Program-made: the position numbers and the translations under genes
Shown here: positions 1 to 64,000 of the stretch, piece by piece
How the letters are laid out: every line of letters starts with the position of its first letter
Position numbering within the stretch: the stretch's first letter is position 1
The notes under the pieces: model-generated
Told to the model about the DNA's origin: nothing
The model's input: the letters and a program-made list of their open reading frames with translations, nothing else
Databases searched by the model: none
Source: Catellicoccus marimammalium M35/04/3
Lineage (GTDB): Bacteria; Bacillota; Bacilli; Lactobacillales; Catellicoccaceae
DNA length: 64,000 nucleotides
Reading direction: 5' to 3'
NCBI RefSeq assembly: GCF_000313915.1
Contig: NZ_AMYT01000019.1
Location: 1 to 64,000, forward strand

Positions 1-71
1 CATCGATTGGTTCAATAAATTCTCGAACTAACGATGTTTATATATTAACAGTTCTTTTATCATCCGTCAAC

Positions 72-109
72 AAAAAATTAAAAAAAACTTCCCTCTACAA
101 AGAGGGAAG
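72..109 (-). terminator. Rho-independent terminator after the 118-2772 gene
   Basis: Arms CTTCCCTCT (88-96) and AGAGGGAAG (101-109) form a 9-bp hairpin. On the minus strand it is followed by a long T-rich tract (72-87), just past the stop of the leftmost gene. Confidence 0.85.
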
Positions 110-117
110 CTTTTATC

Positions 118-2772
118 TTATAGAAGAGTAATATCTTCTTTTGCAATCCATGCACTTTGACCAAAATCATCTAAAATCAAATAAGATTGTGCAAATTTAT
201 TAGTAACTAGCTTCAATATCTTTAGTGGTCGATCTGCTAGATTATAATTTTTAATTTCAGAAACTTCTGAATTTATCGAACCAATTGGCTGCGTATATAA
301 AATAGCTTTTTCTTTTTTATTTAATACCCCTAATACATTTAGTTCTTCTGTCTCTAAACTACGACTTCTTATCGCTTTATTTTTAAGTTTGTAATTTAAG
401 AGTACTTGAGCATTAAAAGGATTTATTATTGATAGCGCATCTTTAGAAATATATCCTAATTCTTCATCATTTATGAAAATGTGACATCGTATACCATCTG
501 AAGTTAAAATTTCTTCTGTCACACGTACAATCACACCAGATAACTCTTCGGACATTCCTACATATAAAGACGTATCTACTGGATCTGATGCATTCTTGAA
601 GATTTTTCTATTTTTTATAATTTTAGCGTCGTAATTACATTGATGATTTTGACTAATGATTAAAACATTTTCTGAAAGCTCTTGCGGATTTATTATCCAA
701 CCTCGATAGATAGAATTAACCATTACTTTGTAATACTCTATACCATCCAAATAAATTTTATTCAATGTAATAATTTGATCGCTAGGATGAATTGTTATTG
801 TTTGAGTTAAATTCATGTTTTTTAAGTTAGGAATTACTGTTAATTCTTTTACATTATTAATAATCAATTCTTGAACACATTTTGTCTGATTTGAAATAAC
901 ATTATTGATTCCATCATAAAATGGAAAATCTAAAATAGGCTCTTTATCTGAAGTTTTGTAGTATGTTACATATTCTTCTGCCACATAATCTTTTATGAAT
1001 TGTAAGTTTTTTTCATGTCTTTGGTAAATATTAATAATTTGATCATAAAATTGATAATAAGTCATCATACCATATAATGATAGTTTCTTATTTACATAAT
1101 TATTTTTCAAAGCTTTATTCCATTGATATTCCAAATCATATTGTTGTAATAGAATCTTGTAAAGACTATTACTTTCAGCAATATATCGACTCCAATAAAA
1201 ATTATCTCCTTGAAAATCAATTGCGGCAGTGAAATGAGCATTAGAAAATACACGATTTGCTTCTCTTCTATAAGCTTTTTTTGGATAATTTGATATATCA
1301 GATTGGATAATTCCTTTTTTACGAATAATGCTATCTTGTAATCGTTCTTGTCCACTAAAAATTGCATATCCTTCGTAGAAAATAGGTCTAATTTTTGAAG
1401 AAATTTTACGTAAATTTTCGTAAGATTCAACAGTTAAATCATTAGATGGAATAAGGACAGAAATATCATACTGATCAAAATCTATCTCTTTCAAAACATT
1501 AAAGAAACGGTTTGTAATAAAATTATTCTTCAAATATCCTGCATAAAATAATAACGTTTTTTTGTTGTTTTCTATTTCCACAACATGCAAGCTATTTTGG
1601 GCATTTGCAAAGAAAATCATCTCAATAAACAAACTTGAGTTCCATTGCTTATTCACCACTGTATTTTCTTTCTTTTGAAGTTTTCTATGAATAAAATCAT
1701 AAATTGTATCTACTGAATATTCATCTATTTGTTCTTTTCTTAAATAAGAATAGGTTATATCTACATCTTCTAGAGAATAATAATATATATTATTATTCAT
1801 TTTTAAATAATCTAATGATAAAGAAGAATAATCTGATAATAATACATCCGTCATCGCTAAAACTGACATTATATCAACTGTATCTGGTACAATATGATCC
1901 ACATATTTCTCGTTTTCTAGCAAATATTCTTTCAAATTTTCTGGTATTAATAAATATATATTATAAACGACTCCTAATTTTTGAATTAAGTATTCTAATT
2001 CATGCGTAAATCTTTCAATAGCTACAGGGTCCATTGAAAAAGTAGAAATATTCCATACTAAAGTTTCTTTTTTACTATCATAAATTCCATGCAGCTGAGA
2101 AACTAAATTTTCTTTGTAATGAACAGAATCAAATCGTGGTAAAGATGCTTCTAAAATCTTTCCTTCAAATAATCCAGATAATTTATAAGCACGTAATAAA
2201 ATTTCTGTTGACTTTGGATTATCACTTAATATAAAATCACTCATCAAATAACTACGTAGACGATTACGTACTGGATATGGATTTTTATCATCATATGGAG
2301 CATCATATCCTACATAAAAGAAAGGATTAGATTCTCCAATCGTAATATATTTTTGTCCTTCTCTTTTCAAATAAAAAACAGGAGCTTCTGTATCATTGAA
2401 GTAATACTCTGCAGTAGCTAAATATTCTAGATATTTTAATGAATTTTTATTTACAAATTCAATATCATTAGATTTAAAAATCTCATCTATACCGTCTGCA
2501 AAATCTGTATTATAGACCCAAATCCATTTAAATTTTCTAAATCGAATATCTCTTTTTAAACTTTTGAATAAATACAATAAGTCTCCTGATAATTGATTGC
2601 CATAATTACTTTCAAATAAAACAGTTTTGGGTGATATAGATTGATGAGTTAAAATTTCTGAATATATTTTAGTTTTTTCAGATAAAGAATATTTAATTTC
2701 ACTTTTTATATTTGAAGAAGAGATTGCTTCTTTTATCATCTGCAATGTTGGTTTAACGTTTAGTTGTTTCAT
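118..2772 (-). CDS. Degenerate CDP-glycerol glycerophosphotransferase-like protein with GW-like C-terminal repeats
   Basis: An 884-residue paralogue of the first ~900 residues of the upstream neighbour. Both share the TagF-like fold region (about residues 45-400), a middle domain (about 405-560) and C-terminal SH3/GW-like modules with YRGWI, ELGYI and SAWIA signatures. The neighbour's catalytic HGTP motif aligns here to ESNP (147-150), and its KVHPF histidine segment is replaced by a leucine/isoleucine-rich stretch, while the DYSS motif remains. There is no C-terminal glycosyltransferase domain. It is translated 15 bp downstream of the neighbour's stop with its own GAGG site, so the two are probably co-transcribed. 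Inference: a non-catalytic partner or scaffold in wall-polymer synthesis, or an enzyme with altered chemistry. The family call is firm; loss of activity is inferred. Confidence 0.75.
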   Translation of the reverse strand: MKQLNVKPTLQMIKEAISSSNIKSEIKYSLSEKTKIYSEILTHQSISPKTVLFESNYGNQLSGDLLYLFKSLKRDIRFRKFKWIWVYNTDFADGIDEIFKSNDIEFVNKNSLKYLEYLATAEYYFNDTEAPVFYLKREGQKYITIGESNPFFYVGYDAPYDDKNPYPVRNRLRSYLMSDFILSDNPKSTEILLRAYKLSGLFEGKILEASLPRFDSVHYKENLVSQLHGIYDSKKETLVWNISTFSMDPVAIERFTHELEYLIQKLGVVYNIYLLIPENLKEYLLENEKYVDHIVPDTVDIMSVLAMTDVLLSDYSSLSLDYLKMNNNIYYYSLEDVDITYSYLRKEQIDEYSVDTIYDFIHRKLQKKENTVVNKQWNSSLFIEMIFFANAQNSLHVVEIENNKKTLLFYAGYLKNNFITNRFFNVLKEIDFDQYDISVLIPSNDLTVESYENLRKISSKIRPIFYEGYAIFSGQERLQDSIIRKKGIIQSDISNYPKKAYRREANRVFSNAHFTAAIDFQGDNFYWSRYIAESNSLYKILLQQYDLEYQWNKALKNNYVNKKLSLYGMMTYYQFYDQIINIYQRHEKNLQFIKDYVAEEYVTYYKTSDKEPILDFPFYDGINNVISNQTKCVQELIINNVKELTVIPNLKNMNLTQTITIHPSDQIITLNKIYLDGIEYYKVMVNSIYRGWIINPQELSENVLIISQNHQCNYDAKIIKNRKIFKNASDPVDTSLYVGMSEELSGVIVRVTEEILTSDGIRCHIFINDEELGYISKDALSIINPFNAQVLLNYKLKNKAIRSRSLETEELNVLGVLNKKEKAILYTQPIGSINSEVSEIKNYNLADRPLKILKLVTNKFAQSYLILDDFGQSAWIAKEDITLL

Positions 2773-2787
2773 ATTTATTCCTCTTTA

Positions 2788-5700
2788 CTATCGAATTTCA
2801 TCATAAAAGTTTTGAATTGCATTTTGGTTATATTGTTCATAGTCAAAATAAGCAAAATGATGTTCTTGAGCCAAATATTCTTGTATAGTTTCAGCAATTT
2901 CCGTAGCTTCTGTTCCATCGATTAACATTCCATATTTTCCATTTTCTAATACATAACGATTAGATGGAATATCACTAGCAATAGTATTCATCCCTAAGGT
3001 TAAGGCTTCTAATAAAACCATAGGTTGACCTTCATATAGTGAAGGAAGAATAAAACAGTCACATTGTTTCATAATATAGAATGGATGTTCTTTTTGACCT
3101 AACATAATTACATTTTTCTCTAGTCCTAAGTTTTTAATTAAAGATAGTAATTGATTTTTTAATGGACCGTCTCCCATTATATATAGACAGAATTTTTCTT
3201 TTAATGACGGATCTTTTTCTAATAAGATAGAAATTGCTTGTATTAATGCTGCCTGATTTTTTTCATTGGATAATCTTCCCATTGTAACAAAATTAATATT
3301 ATCAGAATTAATAAATGGAATTTCATTACCATGAATATCTGTTAACGTGTCTTCATTCACGTATTCTTTAACATATTGTTTTTCAATAAAAACTTCTTTC
3401 CCTTCCCAATTTATTTTCAACAGAATTTTATTATTGATGTTCATAGAAGAAAGAATAGTAATTGGATTATTTGTTGCAATATATTGTCTATAGTCTTCTA
3501 ATGTATCATTAGATAAATAGTGATAATAATCTTCTAATGACATAAAGATTTGAGGGAATTCATCAGCAAAAACTGCTTGATAATTACATTCTTTTACATC
3601 TTTTACTTGATATTTGAAATTTCTTGCTGAAGTAATATTATGACTAGAAATCCAAATAGATTGTCCATTTTCTAAGATACCATGATAGTAATTATTTCCT
3701 GCAATATTTAATTTCCAAATGGCATAGAAAATAGAATTCTCTATCTCTAACATTGTTGAACGATTTGCAATAATATCTAAAACTGAAGCATACACTTTTC
3801 CATTTTGAATAATATAATTTCCTTCTACTCTCCAACTTTTTTCTAGTGATTTAGCTAAAGTACGTAAATTATGATCAGATATGATTTTTTCTTTTGTTAT
3901 TGTGACTGCTTTAGAATTAATCCAACCAATTGTTTGTCCATCTACTTGGAATTGATAGTATTTTTCAGTTTCAACTTCCGATTCTCCATCAAATTCACCA
4001 ATAGTTTTTACTTTTTCTACATTTGCTACTTGAGTAATAATGATATTTAAATCTTTTAATAATTTAGCAGATCCTTTAGAAATTCCTTCTTCCATATCAA
4101 ATAGATTTTTATAAATTTGATGTCCAAAAGGCAAATCGATTTTAGCAAATTTACGTTCTTTATTATGAGATAAAATATGAATTTGTTTTTGATTTTTTAA
4201 ATCATCTACAACATTGCAATTTTCTAAATATTTTGCAGGCAACCACCCAATATATCGTTCTTGGAATAAAATTTTAAAATATTTTTGATGATTGTAGTAA
4301 CCAGACATAATCGCTACTAAATCATCTTCTTTTTTAATATATTCTAACTTTGTATACTTTGGTTTTGTTAAATCTAAAATAAACTCATACTCTTCATCTT
4401 GCAAAACATGAGTGGGAATATGTACGTCATTTAAGAAGAAATTGTTTTCTTCCAATGTTTCTTCTTCTTGCTCATGCTTAAAAATACGATTCGTATCAAT
4501 CGTGTTAACGCAATATTGAAATTTATATTCTGGAGCATAATTATTCAATTTTGCTCGATTGACATCTCTTGTCGTTGGAGAAACACTTAGTAGAACATCA
4601 TACCATTTATATAAAGAAAAAGCTCCTCTTAAATCGATAAAGTAACGTGCTTTTGCTTCAGCATGCAAATCATTATGTTGATAAATTACTTTGCGATCTG
4701 CATCTACTTCCAACATAAATTTAGCCCAATAATAACTATATCCACTAAAGTCTACTGAAACATTGAAATGACATCCGCCAGTTAAACGTCTCATTTCTCT
4801 TTGGTAAGCCTCTTTAGGATATAACTTTTCTAATTCTGGAGTAACTGATCTATTTTTCAGTAATTGATCCACGTATACTTCTTCTACCTTATAAATTGGC
4901 CAACCAAACCTTACAATAATTCGAGCATTTTTATTGATTTTATTAATATTTTTCAATGCTACTTCATTTCGATTATTTTGGACAATAACCGTTACATCAT
5001 ATTTATCATAATCAATGTTATTCAATAAGTTGATTGCACTAGTAGTAATTCCATTATCTTTTAGTGTACTTGGGAACAAAATAATTCGATATTTATCTTG
5101 ACAAATAGTAGGATGATGTACTTCTTTATGCAAAATTCCAAAGAAAATTTCATCAATATAGCGTTCTGTAGCATGAGCATCATCATAAGGAACCATTAGT
5201 TCTTTCATTTTTAAATACTGATTGGCAAATTGTTCTTTTACCACATCTAAATGTTGAATGCATTGAACCACTTCTTCTACAGTAGATAATGTTGGTCCAG
5301 GTAATTCTGATTCTTTATAATACATTCCACGATCTTGAGAGTAAATTTCTTTATCCCAAGAATAAAATAGAATTGTTTTCCCAGTTGCTAAAAAATCAAA
5401 GAAAATACTTGAATAATCAGTGATTAAAATATCTGTAATAGACATCATTTCATTAGCATCATAATAATCTGGAACTAAAATCCCAGAAAGTTCTTCTCTA
5501 TCTTGGACAAAAGGATACACAAACGGATGCACCTTAACCAGGAAATTATAGGAGGATGATACTTTTTCTTGAATATAATTCAATTCGGCAATCATTTGCT
5601 CAATATCTAATGTTGGATTTTTTAAATTGGATCCTTTCCAAGTAGGGGTATATAATATCGTCTGCTTACCAAAATCAATGTTTACTCCTGCAATTTTTAA

Positions 5701-6387
5701 TTTCGCATAGATTTCTGCTTGAGGAACAGAAAATGTTAAATCAATTCTAGGATACCCACTTTCTAAAATTTCTCCATCATATAACCCATTCAGTTTATAA
5801 CTTTTTAGATACATATCTGTAGTATGCTGATTTGGACTAATTAAATAATCTGCCATTAAAAAATTACGTAAAACATTTTGAGATGCAAATGGATTATTAG
5901 GAATATCAAATCCCATTGTTTTTAAAGGAGTTCCATGCCAAGTATTAATATAAACTTGTCCATCTTTTTTTGTAAAAAAGCTTTGGAAAGTAGAATTCGT
6001 AATTAAATATTGTACAGAAGCAAGTAATCGTAAATATTTATCTGAGTTACGTAATACAAATTGCGTATTTTTAACTTGTGGTAAATTACGCATTATCGTT
6101 TCTAGTTCTACATTTTGACTGTATACCCAATAAAATGTATAATTCTCAAATCGAGCATCATTTTGCATAAAACGATACATTGCATATGGACTATCTGTAA
6201 ATGATTGACCATCACGCACCTCAAACAAAATAGAATTAGGGATTATTTCTAAATGATCATAATATCTAGCATAGCGATCATTCATATTTACTTGCTTATT
6301 ACCAATGTATCGAGAAATAGGACGTGTCAAAAATTGATAACGTCTTTTTGTAATTCTCTTAATCTTATTTCTTTTCTTTTGGTTCAT
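2788..6387 (-). CDS. Bifunctional CDP-glycerol glycerophosphotransferase / GT4 glycosyltransferase
   Basis: This 1199-residue protein has a basic N-terminus and no signal peptide, then a CDP-glycerol:poly(glycerophosphate) glycerophosphotransferase region. That region carries HGTPLK (151-156), KVHPF (His287) and TDYSS (323-327), the conserved elements of the TagF/TarL family. A middle domain (about 430-600) and several SH3/GW-like modules (YIGWLP, TIGWIN, SIWISS) follow. The C-terminus (about 1032-1190) is a GT4 glycosyltransferase with GRLSNEKNQ and an E-x7-E motif at 1119-1127. Expected role: polymerising and glycosylating a teichoic acid or related phosphate-containing wall polymer at the inner membrane face. 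AGGAG lies about 10 nt before the start. The fusion and the polymer type are inferred from domains only. Confidence 0.8.
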   Translation of the reverse strand: MNQKKRNKIKRITKRRYQFLTRPISRYIGNKQVNMNDRYARYYDHLEIIPNSILFEVRDGQSFTDSPYAMYRFMQNDARFENYTFYWVYSQNVELETIMRNLPQVKNTQFVLRNSDKYLRLLASVQYLITNSTFQSFFTKKDGQVYINTWHGTPLKTMGFDIPNNPFASQNVLRNFLMADYLISPNQHTTDMYLKSYKLNGLYDGEILESGYPRIDLTFSVPQAEIYAKLKIAGVNIDFGKQTILYTPTWKGSNLKNPTLDIEQMIAELNYIQEKVSSSYNFLVKVHPFVYPFVQDREELSGILVPDYYDANEMMSITDILITDYSSIFFDFLATGKTILFYSWDKEIYSQDRGMYYKESELPGPTLSTVEEVVQCIQHLDVVKEQFANQYLKMKELMVPYDDAHATERYIDEIFFGILHKEVHHPTICQDKYRIILFPSTLKDNGITTSAINLLNNIDYDKYDVTVIVQNNRNEVALKNINKINKNARIIVRFGWPIYKVEEVYVDQLLKNRSVTPELEKLYPKEAYQREMRRLTGGCHFNVSVDFSGYSYYWAKFMLEVDADRKVIYQHNDLHAEAKARYFIDLRGAFSLYKWYDVLLSVSPTTRDVNRAKLNNYAPEYKFQYCVNTIDTNRIFKHEQEEETLEENNFFLNDVHIPTHVLQDEEYEFILDLTKPKYTKLEYIKKEDDLVAIMSGYYNHQKYFKILFQERYIGWLPAKYLENCNVVDDLKNQKQIHILSHNKERKFAKIDLPFGHQIYKNLFDMEEGISKGSAKLLKDLNIIITQVANVEKVKTIGEFDGESEVETEKYYQFQVDGQTIGWINSKAVTITKEKIISDHNLRTLAKSLEKSWRVEGNYIIQNGKVYASVLDIIANRSTMLEIENSIFYAIWKLNIAGNNYYHGILENGQSIWISSHNITSARNFKYQVKDVKECNYQAVFADEFPQIFMSLEDYYHYLSNDTLEDYRQYIATNNPITILSSMNINNKILLKINWEGKEVFIEKQYVKEYVNEDTLTDIHGNEIPFINSDNINFVTMGRLSNEKNQAALIQAISILLEKDPSLKEKFCLYIMGDGPLKNQLLSLIKNLGLEKNVIMLGQKEHPFYIMKQCDCFILPSLYEGQPMVLLEALTLGMNTIASDIPSNRYVLENGKYGMLIDGTEATEIAETIQEYLAQEHHFAYFDYEQYNQNAIQNFYDEIR

Positions 6388-6567
6388 TTTATATTGTCTC
6401 CTAAAATAAAGCGTTAATTTTACTATATTATATATTCTATATTTTACAAATTACAACATAGAACTTTATTCATACTAAAAAAGATTATATAACAATAAAA
6501 CATCAACAAACATTTATTTCTTAGTAGATTTCAATTAAATTTGTATCATATAAGTATCTTTATTTTA

Positions 6568-6612
6568 TATAAAAATAACCCCTAGAAGTTTAAGCTTACT
6601 TCCAGGAGTTAT
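6568..6612 (-). terminator. Terminator of the deoB-punA-deoD operon
   Basis: Arms at 6575-6588 and 6599-6612 pair over about 14 bp with a few wobbles. A TTTTTATA tract follows on the minus strand. It lies 33 bp past the deoD stop. Confidence 0.75.
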
Positions 6613-6644
6613 ACTAATATTTTATTAGATTTATTATAAAATTT

Positions 6645-7352
6645 TTATAATTGAATCGCTGTGTTTAATGCAATTTCAATCATTTCGTTGAATGTTGTTT
6701 GACGTTCTTCAGAAGTTGTTTCTTCTCCTGTTACTAAATGATCACTTACTGTCATCATTGCTAGTGCATTTACATGATATTTTTGTGCTAAGAAGTAAAT
6801 CGCTGCTGCTTCCATTTCTACAGCAACTACTCCATAAGTTCCTAAACGGAAAGTATCTTCTAAACTGTCTTTATAGAACACATCATCACTCACAACATTC
6901 GCTACATAAGGAGTGATTCCCATTTCTTTACTTACTTCATTTGCTTTTGCTAGTAAATCAAAAGTAGCTGTTGCTGGGAATGAGTAAGTTGGAAACGCAT
7001 TTTTTAACATGGAAGAAGAAGTTGCTGCTGCTTGAGCTAATACAACATCGCGTACTTTAACTTCTTCACTAATTGCACCACAAGTACCAACACGAATTAA
7101 GTTTTTCACACCATAAGATTGAATTAACTCTGTGCAGTAAATCGCTGCAGATGGCATTCCCATTCCTGTTCCTTGAACAGAAATACGATGTCCTTTATAA
7201 GTTCCAGTGAAACCATACATTCCACGCACTTCGTTATAGCATTCTACATCTTCTAAAAAAGTTTCTGCGATGTATTTCGCACGTAGTGGATCTCCTGGTA
7301 ATAAAACTGTTTCTGCAATTGCGCCTTCTTTTGCTCCAATATGTATACTCAT
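6645..7352 (-). CDS. deoD: Purine-nucleoside phosphorylase DeoD (hexameric type)
   Basis: Reversible phosphorolysis of purine (deoxy)ribonucleosides to base plus (deoxy)ribose-1-phosphate in the cytosol. The N-terminus [20 protein letters not shown] and the [14 protein letters not shown] segment are classic for low-molecular-mass DeoD, and [12 protein letters not shown] is the ribose-binding region. The chosen start matches the family N-terminus (235 residues); two earlier ATGs would add five residues. The only strong SD (GGAGG, 7391-7395) is separated from the start by an inverted repeat. Last gene of deoB-punA-deoD, followed by a terminator. PunA upstream gives a second purine phosphorylase of different specificity. 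Confidence 0.95.
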
Positions 7353-7361
7353 TATCATTTT

Positions 7362-7395
7362 TACCATCTTCTTATTAGGAAAATGGTACTCCTCC
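7362..7395 (-). promoter_or_regulatory. Hairpin between the SD and the deoD start
   Basis: Ten-base arms at 7362-7371 and 7379-7388 (one mismatch) sit between GGAGG (7391-7395) and the deoD ATG at 7352. If folded, the hairpin shortens the effective SD-to-start distance from about 38 to about 11 nt. The role in translation is inferred. Confidence 0.45.
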
Positions 7396-7405
7396 TTTTT
7401 TATCC

Positions 7406-8218
7406 TTACATTTCTTCAATAATATTTGCGACTAAGTTTTGGAAATGTTCTTTCACTTGATCTACAGTATTAACTACTGCAGAATGATCAATATTTTCTT
7501 GCATACCACTACCTAAGTTAGTAATACAAGATAAGCCCATAACTTTCATTCCTAAGTGACGAGCAGCAATAACTTCAGATACCGTAGACATTCCTACAGC
7601 GTCTGCTCCTAACGTACGGAACATACGAATTTCGGCTGGAGTTTCATAGGTAGGTCCTGTAACTCCCATATAAACGCCTTCTTTTAAATCAATATTTAAT
7701 GCTGCGGCTTTTTCTTTTGCCAAAGCAATATAATCTTTCGCAAAAGGCTCACTCATATCAATGAAACGAGGTCCTAATTCATTGTCATTTGGCCCTAGTA
7801 ATGGGTTTGTTCCTGTCATATTTAATTGGTCACAAATCACCATTAAATCTCCAGGTTGGAAATCCCAATTAATTCCCCCTGCAGCATTTGTGATCATTAA
7901 TTTTTCAATTCCCATTGCTTTCATTACACGAATTGGGAAAATGACTTGTTCCATTTTATATCCTTCATAGTAATGGAAGCGTCCAGCCATTGCTAATACT
8001 TTACGGCCGTTTAATTCGCCATAAACTAATTCACTTGCATGACCTACTACTGTAGATACAGGGAAATGAGGAATTTCTTCATAAGGAATATGAATCGCAT
8101 TTTCAAAACGTTCTACGATTTCACCTAATCCAGAACCTAAAACTAGTCCTACTTCTGCCTCATTTGCTCCTTTTTCTTGGATATAGCGTGCTGCTTCTTT
8201 AATTTGTTCTCTCATCAA
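7406..8218 (-). CDS. punA: Purine-nucleoside phosphorylase (trimeric, inosine/guanosine type)
   Basis: A 270-residue high-molecular-mass type PNP. Visible motifs are the phosphate loop LGSGLGEI, the GHASELVYG and GRFHYYEGY segments, the ITNAAGGIN strand, [13 protein letters not shown] and [14 protein letters not shown]. It phosphorolyses inosine, guanosine and their deoxy forms to base and pentose-1-phosphate. It lies between deoB (6 bp upstream) and deoD, so pentose-1-phosphate can pass to phosphopentomutase. Two adjacent ATGs make the exact start uncertain by one codon. B. subtilis naming varies (punA, pupG). Confidence 0.95.
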
Positions 8219-8224
8219 TTTTTC

Positions 8225-9391
8225 TTATTTTAGTTCTTCTAAGAAACTTTCTCCGTTTTCTGGCATTTCTACACCAAAGTTATCTGCGATTGTCGCTGCG
8301 ATATCAGAGAAGTGTCCTTGTGGTAAAGAACCATGTCCTTTCATTTTTTTACTATAAGTTAATACTGGGATGTATTCACGAGTATGGTCTGTTCCTGTAA
8401 AGGTTGGATCATTTCCGTGGTCAGCTGTAATGATTAATAAATCATCTTCTTCCATAGCATCGATTAATTCTGGAATACGAGCGTCAAATTCTTCTAATGC
8501 ATTTGCGTAACCTTGAACATCACGACGATGACCAAATAAAGCATCAAAGTCTACTAAGTTAGTAAAGCTCATACCATCAAAGTCTTTATGCATTACTTTT
8601 ACTAATTGGTCTACTCCATCCATGTTGCTCTTTGTACGGATTGCTTCTGTTACCCCTTGACCGTTGAAAATGTCATTAATTTTACCAACGGCAATCACAT
8701 CTTTACCTGCTTCTTTCAAGCTATCTAGTACTGTGTGTCCAGTTGGATTTAATGCGTAGTCATGACGATTTGGTGTACGAGTAAAGTTTCCTTCTTCTCC
8801 TACATAAGGACGAGCAATAATACGTCCTACGGTATGAGGTTCTTCTAAAGTAATACTACGTACGTATTCACAAATACGATATAATTCTTCTAATGGAATT
8901 ACTTCTTCATGAGCCGCAATTTGTAATACTGGGTCTGCAGAAGTATAAACGATTAAATCTCCTGTTTCCATTTGATGTGGGCCGTAATCTTCAATTACTT
9001 TTGTTCCACTGTATGGTAAGTTACATACTACTTTACGACCAGAAAATTCTTCAATTTTATGAATTAATTCATCATCAAAACCATTTGGATAAGTAGGGAA
9101 TGGAGTTTGGATGTTTAGACCCATTAATTCCCAGTGTCCTGTCATCGTATCTTTCCCAACTGAAATTTCTTCTAATTTTGTGACATATCCTTTGTGATCA
9201 TTGATTACTTTTACTCCATGTAAAGGTTCAATAACTCCTAATCCTAATTGTTCCATATTAGGTACATGTAATCCTGCTTCACTAGCGATGTGTCCTAATG
9301 TATGGCTTCCTTTATCACCAAATTTTTCTGCATCTGGCGCTTCCCCAATTCCTACAGAATCCATTACAATAACATGTATTCGTTTAAACAT
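8225..9391 (-). CDS. deoB: Phosphopentomutase DeoB
   Basis: Interconverts (deoxy)ribose-1-phosphate and -5-phosphate. It belongs to the alkaline-phosphatase-like metalloenzyme superfamily and needs Mn2+. The metal and phosphorylation motifs are present: [12 protein letters not shown] near the N-terminus, [10 protein letters not shown] with the phospho-acceptor threonine, and [20 protein letters not shown] near the C-terminus. The start at [12 protein letters not shown] gives 388 residues, the normal length, and has GGAGG 8 nt upstream; longer in-frame starts lack an SD and add unrelated sequence. First gene of the operon with punA and deoD. Confidence 0.95.
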
Positions 9392-9419
9392 CTGTCTTCC
9401 CTCCGTTGATTTTCGCGAA

Positions 9420-9432
9420 AGATACGAACAAT
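9420..9432 (+). promoter_or_regulatory. PurBox-like / inverted-repeat operator candidate in the deo leader
   Basis: AGATACGAACAAT matches the PurR PurBox consensus AWWWCCGAACWWT at 11 of 13 positions. ACGAA here and TTCGT 7 bp later form an inverted repeat, and a TTTCGCGAAA palindrome lies beside it (about 9411-9420). All are downstream of the predicted -10. Binding by PurR or any regulator is unproven. Confidence 0.3.
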
Positions 9433-9458
9433 TCCTTCGTGAAATTTTATTCGTTTTT

Positions 9459-9467
9459 ATTATAACA
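9459..9467 (-). promoter_or_regulatory. Extended -10 promoter for the deo operon
   Basis: The minus strand reads TGTTATAAT, a perfect extended -10, about 68 bp before the deoB start. No good -35 is seen at 17 bp, which is tolerated for extended -10 promoters. Confidence 0.6.
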
Positions 9468-9673
9468 TAGATGAAAGGCTTATGTTCTCTTGTTTTCATC
9501 TATTTTTCAATCTTTTTCGAATATTCAGATAGTCCCCATATTTTCTATTTTCTTCTAAAAAATATTCGTATTTAAAACGTTTTTATGTTGTTTTTTAAAA
9601 AATCATCCTTCATCTCACGAACGATAATTTTCACTTATTTCTCATAAAACGATTTCACACTTTATTCTTCTCT

Positions 9674-9967
9674 CTAATTCAACCAAATTCCCATAGAAGA
9701 AATCCCTTTCGCTAGATTCCAATAGCGTTCTCCTCGGTCCGTAATGGCTTGATATAACTGTTTTACAGACTGTGGAACTTTGTTTTTATGTTTAATAACA
9801 TAGGGAGTCAAAATATAGACTAGCTGAGAACAAATACAGGATAAACTATTCTTTTCATCTCGTAATGCTCTTCCTTCTTTGGCTAATAAATGTTTTAATT
9901 CAATTTCCACCGTTTGATCTTCTAAGACACCAACAATCAAAGACATCAATTTCTCTTCTTGTTTCAT
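9674..9967 (-). CDS. Small protein resembling bacteriocin immunity proteins (EntA_immun type)
   Basis: A 97-residue, soluble-looking, mostly helical protein. The segment VYILTPYVIKHKNKVPQSVK followed by LYQAI resembles the C-terminal half of class IIa (pediocin-like) bacteriocin immunity proteins, which are four-helix bundles of about this size. No bacteriocin, leader peptide or export gene is adjacent, so if the match is right it would be an orphan immunity gene. Its GGAGG (9972-9976) abuts the T-tract of the serS terminator, so it probably depends on read-through from serS. A second ATG at codon 8 is possible. The family call rests on pattern only. Confidence 0.4.
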   Translation of the reverse strand: MKQEEKLMSLIVGVLEDQTVEIELKHLLAKEGRALRDEKNSLSCICSQLVYILTPYVIKHKNKVPQSVKQLYQAITDRGERYWNLAKGISSMGIWLN

Positions 9968-9975
9968 TTTTCCTC

Positions 9976-10004
9976 CAAAAAAAGAGCAGGGAATCCCCTA
10001 CTCT
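9976..10004 (-). terminator. serS terminator
   Basis: Arms at about 9983-9991 and 9996-10004 form a strong hairpin, followed on the minus strand by a run of seven T. The T-run merges into the ribosome binding site of the next small gene. Confidence 0.85.
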
Positions 10005-10010
10005 GTACTT

Positions 10011-11303
<1,293 letters not shown>

Positions 11304-11311
11304 TTATATAT

Positions 11312-11545
11312 AAAAAAAAACTCTCCGCCCCAATATGCTTGGGACGAAGAGTATACTTCGCGGTACCACCCAAGTTCAGAGAAATCCTCTCTGCCCTTGA
11401 TCTTATTTAACGCATAAGAGACGGGATTACTTATTTCGCAATCCAATATCACAGATGGATTCACTACGCCACTGGATGACTCGCACCAACCGTCACCTCT
11501 CTGAACAGCTTCAATAGCTACTACTTCTGAACTTTTTATGATATT
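11312..11545 (-). ncRNA. T-box leader of serS (serine specifier UCC)
   Basis: The minus strand has the T-box core TGGGTGGTACCGCG (11359-11372). The terminator arms CTCTTCGTCCC/GGGCGGAGAG (11321-11351) follow, with a run of nine T (11312-11320). In stem I, GTGAA-TCC-A places UCC (Ser) at 11457-11459 as the specifier codon. Uncharged tRNA-Ser should stabilise the antiterminator and allow serS transcription. Confidence 0.93.
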
Positions 11546-11551
11546 GACATC

Positions 11552-11557
11552 ATTATA
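11552..11557 (-). promoter_or_regulatory. -10 element for serS
   Basis: TATAAT on the minus strand, just before the T-box leader. The -35 is poor (TGGTAG at 17 bp). Confidence 0.5.
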
Positions 11558-11581
11558 TCATAACTTTATTTTTTCTACCAG

Positions 11582-11595
11582 TGAAAACGCTCACA
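11582..11595. promoter_or_regulatory. cre site (CcpA) between serS and the 11676 gene
   Basis: TGAAAACGCTCACA matches the catabolite-responsive element TGWNANCGNTNWCA at every position. It lies about 60 bp upstream of the predicted start point of the rightward gene, a spacing typical of CcpA activation, and just upstream of the serS -35 region. CcpA binding is inferred. Confidence 0.65.
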
Positions 11596-11675
11596 AATAT
11601 TTCCTTAAAAAATAATGTAAATGAAATTAAGCTATGTTATAAATATAGGTGAAAAAAGTAAAGGAGGCGTTTGCC

Positions 11676-12092
11676 GTGTCTATTAATATTATGTGGGAAA
11701 TTTTCAGTCCAAAAGGAGAAGTCGCAACTAAACAGGTGAAAGAATGGTATGGAATGTGCCAATATTATACTGGAATCTATATGATTCCTCATACTGACCT
11801 TCCTGCTCTACGCAATGTGGTTGATAAAGTAAGTCAAAATCTCCCCACTGATAATGGACTGGTAAATATTGAACTCAATGATTTTGGAGAAAATCCTTTA
11901 CGCGTCTTTGGTAATGTCGATGAAGATATGATTTTAGAAGCTATTCGCAATTATTCTGAATTTTATGATGATTGTATAATCACAAAAAAGGAGAACAATG
12001 CCGATTGGTTTGACTTATATCCAAAACAAATTGAAAAGGTGAATGCGGAAGTCGAAAAAGACCGAAAAGAAAGACAAAATAAAAAGAAATAA
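11676..12092 (+). CDS. Hypothetical protein, 138 residues
   Basis: I do not recognise the family. The GTG start has AAGGAGG 8 nt upstream; an earlier in-frame GTG at 11649 lies before this SD and is unlikely. The product is soluble, acidic in the middle and very basic at the C-terminus, with no signal peptide or membrane segment. Tryptophan/tyrosine-rich stretches (EWYGMCQYYTG, DWFDLYP) suggest a small folded domain. An extended -10 TGTTATAAA lies at 11635-11643, and a perfect cre site about 60 bp upstream of the predicted start point suggests control by carbon source. It is monocistronic, with the acyltransferase following after about 100 bp. Confidence 0.7.
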   Translation: MSINIMWEIFSPKGEVATKQVKEWYGMCQYYTGIYMIPHTDLPALRNVVDKVSQNLPTDNGLVNIELNDFGENPLRVFGNVDEDMILEAIRNYSEFYDDCIITKKENNADWFDLYPKQIEKVNAEVEKDRKERQNKKK

Positions 12093-12190
12093 TCAAAAAA
12101 TTTGAATTCCTTTCCATATTTATTAATGATTCATGCTATGATAATTATTAATTGTATGAGAATACAAATATAAAAAGTGGAAGGGTAAAA

Positions 12191-13210
12191 ATGAAAAAGA
12201 TACGTAATAGTAATATTGAATTTATTAGAATTTTATTGATGTTTTTTATTATACTACATCATACTTCAATTTATGGATTAGAAAATAATTCTACTCTAAA
12301 TACAAGCCAACAGATCATTGCAACTATTTTGTCTTCATTTGGTAAAATTGCAGTTATTTTATTCATATTGATTACTGGATATTTTCAAGGAAATAAAGAA
12401 AGGATAAATAAACATTCCCTTCAGAATATTCATAGGGTAACTTTATTTTATTCAATTTCTATCTTTGTTATATTTTGTATTCTATTTCCAATATACAAAA
12501 TTAATTTTGGACGAATAATAAATGCAGTTTTCCCGATTTGCTCAGGAGCATATTGGTTTATTACTGATTATGTTATCTTATTAATCATTAGTCCTTATAT
12601 CAATAAACTATGCAAATCTTTATCTAAAAAAGAATTTCAAAAGTTATTATTCGTTTCTTTTGTATTATTATGTTTTGTAAATTATCTTCCTTTTTTTGAT
12701 TTAGATATGTCTTCTATTATTTATTTTGTCTTTTTTTATATATCAGGAATTTATATCCAAAACTACTTTGAATCATCAAAAATGAAAAATTATAACTTTA
12801 AAATTATCTTCTTGTGTTTATCTGTATTTTATTTCCTATGTATTTATTTAGGAAAAACATTGGATATTACCGTACTTTCTGATGTTGTACAATTAAGCAG
12901 TCCTATCGGATATGCTATTGCTGTGAGCATTTTCTTAACAATTTTAAAATTCAAACCAACTCATTTTAAAGTGATTAATCACATTTCTAAGTATATATTA
13001 CCAATTTATTTAATTCATGATAATCGATTGATTAGAGCATGGGTTTATGATGACTTATTTCATCTTACTCGCATCCATTTTTCTAATAATTTGCAATTAA
13101 TTTTTATTACAATTATGGATGCTATACTAATTTTCATAATTTGTTTCTTTATTGAAATTATCCGTGTTACCTTAATGAATAAAATTAAAAAAATTTGTGC
13201 AAAAAGCTAG
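12191..13210 (+). CDS. Membrane acyltransferase family 3 (surface polysaccharide O-acyltransferase)
   Basis: A 339-residue polytopic protein with about ten hydrophobic segments. The N-terminus NSNIEFIRILLMFFIILHH is the signature of acyltransferase-3 enzymes, with the catalytic-type histidine pair at the end of TM1. TGYFQG and a late IYLIHDNRLIRAW segment also fit. Such proteins transfer acetyl or similar groups to wall or capsular polysaccharides across the membrane. The start chosen has GGAAGGG upstream, and TGCTATGAT at 12134-12142 is a promoter candidate. No polysaccharide operon is adjacent, so the acceptor is unknown. It ends in a hairpin terminator overlapping the stop codon. Confidence 0.8.
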   Translation: MKKIRNSNIEFIRILLMFFIILHHTSIYGLENNSTLNTSQQIIATILSSFGKIAVILFILITGYFQGNKERINKHSLQNIHRVTLFYSISIFVIFCILFPIYKINFGRIINAVFPICSGAYWFITDYVILLIISPYINKLCKSLSKKEFQKLLFVSFVLLCFVNYLPFFDLDMSSIIYFVFFYISGIYIQNYFESSKMKNYNFKIIFLCLSVFYFLCIYLGKTLDITVLSDVVQLSSPIGYAIAVSIFLTILKFKPTHFKVINHISKYILPIYLIHDNRLIRAWVYDDLFHLTRIHFSNNLQLIFITIMDAILIFIICFFIEIIRVTLMNKIKKICAKS

Positions 13211-13236
13211 GAGAAAAATTTCCCCTAGCTTTTTTA
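13203..13236 (+). terminator. Terminator of the acyltransferase gene
   Basis: Arms AAAGCTAGGAG and CCCCTAGCTTT with loop AAAAATT, then a T-run. The left arm overlaps the TAG stop. Confidence 0.8.
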
Positions 13237-13249
13237 ATTATCCGCCTTA

Positions 13250-13265
13250 TTGAAAACGCTTTCTA
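13250..13265. promoter_or_regulatory. cre site (CcpA) upstream of the secreted glycosidase
   Basis: TTGAAAACGCTTTCTA fits WTGNAANCGNWNNCWW at all positions. It sits just before the promoter candidate (TTGCTA at 13269, TATGAT at 13290), so bound CcpA would likely repress. Binding is inferred. Confidence 0.65.
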
Positions 13266-13303
13266 ATTTTGCTATATTTTAACTGTAATTATGATTCAAT
13301 TGA

Positions 13304-15544
<2,241 letters not shown>

Positions 15545-15551
15545 GAATAAA

Positions 15552-15590
15552 AAAGAGGTTGGGAGATTACTCCCAGCCTCTTTCTTTTTT
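15552..15590. terminator. Bidirectional terminator between glycosidase and restriction genes
   Basis: GAGGTTGGGA/TCCCAGCCTC hairpin (15555-15580) flanked by A-run and T-run. It serves the converging genes on both sides. Confidence 0.85.
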
Positions 15591-15595
15591 TTTGA

Positions 15596-16837
15596 TTATT
15601 TACCAATATAGCTACGCATTGCCTCTTTTATCGGTAAATAGTAATGATATAATTTCAATCCCTTATCTTGATTGTTGTAATTCCCATCTAATTCAAATTC
15701 TATTTCTGTATATCCTACTTCTTTTTCTGAAGGTAAAATCAAAGCAATTTGTGTTTTGCTCTCATTTCCTAGTTTTTCAAAATAATTTTTTAGTAAAAAA
15801 TAATATGAAATCTGTTTATAATCAATTCCTACTTTGTTCTTATAATATTTGGAATCAAAAATATACCGAATACCTCGATTTTCATCTTCAAAATAGTGAT
15901 CAATTTCTAAGCGATGGTTTTTACTATCACTTGTTTTAGGATGTCTACAATCTGGATAAAATGTTTTCTGTTCTTCGAATAGTCTATGTTTTCCATCAAA
16001 CCTTAATTGGTCATCTATGATTTGATCAAAAGATTTTAATTGATGATGGACTAATTTTTCCCAAATTTTATCAAAATGATGAATTTTTAACAAAATGTCT
16101 CCAGATGTGTTTCCTTCTGTCTTAAAGTAATTAATCAGTGCATCTATCAATTGTAAATGAATATCTTTAAACATAGTTTGCCGTAAATCATATAAACAGT
16201 TCAGAACATAACCTTTATTAGAAAATTCTTGTGGATTGAATGCATATTCGATAGGTTCTATTGAAAATAAAAAATTTAATTTTTGTGATACATCATTAAT
16301 TACATAAGCCATACAACGAGTAATAAATGTATCATATGGATTCTGTTTTTCAATTTTTAGAGGCATATACATCCATTGTCCTTGATATTCTAAAGGAGTA
16401 ACTGATTGGATAGTTTTACGCCAATTTATTTTTCCATAGTATCCATCTTTCAATTGCTTTTTCTCTTCATAATATAATCCAAATTGCTTGTAATAATTAT
16501 AGACAGTCGCAAAAGCAGAAAGTGGAAAATTATTTTGAGAATTCGATAAATCCTTCAATCCATTTTGAGCAGCTTTAATAATGGTGGCTAATAATAACTG
16601 AAAATCTTCTTTAGAAAATTCATTCTCTAAATTTTCTTGATAAAAATGTTTAGGAAAACTAATTAAAATATGATTTTCTTTCAAAATAAAACCGACAAAA
16701 TTAATATACTTTTTTTGATTCCACATTCTAATATCTTCTTCTTGATAAGATTGAATATCATTAAAAAATTCTTGCTCTATTTTCGAAGAAATTTCAGATC
16801 CATCTAGTACGATAGTGACATTTATTTTCTTATTCAT
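15596..16837 (-). CDS. LlaJI-type restriction endonuclease subunit R2 (McrC-like nuclease)
   Basis: 413 residues. The C-terminal half carries a PD-(D/E)xK-like centre: LEIDHYF (Asp313) and YIFDSKYY (Asp328, Lys330). In McrBC-type systems the McrC-like subunit cleaves DNA and is driven by the GTPase partner. It overlaps the end of the upstream McrB-like gene by 8 nt, implying coupled translation. With two C5 methyltransferases in the island, the set corresponds to the LlaJI restriction-modification system of Lactococcus (R1 McrB-like, R2 nuclease, M1, M2). The assignment is by architecture and motifs; the recognition site here is unknown. Confidence 0.8.
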   Translation of the reverse strand: MNKKINVTIVLDGSEISSKIEQEFFNDIQSYQEEDIRMWNQKKYINFVGFILKENHILISFPKHFYQENLENEFSKEDFQLLLATIIKAAQNGLKDLSNSQNNFPLSAFATVYNYYKQFGLYYEEKKQLKDGYYGKINWRKTIQSVTPLEYQGQWMYMPLKIEKQNPYDTFITRCMAYVINDVSQKLNFLFSIEPIEYAFNPQEFSNKGYVLNCLYDLRQTMFKDIHLQLIDALINYFKTEGNTSGDILLKIHHFDKIWEKLVHHQLKSFDQIIDDQLRFDGKHRLFEEQKTFYPDCRHPKTSDSKNHRLEIDHYFEDENRGIRYIFDSKYYKNKVGIDYKQISYYFLLKNYFEKLGNESKTQIALILPSEKEVGYTEIEFELDGNYNNQDKGLKLYHYYLPIKEAMRSYIGK

Positions 16838-18482
16838 TTTCTTCTATCTCATCGTCCATATTATAGGATACGTCTTTTGTAGAATGCATATTTTTCTCTA
16901 AACACCCCTTGAATTCTTCACTATAAATATCATAATGATTTTTCGCAGTTGCTTTCTGATATAAATCCCCAAAACTCTTAATGTTTTCATTGAATAAGCG
17001 TTTTTCTGTATGATAGCTAGCTTTTTCTACATCATGATACAAGTAGTACAAAACTTTATCTTTATAAGTTTCAAAATTCTTACTATCTTTGATAGTATAT
17101 AAGACTTTTGATTCTTCTAACAACGGATCAATCGTCATTGCGTCTTTTGCATCATAGTTCTTCATGAAAAATTGACCTAACTGCTTATCTTCTGATAATT
17201 GCAATCCCTTATCATCCACAATATAGTCATTCACAGTTTTGACAAAATCATTCCATTCCATTGTTTCTGTATCAGAATATGGTAATGAAAATTGATTTTT
17301 GTTGGAATCGATTGTGGTAGGGACATATTTCATTAAGAATCGACGTTTGAATGCAGTATCCATCACAAATACATTTTGATCACTTGTATTCATTGTACCA
17401 ATTAGATATAAATTCCCTGGAATATAAATTTTAGATTGATATTTATTCCAAGGATGAGATTTCCCTAGCTCTCTTTGTAAATAATTGGATAATTGAAGAT
17501 GATTAATTGGGTATTCACTTTCTCCTTGCCCATTGCGATCTAAAAGTTGGAAAATATCCCCAAACACACTTGCGCAATTTGCTCGACTCATTTCTTCCAA
17601 AATTAAAAACACTGGTTCATCTGGATGGCGATATGCATATACTATTGCTTGAGTAAATGATCCTGGATTAAAAATGTATTCCAATTGTCCTTCTTCATTT
17701 ACTGTTGGCATAATTTGACCTACAAAATCACTATATCCATATTCTGGATGGAAAGTAGTTCGAAAGACATCTTGGATGTATTTTTGAATTCCATAAGATT
17801 TCCCAGTTCCAGGTGCTCCATAAAAAATAAGATTAGAACCTATATTATCATCTATAGAAGTGTTTTGATTAGAATCAAAAGTAAGATATTTAGAATACGT
17901 CTTACTATTACCCATAATTTTAAAAATTGTATCGCTATCTTTATCACTCTTTAAAAGAATTACATATAGATTATTTTTATAGTTGAAAAAAAATAGTACA
18001 TCTCCTATGTTTGCTTGATTTCTAAGTTCCAAAAAGTCTTTACCATCCTTCTTTATCTTAGACAAGCCTAATTGATCTTTATCTTTTTTAGGAAAAATCC
18101 AAACATTAGTAATTGATTCAATAAATGTATTATCTTTTTCTACAAATAAATTTAATACGATATCTTTTTCTTCGCCGCTGGGAAAAATAATTCCATATAA
18201 TTTTAAGATATGATCTATATCTTCCTCTTCTAAAGAATGACATAATTCATTACTTAAAAAAAATTTTTTTCCTAGTTTATCGACAAAATATTTCTTAAAG
18301 AAATTCCTAGAGTCTCCAGTAACAGCTATATGTGCAGTCGAACCTTTAGTCCCTTCTTCTTTATTATTGAAAACAACATCTGCATTACTTAATTTCTTTA
18401 CATATATAGATTGAAATCCTTCTTTTTTAAATTGAGGATACCTATCTATGATAGTTTCTATCAAAATATTTTCAATTTCCAC
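16830..18482 (-). CDS. LlaJI-type restriction subunit R1 (McrB-like AAA+ GTPase)
   Basis: About 550 residues. The N-terminal ~215 residues are unlike the neighbouring copy and probably hold DNA recognition. A McrB-type AAA+ motor follows: Walker A GAPGTGKS, Walker B-like VFLILEEMSRAN, the McrB signature MNTSDQNVFVMDTAFKRRF, and a helical C-terminus. GTP-driven translocation by such subunits activates the R2 nuclease. A GTG at 18482 preceded by GGGGG is the best start; an ATG at 18518 would add 12 residues without an SD. Its motor region is about 930 bp of near-identical direct repeat with the broken copy at 20.8-21.8 kb. Divergent from M1. Confidence 0.82.
   Translation of the reverse strand: MEIENILIETIIDRYPQFKKEGFQSIYVKKLSNADVVFNNKEEGTKGSTAHIAVTGDSRNFFKKYFVDKLGKKFFLSNELCHSLEEEDIDHILKLYGIIFPSGEEKDIVLNLFVEKDNTFIESITNVWIFPKKDKDQLGLSKIKKDGKDFLELRNQANIGDVLFFFNYKNNLYVILLKSDKDSDTIFKIMGNSKTYSKYLTFDSNQNTSIDDNIGSNLIFYGAPGTGKSYGIQKYIQDVFRTTFHPEYGYSDFVGQIMPTVNEEGQLEYIFNPGSFTQAIVYAYRHPDEPVFLILEEMSRANCASVFGDIFQLLDRNGQGESEYPINHLQLSNYLQRELGKSHPWNKYQSKIYIPGNLYLIGTMNTSDQNVFVMDTAFKRRFLMKYVPTTIDSNKNQFSLPYSDTETMEWNDFVKTVNDYIVDDKGLQLSEDKQLGQFFMKNYDAKDAMTIDPLLEESKVLYTIKDSKNFETYKDKVLYYLYHDVEKASYHTEKRLFNENIKSFGDLYQKATAKNHYDIYSEEFKGCLEKNMHSTKDVSYNMDDEIEENE
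16900..17835 (-). repeat. Direct repeat, copy 1 (McrB-like motor region)
   Basis: Closely matches 20838-21760 in the same orientation except for one replaced segment (about 17090-17165). Similarity stops abruptly where the N-terminal domains begin. Confidence 0.85.
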
Positions 18483-18534
18483 AATAATCCCCCGTTCTGT
18501 TTGTATTAATTGTAACATAATATATTTATTATTG

Positions 18535-18549
18535 CCGGAAATAATCCGG
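18535..18549. promoter_or_regulatory. Inverted repeat between divergent R1 and M1 genes
   Basis: CCGGA-AATAA-TCCGG, a perfect 5-bp dyad. It lies in the 115-bp divergent intergenic region, next to AT-rich -10 candidates for both directions. It is a possible operator balancing methylase and nuclease expression, but no C-protein gene is present. Confidence 0.35.
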
Positions 18550-18597
18550 ATGTGGTATATTTATCATATTAATTTTGAAAGGAATCGAAATATTATT

Positions 18598-19698
18598 ATG
18601 ATTAATGTAGCTACAGTGTTCAGTGGTATTGGTGCGATAGAATGTGCTTTAAAAAGAATGAATATTCCTCACAAAATTATCTTTGCATGTGATAATGGAG
18701 AAAGAGAATTAAATATCTCGTATGAAGAAATTTCTAGGCAACTTCAAAATCGAAATAATGAATACGATATACAAACATTTATAAATAAAATTTATGATCA
18801 AACAGGAAAAAGAAACTATGTTCAAGAATCATATCAAGCTAATTATAATATAGACCCTAATAAATTTTTCCAAGATATAAGGTTTGTAGATGGGACTAAT
18901 TATAGAAACAAAATAGATTTATTTGTTGGAGGTAGCCCTTGCCAAAGTTTTTCTATTAGTGGAAAAAGAGCTGGATTAGATGATGCTAGAGGTACACTAT
19001 TTTATGACTTTGCTCGTCTAGTAAAAGAAATACAACCAAAGGTATTTATATATGAGAATGTTCCAGGAATGTTGAATCATGATAAGGGAAATACTTTTAA
19101 ACATATAAGCGAAATATTTGATGATCTTAATTATAATTGGAGATTTCAAATTCTAAATTCTAAAGATTATGGTATTCCTCAAAATAGAAAACGTCTATTT
19201 ATTGTAGGTTTTAGAAATGATTTAGATCTTGATATTTTTCAATTTCCAACACCAATAAAACTTAATTGTACTGTTAAACATTTTTTAGAAGATAATGTAG
19301 ATCATAAGTATTTCCATGGAGAAAAAGGATTTAAATGGATCACTAAGGATGAAAGTTTAAAAAAACGTGTCAGTATTAATTCTGATATATGTAGAACCCA
19401 AGCAGCAAATCAACAATTTAATTGGTGCGGAGAAATGGTATTTAAACCTATAGAACTTGAACCATGGGCGTACGAAGATGATAGAGTATATGTAGGAAAA
19501 TTTAATAATATTGAAGGAGTGGCGAGAAAGCTTACACCGAGAGAATGCTTACGCTTAATGGGATATGACGATAATTTTAAAATTGTTGTTCCAGATAAAC
19601 AAATTTATCGTCAAGCTGGTAATTCTATTGTAGTAAATGTTTTAGAGCATATACTACAAAGTATTATAGCCACTAATGTTTTTAAAGGAGATTTATAA
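18598..19698 (+). CDS. C5-cytosine DNA methyltransferase M1 (LlaJI-like)
   Basis: 366 residues with the ordered m5C motifs: I VFSGIGAIECAL, IV GGSPCQSFSI (catalytic Cys in PCQ), VI YENVPG, VIII PQNRKRLFIVGF, IX RECLRLMGY and X QAGNSIVVNV. The region between VIII and IX (target recognition) differs from M2. The start MINVATVFSG is chosen because the upstream extension is intergenic; GAAAGGA lies 14 nt away. The stop is followed immediately by the M2 ATG, so the two are co-translated. Two methylases side by side suggest an asymmetric site needing one enzyme per strand, as known for LlaJI. Confidence 0.9.
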   Translation: MINVATVFSGIGAIECALKRMNIPHKIIFACDNGERELNISYEEISRQLQNRNNEYDIQTFINKIYDQTGKRNYVQESYQANYNIDPNKFFQDIRFVDGTNYRNKIDLFVGGSPCQSFSISGKRAGLDDARGTLFYDFARLVKEIQPKVFIYENVPGMLNHDKGNTFKHISEIFDDLNYNWRFQILNSKDYGIPQNRKRLFIVGFRNDLDLDIFQFPTPIKLNCTVKHFLEDNVDHKYFHGEKGFKWITKDESLKKRVSINSDICRTQAANQQFNWCGEMVFKPIELEPWAYEDDRVYVGKFNNIEGVARKLTPRECLRLMGYDDNFKIVVPDKQIYRQAGNSIVVNVLEHILQSIIATNVFKGDL

Positions 19699-20781
19699 AT
19701 GTTGAAATTAGCAACTGTATTTAGTGGCATAGGGGCAATAGAATGGGCTTTAAAGAGACTAAATATAGATCATAAAATTGTGTTTGCATGCGATAATGGT
19801 GAAATTGACTTAGATTTTGAAAACATAGATTTCAAAAATATATCTAACAAAGCCGAATATATTCAAAATCTCTATGAACGAAGCCGTAAAACAAATTTTG
19901 TAAAAAAAACTTATATGGCTAATTATAATATAGATAACGATAATTTTTTATATGATGTCCGATTTATAGATGGATACCAATATAGAGGACAGGTTGATTT
20001 ATTTGTTGGGGGTAGCCCATGTCAAAGTTTTTCAATAATGGGATATCAAAAAGGATTAGATGATACAAGAGGTACATTATTCTATGATTTTGCACGCCTC
20101 GTAAAAGAAATACAACCAAAAGTATTTATATATGAAAATGTACAAGGTCTATTAAAACATGATAAAGGTAATACATGGGAAATTATTAAAAAAACTTTTG
20201 AATCATTAGGATATAAAATTTCATATCAACTACTTGACTCTAAAGATTATGATATTCCTCAAACAAGAAGAAGAATTTTTGTCATAGGTTTCCTTGATCA
20301 TAGTACCAATTTTTCATTTCCAAAACCAAAAAAATTAAATTATACTATGCAAGATTTCCTAGAAAGTAATGTAAAAGAAGGATATTTAAAATCCATTAAT
20401 GGTAATCTATCACTTGAGAATATTCCAGGTATTGTTGATGAAAAATACTTTTTATCTGAAAAGGTAACAAAACATGTACTATCTACAGGAACCAAAGGAT
20501 ACTATACAAAACCCGAAACAGACTTATCTATTGCTAGACCTTTGTTATCTACTATGCATAAAATGCATAGAGCAGGCGTAGATAATTATGTAACAGAAAA
20601 TGGTAAATTAAGAAGATTGACACCTAGGGAATGTTTACGTTTAATGGGATATGACGATACTTTTAAAATCGTAGTATCTGACACACAGATGTATAAACAG
20701 GCTGGAAATTCAATAGTTGTAGATGTGATGATGGAAATAATTAAAAATATTATGATAGCTTATCCTCAAATTTTTGAATAA
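19699..20781 (+). CDS. C5-cytosine DNA methyltransferase M2 (LlaJI-like)
   Basis: 360 residues and a clear paralogue of M1. Motifs are I VFSGIGAIEWAL, IV GGSPCQSFSIMG, VI YENVQG, VIII PQTRRRIFVIGF, IX RECLRLMGY and X QAGNSIVVDV. It begins at the base after the M1 stop; the AAAGGAG SD lies inside the end of M1. The recognition region (about 215-310) is unrelated in detail to M1, so it should methylate a different sequence or the other strand of an asymmetric site. It ends in a bidirectional terminator shared with the broken R1-like gene. Confidence 0.9.
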   Translation: MLKLATVFSGIGAIEWALKRLNIDHKIVFACDNGEIDLDFENIDFKNISNKAEYIQNLYERSRKTNFVKKTYMANYNIDNDNFLYDVRFIDGYQYRGQVDLFVGGSPCQSFSIMGYQKGLDDTRGTLFYDFARLVKEIQPKVFIYENVQGLLKHDKGNTWEIIKKTFESLGYKISYQLLDSKDYDIPQTRRRIFVIGFLDHSTNFSFPKPKKLNYTMQDFLESNVKEGYLKSINGNLSLENIPGIVDEKYFLSEKVTKHVLSTGTKGYYTKPETDLSIARPLLSTMHKMHRAGVDNYVTENGKLRRLTPRECLRLMGYDDTFKIVVSDTQMYKQAGNSIVVDVMMEIIKNIMIAYPQIFE

Positions 20782-20790
20782 AATTCATAA

Positions 20791-20826
20791 AAAAAAGACA
20801 TTGATAATTAATCAATGTCTTTTTTA
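20791..20826. terminator. Bidirectional terminator after M2
   Basis: AAAAAAGACATTGAT and ATCAATGTCTTTTTT arms around a 5-nt loop. It lies between the convergent M2 and R1-like pseudogene ends and overlaps the stop of the latter. Confidence 0.85.
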
Positions 20827-22470
20827 TTATTTTTTTCTTCTAAACACTCTTTGAATTCTTTACTATAAATATCATAATGATTTTTCGCAGTTGCTTTCTG
20901 GTACAAATCTCCAAAACTTTTAATATTTTCATTGAATAAGCGTTTTTCTGTATGATAACTAGCTTTTTCTACATCATGATATAAGTAGTACAAAACTTTA
21001 TCTTTATAAGTTTCAAAATTCTTTGCAAAATATGGAGTACTTTCTTCTTGAATAGAATCATCATTTCCTTTTTGATTCTTCCCTTTCATGAAAAATTGAC
21101 CTAACTGTTTATCTTCTGATAATTGCAATCCCTTATCATCCACGATATAGTCATTCACAGTTTTAACAAAATCATTCCATTCCATTGTTTCCGTATCAGA
21201 ATATGGTAATGAAAATTGATTTTTGTTGGAATCAATTGTAGTAGGAACATATTTCATTAAGAATCGACGTTTGAATGCAGTATCCATCACAAATACATTT
21301 TGATCACTTGTATTCATTGTACCAATTAAGTATAAATTTCTTGGAATATAAATTTTAGATTGATATTTATCCCAAGAATGAAACTCCCTTAACTTTTCAT
21401 GTAAATAATTAGATAGTTGGAAATGGTTAATTGGGTATTCACTTTCTCCTTGCTCATCGCGATCCAAAAGTTGGAAAATATCCCCAAACACACTTGCGCA
21501 ATTTGCTCGACTCATTTCTTCCAAAATTAAAAATACTGGTTCATCTGAATGAATATAAGCATATACTATTGCTTGAGTAAATGATCCTGGATTAAAGATA
21601 TATTCTAATTGTCCTTTTTCATTTACTGCTGGCATAATTTGACCTACAAAATCACTATATCCATATTCTGGATGGAAAGTAGTTCGAAAGACATTCTTGG
21701 ATGTATTTTTGAATTCCATAAGATTTCCCAGTTCCAGGTGCTCCATAAAAAATAAGATTATTCCCTACTATATTTCCGTATTGTACAGTTTTATTATTTG
21801 CTTCATAATTTATGTTTAAAGGACTTTCTATTTTTCTTTTTTGTTCATCATTAAAATATTCATGAACGTCTGTATCAATATTCATTAATAAGTATTGCTT
21901 ATTTTCCCATTTAATAACATTATTATTTGCTTGACAATTAATCCATAAAGAATATTGATATTTTCTTTTTATCTCTTCATGTAACTCATTTATATCATTG
22001 TCCTCTAATATATAATTACCATCTCCGTTTTTGATAATTTTTCCATTTTGCACTTGATAAATATTATCTATAAATGCCAAATTATCATTTGCCCTTATAA
22101 ATTTTAAAATGTATTCATTATCTGATATATTTTCTATATTTTCATCAAATCCATCTGAAATATATAAACTTATACTCCCATTTATTTTTTGTTCAAACAA
22201 TTCTTGTATAGATAATGATGTAGAGTAAAAATTTCTATTTCTATCTAAACTTTTACATATCTGATATGCTGTTTTGGTAGTTATATTATTGAATTTAACA
22301 GTCAATTCATAGCTATTCATCAAATTACTAATTAAAGGAGTTTTTTCTGAAATATTCTCTCCATATTTTATTTTTAAAATTATTGATCTAGATCCTTTAT
22401 CAATTCTATATTTATTAAACCAAGAAACTAAGTTTTTATAACTTATTTTCCAAACTTCTGCAAAATTCAT
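20808..22470 (-). pseudogene. Second R1 (McrB-like) gene, frameshifted inside the motor domain
   Basis: The 5' part (from ATG at 22470, SD GAGG) encodes a ~240-residue N-terminal domain unlike the intact R1, then GAPGTGKSYGIQKYIQ. There the frame is lost, and the normal sequence FRTTFHPEYGYSDF resumes in another frame to 20808. Compared with the intact copy (GACATCTTGG at about 17767) this copy reads GACATTCTTGG at about 21697-21703, one extra T. The rest of the motor is intact, including MNTSDQNVFVMDTAFKRRF, but the extreme C-terminus is shorter. It is probably a disabled alternative-specificity R1 subunit, unless the frameshift is a sequencing error or is bypassed. Confidence 0.85.
20838..21760 (-). 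repeat. Direct repeat, copy 2 (McrB-like motor region)
   Basis: Partner of 16900-17835 in the same orientation. The two copies flank the R1 N-terminal domain and both methylase genes. Confidence 0.85.
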
Positions 22471-22646
22471 AATATTTCCTCACTTTGCCTATACTTTGTT
22501 CTAAAGTATTAAATTATACAATCATTGATTCTCTCATTACTTTATTATTACATATTAAAAACGGTCCGACAAAGGTACTTCTCTACTTGTATATTTTTTT
22601 TCAAAAAGGTAAACTGTTGAACAGATGAATAGAAAGGATTAAAAAC

Positions 22647-23345
22647 ATGAAGTGTACATTCACAGCGAAAAGTTTTGCCCAAGTCGCAACATTAGAACTT
22701 GAGCCAAACGAAAAAGTCATGATTGAACCAAGTACAGCGTTAATGTGGGACCAACACATTACATTAGAAGGAAAAATGAATAGTAATGGGAAACATGGAT
22801 TAAAAGGTGTGATGTCTTCTTTAGGACGTCATTTCACATCGGGTGAATCTTTCTTCATGACCTACGCCAAGGCAGATAGCCAAGGAGGAGCTATTTCTGT
22901 CGCTCCTGCATCCATTGGTTGTATTCGTCAATTAATCTGCGATGATACTCATCAATACCGTTTAAATACCGGTACTTTTTTAGCTTCAGATGGAGATGTA
23001 CATTACAACATGAAACGCCAAGAGTTATCTAAAGCGATTTTAGGAAATACAGGTGGATTATTTGTAATGGAAACCGAAGGAACAGGTCAATTATTGATTA
23101 GTGGATTTGGTGATATTTTAGAATTAGAATTAAACGATGATTCTTTAGTGATTGATAATGAACATGTTTTAGCTTGGGATCGTAGTTTAGATTATGAAGT
23201 GGAAATCGCCTCTGGTGCTTTAGGATTTAAAACTTCAGAAGGATTAGTTAACCATTTCAAAGGGACAGGGAAAATCTATATTCAAACAAGAAATATGGAA
23301 CATTTCGCAGAAACACTCCCAAAGCATTTAAGTTCCGACGATTAG
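22647..23345 (+). CDS. AIM24 / TIGR00266 family protein
   Basis: 232 residues, rich in beta strands, matching the AIM24 family (PF01987) of conserved proteins of unknown biochemical function. Recognisable segments are EPNEKVMIEPSTALMWDQHI, GTFLASDGDV, GLFVMETEGTGQLLISGFG and the late GTGKIYIQTRN. There is no signal peptide or membrane span. GAAAGG lies upstream of the ATG. The frame closes at LPKHLSSDD, but the next 69 bases continue as sense codons in another frame (PKAFKFRRLVDEIGDTVGDI...), so the C-terminus may be frameshifted. Monocistronic, with a bidirectional terminator downstream. Confidence 0.85.
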   Translation: MKCTFTAKSFAQVATLELEPNEKVMIEPSTALMWDQHITLEGKMNSNGKHGLKGVMSSLGRHFTSGESFFMTYAKADSQGGAISVAPASIGCIRQLICDDTHQYRLNTGTFLASDGDVHYNMKRQELSKAILGNTGGLFVMETEGTGQLLISGFGDILELELNDDSLVIDNEHVLAWDRSLDYEVEIASGALGFKTSEGLVNHFKGTGKIYIQTRNMEHFAETLPKHLSSDD

Positions 23346-23396
23346 TCGATGAAATTGGAGATACTGTAGGCGACATCGCATCGGACATTCTTTCAT

Positions 23397-23434
23397 AAAA
23401 AAAGAACCGAAAGCAAATTGCTTTCGGTTTTTCT
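23397..23434. terminator. Bidirectional terminator
   Basis: AACCGAAAGCAA/TTGCTTTCGGTT hairpin (23405-23429), A-run before and T-run after. It serves the AIM24 gene and the convergent SDR gene. Confidence 0.88.
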
Positions 23435-24090
23435 TATTGTGCAATCGCTTCAATAATTGGCGTATCTCCTCCGGTCATCATAATGACACGACGAGAAGTC
23501 CATTCTGGATGCAAAATAATTTCTGCTAGAGTCATTGCGACATCTGGGATTGAATTTTTATATTGAGTCGTGTTGGTATATTCAGTTGTAATTTTTCCAG
23601 TGTATGGAGTTTCTGTTAATCCTGTTGGTTGTAAGATAGTATAATTCAAATTCGTACTATCCATTAAATAATGATCTGCAAAAAACTTAGCGATATTAAA
23701 CTCTTCTAAATCCGCTGATTTCAAAGGTTCTTCTTGCCATTTTTCTGGCTGTAAAACATACATTGAACTTAGTAATACAAAGCGATTTACTCCACTTTTT
23801 TCCGCTGCTTGCATTGCTTTTACAGCACCAAAAGCATCGATGCGTAATAAATCTTTTCCTCTAGAACCTGCTGTAAATAAAATGGAATCCATTCCTTGGA
23901 ATTTTTCCGCCAATTCATTAACAGAAGCTTGTGCTAAATCAAGAGCAATGGGTGTAATATTTTCATGTTTTGGTAAGCGATCAAGTGCTCTTCCTCCTGC
24001 ATAAACTTCTACACCACGTTCTGCTAAATCTAAAGCCGCTTGAGAACCTACTCTACCTGTAGCTCCAACGATAAATACTTTTTTTACCAT
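23434..24090 (-). CDS. NAD(P)H-binding atypical short-chain dehydrogenase
   Basis: 218 residues. The N-terminal Rossmann motif VFIVGATGRVGSQAA and GGRALDRLP are followed by a YLSSMYV-like segment (VLLSSMYVLQP) and YTILQPTGLTETP, as in NAD(P)H-binding (PF13460) proteins such as YwnB. Likely an oxidoreductase or redox-sensing protein; the substrate is not evident. It lies 15 bp downstream of the DJ-1/PfpI gene and shares its MerR-type promoter, so a stress or electrophile-detoxification role is a reasonable inference. Confidence 0.8.
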   Translation of the reverse strand: MVKKVFIVGATGRVGSQAALDLAERGVEVYAGGRALDRLPKHENITPIALDLAQASVNELAEKFQGMDSILFTAGSRGKDLLRIDAFGAVKAMQAAEKSGVNRFVLLSSMYVLQPEKWQEEPLKSADLEEFNIAKFFADHYLMDSTNLNYTILQPTGLTETPYTGKITTEYTNTTQYKNSIPDVAMTLAEIILHPEWTSRRVIMMTGGDTPIIEAIAQ

Positions 24091-24105
24091 AATAAATCTC
24101 TCCCT

Positions 24106-24798
24106 TTATTTATTTTCCAAAATAGCCATCACTTTTTCTGCTACTACAGCTCCTGAAGCAGGATTTTGACCAGTTACTAAACGACCATCTGCGATAGCAA
24201 AAGGTAACCAGTTTCCTGCTTGTTCGTAGTGAGCTCCACGTTTTACTAATTCATCTTCAGTTAAATAAGGAACTAAACGATCTAATTGAACTTCTTTTTC
24301 TTCTGAATTAGAAAATCCAGTTACCATTTTATCAGCAATAAAATAGCTACCATCGCCTTCTTTTAGATTTAAAATTCCTGCGGCTCCATGACAAACTGAG
24401 CTAATAATTCCTCCTTGGTGGTAAATATCCATCGCGATTTGTTGCAAGGCTTCATTTTCTGGGAAATCCCAAATCACTCCATGTCCTCCTGTATAATAAA
24501 TAACATCATAATCGCTAGCATCAATTACATCGACAGATAATGTATTTCCTAAACGATTCATGAAAGATTGATTTTGATAGTATTTCCAATCTAATGGGGT
24601 CATCATATCTGCAGTTAAAGAATGAGGATCAATCGGTGTATATCCACCCTTTGGACTAACAAAATCTACTTGATAGCCTTTTTCTTCTACGGCATGAACA
24701 AAATGAACGGCTTCTCCTAACCATAAACCGGTAGCACGATCGATGTCTACCCCTTGATATTTGGCAATATTGGTAACAACGACTAACATTTTTTTCAT
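24106..24798 (-). CDS. DJ-1/PfpI family protein (Hsp31-like)
   Basis: 230 residues. The nucleophile elbow is ISSVCHGAAGIL, and the glutamate-side segment GGYTPIDPHS and YYTGGHGVIWDFP match class I glutamine-amidotransferase-like glyoxalase III / deglycase relatives. The C-terminal TGQNPASGAVVAEKVM is typical of these proteins. Probable roles are handling of reactive carbonyls or protein quality control. First gene of a two-gene unit with the SDR, transcribed from a promoter with a 19-bp spacer next to the divergent merR. Confidence 0.85.
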   Translation of the reverse strand: MKKMLVVVTNIAKYQGVDIDRATGLWLGEAVHFVHAVEEKGYQVDFVSPKGGYTPIDPHSLTADMMTPLDWKYYQNQSFMNRLGNTLSVDVIDASDYDVIYYTGGHGVIWDFPENEALQQIAMDIYHQGGIISSVCHGAAGILNLKEGDGSYFIADKMVTGFSNSEEKEVQLDRLVPYLTEDELVKRGAHYEQAGNWLPFAIADGRLVTGQNPASGAVVAEKVMAILENK

Positions 24799-24833
24799 AT
24801 TTTTTCCTCTTTTCCTTTTTATTTTACAAATTC

Positions 24834-24864
24834 ATCTTAGACCCTGTATTATGGTATAGGTCAA
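24834..24864 (-). promoter_or_regulatory. MerR-type promoter with 19-bp spacer
   Basis: On the minus strand, TTGACC (24859-24864) and TAAGAT (24834-24839) are 19 bp apart, the overlong spacing typical of MerR-activated promoters. GACC and GGTC repeats lie at the spacer ends. The -35 abuts the SD of the divergent merR gene. Confidence 0.7.
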
Positions 24865-24877
24865 GAAAGGAGTTTTT

Positions 24878-25375
24878 ATGAAAACATTTACGATTGGAGA
24901 AGTGGCTAAAAAATTAAATCTGAATGTAGAAACCCTTTATTATTACGATAGAAAAGGCCTTTTACCGTTCGTACATCGTGATGAAAAAGGAAATCGTCGT
25001 TTTACAGTGGATGATATTGAAATGATATTAACCATTTTGCATTTAAAAAATGCTGGGGTAACTCTAAAAGAAATTAAGCAGTTCATTTTATGGCGATTAG
25101 AAGGAGATCAGACGCTAGAAGAGCGTTGGCAGTTTATCCAAAAACAAGAAAAAATCTTAGAAGAGAAAATTCAACAATTGATTCATGCTAGAGAAATTTT
25201 ACGCTATAAAGATTGGTACTATCAAACCGCAGTAGAGGCAGGAACAGAACAGATTCATCTTTTGCCTAATACTTACCAGTATAATCAGGATGCCCAAGAT
25301 AAATTTTTAGAAATGATTGATCAAATGTCAGAAGAAGAGAAATTTCTTTTTGAAATTGAAAAACAAGAAAAATAA
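24878..25375 (+). CDS. MerR family transcriptional regulator
   Basis: 165 residues. The N-terminal winged helix FTIGEVAKKLNLNVETLYYY is followed by DRKGLLPF and NRRFTVDDIEMI, then a long coiled coil (about 85-120). The C-terminal effector region has no cysteines, so metal or thiol sensing of the classic kind is unlikely; a small-molecule ligand is more probable. AAAGGAG SD. Divergent from the DJ-1/SDR pair, whose stretched-spacer promoter overlaps this gene's leader, so it probably controls them and itself. Confidence 0.88.
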   Translation: MKTFTIGEVAKKLNLNVETLYYYDRKGLLPFVHRDEKGNRRFTVDDIEMILTILHLKNAGVTLKEIKQFILWRLEGDQTLEERWQFIQKQEKILEEKIQQLIHAREILRYKDWYYQTAVEAGTEQIHLLPNTYQYNQDAQDKFLEMIDQMSEEEKFLFEIEKQEK

Positions 25376-25407
25376 AAAGCACTTCCCAAAGAGAAGTGCT
25401 TTTTTTG
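25375..25407. terminator. Bidirectional terminator between merR and rpsI
   Basis: AAAAGCACTTC/GAAGTGCTTTT hairpin followed by a T-run, between convergent genes. Confidence 0.88.
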
Positions 25408-25421
25408 AACGATAATAAAAA

Positions 25422-25814
25422 TTAACGTTTTGAGAATTGTGAAGCTTTACGAGCTTTCTTAAGACCTGGTTTTTTACGTTCAACCATACGTGAGTCACGT
25501 GTTAATAAACCAGCACGTTTTAATGGTGCACGGAAATCAGGATCTACATTTAATAATGCACGAGCGATACCTAAACGGATAGCTCCTGATTGACCAGTAT
25601 AACCACCACCATGAACGTTTACGATTACATCGTAAGCACCCATTGTGTCTGTTGCAGCAAATGGTTGGTTAATCACTTGGATCAATTCTGCATGTGGAAT
25701 ATATTCTTCTACATCTTTTTTGTTCACTGTAATTTTACCTGTACCTGGTACTAATTGTACGCGAGCTACAGAAGTTTTACGACGGCCTGTGCCGAAATAT
25801 TGTACTTTAGCCAA
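25422..25814 (-). CDS. rpsI: 30S ribosomal protein S9
   Basis: 130 residues, full length. It opens with [20 protein letters not shown] and ends with the conserved [14 protein letters not shown] tail that reaches the P-site tRNA. It follows rplM by 12 bp in the usual rplM-rpsI order. Confidence 0.98.
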
Positions 25815-25826
25815 TTGTTTATCCTC

Positions 25827-26270
25827 CTAAATTAGGTTTGTAATATCTAATACTTCTGGTTGTTGAGCTTGATGTGGATGTTCTGAACCAGCATAAACGT
25901 GTAATTTCATACCTTGTTGACGACCTAAAGTGTTTTTAGGAAGCATACCTTTAACAGAAGTTTCCACTAAACGACGAGCGTTTTTGCTACGTAATTCACC
26001 AGCCGCGATAGCTTTTAAACCACCTGGATGTTGGCTGTGACGGTAATAAATTTTATCAGTTGCTTTTTTACCAGTTAATTTAACTTTTTCAGCATTGATA
26101 ATTACTACAAAATCACCTGTATCTACATGAGGTGTGTAAGTTGGTTTATTTTTACCACGTAAGATTGAAGCAGTAACCGCAGATAAACGACCTAATGGAA
26201 TATCTGTTGCATCGATTACATACCATTTACGTTCTACTTCGCCTTTTTTGGCCATATATGTTGTACGCAC
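25827..26270 (-). CDS. rplM: 50S ribosomal protein L13
   Basis: 147 residues from a GTG start, giving the standard N-terminus (V/M)[24 protein letters not shown] lies 9 nt upstream. An ATG 45 nt further out would add residues not found in the family. The [20 protein letters not shown] and PHQAQQPE segments are diagnostic. A structured leader precedes it, probably for autogenous control by L13. Confidence 0.97.
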
Positions 26271-26320
26271 GATTTTATTCCTCCAATTAAATAATATTCT
26301 TAACTTATTTTTCAATAATT

Positions 26321-26375
26321 CTTGTTGTGTTTGGCAACATAATAAACTTTCCGGGGCTTATCATGGGGCAAAACA
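26321..26375 (-). ncRNA. L13 leader RNA (rplM autoregulatory leader, candidate)
   Basis: The minus-strand RNA reads GCCCCGGAAAG then UUUAUUAUG, followed by the hairpin UGUUGCCAAACACAACA (about 26322-26340). This resembles the Firmicutes L13_leader family found upstream of rplM. It sits between the mapped promoter and the rplM SD. Assigned by eye, without a covariance search. Confidence 0.5.
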
Positions 26376-26387
26376 ATACCATATACA

Positions 26388-26416
26388 ATAATATGGGATT
26401 TTTCTTATAAAGTCAA
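26388..26416 (-). promoter_or_regulatory. rplM-rpsI promoter
   Basis: TTGACT (26411-26416), 17-bp spacer, TATTAT (26388-26393) on the minus strand. The transcript would start just before the L13-leader candidate. Confidence 0.75.
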
Positions 26417-26452
26417 TCAAATTTCCAACTTTACAAAAAGAAAATCCCATAT
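26391..26452. repeat. Inverted repeat embracing the rplM -35 region
   Basis: Arms ATATGGGATTTTTCTT (26391-26406) and AAGAAAATCCCATAT (26438-26452), one bulged base, 31-nt loop containing the -35. No T-run follows on the minus strand, so it is not an obvious terminator of the upstream epimerase gene. Confidence 0.6.
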
Positions 26453-26458
26453 CTATGA

Positions 26459-27463
26459 TTATTTATTTTCTAATTCTAAAATATAGCGAATGGTTTCACG
26501 GAATACTTCACGAATATTTTCTTTTTCCACTCCTAATTGTGGGAAAGTATCATTGTAATTTAAGTAGCAATACTCTTGTTGTACACGACAAATTGTTTCC
26601 ATTGGAATTCCGTATTCACGACCTGCATCGTTTAATAGAGTTTCATCCATTTGTTTGTACATTGGGAAACCTTCGTCAAATGTTAATACTTTAATTTCTG
26701 TATCTACATTCAATTCTTCTTTGATGATAGTAGCAAACTCTTCATAGCTTAAGTTTGTATCTCCAATCGCAAAAGTTTGACGATGTTTACCATGAAGTAA
26801 TGCACCTACAGCAGCTTGTCCTACTTGTTTTGCGGTAACACAAGCAGTGCCTCCTTTAAATACTGGGTAAACCGCATTATCACGAATACGATCAACAAAC
26901 ATTTGCCATAATGGCATACGATTCTTCATTGTTCCAAAAATGTAAGGAAGACGGATGACAGTAACATCCATAATTCCTTCTCCTTCAGCGAATCCCAACT
27001 GTTCTTGTAATAAACGAGTATTGATATATGGACTATCTTGAATACCAAGATCTGGGAAGCGCTCTGCCATTTCTGAGAAGTAAGAACCAAAGATTACAAA
27101 ATGTTTTACTCCTGCTTTTCCAGCTAAACGAACCATACGTTGTGTTGGTAAAACATTTGCTTCATAATAAAAACGTTTTGCTGGAGCTTTCGCTTGGACA
27201 CGTTCATCTGCCCCTGCTCCATAAACGAAACCATCGCAATCTTTTAACATTTCTACAACGTCTTCATCACTCATTGCATTAATGTCATTTACAAGAATTT
27301 CTACATTATCTAATCCAGCTAGTGGATTTTCTTCGGTAATTGTTCCTGCATCTTCTTTTGGAGGTAAAGATAATGTCTTTACAGCAATTCCTTTTTTCAA
27401 TAATTCTTGTACAGTGTAATAACCTAAAAATCCTGTACCGCCTAGAACAAATACTTTATTCAT
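26459..27463 (-). CDS. NAD-dependent epimerase/dehydratase family protein
   Basis: 334 residues, extended SDR. Rossmann motif VFVLGGTGFLGYYTVQEL, then NDINAMSD, VYGAGADERV, a serine/tyrosine active-site region (FGSYFSEMAER...) without a clear YxxxK, VTVIRLPYIFG, and a helical C-terminus. The substrate is unknown; it could act on a sugar nucleotide or another metabolite. The ATG at 27463 has GGAGG at good spacing, while an ATG 9 nt earlier is too close to the SD. Monocistronic, with an extended -10 promoter upstream. It lies inside the block separating truA from rplM. Confidence 0.8.
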   Translation of the reverse strand: MNKVFVLGGTGFLGYYTVQELLKKGIAVKTLSLPPKEDAGTITEENPLAGLDNVEILVNDINAMSDEDVVEMLKDCDGFVYGAGADERVQAKAPAKRFYYEANVLPTQRMVRLAGKAGVKHFVIFGSYFSEMAERFPDLGIQDSPYINTRLLQEQLGFAEGEGIMDVTVIRLPYIFGTMKNRMPLWQMFVDRIRDNAVYPVFKGGTACVTAKQVGQAAVGALLHGKHRQTFAIGDTNLSYEEFATIIKEELNVDTEIKVLTFDEGFPMYKQMDETLLNDAGREYGIPMETICRVQQEYCYLNYNDTFPQLGVEKENIREVFRETIRYILELENK

Positions 27464-27487
27464 ATCAACCATTCCTCCTTTCTTCCT

Positions 27488-27496
27488 ATTATAGCA
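27488..27496 (-). promoter_or_regulatory. Extended -10 promoter for the epimerase gene
   Basis: Minus-strand TGCTATAAT 25 bp before the start, with no strong -35. The 27473-27701 gap otherwise holds only AT-rich sequence with no clear feature. Confidence 0.55.
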
Positions 27497-27701
27497 AAGA
27501 AAAAGGACAACTATAACGATTTATATCAACGAAAAAAGAAAGGATTTACTTTGTGAAAAGATAGATCTTATACCTATTTCTCTGCTTCCTCTTATTTTAG
27601 CTCAAAGTCCATATGCACTTCTTACAATACATCAGAAAATTCACAATCAATAATATCAAAATTTACACTTAGAATGAGTTTACGACTTCATTTTTTATTG
27701 C

Positions 27702-27902
27702 TTATTTCCAAAAATCTTTTCTATTTTTTCTATAATCAGTAACTCTTTTTTTAGACATGATTTTTGCTTTTTTAATCGAGCCACATTTTATCCAATCATG
27801 AATAAAATAAAAAACTAAAGAAAACGCACCATCAAAATATACATTTACCCAAAAATATAAGGCAATTAAAACAACACACAATAAAACAATAAATATTACC
27901 AT
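27702..27902 (-). CDS. Small membrane protein A of the tandem cluster (type Y)
   Basis: 66 residues. One N-terminal hydrophobic helix (IFIVLLCVVLIALYFWVNVY) and a second less hydrophobic stretch lead to a lysine/arginine-rich tail. The ATG has AGGAG 7 nt upstream. The start and leader lie in a 141-bp repeat shared with the 28892-29089 gene, whose product is a paralogue. TATAAT at 27989-27994 (minus strand) is a promoter candidate about 87 bp upstream. I do not recognise the family, and no function should be assigned. Confidence 0.6.
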   Translation of the reverse strand: MVIFIVLLCVVLIALYFWVNVYFDGAFSLVFYFIHDWIKCGSIKKAKIMSKKRVTDYRKNRKDFWK

Positions 27903-28024
27903 GACTGATCTCCTACACTACTTTCTAACGTAATCTCTACTAATAACGTTAAACCTTTCTTTCCATGTCTTTTTCACATTATTACTATATTATATTCACT
28001 ATTTTACTTAGAATCTTTTTTATT
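27884..28024. repeat. 141-bp direct repeat, copy 1
   Basis: About 95% identical (seven differences by eye) to 29071-29211. It covers the start of gene A, its leader and promoter, and reaches the stop of the next gene. Confidence 0.9.
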
Positions 28025-28221
28025 TATCGCCATTTATATTTATCCATCTTACTGGAACAAAATAAAACTTGCCAAAAAGTACAAATGACCATATTTTTAA
28101 AGCGATCAAAAGTCTTATCCTTAATCAATAAAAATTCAATCATATGGATAACGAGTAATCCCAAATAACAACTCAACCAAATACCAAAAATAGATATAAC
28201 AATAAAAATTAAAATTGCCAT
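28024..28221 (-). CDS. Small membrane protein B of the tandem cluster (type X)
   Basis: 65 residues. N-terminal hydrophobic helices (ILIFIVISIFGIWLSCYLG...) are followed by FDRFKNMVICTFWQVLF, a short amphipathic segment that recurs in the cluster (TFWSLF in the 28639 gene), and a basic tail. GGAG lies about 11 nt before the ATG, and a TATAAT (28304-28309, minus strand) about 85 bp upstream. Unknown family. Confidence 0.55.
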   Translation of the reverse strand: MAILIFIVISIFGIWLSCYLGLLVIHMIEFLLIKDKTFDRFKNMVICTFWQVLFCSSKMDKYKWR

Positions 28222-28324
28222 ATATTACCAAACTCCATTTCCCCTGCATCATCAATGACAAATGATATAACTTTTTTCCTTTAAAATCTTCTTCTACATT
28301 ACTATTATATTACATAAAAAATTT

Positions 28325-28370
28325 AGCCTCGAATTCGAATTATAGGACGACAACCCTATCGAGGAATTTT
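28325..28370. terminator. Bidirectional hairpin in the 28222-28638 gap
   Basis: CCTCGA and TCGAGG close a structure with an inner CCTA/TAGG pair. T-runs lie on both outer sides (ATTTTTTTG on plus, AATTTTTT on minus). Apart from this, the next terminator and the gene B promoter, the 417-bp gap has no gene I can support. Confidence 0.6.
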
Positions 28371-28490
28371 TTTGTCTTTTTGTATGAAATCATTAAATTC
28401 ATGCGATTACTCTAAATATAAAAAAACAACGGAAATAGAAAATCATGATATAATCTATATTGAAAAGAATACTAGACAATTATGTCAAAA

Positions 28491-28525
28491 CAAAAAGGAC
28501 GAGGCTATCACCTCGTCCTTTTACT
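28491..28525. terminator. Strong bidirectional terminator inside the small-protein cluster
   Basis: AAAAAGGACGAGG/CCTCGTCCTTTT hairpin with a 6-nt loop. A TATAAT on the plus strand at about 28449 could produce a ~65-nt RNA ending here. Confidence 0.75.
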
Positions 28526-28638
28526 TTTGTTCACTCAAAAGATTTTATTTAAACTTGTTCTTAGAACTATTTTCTCTTAGAGTTAAGCCATTCAATAATA
28601 TAATTTGCAATTATACTTCAACTCAAAGTCTTTTTATT

Positions 28639-28851
28639 TTACTTTTTAAATTTGCTAATCATACCAAAAAGACTCCAAAAAGTATTAGAAATCATTTTCT
28701 TCAAATCTTCTTTCCAATTACTTTTATCTTTTTGTGTTAATAAATAAAAAATTAAGCTAATCAAAAATGATACACTATAATAACTAATAAATAATCCAAT
28801 TAAGGCTAGTATAATCACTAAAAAAATATTCATATTATGAAAAATATTCAT
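28639..28851 (-). CDS. Small membrane protein C of the tandem cluster (type X)
   Basis: About 70 residues from the ATG at 28851, which has GGAG 9 nt upstream; an ATG at 28866 overlaps that SD. The hydrophobic region NIFLVIILALIGLFISYYSV continues into a second span, followed by LKKMISNTFWSLFGM and a basic end. It shares the TFW-x-LF segment and the leader pattern (AACTCCATTT on plus) with gene B. Unknown function. Confidence 0.55.
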   Translation of the reverse strand: MNIFHNMNIFLVIILALIGLFISYYSVSFLISLIFYLLTQKDKSNWKEDLKKMISNTFWSLFGMISKFKK

Positions 28852-28891
28852 ACGATCCAACTCCATTTTCTTACACCATTAACGACATAGA

Positions 28892-29089
28892 TTATAACTT
28901 CTTATTTTTTCTATACAGTAAAATTTCAGCTTTTGCTTTTTCTTTAGCAAAGGAATAATTATGCTGTACCCAATTTTTAATAAAATGATAAACAATAATA
29001 ACCAAATAATCTCTAATATCAGTAACTTTAGCATAAAAAATAAAAAATATAATAACTAAAATAATTAGACAAACAATAAATATTACTAT
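28892..29089 (-). pseudogene. Small membrane protein D of the tandem cluster (type Y), start codon changed to ATA
   Basis: 65 sense codons closely parallel gene A: I/MVIFIV..., a hydrophobic helix, an IVYHFIKNWV segment like FYFIHDWIK in A, and a basic tail ending RKNKKL. At the position of A's ATG this copy has ATA (29087-29089), although AGGAG and the leader are preserved. Either the gene has lost its start or uses a non-standard ATA/ATT start. It is missed by start-codon-based gene finding. Confidence 0.6.
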
Positions 29090-29211
29090 GACCGATCTCC
29101 TACACTACTTTCTGACGTAATCTCTGCTAATAACGTTAAACCTTTCTTTCCATGCCTTTTTGACATTATTACTATATTATATTCACTATTTTACTTAGAG
29201 TCTTTTTTATT
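29071..29211. repeat. 141-bp direct repeat, copy 2
   Basis: Partner of 27884-28024, offset 1187 bp. Contains the start region of gene D, leader, TATAAT (29176-29181) and the end of gene E. Confidence 0.9.
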
Positions 29212-29460
29212 AGCTTTTCGTTTCTTATATTTTTCCATCCATTGTAAAAGGTAAATCGATTTCCAATCTTTTTTAAAACTTTCTATCGAACAATCTAAAC
29301 CTTTTGGTAAATAAATAATGAAATCTAATATACTAAAGAAAAAAGTATAAACGATATTTCCACCTAAAATAAAAAATGGCAGTAATACTAAAAAAAGAAT
29401 AATCGCTAATATGAAATAAAATCCTGTTGAAAAAAAATCACTTACTGATATTAATACCAT
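29191..29460 (-). CDS. Small membrane protein E of the tandem cluster
   Basis: 89 residues. A long hydrophobic N-terminal region with two likely membrane helices (FYFILAIILFLVLLPFFILG and the following stretch) leads to IESFKKDWKSIYLLQWMEKY and a lysine-rich end. The layout (membrane part, aromatic amphipathic segment, basic tail) matches its neighbours. GAGAGGG lies 12 nt before the ATG. Its 3' end falls inside the 141-bp repeat. Unknown function. Confidence 0.6.
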   Translation of the reverse strand: MVLISVSDFFSTGFYFILAIILFLVLLPFFILGGNIVYTFFFSILDFIIYLPKGLDCSIESFKKDWKSIYLLQWMEKYKKRKANKKDSK

Positions 29461-29523
29461 CGATGACTATCCCTCTCTTATCATTTTACTTATAACCACT
29501 TTATTTACTTACTATTCACATTT

Positions 29524-29805
29524 TTATTTTTTCTTTTCTTCTTGTTCTTGATTGCTTCTTTTTTTATCCAAAAATTTTGGTTTATGTGGCAATAAAAATA
29601 CATACCATATATCATTTTTAAGAGTCTGAACAAATTTTTTATGCGCTCTTTCTTTTTCTTCTGCAGATTTATCTTTTCCACCAAAAACATAAACAATAAA
29701 ATATTGTAAAGTATCAGATACAATCAATCCAATATATCTAAGTATAAGTAATATAAAGATACAAATAGCAAAAAATAATATCGCCGCAATAATCTCATCT
29801 ACCAT
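29524..29805 (-). CDS. Small membrane protein F of the tandem cluster
   Basis: 93 residues and the first of the cluster in the direction of transcription. The N-terminal helix (IIAAILFFAICIFILLILRY) and second span (LIVSDTLQYFIVYVF) are followed by a charged cytoplasmic-type region with FVQTLKNDIWYVFLLP and a Lys/Glu-rich tail. GGGAG lies 6 nt before the ATG, the best SD of the group. No promoter is clear upstream; read-through from rbsU past its terminator is possible. Unknown family. Confidence 0.65.
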   Translation of the reverse strand: MVDEIIAAILFFAICIFILLILRYIGLIVSDTLQYFIVYVFGGKDKSAEEKERAHKKFVQTLKNDIWYVFLLPHKPKFLDKKRSNQEQEEKKK

Positions 29806-29896
29806 ACTTTACTCCCTTTCAAATGCTTATTTTTTCCTTTTATTTTTATTTTATCTTCTTTTTTTGTCCATTCTACTATCTTTATTCTTTAGTAAT

Positions 29897-29930
29897 ATAA
29901 AAAATAACCCCTGAACTTTCGGAGGTTATT
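29897..29930 (-). terminator. rbs operon terminator
   Basis: AATAACCTCC/GGGGTTATT hairpin then TTTTTTATAT on the minus strand, 17 bp past the rbsU stop. Confidence 0.85.
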
Positions 29931-29946
29931 CCTTCTAACGATCTGA

Positions 29947-30834
29947 TTAAACGATGACAGTAATTGCAGCGGCACCAATGATAATCGCTAAACCGATAAT
30001 CGTCATAATCATTTCTTTTCTTGTTTTCTTTTGACCTAAGAACCAAATACCTGTTAATGTAGCTAACACAACAGAAGTTTGAGAAAGAATAAATCCTGTA
30101 GCTAACCCATTCATATTTGGTTGTGCTGAAATTAAGTAAGTTAATGCAGCAAAGGCAAAGAAGAAACCAGAAATAATTTGTTTATAAGTAACTCCTTCAG
30201 CAAATGGAGAAGCACCTTTTTCTTTTACCGTTACCCAAATACCATAAACTACACCAACAAGAACCATACCGATAGCTTGTGGTAAAAATGCTTGCATCCC
30301 ATTAATATTTGTCGCTTGAGGTGCAGCAGAATAAGCCCAGTAACCAATTTCACCAATTAAAAGAACAAGCACTGCTTTTTTCAAAGAACCAGCTTCTTCT
30401 TTTGATTTTTTCTCTGACCAAACAGTTAAGTATGCCCCTAAAATAATTAATGCTAGAGCCACAAAACCGATCACTTTATCCATCACAGTAGGCCAATCAT
30501 GTAAAGCTAGAACTCCCCATAAAGAAGCTCCTAATAATTGGAAAGCGGTAGTAATTGGCATCGCGCGAGAAGATCCAATTAAAGTGAAAGAATAAAAAGT
30601 AATAATTTGCGCGCAAGCCCAACCGACACCAGATAAAATAGATAACCATAAATCTTTCCCAGTTGGGAAACCTAAATGCATAATTTGATTATAAATAATA
30701 GCAAAGATTAATGTTCCGATTGTAGAACCTAAAATTTGGTTTACCGGTTTTCCACCAAATTTAGAGGCAATAGTAGGATAAATCCCCCAACCAATCAGTG
30801 GTCCTAATCCGATTAAAATCGCAAAAGTATTCAT
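29947..30834 (-). CDS. rbsU: Ribose/glucose uptake protein RbsU (GRP family)
   Basis: 295 residues and about ten membrane helices of the drug/metabolite (GRP) superfamily. Start MNTFAILIGLGPLIGWGIYP, with GSSRAMPITTAFQLLGAS in the middle and LATGFILSQTSVVLATLTG near the end, as in GlcU/RbsU. In lactobacilli RbsU imports ribose by secondary transport and is linked to rbsD and rbsK, exactly as here (rbsK-rbsD-rbsU). It replaces the ABC-type ribose importer, which is absent from the window. Confidence 0.88.
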   Translation of the reverse strand: MNTFAILIGLGPLIGWGIYPTIASKFGGKPVNQILGSTIGTLIFAIIYNQIMHLGFPTGKDLWLSILSGVGWACAQIITFYSFTLIGSSRAMPITTAFQLLGASLWGVLALHDWPTVMDKVIGFVALALIILGAYLTVWSEKKSKEEAGSLKKAVLVLLIGEIGYWAYSAAPQATNINGMQAFLPQAIGMVLVGVVYGIWVTVKEKGASPFAEGVTYKQIISGFFFAFAALTYLISAQPNMNGLATGFILSQTSVVLATLTGIWFLGQKKTRKEMIMTIIGLAIIIGAAAITVIV

Positions 30835-30851
30835 AAATTCTCCTCTCTTAA

Positions 30852-31247
30852 TTAAAAGACAACGTTACTTTCTAAAATCACATTCGCATAAGGAGTCATT
30901 TCTCCTGTACGAACAAAAGCGTGACAATCATGTAAACGTTCTTTCATTTCAGTATGTGGAATAAAGACAATATCGATGTCTGAAAAACGATTTTCTAATT
31001 CTTTTAAAATCTCAGGATTGTTTTCTTTAATTTCTTCCGCTAAGAAAATACGTTGAACTTCTAGTTCTTCCAAAACATTATCTAATACTTGTAAGAAACT
31101 AGGAACTCCATTTGTAACAGCTAAGTCAATTTTTTCTGTAGTCATAGGTACAGGCATGCCTGCATCACCAATCGCTAACGTATCAAAATGACCCATTTGT
31201 GAAATCACACGAGATAAATCAGAATTAATTACTTTTGTTTTTTTCAT
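30852..31247 (-). CDS. rbsD: D-ribose pyranase
   Basis: 131 residues. Catalyses beta-pyranose to furanose conversion of ribose, feeding ribokinase. N-terminal [20 protein letters not shown] contains the catalytic histidine (His20), and C-terminal [20 protein letters not shown] is the sugar-binding edge of the decamer. Thirteen bp after rbsK. Confidence 0.96.
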
Positions 31248-31260
31248 TTGTCTTTCCTCC

Positions 31261-32169
31261 TTAAGCTTCTAATTCTTCTTTAAATGGAATAGAAGGTTGT
31301 GCACCATAACGTTGTACGGCAATAGAAGAAGCACGGTTCCCAAATTGAATGGCTTCCTCTAAGTTACTTGCATCTGGTTGTAAGCAACTCATAAACGCAC
31401 CAATGAAAGTATCTCCAGCAGCAGTCGTATCTTTAGCATCTACTTTAAAGGCTGGAACGATTCCTTCTTTTTCTTTGGTATGGAAATATGCACCACGACT
31501 ACCTAAAGTAATAATGACCGTTTCTACACCATGATTATGGAATGCTTCCGCACAAGCACGCATATCTGCTTCTGTTTCTACTTTGATGCCAGTTAGTAAT
31601 TCTGCTTCTGTTTCATTTGGAATGACAATATCTGTTAAGTCTAATAACTGACTTGGCACTTCTTTTTTCGCTGGCGCTGGATTCAATACTGTTTTTACCC
31701 CTGCGTTACGTGCGATACGAAATGCTTTTTCAATACAAGCAAGGTCAACTTCAAATTGACTCACTACAAATTGACTGCTTTCAATTAATGAAGCACTTTC
31801 TTCGATATGTTCTGGAGTTAACGCCATATTTGCGCCTCCATAAACTAAGATACGGTTTTCGCTAGCATCGTCCACAATAACAAACGCTTGTCCTGTAACG
31901 GTATCTTCTAAAATACGAATAGCAGAAAGATCCATCCCTTCTTCTCCAAGAAGTTCTAACATCATTTTTCCTTCGTCATCATTTCCTACAGCACCGATGA
32001 AGTGCGTTTCTGAACCTAAACGTTGAATCGCAACAGCTTGGTTGGCTCCTTTCCCACCACCAGCAGAGAATACTTCATGGACATGAATTGTTTCTCCTCC
32101 TTGTGGCATTCTTGGTGTACGAACCATATGGTCCAAGTTAATGCTTCCAACAACGGTTACCTTATTCAT
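31261..32169 (-). CDS. rbsK: Ribokinase
   Basis: 302 residues, PfkB family. [10 protein letters not shown] near residue 40, NPAPAKK and [10 protein letters not shown] in the middle, and [13 protein letters not shown] with the catalytic Asp near residue 250. Makes ribose-5-phosphate from ribose and ATP. First gene of rbsKDU, GGAGGAG SD. No rbsR repressor gene or clear operator is seen beside it. Confidence 0.96.
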
Positions 32170-32201
32170 TTGATTTGCTCCTCCTATTAAAAGATAGTTC
32201 T

Positions 32202-32230
32202 ATTTTAACACTTTTTTTATTTTTAGTTAA
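32202..32230 (-). promoter_or_regulatory. rbsKDU promoter
   Basis: TTAACT (32225-32230), 17 bp, TAAAAT (32202-32207) on the minus strand, 33 bp before rbsK. Confidence 0.6.
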
Positions 32231-32266
32231 GATAAAAAGCGATATCTTTTCATGATATCGCTTTCT
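32231..32266 (-). terminator. truA/ecf operon terminator
   Basis: AAAGCGATATC/GATATCGCTTT hairpin with a TTTTTATC tract on the minus strand, just after truA and directly before the rbs promoter. Confidence 0.85.
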
Positions 32267-32275
32267 TAATGTATT

Positions 32276-33019
32276 TTATTTTTGATATTTTACTTCTTCT
32301 AAGAACAAACCTTCTGGCGGAGCTGCCCATAAAACTTGGGTTTGATCTTTTCTTTCTAAAATTTCTTCTATCGAATCATCGAGACGACCATTCCCTAGAC
32401 GTAGAAGTGTCCCTGTTATTAAACGAACCATTTTGTACAAAAAACCATTCCCATAATAAGTAAAAATGAGTTGATTTTTTATAACATCTTTCTCAATTTG
32501 AATGTCATAAATCGTTCGTACTTTATCTTCCACACTCGTTCCGGTAGCACAAAAACTAGTAAAATCATGAGTCCCGATTAATTGTTGAGCACCAGCTTTC
32601 ATTTTTTCTATATCTAATTCATACGGAAAATGAGCCGCATAACGACGTAAAAAAGGATCACGACTGCGATTTAAGTCGACATAGTAGCGATATACCTTTT
32701 CATGAGGTTGATAACGACAATGAAAGTCATCAGGGACCTCATAAAGATAAGGCACACTGATATCATCTGGAGTTTGCGTGTCTAACGCAAAGCGCAGTTT
32801 TTCCACTGGACGAGCATGAAGTAAATCAAAGTGAATCACTTGACCTCTTGCATGAACGCCAGCATCTGTTCGACCTGAACCATGAACGGTAACCTCTTTT
32901 TTTCCATTTAAACGATACAACGTTTTTTCTAATTCTCCTTGCACCGTTCGTTGTTCTTTTTGGCGTTGGAAACCAAAAAAATCAGTTCCATCATAAGCAA
33001 TGATTGCACAATATCGCAT
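32276..33019 (-). CDS. truA: tRNA pseudouridine(38-40) synthase TruA
   Basis: 247 residues. Catalytic loop GSGRTDAGVHARGQVIHFD with the nucleophile Asp52; N-terminal YDGTDFFGFQRQ and C-terminal GNGFLYKMVRLITGTLL are family hallmarks. Begins one base after the ecfT stop, in the conserved ecfA1-ecfA2-ecfT-truA order. Confidence 0.97.
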   Translation of the reverse strand: MRYCAIIAYDGTDFFGFQRQKEQRTVQGELEKTLYRLNGKKEVTVHGSGRTDAGVHARGQVIHFDLLHARPVEKLRFALDTQTPDDISVPYLYEVPDDFHCRYQPHEKVYRYYVDLNRSRDPFLRRYAAHFPYELDIEKMKAGAQQLIGTHDFTSFCATGTSVEDKVRTIYDIQIEKDVIKNQLIFTYYGNGFLYKMVRLITGTLLRLGNGRLDDSIEEILERKDQTQVLWAAPPEGLFLEEVKYQK

Positions 33020-33020
33020 C

Positions 33021-33818
33021 TTATAACCTACCTAACCATAAAATGAGTGGACACAATAGAATAAAGAAAATAATAGTCCACGTGTCTTTTGTTTGCCAAT
33101 GTAACGCACGATACTTTGTACGTTGGTCTCCTCCTTGGTAACAACGTGCTTCCATCGCGTCTGCTAGTTCTTCTGCACGATTAAAACTAGAAACAAAAAG
33201 CGGAATTAATAAAGGAACCATCGCTTTAATTCGTTGGAATAAACTTCCTTGATCAAACTCTACCCCACGTGCACGTTGCGCATCCATAATTTTATCCGTT
33301 TCATCCATCAAGGTTGGTACAAAGCGCAAAGCAATAGAGAGCATTAACGCAAATTCATGCACTGGCACATGTAATTTTTCTAATGGCCGTAATAACGATT
33401 CACAAGCATCCGCAATGGCAATAGAAGGAGTGGATAACGTTAACAAAGTAGAGATAAAAATAATTAAGACAAAACGCAAAAAGATAAAAATCGCATTTTG
33501 AATTCCTTCTTTCGAGATGGTAATCATGCCCCATTGGAAATAGATTTCACTACCACCAGAAAAAAGCAATTGTAAAAGGACCGTGAATAAAATCAGTCCA
33601 ATCACTGGCTTTAATCCTTTAAAAAAAGTACTCCACTTAATTTTAGATAACGTGATTCCTAATGCTACGACAAGAAACATCACTCCATAGGTCCAAACAT
33701 TATTGCAAAGAAAAATCAAAATAATGAAATAAATCGAAGCTAATAATTTCACCCTTGGATCTAAACGATGCATAAAAGAATTTCCTGGTACATAGCGACC
33801 CAGTAGCATTTTATTCAT
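33021..33818 (-). CDS. ecfT: ECF transporter transmembrane protein EcfT
   Basis: 265 residues with several membrane helices and the two coupling-helix motifs AQRARGVEFD and AMEARCYQGG that contact the ATPases (the second with ARC in place of ARG). It forms the shared energising module of group II ECF vitamin transporters, with substrate-binding S components encoded elsewhere. Overlaps ecfA2 by 8 nt. Confidence 0.95.
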   Translation of the reverse strand: MNKMLLGRYVPGNSFMHRLDPRVKLLASIYFIILIFLCNNVWTYGVMFLVVALGITLSKIKWSTFFKGLKPVIGLILFTVLLQLLFSGGSEIYFQWGMITISKEGIQNAIFIFLRFVLIIFISTLLTLSTPSIAIADACESLLRPLEKLHVPVHEFALMLSIALRFVPTLMDETDKIMDAQRARGVEFDQGSLFQRIKAMVPLLIPLFVSSFNRAEELADAMEARCYQGGDQRTKYRALHWQTKDTWTIIFFILLCPLILWLGRL

Positions 33819-34671
33819 GAGGCTCTCCCCCCTTTGTTAAAATCGTCCGAAATTCTTCTAAAGTAATCGGTAATTGAGGCATTGGCATTCCCCATTCTTT
33901 TAATTGACGAGCAAATTGTGTCACCACCGGCTCATCCAAATGATAGTTTTGTAAAAATTCTTGATCTTGGAATAACTGTTGTGGTGTCATTTCCGCAATT
34001 TTTTCTCCTTGATCCATAACAATAACTTTTTTGGCATATTGAGAAACGTCTTCCATATCATGAGTCACTAAAAGAATCGTCATTCCTGACTCATTTAAAG
34101 TTTGGAATAACTCCATCATCTCTTGATGTCCCCAAGGATCTAGTCCTGCGGCAGGTTCATCTAAAACAAGTACTTCTGGGTTCAAAGATAAAATGCCAGC
34201 AATCGCCACTCGACGCATTTGTCCACCGGAAAGTTCAAAAGGAGAGCGATCATATAATTCTTCATGAATGCCTACTTTTTCTAATGCTTGTTGAGCTTGT
34301 TTTTTAGCTTCTTCTTCTGATAAGCCAAAGTTTTTTGGTCCAAACATTACATCTTTTAGAACCGTTTCTTCAAATAATTGAGCTTCTGGAAATTGGAAGA
34401 CAAGTCCGACTTTTTGTCGTAAAGTACGAAGAGAAACTTGTTTTGGATCTACCGGTAATTGATAGTCTGTACCTAGTTCTAACGTACCTTCATCAGGTTG
34501 TAATAGTCCATTTAACATTTTGACTAACGTAGATTTTCCACTTCCTGTATGACCAACAATGGCAACAAAATCTCCATCTTGAATATCAAAAGAAACATTG
34601 TGAAGAGCACGTTGAGCAAACGGCGTATTTTTTTGATAAACATATCCTATTTGTTTTCCATGTACGTCCAT
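33811..34671 (-). CDS. ecfA2: ECF transporter ATP-binding protein EcfA2
   Basis: 286 residues from the ATG at 34671, preceded by GGGGAG; an ATG 15 nt earlier adds five residues. Walker A GHTGSGKST, Q-loop VFQFPEAQLF, signature LSGGQMRRVAIAG and Walker B VLVLDEPAAGLD. Pairs with EcfA1 as the ATPase heterodimer. The 5' end overlaps ecfA1 by about 25 nt. Confidence 0.95.
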   Translation of the reverse strand: MDVHGKQIGYVYQKNTPFAQRALHNVSFDIQDGDFVAIVGHTGSGKSTLVKMLNGLLQPDEGTLELGTDYQLPVDPKQVSLRTLRQKVGLVFQFPEAQLFEETVLKDVMFGPKNFGLSEEEAKKQAQQALEKVGIHEELYDRSPFELSGGQMRRVAIAGILSLNPEVLVLDEPAAGLDPWGHQEMMELFQTLNESGMTILLVTHDMEDVSQYAKKVIVMDQGEKIAEMTPQQLFQDQEFLQNYHLDEPVVTQFARQLKEWGMPMPQLPITLEEFRTILTKGGEPHE

Positions 34672-35480
34672 AATGCATCTCCCCAATCTTTTAATTTCAA
34701 GCTATTTTTTTGTACTGGAATTCCTTCTTCTTGAAACATCATTTTTAATTGTAGTGGAAAAGCTCGAGCTAAATGATATTTCTCCACCAGCGCTTCATTC
34801 AATAACAATTCTTCTGCTGTACCTTCTTGAGCAATTTTTCCACCATCAAGAACTAAAATGCGATCGGCTAGCATCATTTCATTGACATCATGGGTAATGG
34901 ATAAAATTGTCAAATCTTGATTTTTTCGCAAGTCTTCTAGTAAAGTCAACATTTGTTGCCGACCTTTGGGATCAAGCATACTAGTCGCTTCATCTAAAAT
35001 CAAAATATCAGGAGCTACCGCAATGACCCCAGCTAAAGCCACTCGTTGCTTTTGTCCTCCAGAAAGAAGACTTGGTTCTTTTTTTCGATATTCCCACATT
35101 CCTACTTCTTCTAACGCTGCTTTTACACGCACTTTCATCTCTTCTCTAGGTAATCCTCGATTTTCTAAGCCAAAAGCAACGTCATCTTCTACATTGGCTC
35201 CCACAAATTGATTATCTGGATTTTGAAAGACAATTCCAATATGTTGACGAATTTTCCAGACAGTATCTTCATTCATTTCCATTCCTAGTACTTTGACCGT
35301 TCCTTTTTTAGGAATTAGTAAACCATCAATCAAACGAGAAACCGTAGATTTTCCACTACCATTATTTCCAACTAAGGCTACCCATTCTCCTTTTTGAATT
35401 TGGAAATTTAATTGAGATAAGATCGTTTCTCCCTCATCGTAAGCATATTCAATTTCATTTAATTCGATTATTGATTTCAT
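34647..35480 (-). CDS. ecfA1: ECF transporter ATP-binding protein EcfA1
   Basis: 277 residues. Walker A GNNGSGKST, Q-loop VFQNPDNQFVG, signature LSGGQKQRVALAG, Walker B ILILDEATSMLD and H-loop SITHD. First gene of ecfA1-ecfA2-ecfT-truA. In most Firmicutes this block follows rpoA-rplQ and precedes rplM-rpsI; neither join is kept here. Confidence 0.95.
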   Translation of the reverse strand: MKSIIELNEIEYAYDEGETILSQLNFQIQKGEWVALVGNNGSGKSTVSRLIDGLLIPKKGTVKVLGMEMNEDTVWKIRQHIGIVFQNPDNQFVGANVEDDVAFGLENRGLPREEMKVRVKAALEEVGMWEYRKKEPSLLSGGQKQRVALAGVIAVAPDILILDEATSMLDPKGRQQMLTLLEDLRKNQDLTILSITHDVNEMMLADRILVLDGGKIAQEGTAEELLLNEALVEKYHLARAFPLQLKMMFQEEGIPVQKNSLKLKDWGDALWTYMENK

Positions 35481-35496
35481 TTTTGATCCTTTCTCG

Positions 35497-35528
35497 ATAA
35501 AAAAAGACGTTCCCCATGGGAGCGTCTT
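35497..35528 (-). terminator. Terminator of the TauE operon
   Basis: AAGACGTTCCC/GGGAGCGTCTT hairpin (35504-35528) then T-run on the minus strand, directly after the TauE-like gene. Confidence 0.85.
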
Positions 35529-35529
35529 C

Positions 35530-36300
35530 TTATCCTATAAATAGGTTGATGATATTTAATAATATCACTCCACCGAGTGTTGAAATATATAATTTTTTGA
35601 AGTTTTTCATATTCAAATGTTTTTTAATCAAAATTCCAATGATGGCTCCAACAAAGGCAGAACCCATGAAGACAAGCATTGTGCTAGTTTGATATTGAAT
35701 TTGATGAATATGATCAAAACTCATAATCACTCGAATTGAAACCGATCCCAGAACAGAAATTAGCGAATAACTGGTCGCCTTTTTCAATGGGAATCCTAGT
35801 AACATCATTAATAGTAAAACATTTAATGGTCCGCCTCCAATTCCTAAAAGAATAGAGAAGGCTCCCATAATTGCACCAATACAAAAGATTTTCCATGGTT
35901 TCGTCCATAAGTGTTGGACTGGTTTTCCTTTGCATTGATACCAAATGCCAGCCACGATGGTAATAATCGTTAAGGCAATTTGTAGCTCTTTCATTATACT
36001 TTCTAGACTGCTCAAGCCTAAGTTTAACAAAATGCTACCTGCTAATCCACCCGTTAAGCTTCCAAGGCAGATATACAATGCATCTTTCCCATATTTCGTA
36101 GTTTTCTTCCATTGACTGTAAATAAAAGAAGTAAAACACATCACAATAATAGAAAGATTAGAATAAAATAAAACCGTTTCTAGCGGTAAATGGCTCGCAA
36201 TCGAAACGAGTGGCTTGATAATAATTCCGCCACCCATTCCTGAAAAAGAACCAATAATATTCGCAAAAACAACGATAAAAAAGTAAATCAAATTCATCAT
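35530..36300 (-). CDS. TSUP family permease (TauE/SafE-like)
   Basis: 256 residues with about eight hydrophobic helices and two half-repeats, with the family sequence SFSGMGGGIIIKPLVS at the start and LLGIGGGPLNVLLLMMLLG in the second half. TSUP proteins move sulfite, sulfoacetate, thiosulfate or other organic anions. The start codon overlaps the stop of the upstream DsrE-like gene (36297-36300), which supports a sulfur-related role. Confidence 0.85.
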   Translation of the reverse strand: MMNLIYFFIVVFANIIGSFSGMGGGIIIKPLVSIASHLPLETVLFYSNLSIIVMCFTSFIYSQWKKTTKYGKDALYICLGSLTGGLAGSILLNLGLSSLESIMKELQIALTIITIVAGIWYQCKGKPVQHLWTKPWKIFCIGAIMGAFSILLGIGGGPLNVLLLMMLLGFPLKKATSYSLISVLGSVSIRVIMSFDHIHQIQYQTSTMLVFMGSAFVGAIIGILIKKHLNMKNFKKLYISTLGGVILLNIINLFIG

Positions 36301-36644
36301 GGTTTGATATAACGATATCCTTTATCTTGATACTCAGCCAAAGCAATGACACCATAAGGAACCACTTGGAATTCATTTAAAATTTCTTCTGGCTGAATTG
36401 AAAATTTTAATAACGATTGGTGGCAAGCATTAAAAGCAATTCCTTCTTTAGCTAATTGAGCCACTTCTTTTTTGAATTCTTCTGTTGCAGATTGGGCGAC
36501 GATAGGTTGCACTGCATTTCCTGTTGCTACTAAAGCAACGGATAAATCAGGCACAAGCTCCTTTTTGGCCTCAATCATATGATGTAAGTTCCCAAACAAT
36601 TGACTCCAACGACGTTGATCATCGATATGAAAAACAATTTTCAT
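36297..36644 (-). CDS. DsrE/F-like small sulfur-relay protein
   Basis: 115 residues. The pattern (MKIVFHIDDQRRW..., VALVATGNAV, GIAFNACHQSLLKF with a single central cysteine, then VPYGVIALAEYQDKGY) fits DsrE-like proteins, where that cysteine carries persulfide sulfur. Gene overlap with the TSUP permease suggests they act together on a sulfur compound. No rhodanese or sulfur reductase is nearby. Confidence 0.7.
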   Translation of the reverse strand: MKIVFHIDDQRRWSQLFGNLHHMIEAKKELVPDLSVALVATGNAVQPIVAQSATEEFKKEVAQLAKEGIAFNACHQSLLKFSIQPEEILNEFQVVPYGVIALAEYQDKGYRYIKP

Positions 36645-36665
36645 TTTTAACCGATCCTTTCTTTT

Positions 36666-37433
36666 TTAAACAATGGAGCAACAAGTAATGATGGATAACG
36701 CTAAGAAAAGCGCAATGTAAGTTTCTTGTTCTAAACGTTTCTTATGCGTATTTTTGAAAATATACAGTAATGCTCCAAAATAAACCACAAACAAAATTAA
36801 AGAGATCCACAAGAATGGATGTTTCAAAGCAGTTAAAATCAAGACTACAACACATAACGCTGCTAACACAGTGAACGTAATAAAGTAATTACTTCTTCGA
36901 TTATAGTCTGTATACATAATTTGGTATAACACCCCTTGCATCATAAATAGTAAAAATGGCAAGAAGTATGGGAATAAACCAGAAAAACTTAAAGTAAACG
37001 GTACACCCACTGCCAAAATAATATTAATGATAAATCCTTTGAAGAATCCATTCATAAAACAGTAATAAAAATGATTCATGTACTGCCAATCATTACGATA
37101 CAGTAATGCTTGATACAGTTCATACATCAACAATAAAATCCCAAGAATAAAACGACTTTGACAAGCAATAATGACAATTAATACTAACGAAATGAGTAAC
37201 TTTGTCCCATAAATTGGCCAAGTAAACTGACGTTGATGGTAATACATATTTCGTCCAATTAATTGCCATGCTTCACTAACAATAATATAAAGAATAAGGA
37301 AAAAGAGACCCGATAGCAAAGGAGTTTTCTCTTGAAAATGTTCCACTCCTCCTACCCAAATCATCGCTAACGTATTTAAAAGAATAATGATTGGCATTGC
37401 AACCACGGGTTTTTCTAAAGACCACTTATTCAC
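36666..37433 (-). CDS. Polytopic membrane protein of unknown function
   Basis: About 255 residues with eight to ten hydrophobic segments, no charged motif I recognise, and a cysteine pair at the extreme C-terminus (SIITCCSIV). The start is uncertain. A GTG at 37433 has AGAGG at 9 nt and overlaps the chorismate mutase stop; ATGs at 37442 and 37490 are alternatives with poorer sites. Translational coupling with aroQ is likely. No function assigned. Confidence 0.65.
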   Translation of the reverse strand: MNKWSLEKPVVAMPIIILLNTLAMIWVGGVEHFQEKTPLLSGLFFLILYIIVSEAWQLIGRNMYYHQRQFTWPIYGTKLLISLVLIVIIACQSRFILGILLLMYELYQALLYRNDWQYMNHFYYCFMNGFFKGFIINIILAVGVPFTLSFSGLFPYFLPFLLFMMQGVLYQIMYTDYNRRSNYFITFTVLAALCVVVLILTALKHPFLWISLILFVVYFGALLYIFKNTHKKRLEQETYIALFLALSIITCCSIV

Positions 37434-37695
37434 AATGCTCATCCTCTTGTTGACGTTTTGATACAGCAATGATTTTGCGATAAATTTCAAATAAATCTTC
37501 CGCTACAGGAATTGGATAATTTGTCGCAATGTTATGATAAATTTCTTTTTCTCTTCCTTCTTGTTCAACTGGGATTTGATGTTCTCTTTTATAAATCCCG
37601 ACTTGTTCTGTTAGCTCTCGGCGTTGAACTAATAGTCGTTGAATTTGTTCGTCTAATTGATCAATTTCTTGACGATATTCTTCCAATTTATCCAT
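37426..37695 (-). CDS. Chorismate mutase (AroQ type, monofunctional)
   Basis: 89 residues, all-helical. EEYRQEIDQLDEQIQRLLVQRREL is the long first helix with the conserved Arg and Asp of the AroQ fold, followed by VGIYKREHQIPV, EGREKEIYHNI and a last helix with the conserved IYRKIIAVSKRQQ. Converts chorismate to prephenate. No other aromatic-amino-acid genes are nearby. It begins inside the end of the DUF956 gene (8-nt overlap). Confidence 0.85.
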   Translation of the reverse strand: MDKLEEYRQEIDQLDEQIQRLLVQRRELTEQVGIYKREHQIPVEQEGREKEIYHNIATNYPIPVAEDLFEIYRKIIAVSKRQQEDEHCE

Positions 37696-38095
37696 TTTTA
37701 TTCCCCTTTTTCTTGAACAGATGAGAGAAATTACGTTTTAAGACTTGGAAGAAAGTTAATGAACGTACCATATGATCTGCTGGAACATAAGGACGAATCG
37801 CACGTAATAACTGTTTTGGATGTTTAGCTGCAAAGGTATAAATTCCATTTCGTTTTGTCTGAATCGCAATACGAGGAATCCAATGTCCTTTAAACATGAC
37901 TGAAGCAATGACATAGTCTACTTCTTCCCAAGGAATTTGGATATAGTCACGTTTATTGCGATCGTTATAAAACTCAAAAGCTTTATCTCCGATCATTAAT
38001 TTACCGTAATTCCCCATTCCTAAAAAAGAAGTGCCATCCATTACTAAATCTACTTTTTGGTTTAATGACTGAATTGTATTTAAATCTTTTTTCAT
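37688..38095 (-). CDS. manO: DUF956 family protein (ManO-type)
   Basis: 135 residues from the ATG at 38095. DUF956 proteins occur next to mannose-family PTS operons in Lactobacillales and are presumed regulatory or accessory; the biochemical role is unknown. Conserved segments are GTSFLGMGNYGKLMIGDKAFEFY and WEEVDYVIASV. Here it lies just downstream of manZ but beyond a terminator, with its own extended -10. The only SD (AAAGGAG at about 38134) is separated from the ATG by a perfect palindrome; a TTG at 38110 is an alternative start. Confidence 0.8.
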   Translation of the reverse strand: MKKDLNTIQSLNQKVDLVMDGTSFLGMGNYGKLMIGDKAFEFYNDRNKRDYIQIPWEEVDYVIASVMFKGHWIPRIAIQTKRNGIYTFAAKHPKQLLRAIRPYVPADHMVRSLTFFQVLKRNFSHLFKKKGNKNG

Positions 38096-38105
38096 TGTAA
38101 TTTGG

Positions 38106-38128
38106 ATCAAAAAGAAATTCTTTTTGAT
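38106..38128. repeat. Perfect palindrome between SD and start of the DUF956 gene
   Basis: Eleven-base arms ATCAAAAAGAA/TTCTTTTTGAT around one base. It could be an RNA hairpin bringing the SD closer to the start, or an operator. Confidence 0.5.
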
Positions 38129-38171
38129 GATGGCTCCTTTCCTTTTTTATTTAAGTACTGATAACATTCTT

Positions 38172-38180
38172 ATTATAGCA
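38172..38180 (-). promoter_or_regulatory. Extended -10 promoter for the DUF956-aroQ unit
   Basis: Minus-strand TGCTATAAT between the man terminator and the DUF956 gene. Confidence 0.55.
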
Positions 38181-38202
38181 TGATTTTATAGGAGTTTGGC
38201 GA

Positions 38203-38233
38203 CAAAAAAAAGCTTGGGTAACAACCCAAGCTT
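38203..38233 (-). terminator. Mannose PTS operon terminator
   Basis: AAGCTTGGGT/ACCCAAGCTT hairpin with a TTTTTTTG tract on the minus strand, after manZ. Confidence 0.88.
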
Positions 38234-38255
38234 GATTTTTTACTATTTTTTAATC

Positions 38256-39173
38256 TTATAATAAGCCAACTACGTGACCTAAGATACCCACTACGAATAA
38301 CGCAATGATGATGATGATTGGAGAAACTTTTTTCTTCAATAACCACATACATAATAATGTTAATCCTAAAGCAGCTAATCCAGGGATTAATTCGTTTAAG
38401 TTATCTTGTAATGTAGTAACTTTCACTGGATCTAATGCCAAACCGTGACCATTGTTGTATTGAACTAAAGCTTCTTTGACACCTTCGATACCACTTGGTA
38501 ATTTATCCCATTGGATGTAAGCACCATCTTGTAATTTAACTTCTGAAACAACTGGTACAAAGTTAATGTTTACCCAACGAGCAACTAAAGAACCTAGGAC
38601 GAACATACCCATGATTGATGCACCACGAGTAACTTTTTGTAATAAACCACCAGACATGTCTTCTGTGATTTTTGAACCTGCACGGTAACCAAATTCTTGT
38701 GTATACCACATGAATGCCCAACGGATTACGTTCCATGCAACGAAGAATAAGATTGGACCTAAAATGCTACCACCCATTGCTAATGAAGCACCTAAAGCTC
38801 CTAACATTGGACGAATTGTGAACCAGAATACTGGATCTCCGATACCAGCTAAAGGTCCCATCATACCGATTTTAACCCCTTGTACTGCTGCGTCATCAAT
38901 TTCAGCACCATTTGCACGTTCTTCTTCTAACGCTAATGTTACCCCTAAAATTGGTGAAGCGATGTATGGGTGTGTATTAAAGAATTCTAAGTGACGTTTT
39001 AAAGCGTCAACGCGATCTTCTTTTGTTTTATATAATTTTTTCAAAGCTGGGATCATTGCATAAGCAAATCCACCATTTTGCATACGTTCGTAGTTCCATG
39101 AACCTTGAAGGAAGGTTGAACGCCATGCTACCGCTAAACGGTCTTTTTTAGTTAATTGAATTTTTTCTGACAT
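38256..39173 (-). CDS. manZ: Mannose-family PTS component IID
   Basis: 305 residues. N-terminal LAVAWRSTFLQGSWNYERMQN and GGFAYAMIPALKKLY, central KIGMMGPLAGIGDPVFWFTI, and C-terminal membrane helices are typical of EIID-Man. With EIIC it forms the sugar channel. It is the last gene of IIB-IIAB-IIC-IID. Phage and class IIa bacteriocins often use this IIC/IID pair as receptor (family knowledge). Confidence 0.95.
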   Translation of the reverse strand: MSEKIQLTKKDRLAVAWRSTFLQGSWNYERMQNGGFAYAMIPALKKLYKTKEDRVDALKRHLEFFNTHPYIASPILGVTLALEEERANGAEIDDAAVQGVKIGMMGPLAGIGDPVFWFTIRPMLGALGASLAMGGSILGPILFFVAWNVIRWAFMWYTQEFGYRAGSKITEDMSGGLLQKVTRGASIMGMFVLGSLVARWVNINFVPVVSEVKLQDGAYIQWDKLPSGIEGVKEALVQYNNGHGLALDPVKVTTLQDNLNELIPGLAALGLTLLCMWLLKKKVSPIIIIIALFVVGILGHVVGLL

Positions 39174-39191
39174 TTTGTTCTCCTCCTCTTA

Positions 39192-39992
39192 TTAATAATC
39201 GTTCAAGATATCTCCTAGTGGATCACCAGTATTGCTGTTTCCTCCACCGTTGTTTGAACCTTTTTCAGATAATTGTAAGTAAATTAATGTAATTGCAACA
39301 GCTAACGCACCGATAGCGATTAATGTTAATTGAGAAATCGCTGCGATAACGAAACCGATAATGAAGAATGGCCATACTTCACGAGTTGCCATCATGTTGA
39401 TAACCATTGCGTAACCTACAGCTACTACCATTCCTCCACCGATTTGCATACCTTGTGTTAACCATTCAGGCATTGCAGTTAAGAAGTCTTTAACTGTGTC
39501 GGCTGGAATTGCTAATAATAAACCTGCTGGGATTGCTACACGTAAACCTTGTAATACGATAGCAATAATTTGCCACATTTCTACTTTACGGAAGTTACCT
39601 TCTTTTGCTGCAGCATCCATGAAGTGAACGATAGGTACTGCTAAAGTACGAACGATCATTGTTAAGAATAAACCTGCAACAGCTAATGGAATCGCTACAG
39701 CAATCGCTGCTGAAACTCCTTTTTCACCTTGGCCACCTAATACTAAAATAATTGCTGACGCTACTGAAGCCAAAGCTGCATCGGGCGCAACTGCGGCACC
39801 GATATTAGCCCAACCTAGGGCGATCATTTGTAATGTACCACCTAAAATAATACCTGCTGTTAAATTGCCTGTGACTAATCCGATTAATGTACAAGCCACT
39901 AACGGTTGTTGGAATTGGAATTCATCTAAGATTCCGTCTACCCCCGCTAAGAAGGCAATAAGTAAAACTAAAACGATTTGAAATGCGTTCAT
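39192..39992 (-). CDS. manY: Mannose-family PTS component IIC
   Basis: 266 residues, polytopic. ALIGLVTGNLTAGIILGGTLQM and GWANIGAAVAPDAALASVAS match EIIC-Man. The C-terminal tail is polar (SEKGSNNGGGNSNTGD...), a little longer than in many relatives. Sits between manX (19 bp) and manZ (18 bp). Confidence 0.95.
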   Translation of the reverse strand: MNAFQIVLVLLIAFLAGVDGILDEFQFQQPLVACTLIGLVTGNLTAGIILGGTLQMIALGWANIGAAVAPDAALASVASAIILVLGGQGEKGVSAAIAVAIPLAVAGLFLTMIVRTLAVPIVHFMDAAAKEGNFRKVEMWQIIAIVLQGLRVAIPAGLLLAIPADTVKDFLTAMPEWLTQGMQIGGGMVVAVGYAMVINMMATREVWPFFIIGFVIAAISQLTLIAIGALAVAITLIYLQLSEKGSNNGGGNSNTGDPLGDILNDY

Positions 39993-40011
39993 AGTATTTC
40001 CTCCTTATGTC

Positions 40012-41007
40012 TTATAGACCTAATTCTTGTTTTGCTTTGTTTAAGATGTTATCCATATTTTCTTTTGAATCTGTAGGTACTTTACGAACATCAAACTCGA
40101 TACCTAAATCTTTTAATTTTTCGAAAGTTTCTACGTCTTCTTTATTGAAAGATAATACTTTGTTTACGGCTACTTTACCTTCTGAGTGAGCCATTGAACC
40201 AACGTTTAATGTTTTAATATCAACGCCACCTTCGATTGCACGTAATGCATCTTCTGGTGTTTCGAATAATAATAATGCTTTTGTGTCACCAAAGCGCGGA
40301 TCTTTAGCAACTTCAATCATTTTCTTGATTGGTACAACGTTTGCATGTACTCCTGGAGGAGCCGCTTGTGTAATTAAGTTTTTACGTAATTCATCATTTG
40401 CTACGTTATCTGAAACAACGATAATACGGTTTGGTTTTGTAGCTTTTGTCCAACCAGTCGCTACTTGTCCGTGTAATAAACGAGTATCGATACGAGCTAA
40501 TACGTATTCGATTTTACCATCGCCAATTACAGTTCCTTCTGGAATTGCTCCAGTTGGTTGGTTTGCTGCAGGAGCTGCAGGAGCTGCTGCTTCTTCTTTT
40601 GGTTGTAATTCTTCTGGCATTACTTTAACACCGTTTTTCGCTTCACCAATGATGTGAGCAGCGATATCGCGTGCACTTTCCATTGAGAAACGAGAAGCAT
40701 AAGCTTCAATTACCATTGGTAAGTTCATACCAGCAACGATTGCCCATTTGCTATCTTCTTGAGCATTCATTAAGTTGCTTGCTTGGTTAAATGGTGTTCC
40801 GCCCCAAAGGTCTACTAAGAATAATACTTCGTCTTGGTTTTCAAAAGAAGCAATTGCCTCTTCCATTTTGGCACGAATATCATCTGGACCTTCACTAGGC
40901 ATTAAAGTTACTGGTTTGACATTTGGCTGTTCACCAAAGATCATTTGTCCTGATTGGAAGATTCCTTCCGCAAAGGCACCGTGACTAGCTAGGATAATTC
41001 CTACCAT
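40012..41007 (-). CDS. manX: Mannose-family PTS component IIAB
   Basis: 331 residues. The EIIA domain begins VGIILASHGAFAEG with phospho-His9. An Ala/Pro-rich linker (AAAPAAPAANQPTG) leads to the EIIB domain with IDTRLLHGQVATGW, whose His takes the phosphate. Passes phosphate from HPr to the incoming sugar (mannose, glucose, glucosamine). Twelve bp after the extra EIIB gene. Confidence 0.95.
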   Translation of the reverse strand: MVGIILASHGAFAEGIFQSGQMIFGEQPNVKPVTLMPSEGPDDIRAKMEEAIASFENQDEVLFLVDLWGGTPFNQASNLMNAQEDSKWAIVAGMNLPMVIEAYASRFSMESARDIAAHIIGEAKNGVKVMPEELQPKEEAAAPAAPAANQPTGAIPEGTVIGDGKIEYVLARIDTRLLHGQVATGWTKATKPNRIIVVSDNVANDELRKNLITQAAPPGVHANVVPIKKMIEVAKDPRFGDTKALLLFETPEDALRAIEGGVDIKTLNVGSMAHSEGKVAVNKVLSFNKEDVETFEKLKDLGIEFDVRKVPTDSKENMDNILNKAKQELGL

Positions 41008-41018
41008 ATGTCTCCCTC

Positions 41019-41564
41019 CTATAAATTCACTTTATTCCCTGAGTTCAGAGATTCATCTTTCCTGGATTTTTTCAAGAAAGAAGTTTTTTCCTCTAAAATT
41101 GGCCACAATTCCTTTTTCACATCGCTCGCTACTTTTTGAGCGATTAAAGGATAACCCTGTTCATGTAACCAATGAAACGCTAACATATCTTCCATATCTA
41201 CTGCGATAGCATCTGTTACCAAATGAGCTCCAGTATGGAAGCTTAAAGATCCGACATTAATTTCTTTCACTGATAGGCCAGCTTGAATTAATTGCACCGC
41301 ATCTTTTGGGGTTTCGACTAAAACGAGAGCCTTCATTGTTGAAAAACGTTCATCGTGCATAATCCGTAACATTTTTTCCAAAGAAATAATGTTCACACGC
41401 ACAGTAGCCGGTGCTACTTGTTCCATCAACAACTTCCACATTGAATCATTGGCTGCTTTAGTAGATACGACTAAGATTCGTTCTACATGCAAACTTTTCA
41501 CCCAACTCGTTGTGATTTGACCATGTAGTAATCGACTATCAATTCTCAACAACTGTATCTCCAT
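41019..41564 (-). CDS. Additional mannose-family PTS EIIB, first gene of the man operon
   Basis: 181 residues, a free-standing EIIB-Man domain: IDSRLLHGQITTSWVK with the phospho-His, followed by VETPKDAVQLIQAG and VGSLSFHTGAH. The C-terminus is basic and extended. The ATG at 41564 (AAGGAG 13 nt upstream) is chosen because the sigma-54 start point would fall near 41598. As EIIAB already has a B domain, this extra EIIB may tune transport or phosphorylate the EIIA/PRD domains of the LevR regulator (inference; such extra EIIB genes are known in LevR-controlled operons). Confidence 0.85.
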   Translation of the reverse strand: MEIQLLRIDSRLLHGQITTSWVKSLHVERILVVSTKAANDSMWKLLMEQVAPATVRVNIISLEKMLRIMHDERFSTMKALVLVETPKDAVQLIQAGLSVKEINVGSLSFHTGAHLVTDAIAVDMEDMLAFHWLHEQGYPLIAQKVASDVKKELWPILEEKTSFLKKSRKDESLNSGNKVNL

Positions 41565-41608
41565 TTTGGGAAATCTTCTCCTTACTTTGATTTCATCCAC
41601 TATATATA

Positions 41609-41625
41609 AGCAAGAAGCGTGCCAA
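41609..41625 (-). promoter_or_regulatory. Sigma-54 (-24/-12) promoter of the man operon
   Basis: The minus strand reads TTGGCACGCTTCTTGCT, an exact match to TTGGCAC-N5-TTGCW. It lies upstream of the extra EIIB gene and downstream of the gene for a sigma-54 activator with a GAFTGA motif. Confidence 0.92.
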
Positions 41626-41639
41626 CTTTGTGTATAAAA

Positions 41640-41668
41640 ATAAAACCCTTTATTTCTAAAGGGTTTTA
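41640..41668 (-). terminator. levR terminator
   Basis: AAAACCCTTT/AAAGGGTTTT hairpin then TATTTTTATA on the minus strand, between levR and the sigma-54 promoter. Confidence 0.75.
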
Positions 41669-41699
41669 AAGATTATTTATACACTATTTTTCTGTATCA

Positions 41700-44495
41700 T
41701 TATTTTGTATCAATTTTTTCTCGTTCTGTATCAAATAACTGTATCAAATAATACAGTTCTTCTTCTGGAATTGTAATCATCAGATTTTTTTCGATAAAAT
41801 CATTGCCTTGACACAAAATACGATACAGATCGTGTTCTTTCATTTCAGACAATTCCTTTTGTGATACACTTAATGGTTTTTGTTGGATAATGCGCTCAAT
41901 CATTCCTGCTAAATGCATAATCAAATTAATTTTAAACGTATTATGCACTGAAAAAGGTAAGCGACGGTCTAAAAAAGAAAGATATTCCCATAATATTGGT
42001 AAAATCTTTTCTGGATTGATGTAAAAATATTGTTCTCGAAGACATTGTTCAATATACTCTTTTGTCAATTCTTCTGAAGATTCTACTTCACTTAATAATT
42101 TTTCATCAATCACAGTGGTTTCCTGCGTAATTTGATCTAATAATTGTAAGAAACGCTCTCCTTTTCCTTGTAATAAATCAGGTAAGGTTAAGAAAGGAAT
42201 ATTTCCTTTCGGTGCTTTAATCCCTACTGCTGCAACGATATGATAGTCTTCTTGTAATTGTTCAATCGTCTCATCCATATTCACTACCGAAATTGGTTGG
42301 ACAACAATGTCATCAATCAATTGATCGACTAAAATATCATTAATTTTATTTTGAATTTTAACGGCTGCTCCTTCTCCTGTGGCACAAATCGAAACAATCA
42401 TTTTTGGCTTAACTGAAGGCAATGGATGTGTAGTTTCTTTTTTTAAAGAAAGTACACGGGAGTAGCCTTTGAAAGAACACAATTCTTCATAAACACTTTG
42501 TAAATCAATATCCATCATCGTTTTGCGAGCTGCTTCCAATACCATCGCGGTAGTTACCATTTCTACAGTGGCAACTTCTACACCTGTACGCTCTTGTAAT
42601 TTATTGGTAAAGGTTGCTAAAGAACCCATATCTACCAGTAAAAGAACCCCTTTTCCACGATTTACTTTTTGTACTAATTCTGTTAATCCTTGTAGAGCTT
42701 GGCTAGGCTCCATTTCTAAATTCATATCAAAACTGTATAAATGATCGACATTTAATAGCTCTGTAACTACTTGAACCATAGAAGAAGCCGTACTATTTCC
42801 ATGAGCAGCAACAATAATACTAATTTTCCCCTCAGTTTTGGCTGTTTTTAAAGAGATAAGCAAAGTTGCTAAATAATATAATTCTGATTTAGGAATTTGG
42901 AACCCTTCATTCGTTTCCAAATAATCCTTTATTTTTTGAGCAATATAAAGTTCTTTGGGATAATTTTCTACCATTGCAACTAAATGGTTAGAAATTCCTT
43001 TTTCTTCTGCTCCTTCTTGCGTCCGTTTCACAAAAGCACTCAAATGCAAACTCATCGCATATAAGAAATCATCATTTAAAGGATAATATTCCTCATTCAC
43101 AATATATTGTTGTAGACGTTGTGCCAAGTCAATAAAGCGATTAGCTACGATGTCACTCAGTTTATAATCCCTTCTTGTATTGGCTGTTTTTTGATATGCT
43201 CGTTTTAAATAGAGATTAATATCTGTTGTAATAAAATTATTAATCGCTTCTTGATCCATTCCTTCACTTTTTAACATAGAAGCTTTATTATCAATAATTT
43301 CATACAGATTATAAGGTAACTCATCTTCTTCTTTTTCTAATAGAGGAATTCTTTCTTCATGCGGATGAATGACTAAAATACTATCCAATTCGCAAGAAAT
43401 ATCTAAATATTGCTTTCGCTTAGCCATTAAATGATTCAATCCACTTTTCATTTCTGGCGTTAAAATTTCAGCAGTAAGTGGAATCACTTCTTCTTCCATA
43501 TGATTTAAAAAGCCACGAGCACATAAAAACTGAACATTGGATTTTAATTGCCCTACATTTCCATATTCTACGCTACCAATTAATGCCTTGGCTACAGATT
43601 CTTCCACTTGGAACGTACGATCTACACGAGAAGCCTCTAATTGTAGCATCGTTTTTAATAATCCGACTTGCTCATTAGCTGGTCGATCATGAAAACTTGG
43701 CAGTTGAATCATAATTGGAATTCTTCGTGTAAAAGTAGAAAGTAAGCTAGATGTAGGGTCATCTGTAGTTGCACAAACGATACGAACATTTGCATAATTA
43801 TTTTTCTCCACTTCTCCTAAACGAGAATAGCAACCATGATCCATAAAATAGAAAATCATTTCCTGTCCTTCTGGCGGTAAACGATGGATTTCATCTAAAA
43901 AGAGCATTCCTCCATCCGCTTGTTGAATTAACCCATCAGTAGTTTCTTCTGCTCCTGTGAAGGCTCCTTTTGTATAACCAAAAAGATGAGACATTAATAA
44001 CTCACTATTATTTGCATAATCCGCACAGTTAAAGACAGTTAATTCTTTGTCTTCAGCAATAAGGTGATGCTTTTTAGCAAATTGAAACATCGTATGAGCA
44101 AACAAAGTTTTCCCTGTTCCAGTTTGTCCTGTTAATAGGCAATTCAATCCTCTTGGTGGATATAAAATTGCCGCCTTTGCTTGTTCAATTTGTGTCTTCA
44201 TACTGCCATTTGAACCAATAATTCGTTGAAAAATATAATGAGAACTTGATTCAGATGTCTTTTTAGGATTCGTTTCTTTAATGGGAGATTCTACTTTCTC
44301 TTCAGCACGTAAAGAAAGAGCATAACGAACTGGACGAGATTTTATTTTGTTAACTCTTCCTTCTCTAACTAATTCATTTAGTTCTTTGCTGACATTGGTT
44401 CGTTGTAATCCTAAGCGCTCTGCTAAATCTGTCGTCGTCCATTCACCTGGTCTTGACTTCATTTCTTCATATATTAATTCTTTTCTTTTTTTCAT
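41700..44495 (-). CDS. LevR/ManR-family sigma-54-dependent PTS regulator
   Basis: 931 residues from the ATG at 44495 (GAAGGAG upstream). Order: an N-terminal winged helix (about 5-60); an AAA+ sigma-54 interaction domain with Walker A LTGQTGTGKT and the GYTKGAFTGAEE loop; a PRD domain; a mannose-type EIIA domain (IIVAAHGNSTASSM); an EIIB-like domain; and a C-terminal PRD. Activates RNA polymerase-sigma-54 at the adjacent -24/-12 promoter when the sugar is present, with activity set by PTS phosphorylation of its PRD/EIIA histidines. rpoN is not in the window and must lie elsewhere. Confidence 0.93.
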   Translation of the reverse strand: MKKRKELIYEEMKSRPGEWTTTDLAERLGLQRTNVSKELNELVREGRVNKIKSRPVRYALSLRAEEKVESPIKETNPKKTSESSSHYIFQRIIGSNGSMKTQIEQAKAAILYPPRGLNCLLTGQTGTGKTLFAHTMFQFAKKHHLIAEDKELTVFNCADYANNSELLMSHLFGYTKGAFTGAEETTDGLIQQADGGMLFLDEIHRLPPEGQEMIFYFMDHGCYSRLGEVEKNNYANVRIVCATTDDPTSSLLSTFTRRIPIMIQLPSFHDRPANEQVGLLKTMLQLEASRVDRTFQVEESVAKALIGSVEYGNVGQLKSNVQFLCARGFLNHMEEEVIPLTAEILTPEMKSGLNHLMAKRKQYLDISCELDSILVIHPHEERIPLLEKEEDELPYNLYEIIDNKASMLKSEGMDQEAINNFITTDINLYLKRAYQKTANTRRDYKLSDIVANRFIDLAQRLQQYIVNEEYYPLNDDFLYAMSLHLSAFVKRTQEGAEEKGISNHLVAMVENYPKELYIAQKIKDYLETNEGFQIPKSELYYLATLLISLKTAKTEGKISIIVAAHGNSTASSMVQVVTELLNVDHLYSFDMNLEMEPSQALQGLTELVQKVNRGKGVLLLVDMGSLATFTNKLQERTGVEVATVEMVTTAMVLEAARKTMMDIDLQSVYEELCSFKGYSRVLSLKKETTHPLPSVKPKMIVSICATGEGAAVKIQNKINDILVDQLIDDIVVQPISVVNMDETIEQLQEDYHIVAAVGIKAPKGNIPFLTLPDLLQGKGERFLQLLDQITQETTVIDEKLLSEVESSEELTKEYIEQCLREQYFYINPEKILPILWEYLSFLDRRLPFSVHNTFKINLIMHLAGMIERIIQQKPLSVSQKELSEMKEHDLYRILCQGNDFIEKNLMITIPEEELYYLIQLFDTEREKIDTK

Positions 44496-44512
44496 CTTTT
44501 CTCCTTCATTAA

Positions 44513-44531
44513 AAAAGACGACCAACGCCGT
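44513..44531 (-). terminator. Weak terminator before levR
   Basis: AAAGACG/CGTCTTT stem around GCGTTGGT with a T-run on the minus strand, between the UbiA-like gene and levR. Confidence 0.55.
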
Positions 44532-44534
44532 CTT

Positions 44535-45425
44535 TTAAAAGAATAATCCTAGTGCATATACAATAATTTGAAGCATCATAATCATTTCAAAAATTTCTTG
44601 AATGTAAGGGAAAGCTTTCGATGCATGGTGTTTTTGAATGAATTTTTTCAAATCCATCCATGCTTTAGGAAATACTAGCCACATTAATACCACTAGCCAA
44701 GGAGCTAGATCTAAATAGATAGAAAATAGTGGCAAAACGAAAGCTAAAAATAAAAAGAGCTCCAATAAACCATCAATTACACTGTAATGTAAATACGATA
44801 CCAAAGGATGAATATCCTCTTCTTGTTGCATACGTACTGTATTTTCTGCTGTAATGACAATCGCAAAAGTAAAGACTAAAGGTAACATCATCCAAGTGGA
44901 TTGCATCCATAATTCTCCAATTGAAATGGTTTTTTGCCAAGTATTCGCTAGCAACATGATAAAAGGCAATAATAGACCCAACCCAAAACTAAAGATTGGT
45001 TCTGATAGCCAAGTATTCATCCATGGATTTTTCCCGTAGACATAAAAAATTGAACAAAAAATTCCGACTACTAAGAAAATTGCAAATTGCCATCCTACCA
45101 TAAAGGCAACAATCGCAAAAAGAAGGAAACTTGCTCCAAATAAAATAAATAGCCATTTTCTTAATTCATCCATATCAATCGATAATTGGTATACTAAGGT
45201 TTCTTTTTGTTTTTGTTCATCCTCTGCTCGTTGAAAATAACCCCATTCTTTTAATAAATGAATCGCTAAAAAGAAACATACCATTGCGATCATTAAAATA
45301 ATACTTTTACCCCAATAGGCATTATCGTATTGATATAAAGAATAAATTAATCCAAAAAGCAAGGGAAATAATAAAAATGGAATTTTTCGTACATGCGCTA
45401 ATTGAATAAAGCGTCGAATATCCAT
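44535..45425 (-). CDS. UbiA-like polytopic membrane protein (possibly degenerate prenyltransferase)
   Basis: 296 residues, about eight to nine helices. Topology and the two loop regions (LLKEWGYFQRAEDEQ and ITAENTVRMQQEEDIH) sit where UbiA/MenA prenyltransferases carry their NDxxDxxxD and DxxxD metal motifs, but only scattered acidic residues remain. It may be a divergent UbiA-superfamily protein that no longer binds prenyl diphosphate, or an unrelated membrane protein. GGAGGG SD; its own promoter TGCTATAAT lies upstream. Not clearly linked to the PTS genes. Confidence 0.45.
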   Translation of the reverse strand: MDIRRFIQLAHVRKIPFLLFPLLFGLIYSLYQYDNAYWGKSIILMIAMVCFFLAIHLLKEWGYFQRAEDEQKQKETLVYQLSIDMDELRKWLFILFGASFLLFAIVAFMVGWQFAIFLVVGIFCSIFYVYGKNPWMNTWLSEPIFSFGLGLLLPFIMLLANTWQKTISIGELWMQSTWMMLPLVFTFAIVITAENTVRMQQEEDIHPLVSYLHYSVIDGLLELFLFLAFVLPLFSIYLDLAPWLVVLMWLVFPKAWMDLKKFIQKHHASKAFPYIQEIFEMIMMLQIIVYALGLFF

Positions 45426-45455
45426 AGGTCCCTCCTATTTTTTCTTTTCTTTTCC

Positions 45456-45464
45456 ATTATAGCA
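45456..45464 (-). promoter_or_regulatory. Extended -10 promoter for the UbiA-like gene
   Basis: Minus-strand TGCTATAAT 31 bp before the start codon. Confidence 0.55.
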
Positions 45465-45490
45465 TTTTTTGGAGTGAACTTTTTAGAAAT

Positions 45491-45521
45491 AGAAAAAAAG
45501 GAGTGAAACCACTCCTTTTTT
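45491..45521 (-). terminator. Terminator of the cdd-nucleoside transporter operon
   Basis: AAAAGGAGTG/CACTCCTTTT hairpin and T-run on the minus strand after the last permease gene. Confidence 0.85.
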
Positions 45522-45522
45522 C

Positions 45523-46482
45523 TTATTTTGATTTGATATAAGTTTTACCAATTGCTTTTGGTCCTGAAGATTTACCAAAGGCAGAGAATAAAACTAATAC
45601 AATAATTGTTAATACGTATGGAGCAATTTGCATGTAAACATCTGGCATTTTAGCAATAAACGGAATTGCGCCACCGGCAATACTTAAGTTTTGAGCAAAA
45701 CCAAAGAATAATGCCGCAAACATAGCTCCGATCGGGTTCCAACGACCAAAGATCATTGCGGCCATTGCGATGAACCCTTGTCCACAAATCGTTGTTGCTG
45801 AGAAACGTCCAGCGATGGCTTGAGCAAAGACTGCACCACCCATACCACCTAATAATCCAGATAGTAACACGCCAGCATATTTCATAGCATAAACACGAAT
45901 TCCTAGTGTATCTGCTGCTTGTGGATTTTCCCCTACAGAACGTAGACGTAAACCAAAGCGAGTTTTATAAATGACAACCCAAGCTAAAATTGCAATTAAA
46001 ATCGCTACATAAGCTGGAGCAGAAGTATCTTTGAAGAACAAATCTCCCACGATTGGAATTTTGCTTAATACTGGAATATCTGAATAACCAAAGGCATATT
46101 GAATAGAATCTGTTTGTCCTTTGTTGTACATTGCTTTTACTAAGAAAACAGCTAAAGCAGGCGCCATTAAGTTAATTACTGTACCACTAATAATATGGTC
46201 AGCACGTAAGTTAACCGTTGCTACCGCATGTAGTAAGGAGAACAGCACTCCAACAACCGCACCAACTAAGCATCCCAACCATGGTGTCCAATCCCCAAAA
46301 GTTGGACCAAAAGCCAAGTTGAAAACAACAGAACTGAAGGCACCCATAACCATGATTCCTTCTAGACCAACGTTAACAATCCCACTACGCTCAGAGAAAA
46401 CTCCTCCTAACGCTGTTAAAATCAGCGGAGTTGAATAAATCAAAGTTTGTGTAATAATATTTGAAATTGTTGACATATCCAT
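45523..46482 (-). CDS. nupQ: Nucleoside ABC transporter permease (NupQ-like)
   Basis: 319 residues, polytopic. GGVFSERSGIVNVGLEGIMVMGAF is the diagnostic start of the BMP/nucleoside permease family, with VGENPQAADTLGI as the coupling region. It is one base from the second permease (overlapping stop/start). Together with NupP, NupO and the BMP lipoprotein it imports ribonucleosides. Confidence 0.92.
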   Translation of the reverse strand: MDMSTISNIITQTLIYSTPLILTALGGVFSERSGIVNVGLEGIMVMGAFSSVVFNLAFGPTFGDWTPWLGCLVGAVVGVLFSLLHAVATVNLRADHIISGTVINLMAPALAVFLVKAMYNKGQTDSIQYAFGYSDIPVLSKIPIVGDLFFKDTSAPAYVAILIAILAWVVIYKTRFGLRLRSVGENPQAADTLGIRVYAMKYAGVLLSGLLGGMGGAVFAQAIAGRFSATTICGQGFIAMAAMIFGRWNPIGAMFAALFFGFAQNLSIAGGAIPFIAKMPDVYMQIAPYVLTIIVLVLFSAFGKSSGPKAIGKTYIKSK

Positions 46483-47594
46483 TAGATTTCTCCTCCTTCT
46501 TGGTTTTGTTTTTCAATTGCTTTTTGAGCACGACGTTGTGTCACTTTATTAATAATAAAGCGGATTAAATAGCTGATACCAATGAAGAAGATAATAGATG
46601 AAATTACGATATCTACTAACTCTGTTGGTACTGGTGTGTAAAGAGGCATTCCTTGTCCACCAATTTTTAAAATACTGAATAGTAATGCAGATAATAAAAT
46701 ACCAATTGCAGAACCGCTACCTAATAATGAAACCGCCATTCCATCAAAACCAATACTTAATGAAGCGTTTTGTTGGAAGAAGTAACCAAAAGTACCTAAT
46801 CCATAAATGACACCACCAATACCTGCTAAGGCACCAGAGATCACCATTGCAAAAGTTAAAGTACGTTTACTATTCATCCCAGCGTATTCTGCTGCATTAG
46901 GGTTTAACCCAACAGAACGAATTTCAAATCCTAATGTTGTTTTCTTCATAATAAACCAGAATAAAACAATAGCAATAATCGCTAAAAAGATACCAATATT
47001 TAAACGTGAGCCTTCGGTCATAGAAGTTAGCCAATCTGTTTGTAACATTGCATTAGCAGGGATTTGATTTGTTACCCCTTTATTACTAATCCAATCAGCA
47101 GGCATCGCGTTATTTACTAAGTGAGTACTTGTATATAAAATAATGTAGTTCATCATAATCGTTACGATAACTTCACTTGTACCAAAGTAAGCACGTAACA
47201 ATCCAGGAATTAAACCAGCAATCGCACCTGCTAAAGCTCCTGAGATTACACAAGCTGTAATCATTATCACTTTTGGTGTAGATTCTGGTAAAGAAAAAGC
47301 AGTATAAATACTTGCGACCCAACCACATAATGCTTGGCCAGGTAATCCAATGTTAAAGCAACCTGCTGAATTAGCGATAGAAAATCCTAACGCTGTAAAA
47401 ATCAGCGGCGCAGCCATAACAAAGATTTCTCCAATATTACGTGAAGAAGAAAAGGCACATTCAAACATTGCAGAATAAGCATCCATTGGATTATATCCAA
47501 AAATCAGCATAATGATTGCACCTAACACAAATCCCATAATAATTGAGATCAATGGAATGGACCAATTAATTATTTTTTCTTGTTTTGTATTCAT
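46482..47594 (-). CDS. nupP: Nucleoside ABC transporter permease (NupP-like)
   Basis: 370 residues, about ten helices. TALGFSIANSAGCFNIGLPGQAL, FGTSEVIVTIMMNYI and VGLNPNAAEYAGM are family features. It overlaps nupQ at the shared base 46482 and follows nupO by one base. The charged C-terminus (QRRAQKAIEKQNQEGG) is cytoplasmic. Confidence 0.92.
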   Translation of the reverse strand: MNTKQEKIINWSIPLISIIMGFVLGAIIMLIFGYNPMDAYSAMFECAFSSSRNIGEIFVMAAPLIFTALGFSIANSAGCFNIGLPGQALCGWVASIYTAFSLPESTPKVIMITACVISGALAGAIAGLIPGLLRAYFGTSEVIVTIMMNYIILYTSTHLVNNAMPADWISNKGVTNQIPANAMLQTDWLTSMTEGSRLNIGIFLAIIAIVLFWFIMKKTTLGFEIRSVGLNPNAAEYAGMNSKRTLTFAMVISGALAGIGGVIYGLGTFGYFFQQNASLSIGFDGMAVSLLGSGSAIGILLSALLFSILKIGGQGMPLYTPVPTELVDIVISSIIFFIGISYLIRFIINKVTQRRAQKAIEKQNQEGGEI

Positions 47595-47595
47595 G

Positions 47596-49146
47596 TTATT
47601 GTGCCCCCTCCAATTCTTTTTTCGCTTCTTCTAATGTATATCCAGCCATTAATAAGCCTAGTTCTTTTTCTGTTGTTTCTTTTGGATCTACAATTCCGAC
47701 AATTTGACCATCATGGATTACGGCGATACGATCAGATAAGTTCAAGATTTCGTCTAACTCAAAGCTGACTACTAATACCGCTTTTCCTTCTGTACGCTGT
47801 TGAATAATACGTTTGTGAATATATTCAATCGCACCAACGTCCAATCCACGAGTTGGTTGTGATACAATCAATAACTCTGGATTACGAGAAATTTCACGGG
47901 CAATAATTGCTTTTTGTTGGTTACCTCCAGAAAGAGCTCCAGATGGAACCAATTCATTAGCTGTACGAACATCATATTCTTCAATCAATTCGCGCGCATG
48001 TTGATTAATATATTTATAATTTAAAATTCCCGCTTTACTATTTGGCGCTTTATAGTATTCTTGTAACGCAATATTTTCTGCTAGCGTCATTTCTAAAACT
48101 AAACCATCTTTATGACGGTCTTCAGGAACGTGTCCAACACCCATTTCTGTAATTTTACGTGGGGCTTTATTATTGATATTTTCACCATTTAAGATGACAT
48201 TTCCTGAATCCACTTTTGCTAAACCAGTAAGTGCTTTTACTAATTCTGTTTGTCCGTTTCCGTCGATTCCGGCAATACCAACGACTTCTCCGGCACGAAC
48301 TTCTAAGTTTAAGCCATTTACTGCTCCAATTCCACGACTATCTTTAACGTGTAAATCCACGATTTCCAATACTGGTTCGCCAGGGTTTGCTGGTACTTTA
48401 TCTGTTTTGAAAGATACCGCACGACCAACCATCATATCCGCTAATTCTTGGCTAGTAACATCTGCTACATCTACCGTACCGATATATTTCCCACGGCGGA
48501 TAACGGTGCAACAATCTGCTACACGTTTAATCTCGTCTAATTTATGCGTAATTAAAATAATGGATTTTCCTTCTTTAACTAAGTTTTCCATAATTGTAAT
48601 TAACTCATCAATTTCTTGTGGAGTTAACACCGCAGTTGGTTCATCAAAAATTAAAACATTCGCTCCACGATAAAGTGTTTTTAAAATTTCAACCCTTTGT
48701 TGCATCCCAACAGAAATATCAGAAATACGGGCATTTGGATCTACGGATAAACCATACTGTTCAGATAATTCTTTGATTTTTTTCGCTGCTTGTTTGCGTT
48801 CTAAAAATCCTAATTTACTTGGTTCATCCCCAAGAACAATATTTTCTGTAACTGTAAAAGCATCAACTAACATAAAATGTTGGTGAACCATTCCAATTCC
48901 TGCTTTATGCGCATCTGTTGGTCCATTAAACTTCACTGGTTTTCCATCAATCAAGATTTCTCCACTTGTCGGTTGATATAAACCAGATAACATATTCATT
49001 AAAGTCGATTTCCCTGCCCCATTTTCTCCTAATAAAGCATGGATCTCTCCTTTTTTAATCTTCAAGTTAATATCATCATTGGCAGTAAATGTGCCAAATT
49101 TTTTTGTAATATGACGCATTTCAATGACATATTGTTCTTGACTCAC
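47596..49146 (-). CDS. nupO: Nucleoside ABC transporter ATP-binding protein (NupO-like)
   Basis: 516 residues with two ABC cassettes. The first has GENGAGKSTLMNMLSG, signature ISVGMQQRVEILK and Walker B VLIFDEPTAVLTPQE. The second has GIDGNGQTELVKALTG, ALSGGNQQKAIIARE and LLIVSQPTRGLD, where the Walker A lysine is absent and Walker B is SQPTRG, as normal in this sugar/nucleoside ATPase family. It follows the binding-protein gene after a terminator hairpin, so it is probably expressed at a lower level. Confidence 0.94.
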   Translation of the reverse strand: MSQEQYVIEMRHITKKFGTFTANDDINLKIKKGEIHALLGENGAGKSTLMNMLSGLYQPTSGEILIDGKPVKFNGPTDAHKAGIGMVHQHFMLVDAFTVTENIVLGDEPSKLGFLERKQAAKKIKELSEQYGLSVDPNARISDISVGMQQRVEILKTLYRGANVLIFDEPTAVLTPQEIDELITIMENLVKEGKSIILITHKLDEIKRVADCCTVIRRGKYIGTVDVADVTSQELADMMVGRAVSFKTDKVPANPGEPVLEIVDLHVKDSRGIGAVNGLNLEVRAGEVVGIAGIDGNGQTELVKALTGLAKVDSGNVILNGENINNKAPRKITEMGVGHVPEDRHKDGLVLEMTLAENIALQEYYKAPNSKAGILNYKYINQHARELIEEYDVRTANELVPSGALSGGNQQKAIIAREISRNPELLIVSQPTRGLDVGAIEYIHKRIIQQRTEGKAVLVVSFELDEILNLSDRIAVIHDGQIVGIVDPKETTEKELGLLMAGYTLEEAKKELEGAQ

Positions 49147-49168
49147 TTTATTTCACTTCCTTTTCCAA

Positions 49169-49202
49169 TTAAAAAAACGAGGAGAAGAACATTCTCCTCG
49201 TT
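49169..49202 (-). terminator. Intra-operon terminator between binding protein and ATPase genes
   Basis: AACGAGGAGAA/TTCTCCTCGTT hairpin then TTTTTTTAATT on the minus strand. Partial termination would give more binding protein than membrane complex. Confidence 0.85.
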
Positions 49203-49216
49203 ATGCATCTGAACTA

Positions 49217-50287
49217 TTATTTTTTAGGTGTTGAAGCAACTTCCACTTTACCATCAATAACTGATTTCTTAGCTTGTTCTACTGCTTTCCACGCTTTTGT
49301 TGATAAGAATCCTTTTGTGATGCTTACTCCGTTATCTTTCAAACCGTAAGATAATACTTTTCCACCAGGGAATTTGTTATCCCATGCATCCTGACAGATT
49401 TTTTCTACCGCAACATTTACTCCTTTGATTGTTGAAGTTAATGTACAGTTATCTTTCTTACCATCTTTGTTTGTGTATTCTCCTTCAGCTTGTTGATCGC
49501 TGTCTACACCGATTACCCAAACTTTTTTGCCATTTCCTTTTTCGTTTAATGCTTTTGCTTCTTGGAAGACGCCTGCACCTGTACCACCTGCAGCATGATA
49601 AATTACATCTGCACCATTTTTGTACATTTGAGCAGCTAACGCTTTCCCTTTATCTGGCGCACCAAATGATGCAGCATATTTCACATCTACTTTAATATTT
49701 TTATGTAATTGTTTTGCTCCATCTTTAACACCTTGTTCAAATCCAGCTTGGAAGCGGTCAATTACTGCTCCTTCTTCCCCACCGATGAAACCAACTTTGT
49801 TTGTTGTTGTTGTATACGCAGCGGCTACCCCTGCTAAGTAAGCTGCTTCATTATCTTTGAATACTGCAGAAGCAACATTTTTTTGCCCTTTGATTACATC
49901 GTCAATAATAACGAAGTTTGTGTTTGGATTTTGTTTTGCTGCTTTTTCAACAGAATCTTTTAATAAGTAACCCACACCAAAAATAGTTTTGTATCCAGCT
50001 TGTACTGCTTTATCTAAGTTTGTTGTATAATCTGCGGCTGTTTGTGATTGTAAGTAGTCATAACCACCTACACCTTTTTTCAAGTCATGAGATTTACCCC
50101 ATTTTTGTAAACCTTCCCAAGCAGATTGGTTGAATGAGCGGTCATCTACCCCACCAACGTCAGTAACGATAGCAGCACTATGATCTGATTTTTTGTCATC
50201 TTCTTTTTTATCAGATCCACATGCTGTTAATGTGAAGGCCATTCCTACTGCGGCCATTCCTAATCCTAATTTTGCTGTTTTTTTCAT
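49217..50287 (-). CDS. nupN: BMP-family nucleoside-binding lipoprotein (NupN/BmpA-like)
   Basis: 356 residues. Lipoprotein signal MKKTAKLGLGMAAVGMAFTL then TAC, with lipidated Cys23, followed by a charged linker (SDKKEDDKKSDH). The mature part has VTDVGGVDDRSFNQSAWEGL and GYLLKDSVEKAA, VGFIGGEEGAVIDRFQAGFEQG and VIYHAAGGTGAGVFQEA, typical of basic membrane protein/PnrA nucleoside receptors. The start at 50287 has GGAGG; an earlier ATG would add ten residues before the signal peptide. Follows cdd by 33 bp. Confidence 0.94.
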   Translation of the reverse strand: MKKTAKLGLGMAAVGMAFTLTACGSDKKEDDKKSDHSAAIVTDVGGVDDRSFNQSAWEGLQKWGKSHDLKKGVGGYDYLQSQTAADYTTNLDKAVQAGYKTIFGVGYLLKDSVEKAAKQNPNTNFVIIDDVIKGQKNVASAVFKDNEAAYLAGVAAAYTTTTNKVGFIGGEEGAVIDRFQAGFEQGVKDGAKQLHKNIKVDVKYAASFGAPDKGKALAAQMYKNGADVIYHAAGGTGAGVFQEAKALNEKGNGKKVWVIGVDSDQQAEGEYTNKDGKKDNCTLTSTIKGVNVAVEKICQDAWDNKFPGGKVLSYGLKDNGVSITKGFLSTKAWKAVEQAKKSVIDGKVEVASTPKK

Positions 50288-50320
50288 GATAGAAATCCTC
50301 CAAATATTGTGTCTCATCTC

Positions 50321-50713
50321 TTAGTGTAGTTCTGTAAACGAATAAGGTAATAATTCCCGAATGGTCATTTCTTTTCGTGAGCGATCGTTCCCAATCAAAG
50401 TAACAGGCATATCTGCATCACAAAACTCAGCCATTACTTGACGACATGCGCCACAAGGAGAAATCGGTGCTTTTGTTTGACCGTAAACAACAAGATGTTG
50501 AAATTTTTTCTCTCCTTCAGAAACGGCTTTAAAAATAGCTGTGCGTTCTGCACAGTTTGTTAAACCAAAAGAAGCATTTTCAATATTACATCCAGTATAA
50601 AGAGTTCCATCTTCTGCAACTAGACAAGCTCCTACTGGAAACTGAGAATATGGAATATACGCTTTTTGGCTAGCAGTGATTGCAGCATCAATCCATTCTT
50701 CTTTTGCGGACAT
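50321..50713 (-). CDS. cdd: Cytidine deaminase
   Basis: 130 residues. Zinc centre: NCAERTAIF (Cys and catalytic Glu) and PCGACRQV (two Cys). N-terminal YIPYSQFPVGACLV and GCNIENASFGLT bind the nucleoside. Deaminates cytidine and deoxycytidine to uridine forms in the cytosol. A GTG nine nt earlier is an alternative start. First gene of the nucleoside operon, behind a promoter that overlaps a LacI-type operator. Confidence 0.96.
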   Translation of the reverse strand: MSAKEEWIDAAITASQKAYIPYSQFPVGACLVAEDGTLYTGCNIENASFGLTNCAERTAIFKAVSEGEKKFQHLVVYGQTKAPISPCGACRQVMAEFCDADMPVTLIGNDRSRKEMTIRELLPYSFTELH

Positions 50714-50753
50714 CTCACTCACTTCTTTCTTATCTTATAGTTTACTTTCTTTC

Positions 50754-50782
50754 ATTATACATAATTTTATAGTATCAGTAAA
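50754..50782 (-). promoter_or_regulatory. cdd-nup operon promoter
   Basis: TTTACT (50777-50782), 17 bp, TATAAT (50754-50759) on the minus strand. The -35 lies within the palindromic operator at 50778-50791. Confidence 0.8.
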
Positions 50783-50791
50783 CCGGTTTAC
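50778..50791. promoter_or_regulatory. LacI-family operator
   Basis: GTAAACCGGTTTAC is a perfect 14-bp palindrome with the central CG typical of LacI/PurR-type operators. It covers the -35 of cdd and lies just past the LacI-family gene, so repression of cdd-nup is the simplest reading. Confidence 0.8.
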
Positions 50792-50814
50792 CAAAGAGAT
50801 TTTCAAAATCTTTT

Positions 50815-51819
50815 TCAAATTTTTTCACTTACACTTTCGCGCTTAATCAAGCTTGGTTCTAAGGTTTTATTAGCAATTGGGTGTTGTGGATTTTGAATTT
50901 TTTCAATTAAACTCTTTGCAGCAACTTGTCCCAATTCATAGATAGGTTGATGAATGGTAGTTAATGCTGGAGTAATATAAGAAGCCATATCAATATTATC
51001 AAATCCCACAATAGAAATATCTTCTGGAATTTGGTATCCGTATTTAAAAAGCGAACGATAAACTCCGATTGCCATATAATCGTTCGCACATATAATAGCA
51101 TCTATTTTTTTATCCTGCGATAAAAGAAATTCACAACCTTTATATCCACCTTCAACAGATAAATCCGTCTCAATCATCCATTCAGGGTGATATAGATGAT
51201 ATTTCTTCATTGCATTGATATAACCTTTTTCTCGTTCTTTTAATTGATAATACTTCTTATTTTCTTTAATATAGAAAATTTTTCGATGTCCACAACGATA
51301 AAGTTCATCAATGGCTAATTGCATTCCTTGTTTTTCATCGATATCAATCTTTCCTTGCTCTCTTTTATTTCCTTGATTATCGAGTAATAAAATCGGACAA
51401 GTGGCTTTGATATGTTTGAAATAATTCTCTTCTAAAGTGTAAGGAGTCGCTAAAATAATCCCTTCGACTGATCTGGAAAGCATTAATTCAATTCCTTTTT
51501 TCTCCATTTTTGGAGAGTGTTGCGAATGAAATAATAAGACCGTATATCCTTCTTTGGTGGTAACAGATTCAATTCCTTTAAGTACTTCACCAAAAAAGAA
51601 GTCGGTTAAATCAGGAACAATTACACCTATCGTTTTATTTGCTTTTGTACTTAAATTTTGAGCATAAAAATCAGGATAGTAATGATATTGGGCAGCTAAT
51701 TTTTTTACTCGTTCTTTGGTTTCTTTACTGAATCTTTCACCTTTACCACTTAAGATTAAAGAAACGGTCGTCGTAGATACTCCTGCTAAATCTGCTAATT
51801 GTTTCATTGTCAACTTCAT
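50815..51819 (-). CDS. LacI-family transcriptional regulator, likely of nucleoside uptake
   Basis: 334 residues. The N-terminal HTH TMKQLADLAGVSTTTVSLIL is followed by SGKGERFSKETKERVKKLA with the hinge region, then a periplasmic-binding-like sensor (IGVIVPDLTDFFFGEVLKGI, CANDYMAIGVYRSL, VGFDNIDMASYITPALTTI). The ATG at 51819 has GGAAAGGA; a GTG nine nt upstream is possible. Its position directly upstream of cdd-nupNOPQ and the palindrome covering that promoter suggest a CytR-like job with a nucleoside effector. The ligand is inferred. Confidence 0.88.
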   Translation of the reverse strand: MKLTMKQLADLAGVSTTTVSLILSGKGERFSKETKERVKKLAAQYHYYPDFYAQNLSTKANKTIGVIVPDLTDFFFGEVLKGIESVTTKEGYTVLLFHSQHSPKMEKKGIELMLSRSVEGIILATPYTLEENYFKHIKATCPILLLDNQGNKREQGKIDIDEKQGMQLAIDELYRCGHRKIFYIKENKKYYQLKEREKGYINAMKKYHLYHPEWMIETDLSVEGGYKGCEFLLSQDKKIDAIICANDYMAIGVYRSLFKYGYQIPEDISIVGFDNIDMASYITPALTTIHQPIYELGQVAAKSLIEKIQNPQHPIANKTLEPSLIKRESVSEKI

Positions 51820-51891
51820 ATCGTTCACTTCCTTTCCTTCTTTTTTCTACTATATATTGTAACAAAAAAAGAGTACTTTTTTTATAGAACT

Positions 51892-51920
51892 TTGACACTG
51901 ATATTAGAAAAGCGTATAGT
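51892..51920 (+). promoter_or_regulatory. Promoter of the ABC-F gene
   Basis: TTGACA, 17-bp spacer, TATAGT: a near-consensus sigma-70 promoter on the plus strand, giving an ~86-nt leader. Confidence 0.85.
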
Positions 51921-51948
51921 TAAACCATATATACGATAGAGATAAACC

Positions 51949-51981
51949 ATCGAGGTTAGAGAAACTAACTTCGATTTTTTA
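51949..51981 (+). terminator. Leader attenuator hairpin before the ABC-F gene
   Basis: ATCGAGGTTAG/CTAACTTCGAT (11 bp, one wobble, loop AGAAA) followed by six T. It lies between promoter and coding region on the same strand, so most transcripts should stop unless the hairpin is prevented. No leader ORF with ATG is evident. Confidence 0.75.
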
Positions 51982-52012
51982 ATAGAAAAATTAAAGTGAG
52001 GAAACAAAACTT

Positions 52013-53632
52013 ATGATTACGGTTAACAATGTCGGATTACATTTTTCCGATCGTAAATTATTTGAAAATGTAAATATTAAGTTCACTCCTGGTCATTGTT
52101 ATGGCTTAATTGGAGCGAATGGTGCAGGAAAATCTACTTTTTTAAAAGTTTTATCTGGAGAAATTGAACCTTCTACTGGAAATGTTTCACTAGGTCCTGA
52201 TGAACGTTTAGCGGTATTAAAACAAAACCACTTTGATTATGAAGATTTTACGGTTTTAGATACAGTAATCATGGGACATAAACGTCTTTATGATGTAATG
52301 AAAGAAAAAGATGCCATTTATATGAAAGAAGATTTTTCAGATGAAGATGGAATTCGTGCTGCAGAATTAGAAGGAGAATTTGCGGAACTAAATGGTTGGG
52401 AAGCAGAAGCAGAAGCAAGTCAATTATTACAAGGATTGAATATTCCTGAAAGCTTGCATCATTCTTTAATGAGTGAATTATCTAACGCTCAAAAAGTAAA
52501 AGTTTTACTAGCCCAAGCTCTCTTTGGAGATCCTGATGTGCTTTTACTCGATGAACCAACAAATGGTTTAGATGCTCGTTCTATTGCTTGGTTAGAAGAT
52601 TTCTTGATGAACTTTGAAAATACAGTCATCGTTATTTCCCATGACCGTCACTTTTTAAATGCTGTATGTACTCATATCGCAGATTTAGATTTCCAAAAAA
52701 TTCAATTATATGTCGGAAACTACGACTTTTGGAAAGAATCTAGCCAATTAGCTGCCCAATTAAAAGCTAACGCAAATGCGAAAAAAGAAGAACAAATTAA
52801 AGAATTACAAGACTTCATCGCGCGCTTTAGTGCCAATGCCAGCAAATCAAAACAAGCAACTTCACGTAAAAAAATGTTAGAAAAAATTACCTTAGAAGAT
52901 ATTCAACCTTCTTCTCGCCGTTTCCCATACATTGAGTTTAAACAAGAGCGTGAAATTGGTAATGATTTATTACGCGTTGAAGGCTTATCGAAAACAATTG
53001 ATGGTCACAAAATCTTAGATAACATCAGTTTTACTTTGAATCGTCAAGATAAAACTGCCTTTTTAGCCGATAACGATTTGGCGACAACGACTCTTTTCAA
53101 AATTATTATGGGAGAAATGGAGCCTGATGAAGGAGAAATTAAATGGGGAGTGACTACTTCTCAATCTTACTTACCAAAAGATTTAACTCCGGAATTTTCT
53201 GAAGAAGTAGAAATTTTAGATTGGTTACGTCAATATGCTTCAAAAGAACAGGAAGATAATACTTTCTTACGTAGTTTCCTTGGTCGTATGCTATTTTCTG
53301 GAGATGAAGTAAACAAAAAAGTAAATGTTCTTTCTGGTGGAGAAAAAGTACGTGTCATGTTAACAAAAATGATGATGCAAAATGCCAATGTTCTTGTTCT
53401 TGATGACCCAACAAACCACTTAGATTTAGAATCCATCACTGCTTTAAATGATGGCTTGAAAAAATTCCCAGGAGCCTTATTATTTAGCTCTCATGACCAT
53501 GAATTTATTCAAACGTTAGCCAACCGTATTATTTTTATTTCAGATCAAGGTATGGTTGACCGCCAAGATACAACTTATGACGAATTTTTAGAAAACGAAC
53601 AAGTCCAAAAACAAATCGAAGCGTTACGCTAA
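52013..53632 (+). CDS. ABC-F ATPase, YkpA/YbiT subfamily
   Basis: 539 residues, two ABC cassettes joined by a charged P-site-tRNA-interaction-motif linker (about 245-310), with no membrane part. First cassette: GANGAGKST, signature altered to LSNAQ, Walker B VLLLDEPTNGLD. Second: the Walker A region is degenerate (ADNDLATTT, no lysine), with LSGGEKVRVMLTK and VLVLDDPTNHLD. Atypical motifs in the second site are usual in this subfamily; the first-cassette LSNAQ is also off consensus. ABC-F proteins act on ribosomes, for translation regulation or antibiotic protection. The attenuator leader suggests induction by a translation-related cue. Confidence 0.9.
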   Translation: MITVNNVGLHFSDRKLFENVNIKFTPGHCYGLIGANGAGKSTFLKVLSGEIEPSTGNVSLGPDERLAVLKQNHFDYEDFTVLDTVIMGHKRLYDVMKEKDAIYMKEDFSDEDGIRAAELEGEFAELNGWEAEAEASQLLQGLNIPESLHHSLMSELSNAQKVKVLLAQALFGDPDVLLLDEPTNGLDARSIAWLEDFLMNFENTVIVISHDRHFLNAVCTHIADLDFQKIQLYVGNYDFWKESSQLAAQLKANANAKKEEQIKELQDFIARFSANASKSKQATSRKKMLEKITLEDIQPSSRRFPYIEFKQEREIGNDLLRVEGLSKTIDGHKILDNISFTLNRQDKTAFLADNDLATTTLFKIIMGEMEPDEGEIKWGVTTSQSYLPKDLTPEFSEEVEILDWLRQYASKEQEDNTFLRSFLGRMLFSGDEVNKKVNVLSGGEKVRVMLTKMMMQNANVLVLDDPTNHLDLESITALNDGLKKFPGALLFSSHDHEFIQTLANRIIFISDQGMVDRQDTTYDEFLENEQVQKQIEALR

Positions 53633-53634
53633 TA

Positions 53635-53671
53635 AAAAGACCTAGGAAAAAATTTTTTCCTAGGTCTTTTT
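53635..53671. terminator. Bidirectional terminator between ABC-F and gntP-like genes
   Basis: AAAAGACCTAGGAAAAAA and its exact complement form a long perfect palindrome ending in a T-run on both strands. Confidence 0.9.
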
Positions 53672-53674
53672 TTA

Positions 53675-54979
53675 TTAAAGAAGAGAAAGTAACGATAAAA
53701 TACCAAAAGAAGTTAATCCACCAATAATCGTCATCATCGTCCATGTTTTTAATGTCGTTTTGATATCTAAATTGAAATATTCTTTAAACAACCAAAAACC
53801 TGGATCATTGATATGAGAACAAAACATACTTCCCGCTCCAATCGCTAAGGCAACAAGTACTACTTCCCATTGATTACTACTATGTAACAAAGGTTGCATC
53901 ATTCCTGCAGTAGTTAATGCAGCTACTGTACTACTTCCTAATAAAATTCGCATCGTGCCTGCAATAGCAAAGCCCATAACTAATGGGGATAAGTGCCAGT
54001 GACTACATAAATTCGTAATCGTTTCAGTAACACCACTATCGATGAATACTTGTTTTAATCCACCTCCAGCACCATTGATTAAAAGTACGTTGGCAATCGA
54101 TTGAATCGCTACCGTCATCGCTGCCATTAATTTATCTGTCGTATGTCCTTTTTTCCATCCAAAAAAGTAAAGTAATAATAGCAATGTAATTAAAAGAGCA
54201 ACTACGGGTTGACCTAAAAATTGAATCCAACCTACTCCTTGATGGACAAATAAAGGAATAAAAGATCCAGCCGCAATTAACAAAATAGGTAATAGCATGA
54301 ACAATAGACTACTGCGGAAAGTGACTTGTTGTCCTTCTACTTTTTCATCAATTTCTATATGATTTAAATCCCAATGTTCATGACAGAAATAAAAGCGTGG
54401 CCATAAAATTCCAGAAACGGTAATAGAACAAAAAGCAACTCCTAATCCAACAACAATTAATAACCCTTCATTTACATGTAATGCTTTAATTACTTCTACC
54501 ATCCCTGGATGAGGAGGGAAAAAAGTATGAATCGTTAATAAAGCAGAACAAGCAGGAATCCCTAGCCATAAGGGCGAAACTTTCATCTTATGAGCAATTT
54601 TAATAACGATAGGAATAAATAAAATAAACCCAGCATCAAAAAAGAGCGCAAAACCGATGATTACTCCAGATAAAATGACTGCAAATTGAGCGTATCGCCC
54701 CCCGACACGGTCTAAAATTGTATCAGCGATAACATTGGCTGCACCGCTCATTTCCATCATTTTAGCAATCATTCCCCCTAATCCTAAAATTAAGGCAAGT
54801 GATCCTAAAATAGAGCCAATCCCATTTTCTACAGATTGTAAAACGCCCGACAAAGGAAGACCAAGTAATAATCCACCAATGATAGACATCAATAGCATGG
54901 ATAAAAATGCATTAAATTTTTTATACCCTGTTAAATACAGAAGTACTAAAATGATAAAAAGGACAATGATTAATTTCAA
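53675..54979 (-). CDS. GntP-family gluconate/organic acid permease
   Basis: 434 residues with about 12-14 helices. FFPPHPGMVEV, GLGGMIAKMMEMSGAANVIA and LLGSSTVAALTTAGMMQP are hallmarks of the GntP family (gluconate, idonate, fructuronate or glycerate). The start is a TTG at 54979 with GAAGGG upstream. No gluconate kinase or other catabolic gene adjoins it, so the substrate is open. Confidence 0.85.
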   Translation of the reverse strand: MKLIIVLFIILVLLYLTGYKKFNAFLSMLLMSIIGGLLLGLPLSGVLQSVENGIGSILGSLALILGLGGMIAKMMEMSGAANVIADTILDRVGGRYAQFAVILSGVIIGFALFFDAGFILFIPIVIKIAHKMKVSPLWLGIPACSALLTIHTFFPPHPGMVEVIKALHVNEGLLIVVGLGVAFCSITVSGILWPRFYFCHEHWDLNHIEIDEKVEGQQVTFRSSLLFMLLPILLIAAGSFIPLFVHQGVGWIQFLGQPVVALLITLLLLLYFFGWKKGHTTDKLMAAMTVAIQSIANVLLINGAGGGLKQVFIDSGVTETITNLCSHWHLSPLVMGFAIAGTMRILLGSSTVAALTTAGMMQPLLHSSNQWEVVLVALAIGAGSMFCSHINDPGFWLFKEYFNLDIKTTLKTWTMMTIIGGLTSFGILSLLSLL

Positions 54980-55004
54980 AGTGCAACCCTTCTTTCTATA
55001 TTTT

Positions 55005-55013
55005 TGTTATAAT
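55005..55013 (+). promoter_or_regulatory. Extended -10 promoter for the PAP2-ytqA-mnmM unit
   Basis: TGTTATAAT on the plus strand, 30 bp before the PAP2 start. Confidence 0.6.
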
Positions 55014-55042
55014 CAGTCATAGATTTAATTAAGGAGGAAAAC

Positions 55043-55708
55043 ATGAAAGAAAAAAATCGTCTCTACTGGCAATTTGCAGGTAGTTGTTTTTTACTTATTT
55101 TTGTCTTTTTTACTTATGTTGTTAAATTTTATCCCCAATCTCAATGGCTTCAACGCTTAGATCTTTGGGGGCAATCTCTCCAACAAATCATTACACCACA
55201 AAAAACTGCCTTTTTCCAATATCTTACTCAATTAGGCAGTGGACAAAATATTTTTATTTTTACTATTATTGTCCTTTGTTTATTGATTTTATTTCGACAA
55301 AAAATAGCCGCTCTTTGGTTTAGTTTTATGATGATTATGGGACCTATTTTAGGTACTTCTATTATCAAACAAGTCGTACAACGTCCACGTCCACAAGGAA
55401 TTCAACTTGTACATGAGACTACATTTAGTTTCCCTTCAGGACATACCATTGCAGCGATTTGTTGTTATGGAACGACTCTTCTAATCATTCATGTCTTAGT
55501 CAAAAATCGCTTATTAAAAGCGATAATGTCTCTTTTCTTTGCCTTCATCATTATTGGTATTTTAATGAGTCGAATTTATTTAGGAGCTCATTTCTTATCT
55601 GATGTGATTGGTGGCGCAAGTTTTAGTTTAGGAATTCTTTGTTTAACCTATCCGATTTATCGACAAAAGCAATTTATTTATGATTTTAAAGGAAAAAGGA
55701 GAAAATAA
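55043..55708 (+). CDS. PAP2-family membrane phosphatase
   Basis: 221 residues with about six helices. The three phosphatase motifs are complete: KQVVQRPRP (KxxxxxxRP), FPSGHT (PSGH) and SRIYLGAHFLSD (SRxxxxxHxxxD). It dephosphorylates a lipid phosphate, for example undecaprenyl pyrophosphate or phosphatidylglycerol phosphate, at the outer membrane face. AAGGAGG SD. Two bp before the radical-SAM gene, so co-transcribed. Confidence 0.9.
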   Translation: MKEKNRLYWQFAGSCFLLIFVFFTYVVKFYPQSQWLQRLDLWGQSLQQIITPQKTAFFQYLTQLGSGQNIFIFTIIVLCLLILFRQKIAALWFSFMMIMGPILGTSIIKQVVQRPRPQGIQLVHETTFSFPSGHTIAAICCYGTTLLIIHVLVKNRLLKAIMSLFFAFIIIGILMSRIYLGAHFLSDVIGGASFSLGILCLTYPIYRQKQFIYDFKGKRRK

Positions 55709-55710
55709 CG

Positions 55711-56670
55711 ATGACTTTCATCTATAGTAATGACCATAAACGATATCATACCTGGAACTACTTTTTACGTGAACGTTTTGGTGGAAAAGTATTTAAAGTA
55801 CCCATTGATGGCGGTTTTGACTGCCCTAACCGAGACGGTACTGTCGCAAAAGGTGGTTGTACTTTCTGTAGTGTTTCTGGTTCTGGAGATATGATTATTG
55901 CTCCAACCGATCCTCTACCTGAACAATTTGTCAAAGAAGTAGATGCCATGCATCAAAAATGGCCTTCCGCACAACAATTTTTAATTTACTTCCAAAACTT
56001 CACCAATACTCATGCTCCAGTTGAAATTATTAAAGAGCGTTATGAGCAAGTGATTCATCAACCTGGAGTTGTAGGTCTTTGTATTGGGACTCGTCCTGAT
56101 TGTTTACCAGAAGAGACCATTGATTATCTAGCAGAAATTAATGAACAGATGTACGTCCTTGTTGAACTTGGGTTACAAACGACTTACGAAGAAACAAGTG
56201 ATCGCATTAACCGTGCACATACCTATGCCTGTTATGTAGATGCAGTAGAACGATTACGTAAAAGAAATATTGAAGTCTGCGTCCATTTAATTAATGGCTT
56301 ACCAGGAGAAACTCCAGAAATGATGGTAGAAAATGTGCGTCGAGTGGTAAAAGATACAGATATTCAAGGAATGAAATTACATTTAATGCATCTCATTAAA
56401 AATACAAAAATGATTCAGGATTACGAAAATGGAACATTAAAACTAATGGATAAAGATACTTATGTAAAAACGATTTGTGATCAGTTAGAATTAATTCCAC
56501 CAGAAATTGTGATTCAACGAGTGACTGGAGATGCACCTTGGGATAGTTTAATTGGTCCAATGTGGTCGCGTCAAAAATGGGAAGTTTTAAATGCCATTGA
56601 TGAAGAATTAGTTCGTCGTGATTCTTATCAAGGAAAATACAATGCCAGAGAGGAGAATTACCATGCGTAG
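55711..56670 (+). CDS. ytqA: Radical SAM protein, YtqA/TIGR01212 family
   Basis: 319 residues. The cluster-binding cysteines are in FDCPNRDGTVAKGGCTFCS, a family-specific spacing (CxxxxxxxxxxCxxC) rather than CxxxCxxC. GLCIGTRPDCL, VELGLQTTYEETSDRINR and HLINGLPGETPEMM are typical of TIGR01212. The reaction is not established to my knowledge. It overlaps mnmM by 8 nt, a conserved ytqA-ytqB neighbourhood, so a role in tRNA modification is plausible. Confidence 0.9.
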   Translation: MTFIYSNDHKRYHTWNYFLRERFGGKVFKVPIDGGFDCPNRDGTVAKGGCTFCSVSGSGDMIIAPTDPLPEQFVKEVDAMHQKWPSAQQFLIYFQNFTNTHAPVEIIKERYEQVIHQPGVVGLCIGTRPDCLPEETIDYLAEINEQMYVLVELGLQTTYEETSDRINRAHTYACYVDAVERLRKRNIEVCVHLINGLPGETPEMMVENVRRVVKDTDIQGMKLHLMHLIKNTKMIQDYENGTLKLMDKDTYVKTICDQLELIPPEIVIQRVTGDAPWDSLIGPMWSRQKWEVLNAIDEELVRRDSYQGKYNAREENYHA

Positions 56671-57235
56671 CGCCATGCGATATAGTCATATCCTTTTAAC
56701 AGAGGCACTTTCAGAAGGTGGTGTAGCGGTAGACGCTACGATGGGAAATGGAAATGATACCTTATTTTTGAGTCAATTATTAGAAGATCAGGGACAAGTT
56801 TTTGCCTTTGATATTCAAGAGCAAGCTTTACAAAATACCAGGGAAAAATTAACTGAAAATCAGGCACCAGAAAATACCACACTCTATCATTTAGGGCATG
56901 AAAAAATGGAAGAGGTTTTACCAGAAGATATTCAAATTCAAGCAGCGATTTTTAATTTAGGTTATCTACCAAAAAGTGATAAAAAAATTATTACTCTTCC
57001 AGAAACGACATTAAAAGCATTTGAATTTATTTTAAATCATTTAGCGGTAGGTGGTCGTTTAGTTTGTGTACTTTATTATGGACATGAGGGTGGAGAGGAA
57101 GAAAAAAATGCTGTATTATCTTATGCAGCTAAATTACCACAACAACAATATCAAGTGTTAACCTATCAATTTATTAACCAAATTCATTGTCCACCGATTT
57201 GTCTTTGTATTGAAAAAATAAAAGAAGAGCATTAA
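56663..57235 (+). CDS. mnmM: tRNA mnm5s2U-biosynthesis methyltransferase MnmM (YtqB)
   Basis: 190 residues, class I SAM methyltransferase: VAVDATMGNGNDTLFLSQLL binds SAM, FAFDIQEQAL follows, and FNLGYLPKSDKK is the family active-site motif. In B. subtilis and S. aureus YtqB/MnmM methylates nm5s2U to mnm5s2U at tRNA wobble positions. The start at MRSAMRYSHILL has GAGGAG inside the end of ytqA; a longer ATG at 56618 is unlikely. The stop falls in a terminator shared with the convergent MFS gene. Confidence 0.9.
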   Translation: MRSAMRYSHILLTEALSEGGVAVDATMGNGNDTLFLSQLLEDQGQVFAFDIQEQALQNTREKLTENQAPENTTLYHLGHEKMEEVLPEDIQIQAAIFNLGYLPKSDKKIITLPETTLKAFEFILNHLAVGGRLVCVLYYGHEGGEEEKNAVLSYAAKLPQQQYQVLTYQFINQIHCPPICLCIEKIKEEH

Positions 57236-57249
57236 ATGCTCTTCTTTTT
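57213..57249. terminator. Bidirectional terminator overlapping the mnmM and MFS stop codons
   Basis: AGAAGAGCATT-A-AATGCTCTTCT (57223-57245), A-rich on the left and T-rich on the right. The two convergent genes overlap by 4 bp inside it. Confidence 0.85.
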
Positions 57250-58695
57250 TCTTTGCCATAAAAATAGTAATAGTAGAGAAATTGCCATAATTACAATAGA
57301 AACAAAGAAAATATGATGTAATCCACTATACATAATTGTGCGCAATGGATGCAAAATATTTTCTGGAATATTATGAGCAGTTTGTACGTTCATAAATTCA
57401 TTTAAATCTTGTTTTTGAATTTGTGGATATTGTTTCATTGTATGGTTCATACTCATATTTAATACTGTTCCGTATACTGCTACCATTACAGATTGTCCTA
57501 AGGTACGGAATAATGTATTTAATGAAGTAGCACTACCGACAAGGTCTAATTCTACACTTTCTTGAACAGCAACCGTAGAAGTGGTCATACTCATTCCAAA
57601 TCCAATTCCTAGTAGAATACCTGTAGCACAGAAAATAAGATATGGCGTAGCTAAAGGATAAATACTATAAATAATAGTTGCCACAAATAATAGGCTAGAG
57701 CCAATCATTAAAATTTGGTTAACAGAGCGTTTTACTAGTAATTTACCTACTAAGAATGAACCTACCATCCAAAAAATTGACATTGGTGCTAAAGCCATTC
57801 CACTTAAAGTAGCGCTCGTTCCATTTAATGTTTGTAGCCACATTGGTGTATATACTTCTACTCCAGTTAAAAAGCCACTCACGCAAAAAGTTACGCAGTT
57901 AATAATTAGTACAATTTTAGATCCAAATAGACGTGGAGCGATAATCGGATCTTCCACTTTCTTTTCGACACGTAAAAATAGCCAAAATAAAAGAGCACTC
58001 GCAACTAATAATACAACGATAGAGAAGCTAAATCCTTGCTCTCCAAAAATTTGGAACGCATATAAAAATAATAATAAGAAAGTCATTAATAATAATGAAC
58101 CTTTCCAATCCAATTTTCCTGTACTATGATATTGACTTTTATCTTCTTGGAAGCCAAAAATCATCATTAAAATTACGATAATACCGATAGGAACATTAAT
58201 TAAAAAGATCCAATGCCAGCTCATATATTGAACAATCATTCCTCCAATTAAAGGAGCAACAATACTAGCAATCCCCCAAGCGGCATTATTTAATCCCATA
58301 ATATTTGCTCGTTCTTCTGCTGTATATAGGTCAGCAATAATCGTTAAAGATAAAGGTAAAATAGAGCCAGCCCCAATTCCTTGAATGGCACGAGAGACAA
58401 TTAAAAATTCCATACTTTGTGAGAAACCACAAAGAGTAGAACCAATAATAAAAATAGAAATTCCGATAATAAATACTGTTTTTCTCCCTTGGCGGTCGGC
58501 TAATTTTCCATAAATGGGTGTCATAATCGCACTCATTAATAAATAAATTGAAAATACCCAGTTCATAATCGCTAAACCATCTAAAGAAGCAATGATTGTT
58601 GGCATCGCTGTCGTTACGATTGTTCCTTCAATGGCAGACATAAAAGTAGCGATAAACAAGGCAGTTGTAACTACTAATTTTCTTTGTTTTGTCAT
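57232..58695 (-). CDS. MFS multidrug exporter, DHA2 (EmrB/QacA) family, 14 TM
   Basis: 487 residues. Start ATFMSAIEGTIVTTAMPTI, motif A GKLADRQGRKTVFI, motif C-like GLNNAAWGIASIVAPLIGGM and 14 predicted spans place it in the DHA2 family of proton-driven drug exporters. Substrates cannot be deduced. Single gene with no adjacent TetR or MarR regulator. Confidence 0.9.
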   Translation of the reverse strand: MTKQRKLVVTTALFIATFMSAIEGTIVTTAMPTIIASLDGLAIMNWVFSIYLLMSAIMTPIYGKLADRQGRKTVFIIGISIFIIGSTLCGFSQSMEFLIVSRAIQGIGAGSILPLSLTIIADLYTAEERANIMGLNNAAWGIASIVAPLIGGMIVQYMSWHWIFLINVPIGIIVILMMIFGFQEDKSQYHSTGKLDWKGSLLLMTFLLLFLYAFQIFGEQGFSFSIVVLLVASALLFWLFLRVEKKVEDPIIAPRLFGSKIVLIINCVTFCVSGFLTGVEVYTPMWLQTLNGTSATLSGMALAPMSIFWMVGSFLVGKLLVKRSVNQILMIGSSLLFVATIIYSIYPLATPYLIFCATGILLGIGFGMSMTTSTVAVQESVELDLVGSATSLNTLFRTLGQSVMVAVYGTVLNMSMNHTMKQYPQIQKQDLNEFMNVQTAHNIPENILHPLRTIMYSGLHHIFFVSIVIMAISLLLLFLWQRKKKSI

Positions 58696-58728
58696 CTTCT
58701 TTCCTTTCTTTTTTGTATTTATTACAAC

Positions 58729-58768
58729 AAAAAAGAGGGACGAGTATATAGGCTCAGTCTCCTCTTTT
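58729..58768 (-). terminator. metK terminator
   Basis: AAAAGAGG...CCTCTTTT hairpin with an inner GAC/GTC and GAG/CTC helix and a T-run on the minus strand, between metK and the MFS gene. Confidence 0.8.
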
Positions 58769-58778
58769 GTGTTACTTA

Positions 58779-59963
58779 TTATTTAGTTAACGCAGCTTTT
58801 AATGCATCTACTTTATCTGTACGTTCCCATGGTAAATCTACATCGGTACGACCGAAGTGACCATAAGCTGCTGTTTGTTTATAAATTGGTCGACGTAAGT
58901 CTAACATTTTAATAATTCCTGCTGGGCGTAAATCAAAGACTTTACGAACGGCAGCAATTAATTGCTCTTCTGTATACTCACTAGTACCAAAAGTATCAAT
59001 GGCAATAGATACAGGTTCTGCCACACCAATCGCATAAGCTAATTGAACTTCACATTTATGAGCTAAACCAGCAGCGACAATATTTTTGGCAATATAGCGA
59101 GCAGCATAACTAGCAGAGCGGTCTACTTTTGTTGCATCTTTTCCTGAGAAAGCTCCACCACCATGACGAGCATATCCACCATAAGTATCTACGATAATTT
59201 TACGTCCTGTTAATCCTGCATCTCCACAAGGGCCACCGATAACAAAACGGCCGGTTGGATTAATATAATATTTTGTATCTTCATCTAATAATTCTTTTGG
59301 CATTACTTCGTCAATGACATAAGTACGCATATCTTTTTGAATTTGTTCTAAAGATACATCTGGATCATGTTGTGTACTTAAAACAATCGTATCAATACGT
59401 TTGGCTTTATCATTTTCATCATATTCTACCGTTACTTGTGCTTTTCCATCTGGACGTAAGTAAGGTAAAATTCCTTCTTTACGAACTTCTGCTAGACGTT
59501 TTGTTAAACGATGACTTAACGCAATTGGTAATGGCATTAATTCTTCTGTTTCATCAATCGCAAAACCAAACATTAAGCCTTGGTCTCCAGCACCTGTATC
59601 GCTATTTTCATCCGTAGATTGGTCTAACGCTTGGTCTACCCCTTGAGCAATGTCTGGAGATTGTTCATCAATCGCTACTTGCACAGCACAAGTATCTCCA
59701 TCAAAACCATATTTAGCACGAGTATAACCAGCATCTTTAATCGCTTGGCGAACGACTTTTTGAATATCAACATAAGTACTTGTTGTAATTTCACCAAACA
59801 CCAATACTAATCCAGTAGTTACCGCTGTTTCACAAGCAACGCGTGCCATTGGATCTTTTTCCAAAATCGCATCTAAAATCGCATCACTAATTTGGTCCGC
59901 TAACTTATCTGGATGTCCTTCCGTTACGGATTCGGAAGTAAATAATTTTTTTTCTTTTTCCAT
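58779..59963 (-). CDS. metK: S-adenosylmethionine synthetase
   Basis: 394 residues. Makes SAM from methionine and ATP. Motifs: [20 protein letters not shown] at the N-terminus, [12 protein letters not shown] (ATP site), and [19 protein letters not shown]. Single gene, controlled by an SMK (SAM-III) riboswitch whose helix includes the SD, so high SAM blocks translation. Confidence 0.98.
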
Positions 59964-59968
59964 TTTTC

Positions 59969-60040
59969 TATTCCCCCTTAATGAATCGGTTACAAGGCAT
60001 CTTTATCCGTACAGATAAATCCTATCGGGAAGCTGTAACG
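59969..60040 (-). ncRNA. SMK box (SAM-III) riboswitch
   Basis: On the minus strand GTTACAGCTTCCCG (5' end at about 60040), AGGATTT, AAAGATGCCTTGTAAC, CGA and the GGGGGAA Shine-Dalgarno (59971-59979) appear in the order and spacing of the Lactobacillales SMK box. SAM binding pairs the SD with the anti-SD and shuts off metK translation. Confidence 0.95.
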
Positions 60041-60046
60041 TTTAAC

Positions 60047-60075
60047 ATTATAGCATTTATCTTTTCTCTTGCCAA
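60047..60075 (-). promoter_or_regulatory. metK promoter
   Basis: TTGGCA (60070-60075), 17 bp, TATAAT (60047-60052), also with an extended TGC before the -10. Confidence 0.85.
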
Positions 60076-60077
60076 TA

Positions 60078-60106
60078 AAAAAACCGTGTCGCCCCCCGAC
60101 ACGGTT
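60078..60106 (-). terminator. Terminator of the parAB-ychF-DUF1129 gene run
   Basis: AACCGTGTCG/CGACACGGTT hairpin (60082-60106) with a run of seven T on the minus strand. Confidence 0.9.
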
Positions 60107-60117
60107 ATTTATTCTCG

Positions 60118-60831
60118 CTATGCACGAGTGAAAAAGCTACCTTTATAGCCCAATTTTCGTTTTAGTAATGTACGGATACCATACACTGCTGCAGAAACCA
60201 ATAATGTTAAAATTGGTGAGAAGGCTGGGTTCAAGCTTGTTGGTAAGAAGACCATCGTCATTTGTAAAATTGCCATCCAAATTAACATTAAGGCAGTAAT
60301 AATCACTACAGATTTCCAAGTTTTTGGTTTTTTACTACGATCTGCTCCTGGACGATCATAGCGATAAATGAAGTGATATAATGCCCAAAAGACAACTCCA
60401 CCACAAGCAGCAGATAAAATCATAGAAGTAACTCCCATCATCATTGGTTTTTGTGAGAACAATCCAATGATTCCGCTCATTGCTCCTAAAATCGCAAAGA
60501 CCATCAAACTATTATCTAACCACATTTGCCAAAATGGCATTTCTTTTGGTGGTACTTTTGGTCCTTCTAAAATTAATTTCACGCATTCATCTACTGTACC
60601 AAATTGTTGACGAGCAGTTTCTCCTTTACGTTGCCCCTCTACTAATTTTGGTAATAATTCATTGAGTACACGTTCTTGTTTTTCTACATTGTAGTGATCA
60701 CTTAATTTCTTTTTTAATTCATAAATATATTGTTCACTACGTTTAGATAATTTTTGTGCATATTGCTCATTTTCTGCTTTCATTTCCTCAAAGGATTTTT
60801 CATTTACTGTTTCTACCTTTTTTTCTGCCAT
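60118..60831 (-). CDS. DUF1129 family membrane protein
   Basis: 237 residues. A charged, coiled-coil-like N-terminus (about 1-75) precedes four hydrophobic helices (about 105-225) and a basic end. It matches DUF1129 (PF06570), a Lactobacillales/Bacilli family of unknown function commonly placed beside ychF. Lies 11 bp downstream of ychF. Confidence 0.85.
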   Translation of the reverse strand: MAEKKVETVNEKSFEEMKAENEQYAQKLSKRSEQYIYELKKKLSDHYNVEKQERVLNELLPKLVEGQRKGETARQQFGTVDECVKLILEGPKVPPKEMPFWQMWLDNSLMVFAILGAMSGIIGLFSQKPMMMGVTSMILSAACGGVVFWALYHFIYRYDRPGADRSKKPKTWKSVVIITALMLIWMAILQMTMVFLPTSLNPAFSPILTLLVSAAVYGIRTLLKRKLGYKGSFFTRA

Positions 60832-60842
60832 TATTAACTCTC

Positions 60843-61943
60843 CTATACGTTGAATCGGAATTCCATAATATCGCCATCTTGAACTACATAGTCTTTTCCT
60901 TCTAGACGGACACGACCTGCTTCTTTGGCTTTTGTCATAGAACCATATTTCATTAAATCATCAAAAGAAACAGTTTCCGCACGAATAAATCCACGTTCAA
61001 AGTCAGAGTGAATGATTCCTGCAGTTTGTGGTGCTTTCATACCACGTTTAAATGTCCAAGCACGAACTTCTTTTTCTCCAGCTGTAAAGTAAGTAGCTAA
61101 TCCTAATAAATGATAAGCTGCACGAATTAATTGATCTAATCCTGATTCTTCAATGCCTAAAGCTTCTAAAAATTCTTGTTTTTCGTCCTCTTCTAATTCA
61201 GCAATTTCTTCTTCAGCACGAGCACAAACGGCAATGACTTCAGCACCTTCATTAGCAGCATATTCTTTTACGCTTTGTAAATAAGCATTATTTTCTAAAT
61301 CAGCTAAATCTTCTTCTGCTACATTAGCTACATAAAGAACTGGTTTTGAAGTTAATAAGAATAAGTTACGGACGATGGGTTGTTCTTCCTCAGTAATTTC
61401 TACAGAACGTGCAGGTAAATTATTTTCTAATGCTTCTTTGATTTTCACCAATACATTATACTCTTTAACAGCTTCTGCATCTTTTGTTTTAGCAATTTTT
61501 TGTACACGAGTAATACGTTTATCAACAGATTCTAAATCGGCTAAAATCAATTCTAAGTTGATGGTTTCAATATCAGATAATGGATCTACTTTACCATCTA
61601 CGTGAGTAATATTTTCATCATCAAAACAACGAACTACGTGGCAAATTGCATCCACATTACGAATGTTACTTAAAAATTGGTTCCCTAATCCTTCTCCTTT
61701 ACTTGCTCCACGGACGATTCCAGCAATATCTGTAAATTCAAAAGTTGTAGGTACTGTTTTCTTTGGTGTAATTAATTCTGTTAATTTTTGCAAACGAGCA
61801 TCTGGCACTTCAACAATCCCAACATTTGGTTCGATAGTCGCAAAAGGATAGTTTGCAGCTTCTGCTCCTGCTTTTGTAATTGCGTTAAATAATGTTGATT
61901 TTCCTACATTAGGTAATCCAACAATTCCTGCGGTTAAAGACAT
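60843..61943 (-). CDS. ychF: Redox-regulated ATPase YchF (Obg family)
   Basis: 366 residues. G1 GLPNVGKSTLF, DIAGIVRGASKGEGLGNQF, NVAEED in place of NKxD (which gives ATP rather than GTP preference), and a C-terminal TGS domain (RAWTFKRGMKAPQTAGIIHSD, ending VQDGDIMEFRFNV). Ribosome-associated stress and translation factor. Overlaps the DUF951 gene by 10 nt. Confidence 0.97.
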   Translation of the reverse strand: MSLTAGIVGLPNVGKSTLFNAITKAGAEAANYPFATIEPNVGIVEVPDARLQKLTELITPKKTVPTTFEFTDIAGIVRGASKGEGLGNQFLSNIRNVDAICHVVRCFDDENITHVDGKVDPLSDIETINLELILADLESVDKRITRVQKIAKTKDAEAVKEYNVLVKIKEALENNLPARSVEITEEEQPIVRNLFLLTSKPVLYVANVAEEDLADLENNAYLQSVKEYAANEGAEVIAVCARAEEEIAELEEDEKQEFLEALGIEESGLDQLIRAAYHLLGLATYFTAGEKEVRAWTFKRGMKAPQTAGIIHSDFERGFIRAETVSFDDLMKYGSMTKAKEAGRVRLEGKDYVVQDGDIMEFRFNV

Positions 61944-62158
61944 GATTCTTCCTCTTTTCTTCTAATAATTTTTTTTAATTTTTTATCAAACTCTGGTCGT
62001 GGCATCATAACGATTCGTTGACAATGACAACAACGAATCTTAATATCTGCCCCTACACGAGTAATTTCCCATTCATTTTTTTGTTGCTTTACAGGCAAGC
62101 TCGTTTGACAAGCATGTAGTTTTTTCATTGCAACAATATCTCCAATTTGATAATCCAT
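61934..62158 (-). CDS. DUF951 family small protein
   Basis: 74 residues. A beta-rich KOW/SH3-like fold is suggested by YQIGDIVAMKKLHAC, EWEITRVGADIKIRCCHC and VMMPRPEF. Cysteines in HAC and CCHC may bind metal or be redox active. DUF951 is conserved between parB and ychF in many Firmicutes; function unknown. The tail continues beyond the core with a lysine-rich stretch. Confidence 0.88.
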   Translation of the reverse strand: MDYQIGDIVAMKKLHACQTSLPVKQQKNEWEITRVGADIKIRCCHCQRIVMMPRPEFDKKLKKIIRRKEEESCL

Positions 62159-62160
62159 CC

Positions 62161-63015
62161 TTATCCTCCCTCTCCTATTTCTAATTGGTCTAAAAAAGTA
62201 GCAAAGTCTGAATCATCAGCAAAAAGTAATTCAACTTTTTTCCCTTTTCGTTTTAATTCAACTGGGATTTGGAATTTATGGCGTAATTCATTTTCTATTT
62301 TCTCTTCATAGATAGAACGAGCCTTTTGTTCTTTTTGTTTTTTTGATAATGCCTTTTCTTGCCATTCCTTTAAATGTTGTTCAACTTCTCGAGCGTTCCA
62401 TTGTTCTGCGATAATTTTTTTAGCAAAAGCTAATTGTTCTTTTTCTGATTTTAATCCTAGAACTGCCCGAGCTTTCCCAACCGCTAATTCTTTATTCGTT
62501 ACCATCTCTTGAATGGCTGGCGGTAAAGATAATAAGCGCAAATAATTGGCGATATAAGAACGACTTTTCCCTAAGCGCTGAGCTAACTGCTCTTGTGTAA
62601 TGTTCAATTGCTTCATTAATGTATCATAAGACTGTGCTTCTTCTAATGGCGTCAAATCTTCTCGTTGTAAATTTTCTAACACCGCAATTTGCATCATTTC
62701 TTCATCTGCTAATTGACGAACAATACAAGGAACCGTTTCTTTTTTTAATTTTTGACTCGCACGGAAACGGCGCTCTCCAGCAATAATTTCATAACCAAAA
62801 ACAGAAGATTTTCGAACTAGAATCGGCTGAAAGATTCCATTTTTTTCAATAGATTGTGCTAATTCATCTAAGGCCGCTTCATCAAAAACTTTTCTTGGTT
62901 GATAAGGATTGGGACGCAATTGATCTAAGGCAATTTCTTCCACTACTTCTATTTCTAATTTTTCTTCTTCTGGAAAAAAGGCAGCCATTCCCCTTCCTAA
63001 TCCATGATGGTTCAT
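62161..63015 (-). CDS. parB: Chromosome partitioning protein ParB (Spo0J)
   Basis: 284 residues. N-terminal GLGRGM (ParA-stimulating tip), NPYQPRKVFDEAALDELA, the CTP-binding box GERRFRAS, an HTH (EQLAQRLGKSRSYIANYLRLL) for parS, and a C-terminal dimer domain. The start overlaps the parA stop by 4 nt. I saw no perfect parS site in this window. Confidence 0.95.
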   Translation of the reverse strand: MNHHGLGRGMAAFFPEEEKLEIEVVEEIALDQLRPNPYQPRKVFDEAALDELAQSIEKNGIFQPILVRKSSVFGYEIIAGERRFRASQKLKKETVPCIVRQLADEEMMQIAVLENLQREDLTPLEEAQSYDTLMKQLNITQEQLAQRLGKSRSYIANYLRLLSLPPAIQEMVTNKELAVGKARAVLGLKSEKEQLAFAKKIIAEQWNAREVEQHLKEWQEKALSKKQKEQKARSIYEEKIENELRHKFQIPVELKRKGKKVELLFADDSDFATFLDQLEIGEGG

Positions 63016-63761
63016 TGATCTACCTCCTCAACAAATTGTAAATAAGCTTGAGCTCCTTTGGAACGAGCATCATAATCCATAATTGCTTTTCCATGACTTG
63101 GTGCTTCTGATAGACGGACATTACGAGGAATCACAGTTTGATAAACCTTGTCCTTAAAGTACTTACGCACCTCTTCGCCAACTTCCATTCCTAAATTTGT
63201 GCGAGCATCTTGCATCGTTAACAATACTCCTTCAATTTTTAATTGAGGATGAAAATGTTTTTGTACTAAACGCATTGTATTCAATAATTGACTTAGTCCT
63301 TCTAAAGCATAATATTCACATTGCACAGGAATTAAGACAGAATCTGCTGCACAAAAAGCATTCAAAGTCATTAATCCTAAAGAAGGAGGACAATCAATAA
63401 TAATATAATCCCACATTTCTTTTTCTTCTTGCAAGGCTTTCTGTAAAAAATATTCACGATGTTTTGCCTCAGCAATTTCGATGTCTGCTCCAGCTAATTG
63501 TACACTGGCAGGGGCTACACTTAATCCTTCACGATAAGTAGGTTGGATGATTTCGCGCAATGATTTTCGACCACGAATCACATCATACATATCATAAGAA
63601 AATTGATAAACTCCAAGTCCACTCGTTGCATTTCCTTGGGCATCCAAATCAATTAGTAATACTTGATATCCTTTATCTGCTAAACCGGCTGCTAAGTTAA
63701 TACTTGTGGTTGTTTTTCCTACGCCACCTTTTTGGTTAGAGACCGCAATGATTTTTTTCAT
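63012..63761 (-). CDS. parA: Chromosome partitioning ATPase ParA (Soj)
   Basis: 249 residues. Deviant Walker A KGGVGKTTTSINL, LIDLDAQGNATSGLG, and IIDCPPSLGLMT. Works with ParB in origin segregation and control of replication initiation. AGGAGG overlaps the rsmG stop codon, so the two genes are tightly linked. Confidence 0.96.
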   Translation of the reverse strand: MKKIIAVSNQKGGVGKTTTSINLAAGLADKGYQVLLIDLDAQGNATSGLGVYQFSYDMYDVIRGRKSLREIIQPTYREGLSVAPASVQLAGADIEIAEAKHREYFLQKALQEEKEMWDYIIIDCPPSLGLMTLNAFCAADSVLIPVQCEYYALEGLSQLLNTMRLVQKHFHPQLKIEGVLLTMQDARTNLGMEVGEEVRKYFKDKVYQTVIPRNVRLSEAPSHGKAIMDYDARSKGAQAYLQFVEEVDQ

Positions 63762-63772
63762 CTTTTGACCTC

Positions 63773-64000
63773 CTATAATGGTTTTTTATTTGGAAGTCCT
63801 GGTTTACGAGGATATTTTTTAGGTGTCAATTTCCCTTTTTTCATAATGAACAATTGTCTTGGATCGTCACAAATTGGTAAAGCAAAAGTTTCTACTTCTA
63901 CCGATGTAATTCCTAGCGCCTCTAATGCTTTTTTAGCTTCTGCTAATTCTTCACGTCCCTTACTTGCTTTTAAAGCAATAAATAATCCATCTTTTTTTAC
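63773..64000 (-). CDS. rsmG: 16S rRNA (guanine527-N7)-methyltransferase RsmG, C-terminal part
   Basis: The last 75 codons of a gene running off the right edge. [20 protein letters not shown] is the end of the SAM-fold, and the tail [17 protein letters not shown] is the conserved RsmG (GidB) C-terminus. The rsmG-parA-parB order is the standard origin-proximal arrangement. Incomplete, so the N-terminal SAM site cannot be checked. Confidence 0.9.

What the first reader, a model, noticed from the sequence alone, without database searches (positions are those of the whole stretch)
15596..22470. LlaJI-like restriction island with two R1 (McrB-like) genes and one R2
Known LlaJI has M1, M2, R1 and R2. 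Here the nuclease R2 and one R1 are divergent from M1-M2, and a second R1 with an unrelated N-terminal domain lies beyond M2. The shared GTPase motor and different N-termini suggest interchangeable specificity subunits for one nuclease. That would be an unusual modular arrangement for a McrBC-type R-M system.
Basis: partly seen in the sequence, partly recalled or inferred. Interest (0 to 1): 0.75.

Follow-up and report, generated by a model that had tools for sequence, protein, structure and literature searches.

The report
Restriction system with two specificity motors
A small bacterial genome carries a phage-defence restriction system in which the same DNA-scanning motor gene is present twice with two unrelated DNA-recognition heads but only one DNA-cutting partner; one copy is freshly broken, so this looks like a natural head-swap caught halfway rather than a working two-headed machine.

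Summary
In detail: nuclease R2 and motor R1A are divergent from two m5C methyltransferases (M1, M2), and a second motor, R1B, lies convergent beyond M2 with a near-identical GTPase half (90% DNA) and an unrelated N-terminal half. R1B carries one frameshift at the P-loop linker and is otherwise intact; dN/dS between the two motors is 0.27, so it was a maintained gene until recently. It is a LlaJI-type R-M system. M1 and M2 are an old orthologous pair found together elsewhere, so they are one system's two methylases, not two systems. The N-terminus of R1A belongs to a family that occurs with M2-type methylases, which makes R1A the cognate motor. R1B's N-terminus has no detectable relative. Heads swapped onto a constant motor are common in this family (29 of 42 pairs with 70-80% identical motors have unrelated heads), but no other of about 150 loci, nor genome and plasmid searches, showed two R1 genes beside one R2. 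Best reading: an alternative specificity subunit for the one R2, made by duplication and head replacement, recently inactivated. A repeated CCGGA upstream of M1, shared with a phage-borne orthologue, is a candidate operator or target. 'Interchangeable working subunits' is plausible but unproven.

The parts
15596..16837 (-). R2, LlaJI-type PD-(D/E)xK nuclease (413 aa); the only copy in the genome
   Evidence: (REase_II 4e-9; single; D313, D328, K330 invariant; the first P of the PD motif is I)
16830..18518 (-). R1A, McrB-like motor with N-terminal recognition half; overlaps the R2 start by 8 nt
   Evidence: P-loop GAPGTGKS, MNTSDQN signature
17844..18518 (-). N-terminal half of R1A (head A); remote relative of R1 heads in L077, L038, L175
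16830..17843 (-). GTPase half of R1A, paralogous to that of R1B
18535..18550 (.). CCGGA-N6-CCGGA direct repeat in the promoter region between divergent R1A and M1; candidate operator and/or recognition site
   Evidence: (only match in the window, 0 in shuffles; same element about 20 bp upstream of orthologous M1 in L172)
18598..19698 (+). M1, C5 cytosine methyltransferase
19699..20781 (+). M2, C5 cytosine methyltransferase, different target-recognition region from M1
20791..20825 (.). terminator-like stem-loop between convergent M2 and R1B, A/T runs on both sides
20808..22470 (-). R1B, second McrB-like motor gene, own RBS and leader, one frameshift near 21695
20808..21767 (-). GTPase half of R1B (90% DNA identity to R1A); contains the frameshift near 21695
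21768..22470 (-). N-terminal half of R1B (head B); open frame, no detectable relatives, 22% GC
22491..22509 (.). perfect inverted repeat ATACTTT-N5-AAAGTAT just upstream of R1B; possible operator of its own

Best explanation
A LlaJI-type restriction-modification system. M1 and M2 methylate the two strands of one asymmetric site (inferred from the conserved pair). R1A binds that site when it is unmethylated through head A, its GTPase ring moves on DNA, and R2 cuts (inferred from LlaJI and McrBC). R1B arose by duplication of the motor with replacement of the recognition head, stayed under purifying selection, most simply as a second specificity subunit recruiting the same R2, and was inactivated recently by one frameshift. 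With no third methylase in the locus, loss of a functional R1B is what one expects once its target is no longer protected. Shown: anatomy, paralogy, head replacement, selection, lesion, single R2. Inferred: R2 sharing, R1B target, reason for loss.
For: Paralogous motors, unrelated heads, junction at the GTPase start. dN/dS 0.27 (0.21 without one hypervariable stretch) with dS 0.30, and no change at positions conserved across 147 motors: R1B was maintained. One lesion only, RBS and both reading frames otherwise open. Only one R2 and two m5C methylases in the genome. M1 and M2 types co-occur in 6 loci of 99 with m5C genes (8 M1-type, 10 M2-type); L172 and L070 carry the pair in the same order at 62-67% identity. 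Head A relatives L038, L077, L175 all sit beside an M2-type methylase. LlaJI R1 alone sets specificity and needs R2 (PMC1459862). Head swaps on near-constant motors are frequent.
Against: No relative with two R1 genes, so co-use of one R2 is untested. R1B is not in a working state in this genome. Patches of identity between the motors (129 identical bases around the P-loop; P 0.005 on all sites, 0.09 on synonymous codons) suggest gene conversion, which would let R1B be older or of more separate origin than its motor suggests. The head A link is remote (phmmer 1.5e-5 to L077 among about 160 sequences). R1A itself has one of the shortest P-loop linkers of the set (14 residues against 18-21 in most), so even R1A activity is not certain.
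Confidence: 0.55

Rival explanations
1. R1B is the last remnant of a second complete LlaJI-like system that stood next to the first; its own R2 and methylases were deleted and its motor has been made similar to R1A by gene conversion.
For: Patchy identity between motors; R1B has its own leader and a possible own operator; the genome is small and has another broken restriction gene.
Against: No R2 or methylase remnant: only 26 bp, filled by a terminator, separate R1B from M2; the motors are sister with support 1.0 and closest outsiders below 50%.
Confidence: 0.25
2. The frameshift is a sequencing or assembly error and both R1 genes are live, giving one nuclease two specificities at the same time.
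For: One lesion only, in an otherwise constrained gene; draft assembly of 23 contigs.
Against: No reads available; a second active specificity would need protection of its sites and no third m5C methylase is in the genome, unless R1B recognises modified DNA or the M1/M2 site.
Confidence: 0.1
3. R1A and R1B acted together in mixed hexamers, so that one complex read two sequence elements.
For: McrB motors assemble as hexamers bridged by McrC (PMC6624300 abstract); the two motors are nearly identical.
Against: No evidence of joint expression; separate leaders; every other locus manages with one R1.
Confidence: 0.05
4. R1B was never a restriction subunit after duplication; its fragments now act as regulators, as the GTPase-only short form of McrB does.
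For: E. coli McrBS precedent (PMC12707154); the 312 aa ORF lacks the P-loop.
Against: Purifying selection up to the lesion over the whole motor; the short ORF lacks a P-loop, unlike McrBS.
Confidence: 0.05

Closest known systems
LlaJI (Lactococcus lactis pNP40; locus L021)
   Same: Two m5C methylases, one McrB-like R1 with a unique N-terminus, one PD-(D/E)xK R2; R1 is the specificity subunit (PMC1459862).
   Different: Four co-directional genes and one R1; here R1A-R2 are divergent from M1-M2 and a second R1 with another head is present.
LlaI / BsuMI-type split systems (L022, L026, L055 and others)
   Same: Closest motors and R2 nucleases by sequence.
   Different: Recognition protein separate from a GTPase-only motor, and in the loci seen here a double m6A methylase instead of two m5C enzymes.
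McrBC
   Same: GTPase motor plus nuclease, variable N-terminal recognition domain (PMC7680126, PMC11090510).
   Different: Modification-dependent, no cognate methylases. L172 and L173 show M1-M2 orthologues beside McrB/McrC-like genes, so the boundary is porous.
Type I R-M systems with alternative hsdS genes
   Same: Works-like comparison only: several specificity variants with one set of other subunits (own knowledge).
   Different: Not homologous; here motor and recognition head are one polypeptide.

Membership tests
LlaJI-type R-M system | Two C5 cytosine methylases with different target-recognition regions | tested here: met
   M1 and M2 49% identical, TRDs differ, each with its own orthologues
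LlaJI-type R-M system | R1 with McrB-like GTPase domain (P-loop, NTxD-type signature) | tested here: met
   GAPGTGKS and MNTSDQN in R1A; R1B has them but is frameshifted between P-loop and the rest
LlaJI-type R-M system | R2 with D...DxK catalytic residues, next to R1 | tested here: met
   D313, D328, K330 invariant against LlaJI R2; P of the PD motif replaced by I
LlaJI-type R-M system | Asymmetric recognition site, one methylase per strand | not testable with these tools
   supported only indirectly by the conserved M1-M2 pair and by the CCGGA repeat
LlaJI-type R-M system | Restriction of unmodified DNA needing both R1 and R2 | not testable with these tools
   bench test
LlaJI-type R-M system | Four co-directional genes, one R1 (as in the type example; gene order is not a functional criterion) | tested here: not met
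   15 methylase genes in other surveyed loci also run opposite to R1, so orientation varies within the family; the second R1 is the real departure
McrBC type IV system | No cognate methylase; modification-dependent | tested here: not met
   two methylases in the locus; for R1B alone this is open
B3-domain recognition head, as in H. pylori LlaJI.R1 | B3 fold in the R1 N-terminus | tested here: inconclusive
   no Pfam or PDB sequence match; AlphaFold models of both heads at mean pLDDT 31 and 38 are unusable

The most novel reading that the evidence does not exclude
A McrBC-type nuclease that naturally uses two different specificity motors encoded side by side, so that the cell changes or widens what it restricts by switching R1 genes while keeping R2; the frameshift is either an error or a recent loss in this one strain.
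Probability: 0.15. Interest if true: 0.7.

Novelty: new variant of a known kind. Interest (0 to 1): 0.4.

Why it matters
It catches, in one locus, the step by which McrB-like restriction motors get new specificities: the motor is copied and the recognition head replaced at the domain border. It offers a natural pair for testing whether heads can be exchanged on one motor and nuclease, which would make these systems modular in the way type I systems are. The M1-M2 pair with a shared CCGGA repeat gives a cheap, direct prediction of the target.

Tried and rejected
Apparent multiple R1 copies in genome G024 are the same genes on duplicated plasmid contigs with many frameshifts, an assembly artefact. 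Two systems each with one methylase: rejected because M1 and M2 are an old pair. Programmed frameshift or phase variation in R1B: no slippery heptamer or simple repeat at the site (sequence). AlphaFold of both heads: confidence too low, no fold search made. Relatives of head B: none in plasmids, phages, viral contigs, 395 order genomes; a profile hit to L119 covers 66 residues next to the motor only. Relatives of head A in 348 class genomes: none besides the own genome. Direct repeats at the island borders: only 8-10 nt, chance level. CCGGA avoidance in the window: observed/expected 0.87, not informative. CCGGA upstream of other M1 orthologues (L228, L229): absent there, where another gene lies directly upstream; similar CCGG repeats occur between divergent M and R1 genes of unrelated systems (L128, L138), so it may be an operator rather than the target. 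Literature search for two McrB genes with one McrC: nothing of the kind found in the titles and abstracts returned from the open-access set.

Full report
Observation. Five genes lie between a secreted glycosidase-like gene and an unrelated chromosomal gene, in DNA of 22-31% GC against about 35% for the surroundings. R2 and R1A run left, M1 and M2 run right from a shared promoter region, and R1B runs left, convergent with M2 across a terminator-like stem-loop. The GTPase halves of R1A and R1B match over 953 positions at 90% including gaps; the N-terminal halves do not match. The switch from no similarity to near identity falls at the first strand of the GTPase domain. R1B has one frameshift near 21695, just after the P-loop. 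Its start, ribosome-binding site, head B frame and the rest of the motor are open.

State of R1B. Between the motors dS is 0.30 and dN 0.08, ratio 0.27 (0.21 without one hypervariable stretch). Positions that differ are variable across 147 family motors; conserved motifs are intact in both. A gene that had been dead since duplication should have drifted more, so R1B was maintained and the lesion is recent, or an error. Identity is patchy, with 129 identical bases around the P-loop (P 0.005 over all sites, 0.09 over synonymous codons), so some gene conversion is likely but not proven. Both motors share an unusually short P-loop linker (14 residues in R1A against 18-21 in most; one other locus, L166, has 14).

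Membership. Motor signature, two C5 methylases and R2 catalytic residues agree with LlaJI. Published work shows R1 of LlaJI to be the sole specificity subunit, both R1 and R2 to be needed, and the site to be asymmetric with two methylases (PMC1459862; PMC12707154). By sequence the window's motors and R2 are nearest to the LlaI/BsuMI-like loci, where the motor stands alone and the recognition protein is separate, usually with a double m6A methylase.

M1 and M2 are one system. M1 is 64% and M2 67% identical to adjacent genes of a viral contig (L172), 62% and 66% in a Firmicutes MAG (L070), 55% and 56% in L173, in the same order. Target-recognition regions are conserved within each type but differ between types. 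Of 99 loci with m5C genes, 8 have the M1 type, 10 the M2 type and 6 both. So the M1-M2 split is old. In L070 the pair serves a LlaJI-type R1-R2 from another motor clade, in L172 and L173 McrB-type motors with other heads: methylases, heads and motors recombine.

Which head belongs to M1-M2. Head A is a remote member of a family of R1 heads in L077, L038 and L175. All three of those loci carry an M2-type methylase; for the two found first the chance of this is 0.009. This makes R1A the likely cognate motor, though the second methylase of those loci is not of the M1 type. Head B has no detectable relative.

How unusual. Among 149 R1 proteins, unrelated heads occur in 4 of 13 pairs with 80-90% identical motors and 29 of 42 pairs at 70-80%, so head replacement is normal in the family; McrB-like motors with variable heads are also in the literature. 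Two R1 genes beside one R2 were found nowhere else: 153 loci, 398 phylum genomes (one genome has two motors about 24 kb apart), 78 plasmid records with 82 places (records with two places were not all inspected). The genome has one R2 and no other m5C methylase.

A candidate site. CCGGA-N6-CCGGA lies between the R1A and M1 starts, is the only such match in the window, and is expected zero times in shuffles. The same element, CCGGAAAAAAGCCGGATG against CCGGAAATAATCCGGATG, lies upstream of M1 in L172. LlaJI is regulated through its own recognition sites in its promoter (O'Driscoll 2005 as described in PMC11779793), and CCGGA is asymmetric, as a two-methylase system requires. Against it: orthologues L228 and L229 lack the element, and CCGG repeats also occur between divergent M and R1 genes of other systems. 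I put 0.35 on CCGGA being the target.

Mechanism and verdict. The simplest account is a LlaJI-type system whose motor was copied with a new head, giving an alternative specificity subunit for the single R2, and whose second copy has recently failed. Sharing of R2 and activity of R1B are inferred. Rivals are a remnant of a second system, a sequencing error hiding two live motors, mixed hexamers, and regulatory fragments.

Noticed in passing
window 27702-29805: About 2 kb of very A+T-rich (25% GC), strongly skewed DNA holding a row of five diverged small ORFs (65-93 aa, minus strand), each with one hydrophobic, probably membrane-spanning segment and most with a lysine-rich tail; looks like a tandem family of small membrane proteins.
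   Followed up: no
G000:C15:98699-99422 (outside the window): N6 methylase (hsdM-type) match broken by several stops, so a type I restriction system in the same genome also looks decayed.
   Followed up: no
window 17780-17810 and 21690-21720: Both R1 motors have a P-loop to next-motif linker at least four residues shorter than nearly all relatives, and the R1B frameshift sits exactly there.
   Followed up: partly
window 22491-22509: Perfect inverted repeat ATACTTT-N5-AAAGTAT directly upstream of R1B, unique in the window.
   Followed up: partly
L172 3961-10225: A viral contig carries M1-M2 orthologues followed by McrB- and McrC-like genes: a type II-like methylase pair on a McrBC-type nuclease.
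   Followed up: partly
L024, L025: Genome G024 has two small contigs that repeat the same LlaI-like plasmid with many frameshifts, probably a misassembled dimer.
   Followed up: yes
window 11337-11544, 26324-26380, 59961-60043: T-box leader upstream of a seryl-tRNA synthetase-like gene, L13 leader, and a SAM-III riboswitch.
   Followed up: no

What the first reader, a model, noticed from the sequence alone, without database searches (positions are those of the whole stretch)
27702..29805. Tandem cluster of six small, rapidly diverging membrane-protein genes of unknown function
Six minus-strand genes (65-93 codons) share one plan: one or two N-terminal membrane helices, a short aromatic amphipathic segment (TFWQVLF, TFWSLF, DIWYVF) and a lysine-rich tail. 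At least two subtypes (A/D and B/C) are visible, and genes A, B and D have their own TATAAT about 85 bp upstream. Local duplication, divergence and individual promoters resemble arrays of immunity, toxin-like or phage-defence membrane proteins. I recognise no family.
Basis: partly seen in the sequence, partly recalled or inferred. Interest (0 to 1): 0.8.

Follow-up and report, generated by a model that had tools for sequence, protein, structure and literature searches.

The report
Species-specific array of small membrane proteins
A gull-gut bacterium carries a row of six small, fast-diverging and partly broken membrane-protein genes found nowhere else we searched; other copies are scattered in its genome, one perhaps next to genes resembling defences against bacteriocins, so they may be a decaying self-protection kit, but this is unproven.

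Summary
Six minus-strand ORFs of 65-93 codons lie at 27702-29805, far beyond chance (five ATG+Shine-Dalgarno ORFs of at least 63 codons against 0.005 per shuffle). Corrections: g4 has lost its start codon (ATA); TATAAT boxes are not above expectation; a 141-bp 95% repeat explains two of them. The genome is Catellicoccus marimammalium CCUG 49459T, by exact contig lengths. New: the families are dispersed. g6 has a nonsense-broken paralogue at C19:144 kb, g2 an intact one at C19:38 kb (49% identity, pN 0.32, pS 0.74), g3 a wrecked one behind glmS, g1/g4 probable relatives at C19:144.8 and C20:115-116 kb. No homologue in 398 Lactobacillales genomes or in pattern scans of GTDB species and IMG/VR; no Pfam, NCBIfam, PHROG or PADLOC family. 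The C20 relatives are tandem and divergently paired with genes related to enterocin-A-type immunity proteins; small membrane ORFs flank 2-3 of 5 such loci here (p about 0.02-0.001), but not generally in other genomes. Best reading: a lineage-specific, birth-and-death array of small membrane proteins, probably orphan bacteriocin/toxin immunity. Gene family shown; immunity inferred.

The parts
29524..29805 (-). g6: 93-aa membrane protein, A-type; paralogue at G000:C19:144485-144748 carries an in-frame TAG but keeps LPHKPKFLDK after it
29191..29460 (-). g5: 89-aa membrane protein, no paralogue found; same position after the A-type gene as the 40-aa ORF G19 on C19 (144.8 kb)
28892..29089 (-). g4: 65-codon frame, g1-like, start codon ATA instead of ATG: probable start-loss pseudogene
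28639..28866 (-). g3: 75-aa membrane protein, g2-like; wrecked relative at C8:1115-1258 after glmS
28493..28522 (-). intrinsic terminator after g3 (13 pairs); separates g6-g3 from g2-g1
28024..28221 (-). g2: 65-aa membrane protein; intact paralogue (69 aa, 49% identity) at C19:38.5 kb
27702..27902 (-). g1: 66-aa membrane protein, g4-like; probable relatives G19 (C19:144.8 kb) and M1/M2 (C20:115-116 kb)
29071..29211 (-). 141-bp direct repeat, copy 1: end of g5, intergenic, first six codons of g4
27884..28024 (-). 141-bp direct repeat, copy 2 (95%, 7 differences): end of g2 region, intergenic, first six codons of g1

Best explanation
The cluster is a lineage-specific, birth-and-death array of small inner-membrane proteins of Catellicoccus marimammalium. 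Each has one long N-terminal membrane helix, then an amphipathic aromatic helix and a basic tail, which by the positive-inside rule should lie in the cytoplasm. At least two groups are present (g6, g2, g3; and g1, g4), with dispersed paralogues at three or four other chromosomal sites, some intact and some broken. Shown: reality of the frames, paralogy, dispersal, decay, absence from all other genomes searched. Inferred: the proteins are orphan immunity factors against membrane-active bacteriocins or secreted toxins of competitors in the gut. Each would sit in the membrane and shield the receptor or pore site for one toxin type; loci multiply and diversify while a toxin is around and decay when it is gone.
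For: Frames beyond chance. g2 and its C19:38 kb paralogue: 49% identity, pN 0.32 against pS 0.74; differences pooled over three coding pairs are fewest at codon position 2 and most at position 3 (p 0.0017, though two pairs share g2). g6 paralogue 41-43% identical. Broken members: g4 start loss, A19 in-frame TAG, g3-like remnant after glmS; TAG is an ordinary stop here (71 of 313 long ORFs). No homologue in 398 Lactobacillales genomes, nor by degenerate-pattern scans of GTDB species genomes (22, 58) or IMG/VR (36-39, 59, 76). Immunity link: the g1/g4 profile finds M1/M2 (E 0.015), each in a near-identical 726-bp tandem unit with a divergent gene whose family resembles EntA_Immun (hhalign 91.6%), beside a near-threshold EntA_Immun gene (21.4 of 22.1 bits). 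Small membrane ORFs flank 2 of 5 such loci in this genome (3 with a broken one): p 0.02 or 0.001 against a 404-kb sample. Literature: many two-peptide-bacteriocin immunity proteins are small transmembrane proteins (PMC2806384), and pneumococcal blp immunity genes include short membrane proteins (PMC4860687).
Against: The link to immunity passes through one weak homology (g1/g4 to M1/M2; hhalign only 29%). The small membrane ORFs at C8:65 kb share the plan but not detectable homology. In 20 immunity loci of other genomes, small membrane ORFs are not clearly commoner than in controls (8 of 20 against 5 of 19). No double-glycine bacteriocin precursor was seen in about 500 kb of this genome, and no cognate toxin lies beside the array. 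For g1/g4, pN equals pS, compatible with pseudogenes.
Confidence: 0.4

Rival explanations
1. Lineage-specific small membrane proteins with a housekeeping-like or regulatory role (membrane stress, partner of a transporter) that merely duplicated; not immunity.
For: Real paralogous families under some constraint; scattered beside unrelated genes such as glmS, P-type ATPases and zinc-ribbon proteins; no toxin nearby.
Against: Rapid divergence and frequent breakage are unusual for a conserved cellular role; C20 pairing of probable relatives with immunity-like genes.
Confidence: 0.3
2. Hydrophobic type I toxins controlled by antisense RNAs (Ldr/TxpA/Fst-like), in tandem and dispersed copies.
For: Small, one long helix, basic tail, tandem plus dispersed; 5' regions of g1/g4 95% identical while coding parts diverged.
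Against: 65-93 aa is long for the group (background knowledge); no Rfam match; no enriched promoters on either strand; the repeat also takes in the end of the preceding gene, as a segmental duplication or conversion would.
Confidence: 0.12
3. Mostly dead sequence: AT-rich relics whose frames remain open by chance and recent duplication.
For: g4 start loss, A19 nonsense, g3-like wreck; g1/g4 substitution pattern neutral; AT-rich random frames encode Phe/Ile/Leu/Lys.
Against: Shuffles almost never give such frames; g2 and its distant paralogue show constraint.
Confidence: 0.13
4. The genes encode leaderless bacteriocins or other secreted antibacterial peptides.
For: Small, cationic, aromatic, tandem.
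Against: Very hydrophobic uninterrupted N-terminal helix (19-residue Kyte-Doolittle 2.5-3.1), which fits a membrane anchor; no dedicated exporter or immunity gene beside the array.
Confidence: 0.05

Closest known systems
Short membrane-protein immunity genes of the pneumococcal blp bacteriocin immunity region (blpL, blpX, blpZ, pncG, pncM; PMC4860687)
   Same: Several short, diverse membrane-protein genes in one cluster; immunity role mostly putative there too
   Different: No database family links them to the array; no bacteriocin precursors, BlpR-type regulation or CAAX protease seen beside the array
Enterocin-A-type immunity proteins (EntA_Immun, PF08951)
   Same: Present in the same genome in at least four loci, one paired with probable g1/g4 relatives
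   Different: Soluble four-helix proteins; the array proteins are membrane proteins and do not match PF08951
Membrane immunity proteins of type VII secreted membrane-depolarising toxins (ExiCD for EsxX in S. aureus; PMC12744356)
   Same: Membrane-bound protection against a membrane-active toxin is the proposed way of working
   Different: No sequence match to any such family; presence of a type VII system not tested
Type I toxin families (TxpA, Ldr, Fst)
   Same: Small hydrophobic helix plus charged tail, tandem or dispersed copies
   Different: Longer here, no Rfam antitoxin match, no Pfam match

Membership tests
Small membrane bacteriocin-immunity proteins (two-peptide/blp kind) | Short protein with transmembrane helix or helices | tested here: met
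   Hydropathy 2.5-3.1; AF2 model of g2: helix 2-32 and helix 38-61, pLDDT 77
Small membrane bacteriocin-immunity proteins (two-peptide/blp kind) | Encoded next to the cognate bacteriocin gene(s) | tested here: not met
   No precursor beside the array, no GG-leader-like small ORF in about 500 kb held; orphan immunity genes would lack it too, so it is not filed as a member
Small membrane bacteriocin-immunity proteins (two-peptide/blp kind) | Confers protection against a bacteriocin | not testable with these tools
   Needs an expression and sensitivity assay
Small membrane bacteriocin-immunity proteins (two-peptide/blp kind) | Genomic association with other immunity genes | tested here: inconclusive
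   2-3 of 5 EntA_Immun-like loci in this genome have small membrane ORFs, not clearly enriched in other genomes; the array itself has none next to it
EntA_Immun (PF08951) | Match to the Pfam model over its cut-off | tested here: not met
   No match for g1-g6
Type I toxin-antitoxin | Antisense or adjacent antitoxin RNA | tested here: inconclusive
   No Rfam family, no promoter enrichment; a new RNA cannot be excluded
Anti-phage defence systems | Match to PADLOC models or phage families | tested here: not met
   None in PADLOC; only weak PHROG matches with E 0.025 or worse

The most novel reading that the evidence does not exclude
A new family of lineage-restricted small membrane immunity proteins, working with or in place of soluble EntA-type immunity proteins, and spread as single genes or two-gene units into many intergenic sites of a reduced gut-symbiont genome by duplication and turnover.
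Probability: 0.25. Interest if true: 0.55.

Novelty: new member of a known kind. Interest (0 to 1): 0.36.

Why it matters
If the inference holds, the genome would be a readable record of past toxin encounters: a reduced symbiont keeping and discarding orphan immunity genes without making the toxins. It is also a concrete case of orphan small membrane proteins whose reality can be shown from dispersed paralogues within one genome when no relatives exist elsewhere.

Tried and rejected
Matches in other genomes (G010/G120 at E 1.5e-4, G377 at 1.4e-4) and in SecA and DUF4396-like regions of the own genome were inspected and are chance hits, out of frame or antisense, or inside unrelated genes. Weak Pfam/NCBIfam matches (VTT 19.4 of 33.9 bits; TraL 18.6 of 30.95) are below cut-off and reflect hydrophobic helices. 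A LytTR-type double site in the 141-bp repeat was considered (ACGTTA repeated) but the period is 18, not the 21-22 known to me. N1/N2 at C8:65 kb as homologues of g2/g3: not supported. General EntA_Immun/small-membrane association in other genomes: not supported. TAG read as sense: rejected, TAG is a common stop here. Fold search of the g2 model gave nothing; solved-structure search gave nothing; Rfam gave nothing. The g6 model is too poor to use (pLDDT 65).

Full report
Naming. In the outputs my working letters run the other way (A=g6, B=g5, C=g4, D=g3, E=g2, F=g1).

Where this is. The window is G000:C17:1-64000. Contigs C19 (153,794 bp) and C15 (308,478 bp) have exactly the N50 and maximum contig length published for the Catellicoccus marimammalium CCUG 49459T draft, a gull-gut lactic acid bacterium of 1.29 Mb (PMC3569323). 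No other member of its family is held, so close comparison was impossible.

Are the frames real? Five of the six have ATG and an SD-like sequence. Dinucleotide shuffles of the region gave 0.005 such ORFs of at least 63 codons on average, never more than one, and the opposite strand has none. Composition is 24.6% G+C against 33.0% for the window, so hydrophobicity and lysine tails alone would not be informative; the frame test and the paralogues are. The substitution pattern between g2 and its distant paralogue (pN 0.32, pS 0.74) and between g6 and its paralogue (pN 0.37, pS 0.52) points to coding constraint, and pooled differences are fewest at codon position 2 and most at position 3 (p 0.0017; the pairs g2/E19 and g3/g2 share g2, so this is approximate). 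g1/g4 show no such bias.

Decay. g1 and g4 share a 141-bp segment at 95% identity, running from the end of the preceding gene to codon six. One of its seven differences turns the ATG of g1 into ATA in g4; no other usable start precedes the hydrophobic segment. Beyond the segment the two proteins are only about 34% identical. This is best read as a segmental duplication or gene conversion.

Dispersed paralogues in the same genome. A g6 relative at C19:144485-144748 lies between two P-type ATPase genes, carries an in-frame TAG, and keeps the motif LPHKPKFLDK after it; it is followed by a 40-aa membrane ORF, as g6 is followed by g5. A g2 relative of 69 aa at C19:38.5 kb is intact. A g3 relative after glmS on C8 is frameshifted and truncated. 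g1/g4-like proteins are the 40-aa ORF and, more weakly, M1/M2 (79 aa) on C20. With hydropathy-preserving shuffles the pairs g6-A19, g2-E19, g3-g2, g4-g1, g4-M, g6-g2 and g6-g3 stand out, giving two groups: g6/g2/g3 and g1/g4/M; hhalign gives 64% for g6-type against g2-type. g5 stands alone.

Outside this genome. Profiles found nothing credible in 398 Lactobacillales genomes; the best chance hits lie out of frame in unrelated genes. Degenerate-pattern scans of GTDB species genomes and IMG/VR were empty, though such scans find only fairly close relatives. No Pfam, NCBIfam or PADLOC model reached a cut-off and no PHROG match was significant.

Link to immunity. M1 and M2 lie in two near-identical 726-bp tandem units, each with a divergent 109-aa gene; that gene's family aligns with EntA_Immun-like proteins (hhalign 91.6%), and an EntA_Immun gene just below cut-off lies beside them. 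The genome has further EntA_Immun-like genes, one in the window at 9674-9967. Small membrane ORFs flank two of five such loci, three if a broken one is counted; a 404-kb sample predicts 0.05 per locus (p 0.02 or 0.001). I chose the flank size after seeing the loci, so these p values are indicative only. A check in other genomes did not show a general association (8 of 20 against 5 of 19 controls).

Mechanism. Shown: membrane-protein-like sequence; an AlphaFold model of g2 with a long N-terminal helix (2-32) and a second helix (38-61), pLDDT 77. Inferred: the N-terminus anchors the protein, the aromatic helix and basic tail lie on the cytoplasmic face, and each protein blocks one membrane-active toxin at its receptor or pore. 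Literature supports small membrane immunity proteins as a kind (PMC2806384, PMC4860687), but no sequence relation was found.

Verdict. A real, species-specific, rapidly turning-over family of small membrane proteins; immunity against bacteriocins or secreted toxins is the most likely single function (about 0.4), with a cellular role, type I toxins and mere decay as rivals.

Noticed in passing
window 9674-9967 (-): Orphan enterocin-A-type immunity gene (PF08951, 27.3 bits, over cut-off) between deoB and serS.
   Followed up: partly
L077:8557-11063 (G000:C20:114556-117062): Immunity-like array: one EntA_Immun-like gene and three related 109-110 aa genes, two of them in near-identical 726-bp tandem units with a divergent 79-aa membrane protein.
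   Followed up: yes
L097:6244-7258 (G000:C15:86.2-87.3 kb): Two EntA_Immun-like genes with a small membrane-protein frame between them that carries an in-frame TAG.
   Followed up: partly
L098:4895-5856 (G000:C8:64.9-65.9 kb): Two small membrane ORFs (65 and 62 aa) on either side of a weak EntA_Immun-like gene next to polA; one has a strong SD and its own terminator.
   Followed up: partly
window 27884-28024 and 29071-29211 (-): Both repeat copies contain an open stretch (V)KK(T/A)WKERFNVISRDYVRK just before the SD, with three of four differences at third positions; may be a relic of a g2/g3-type gene.
   Followed up: no
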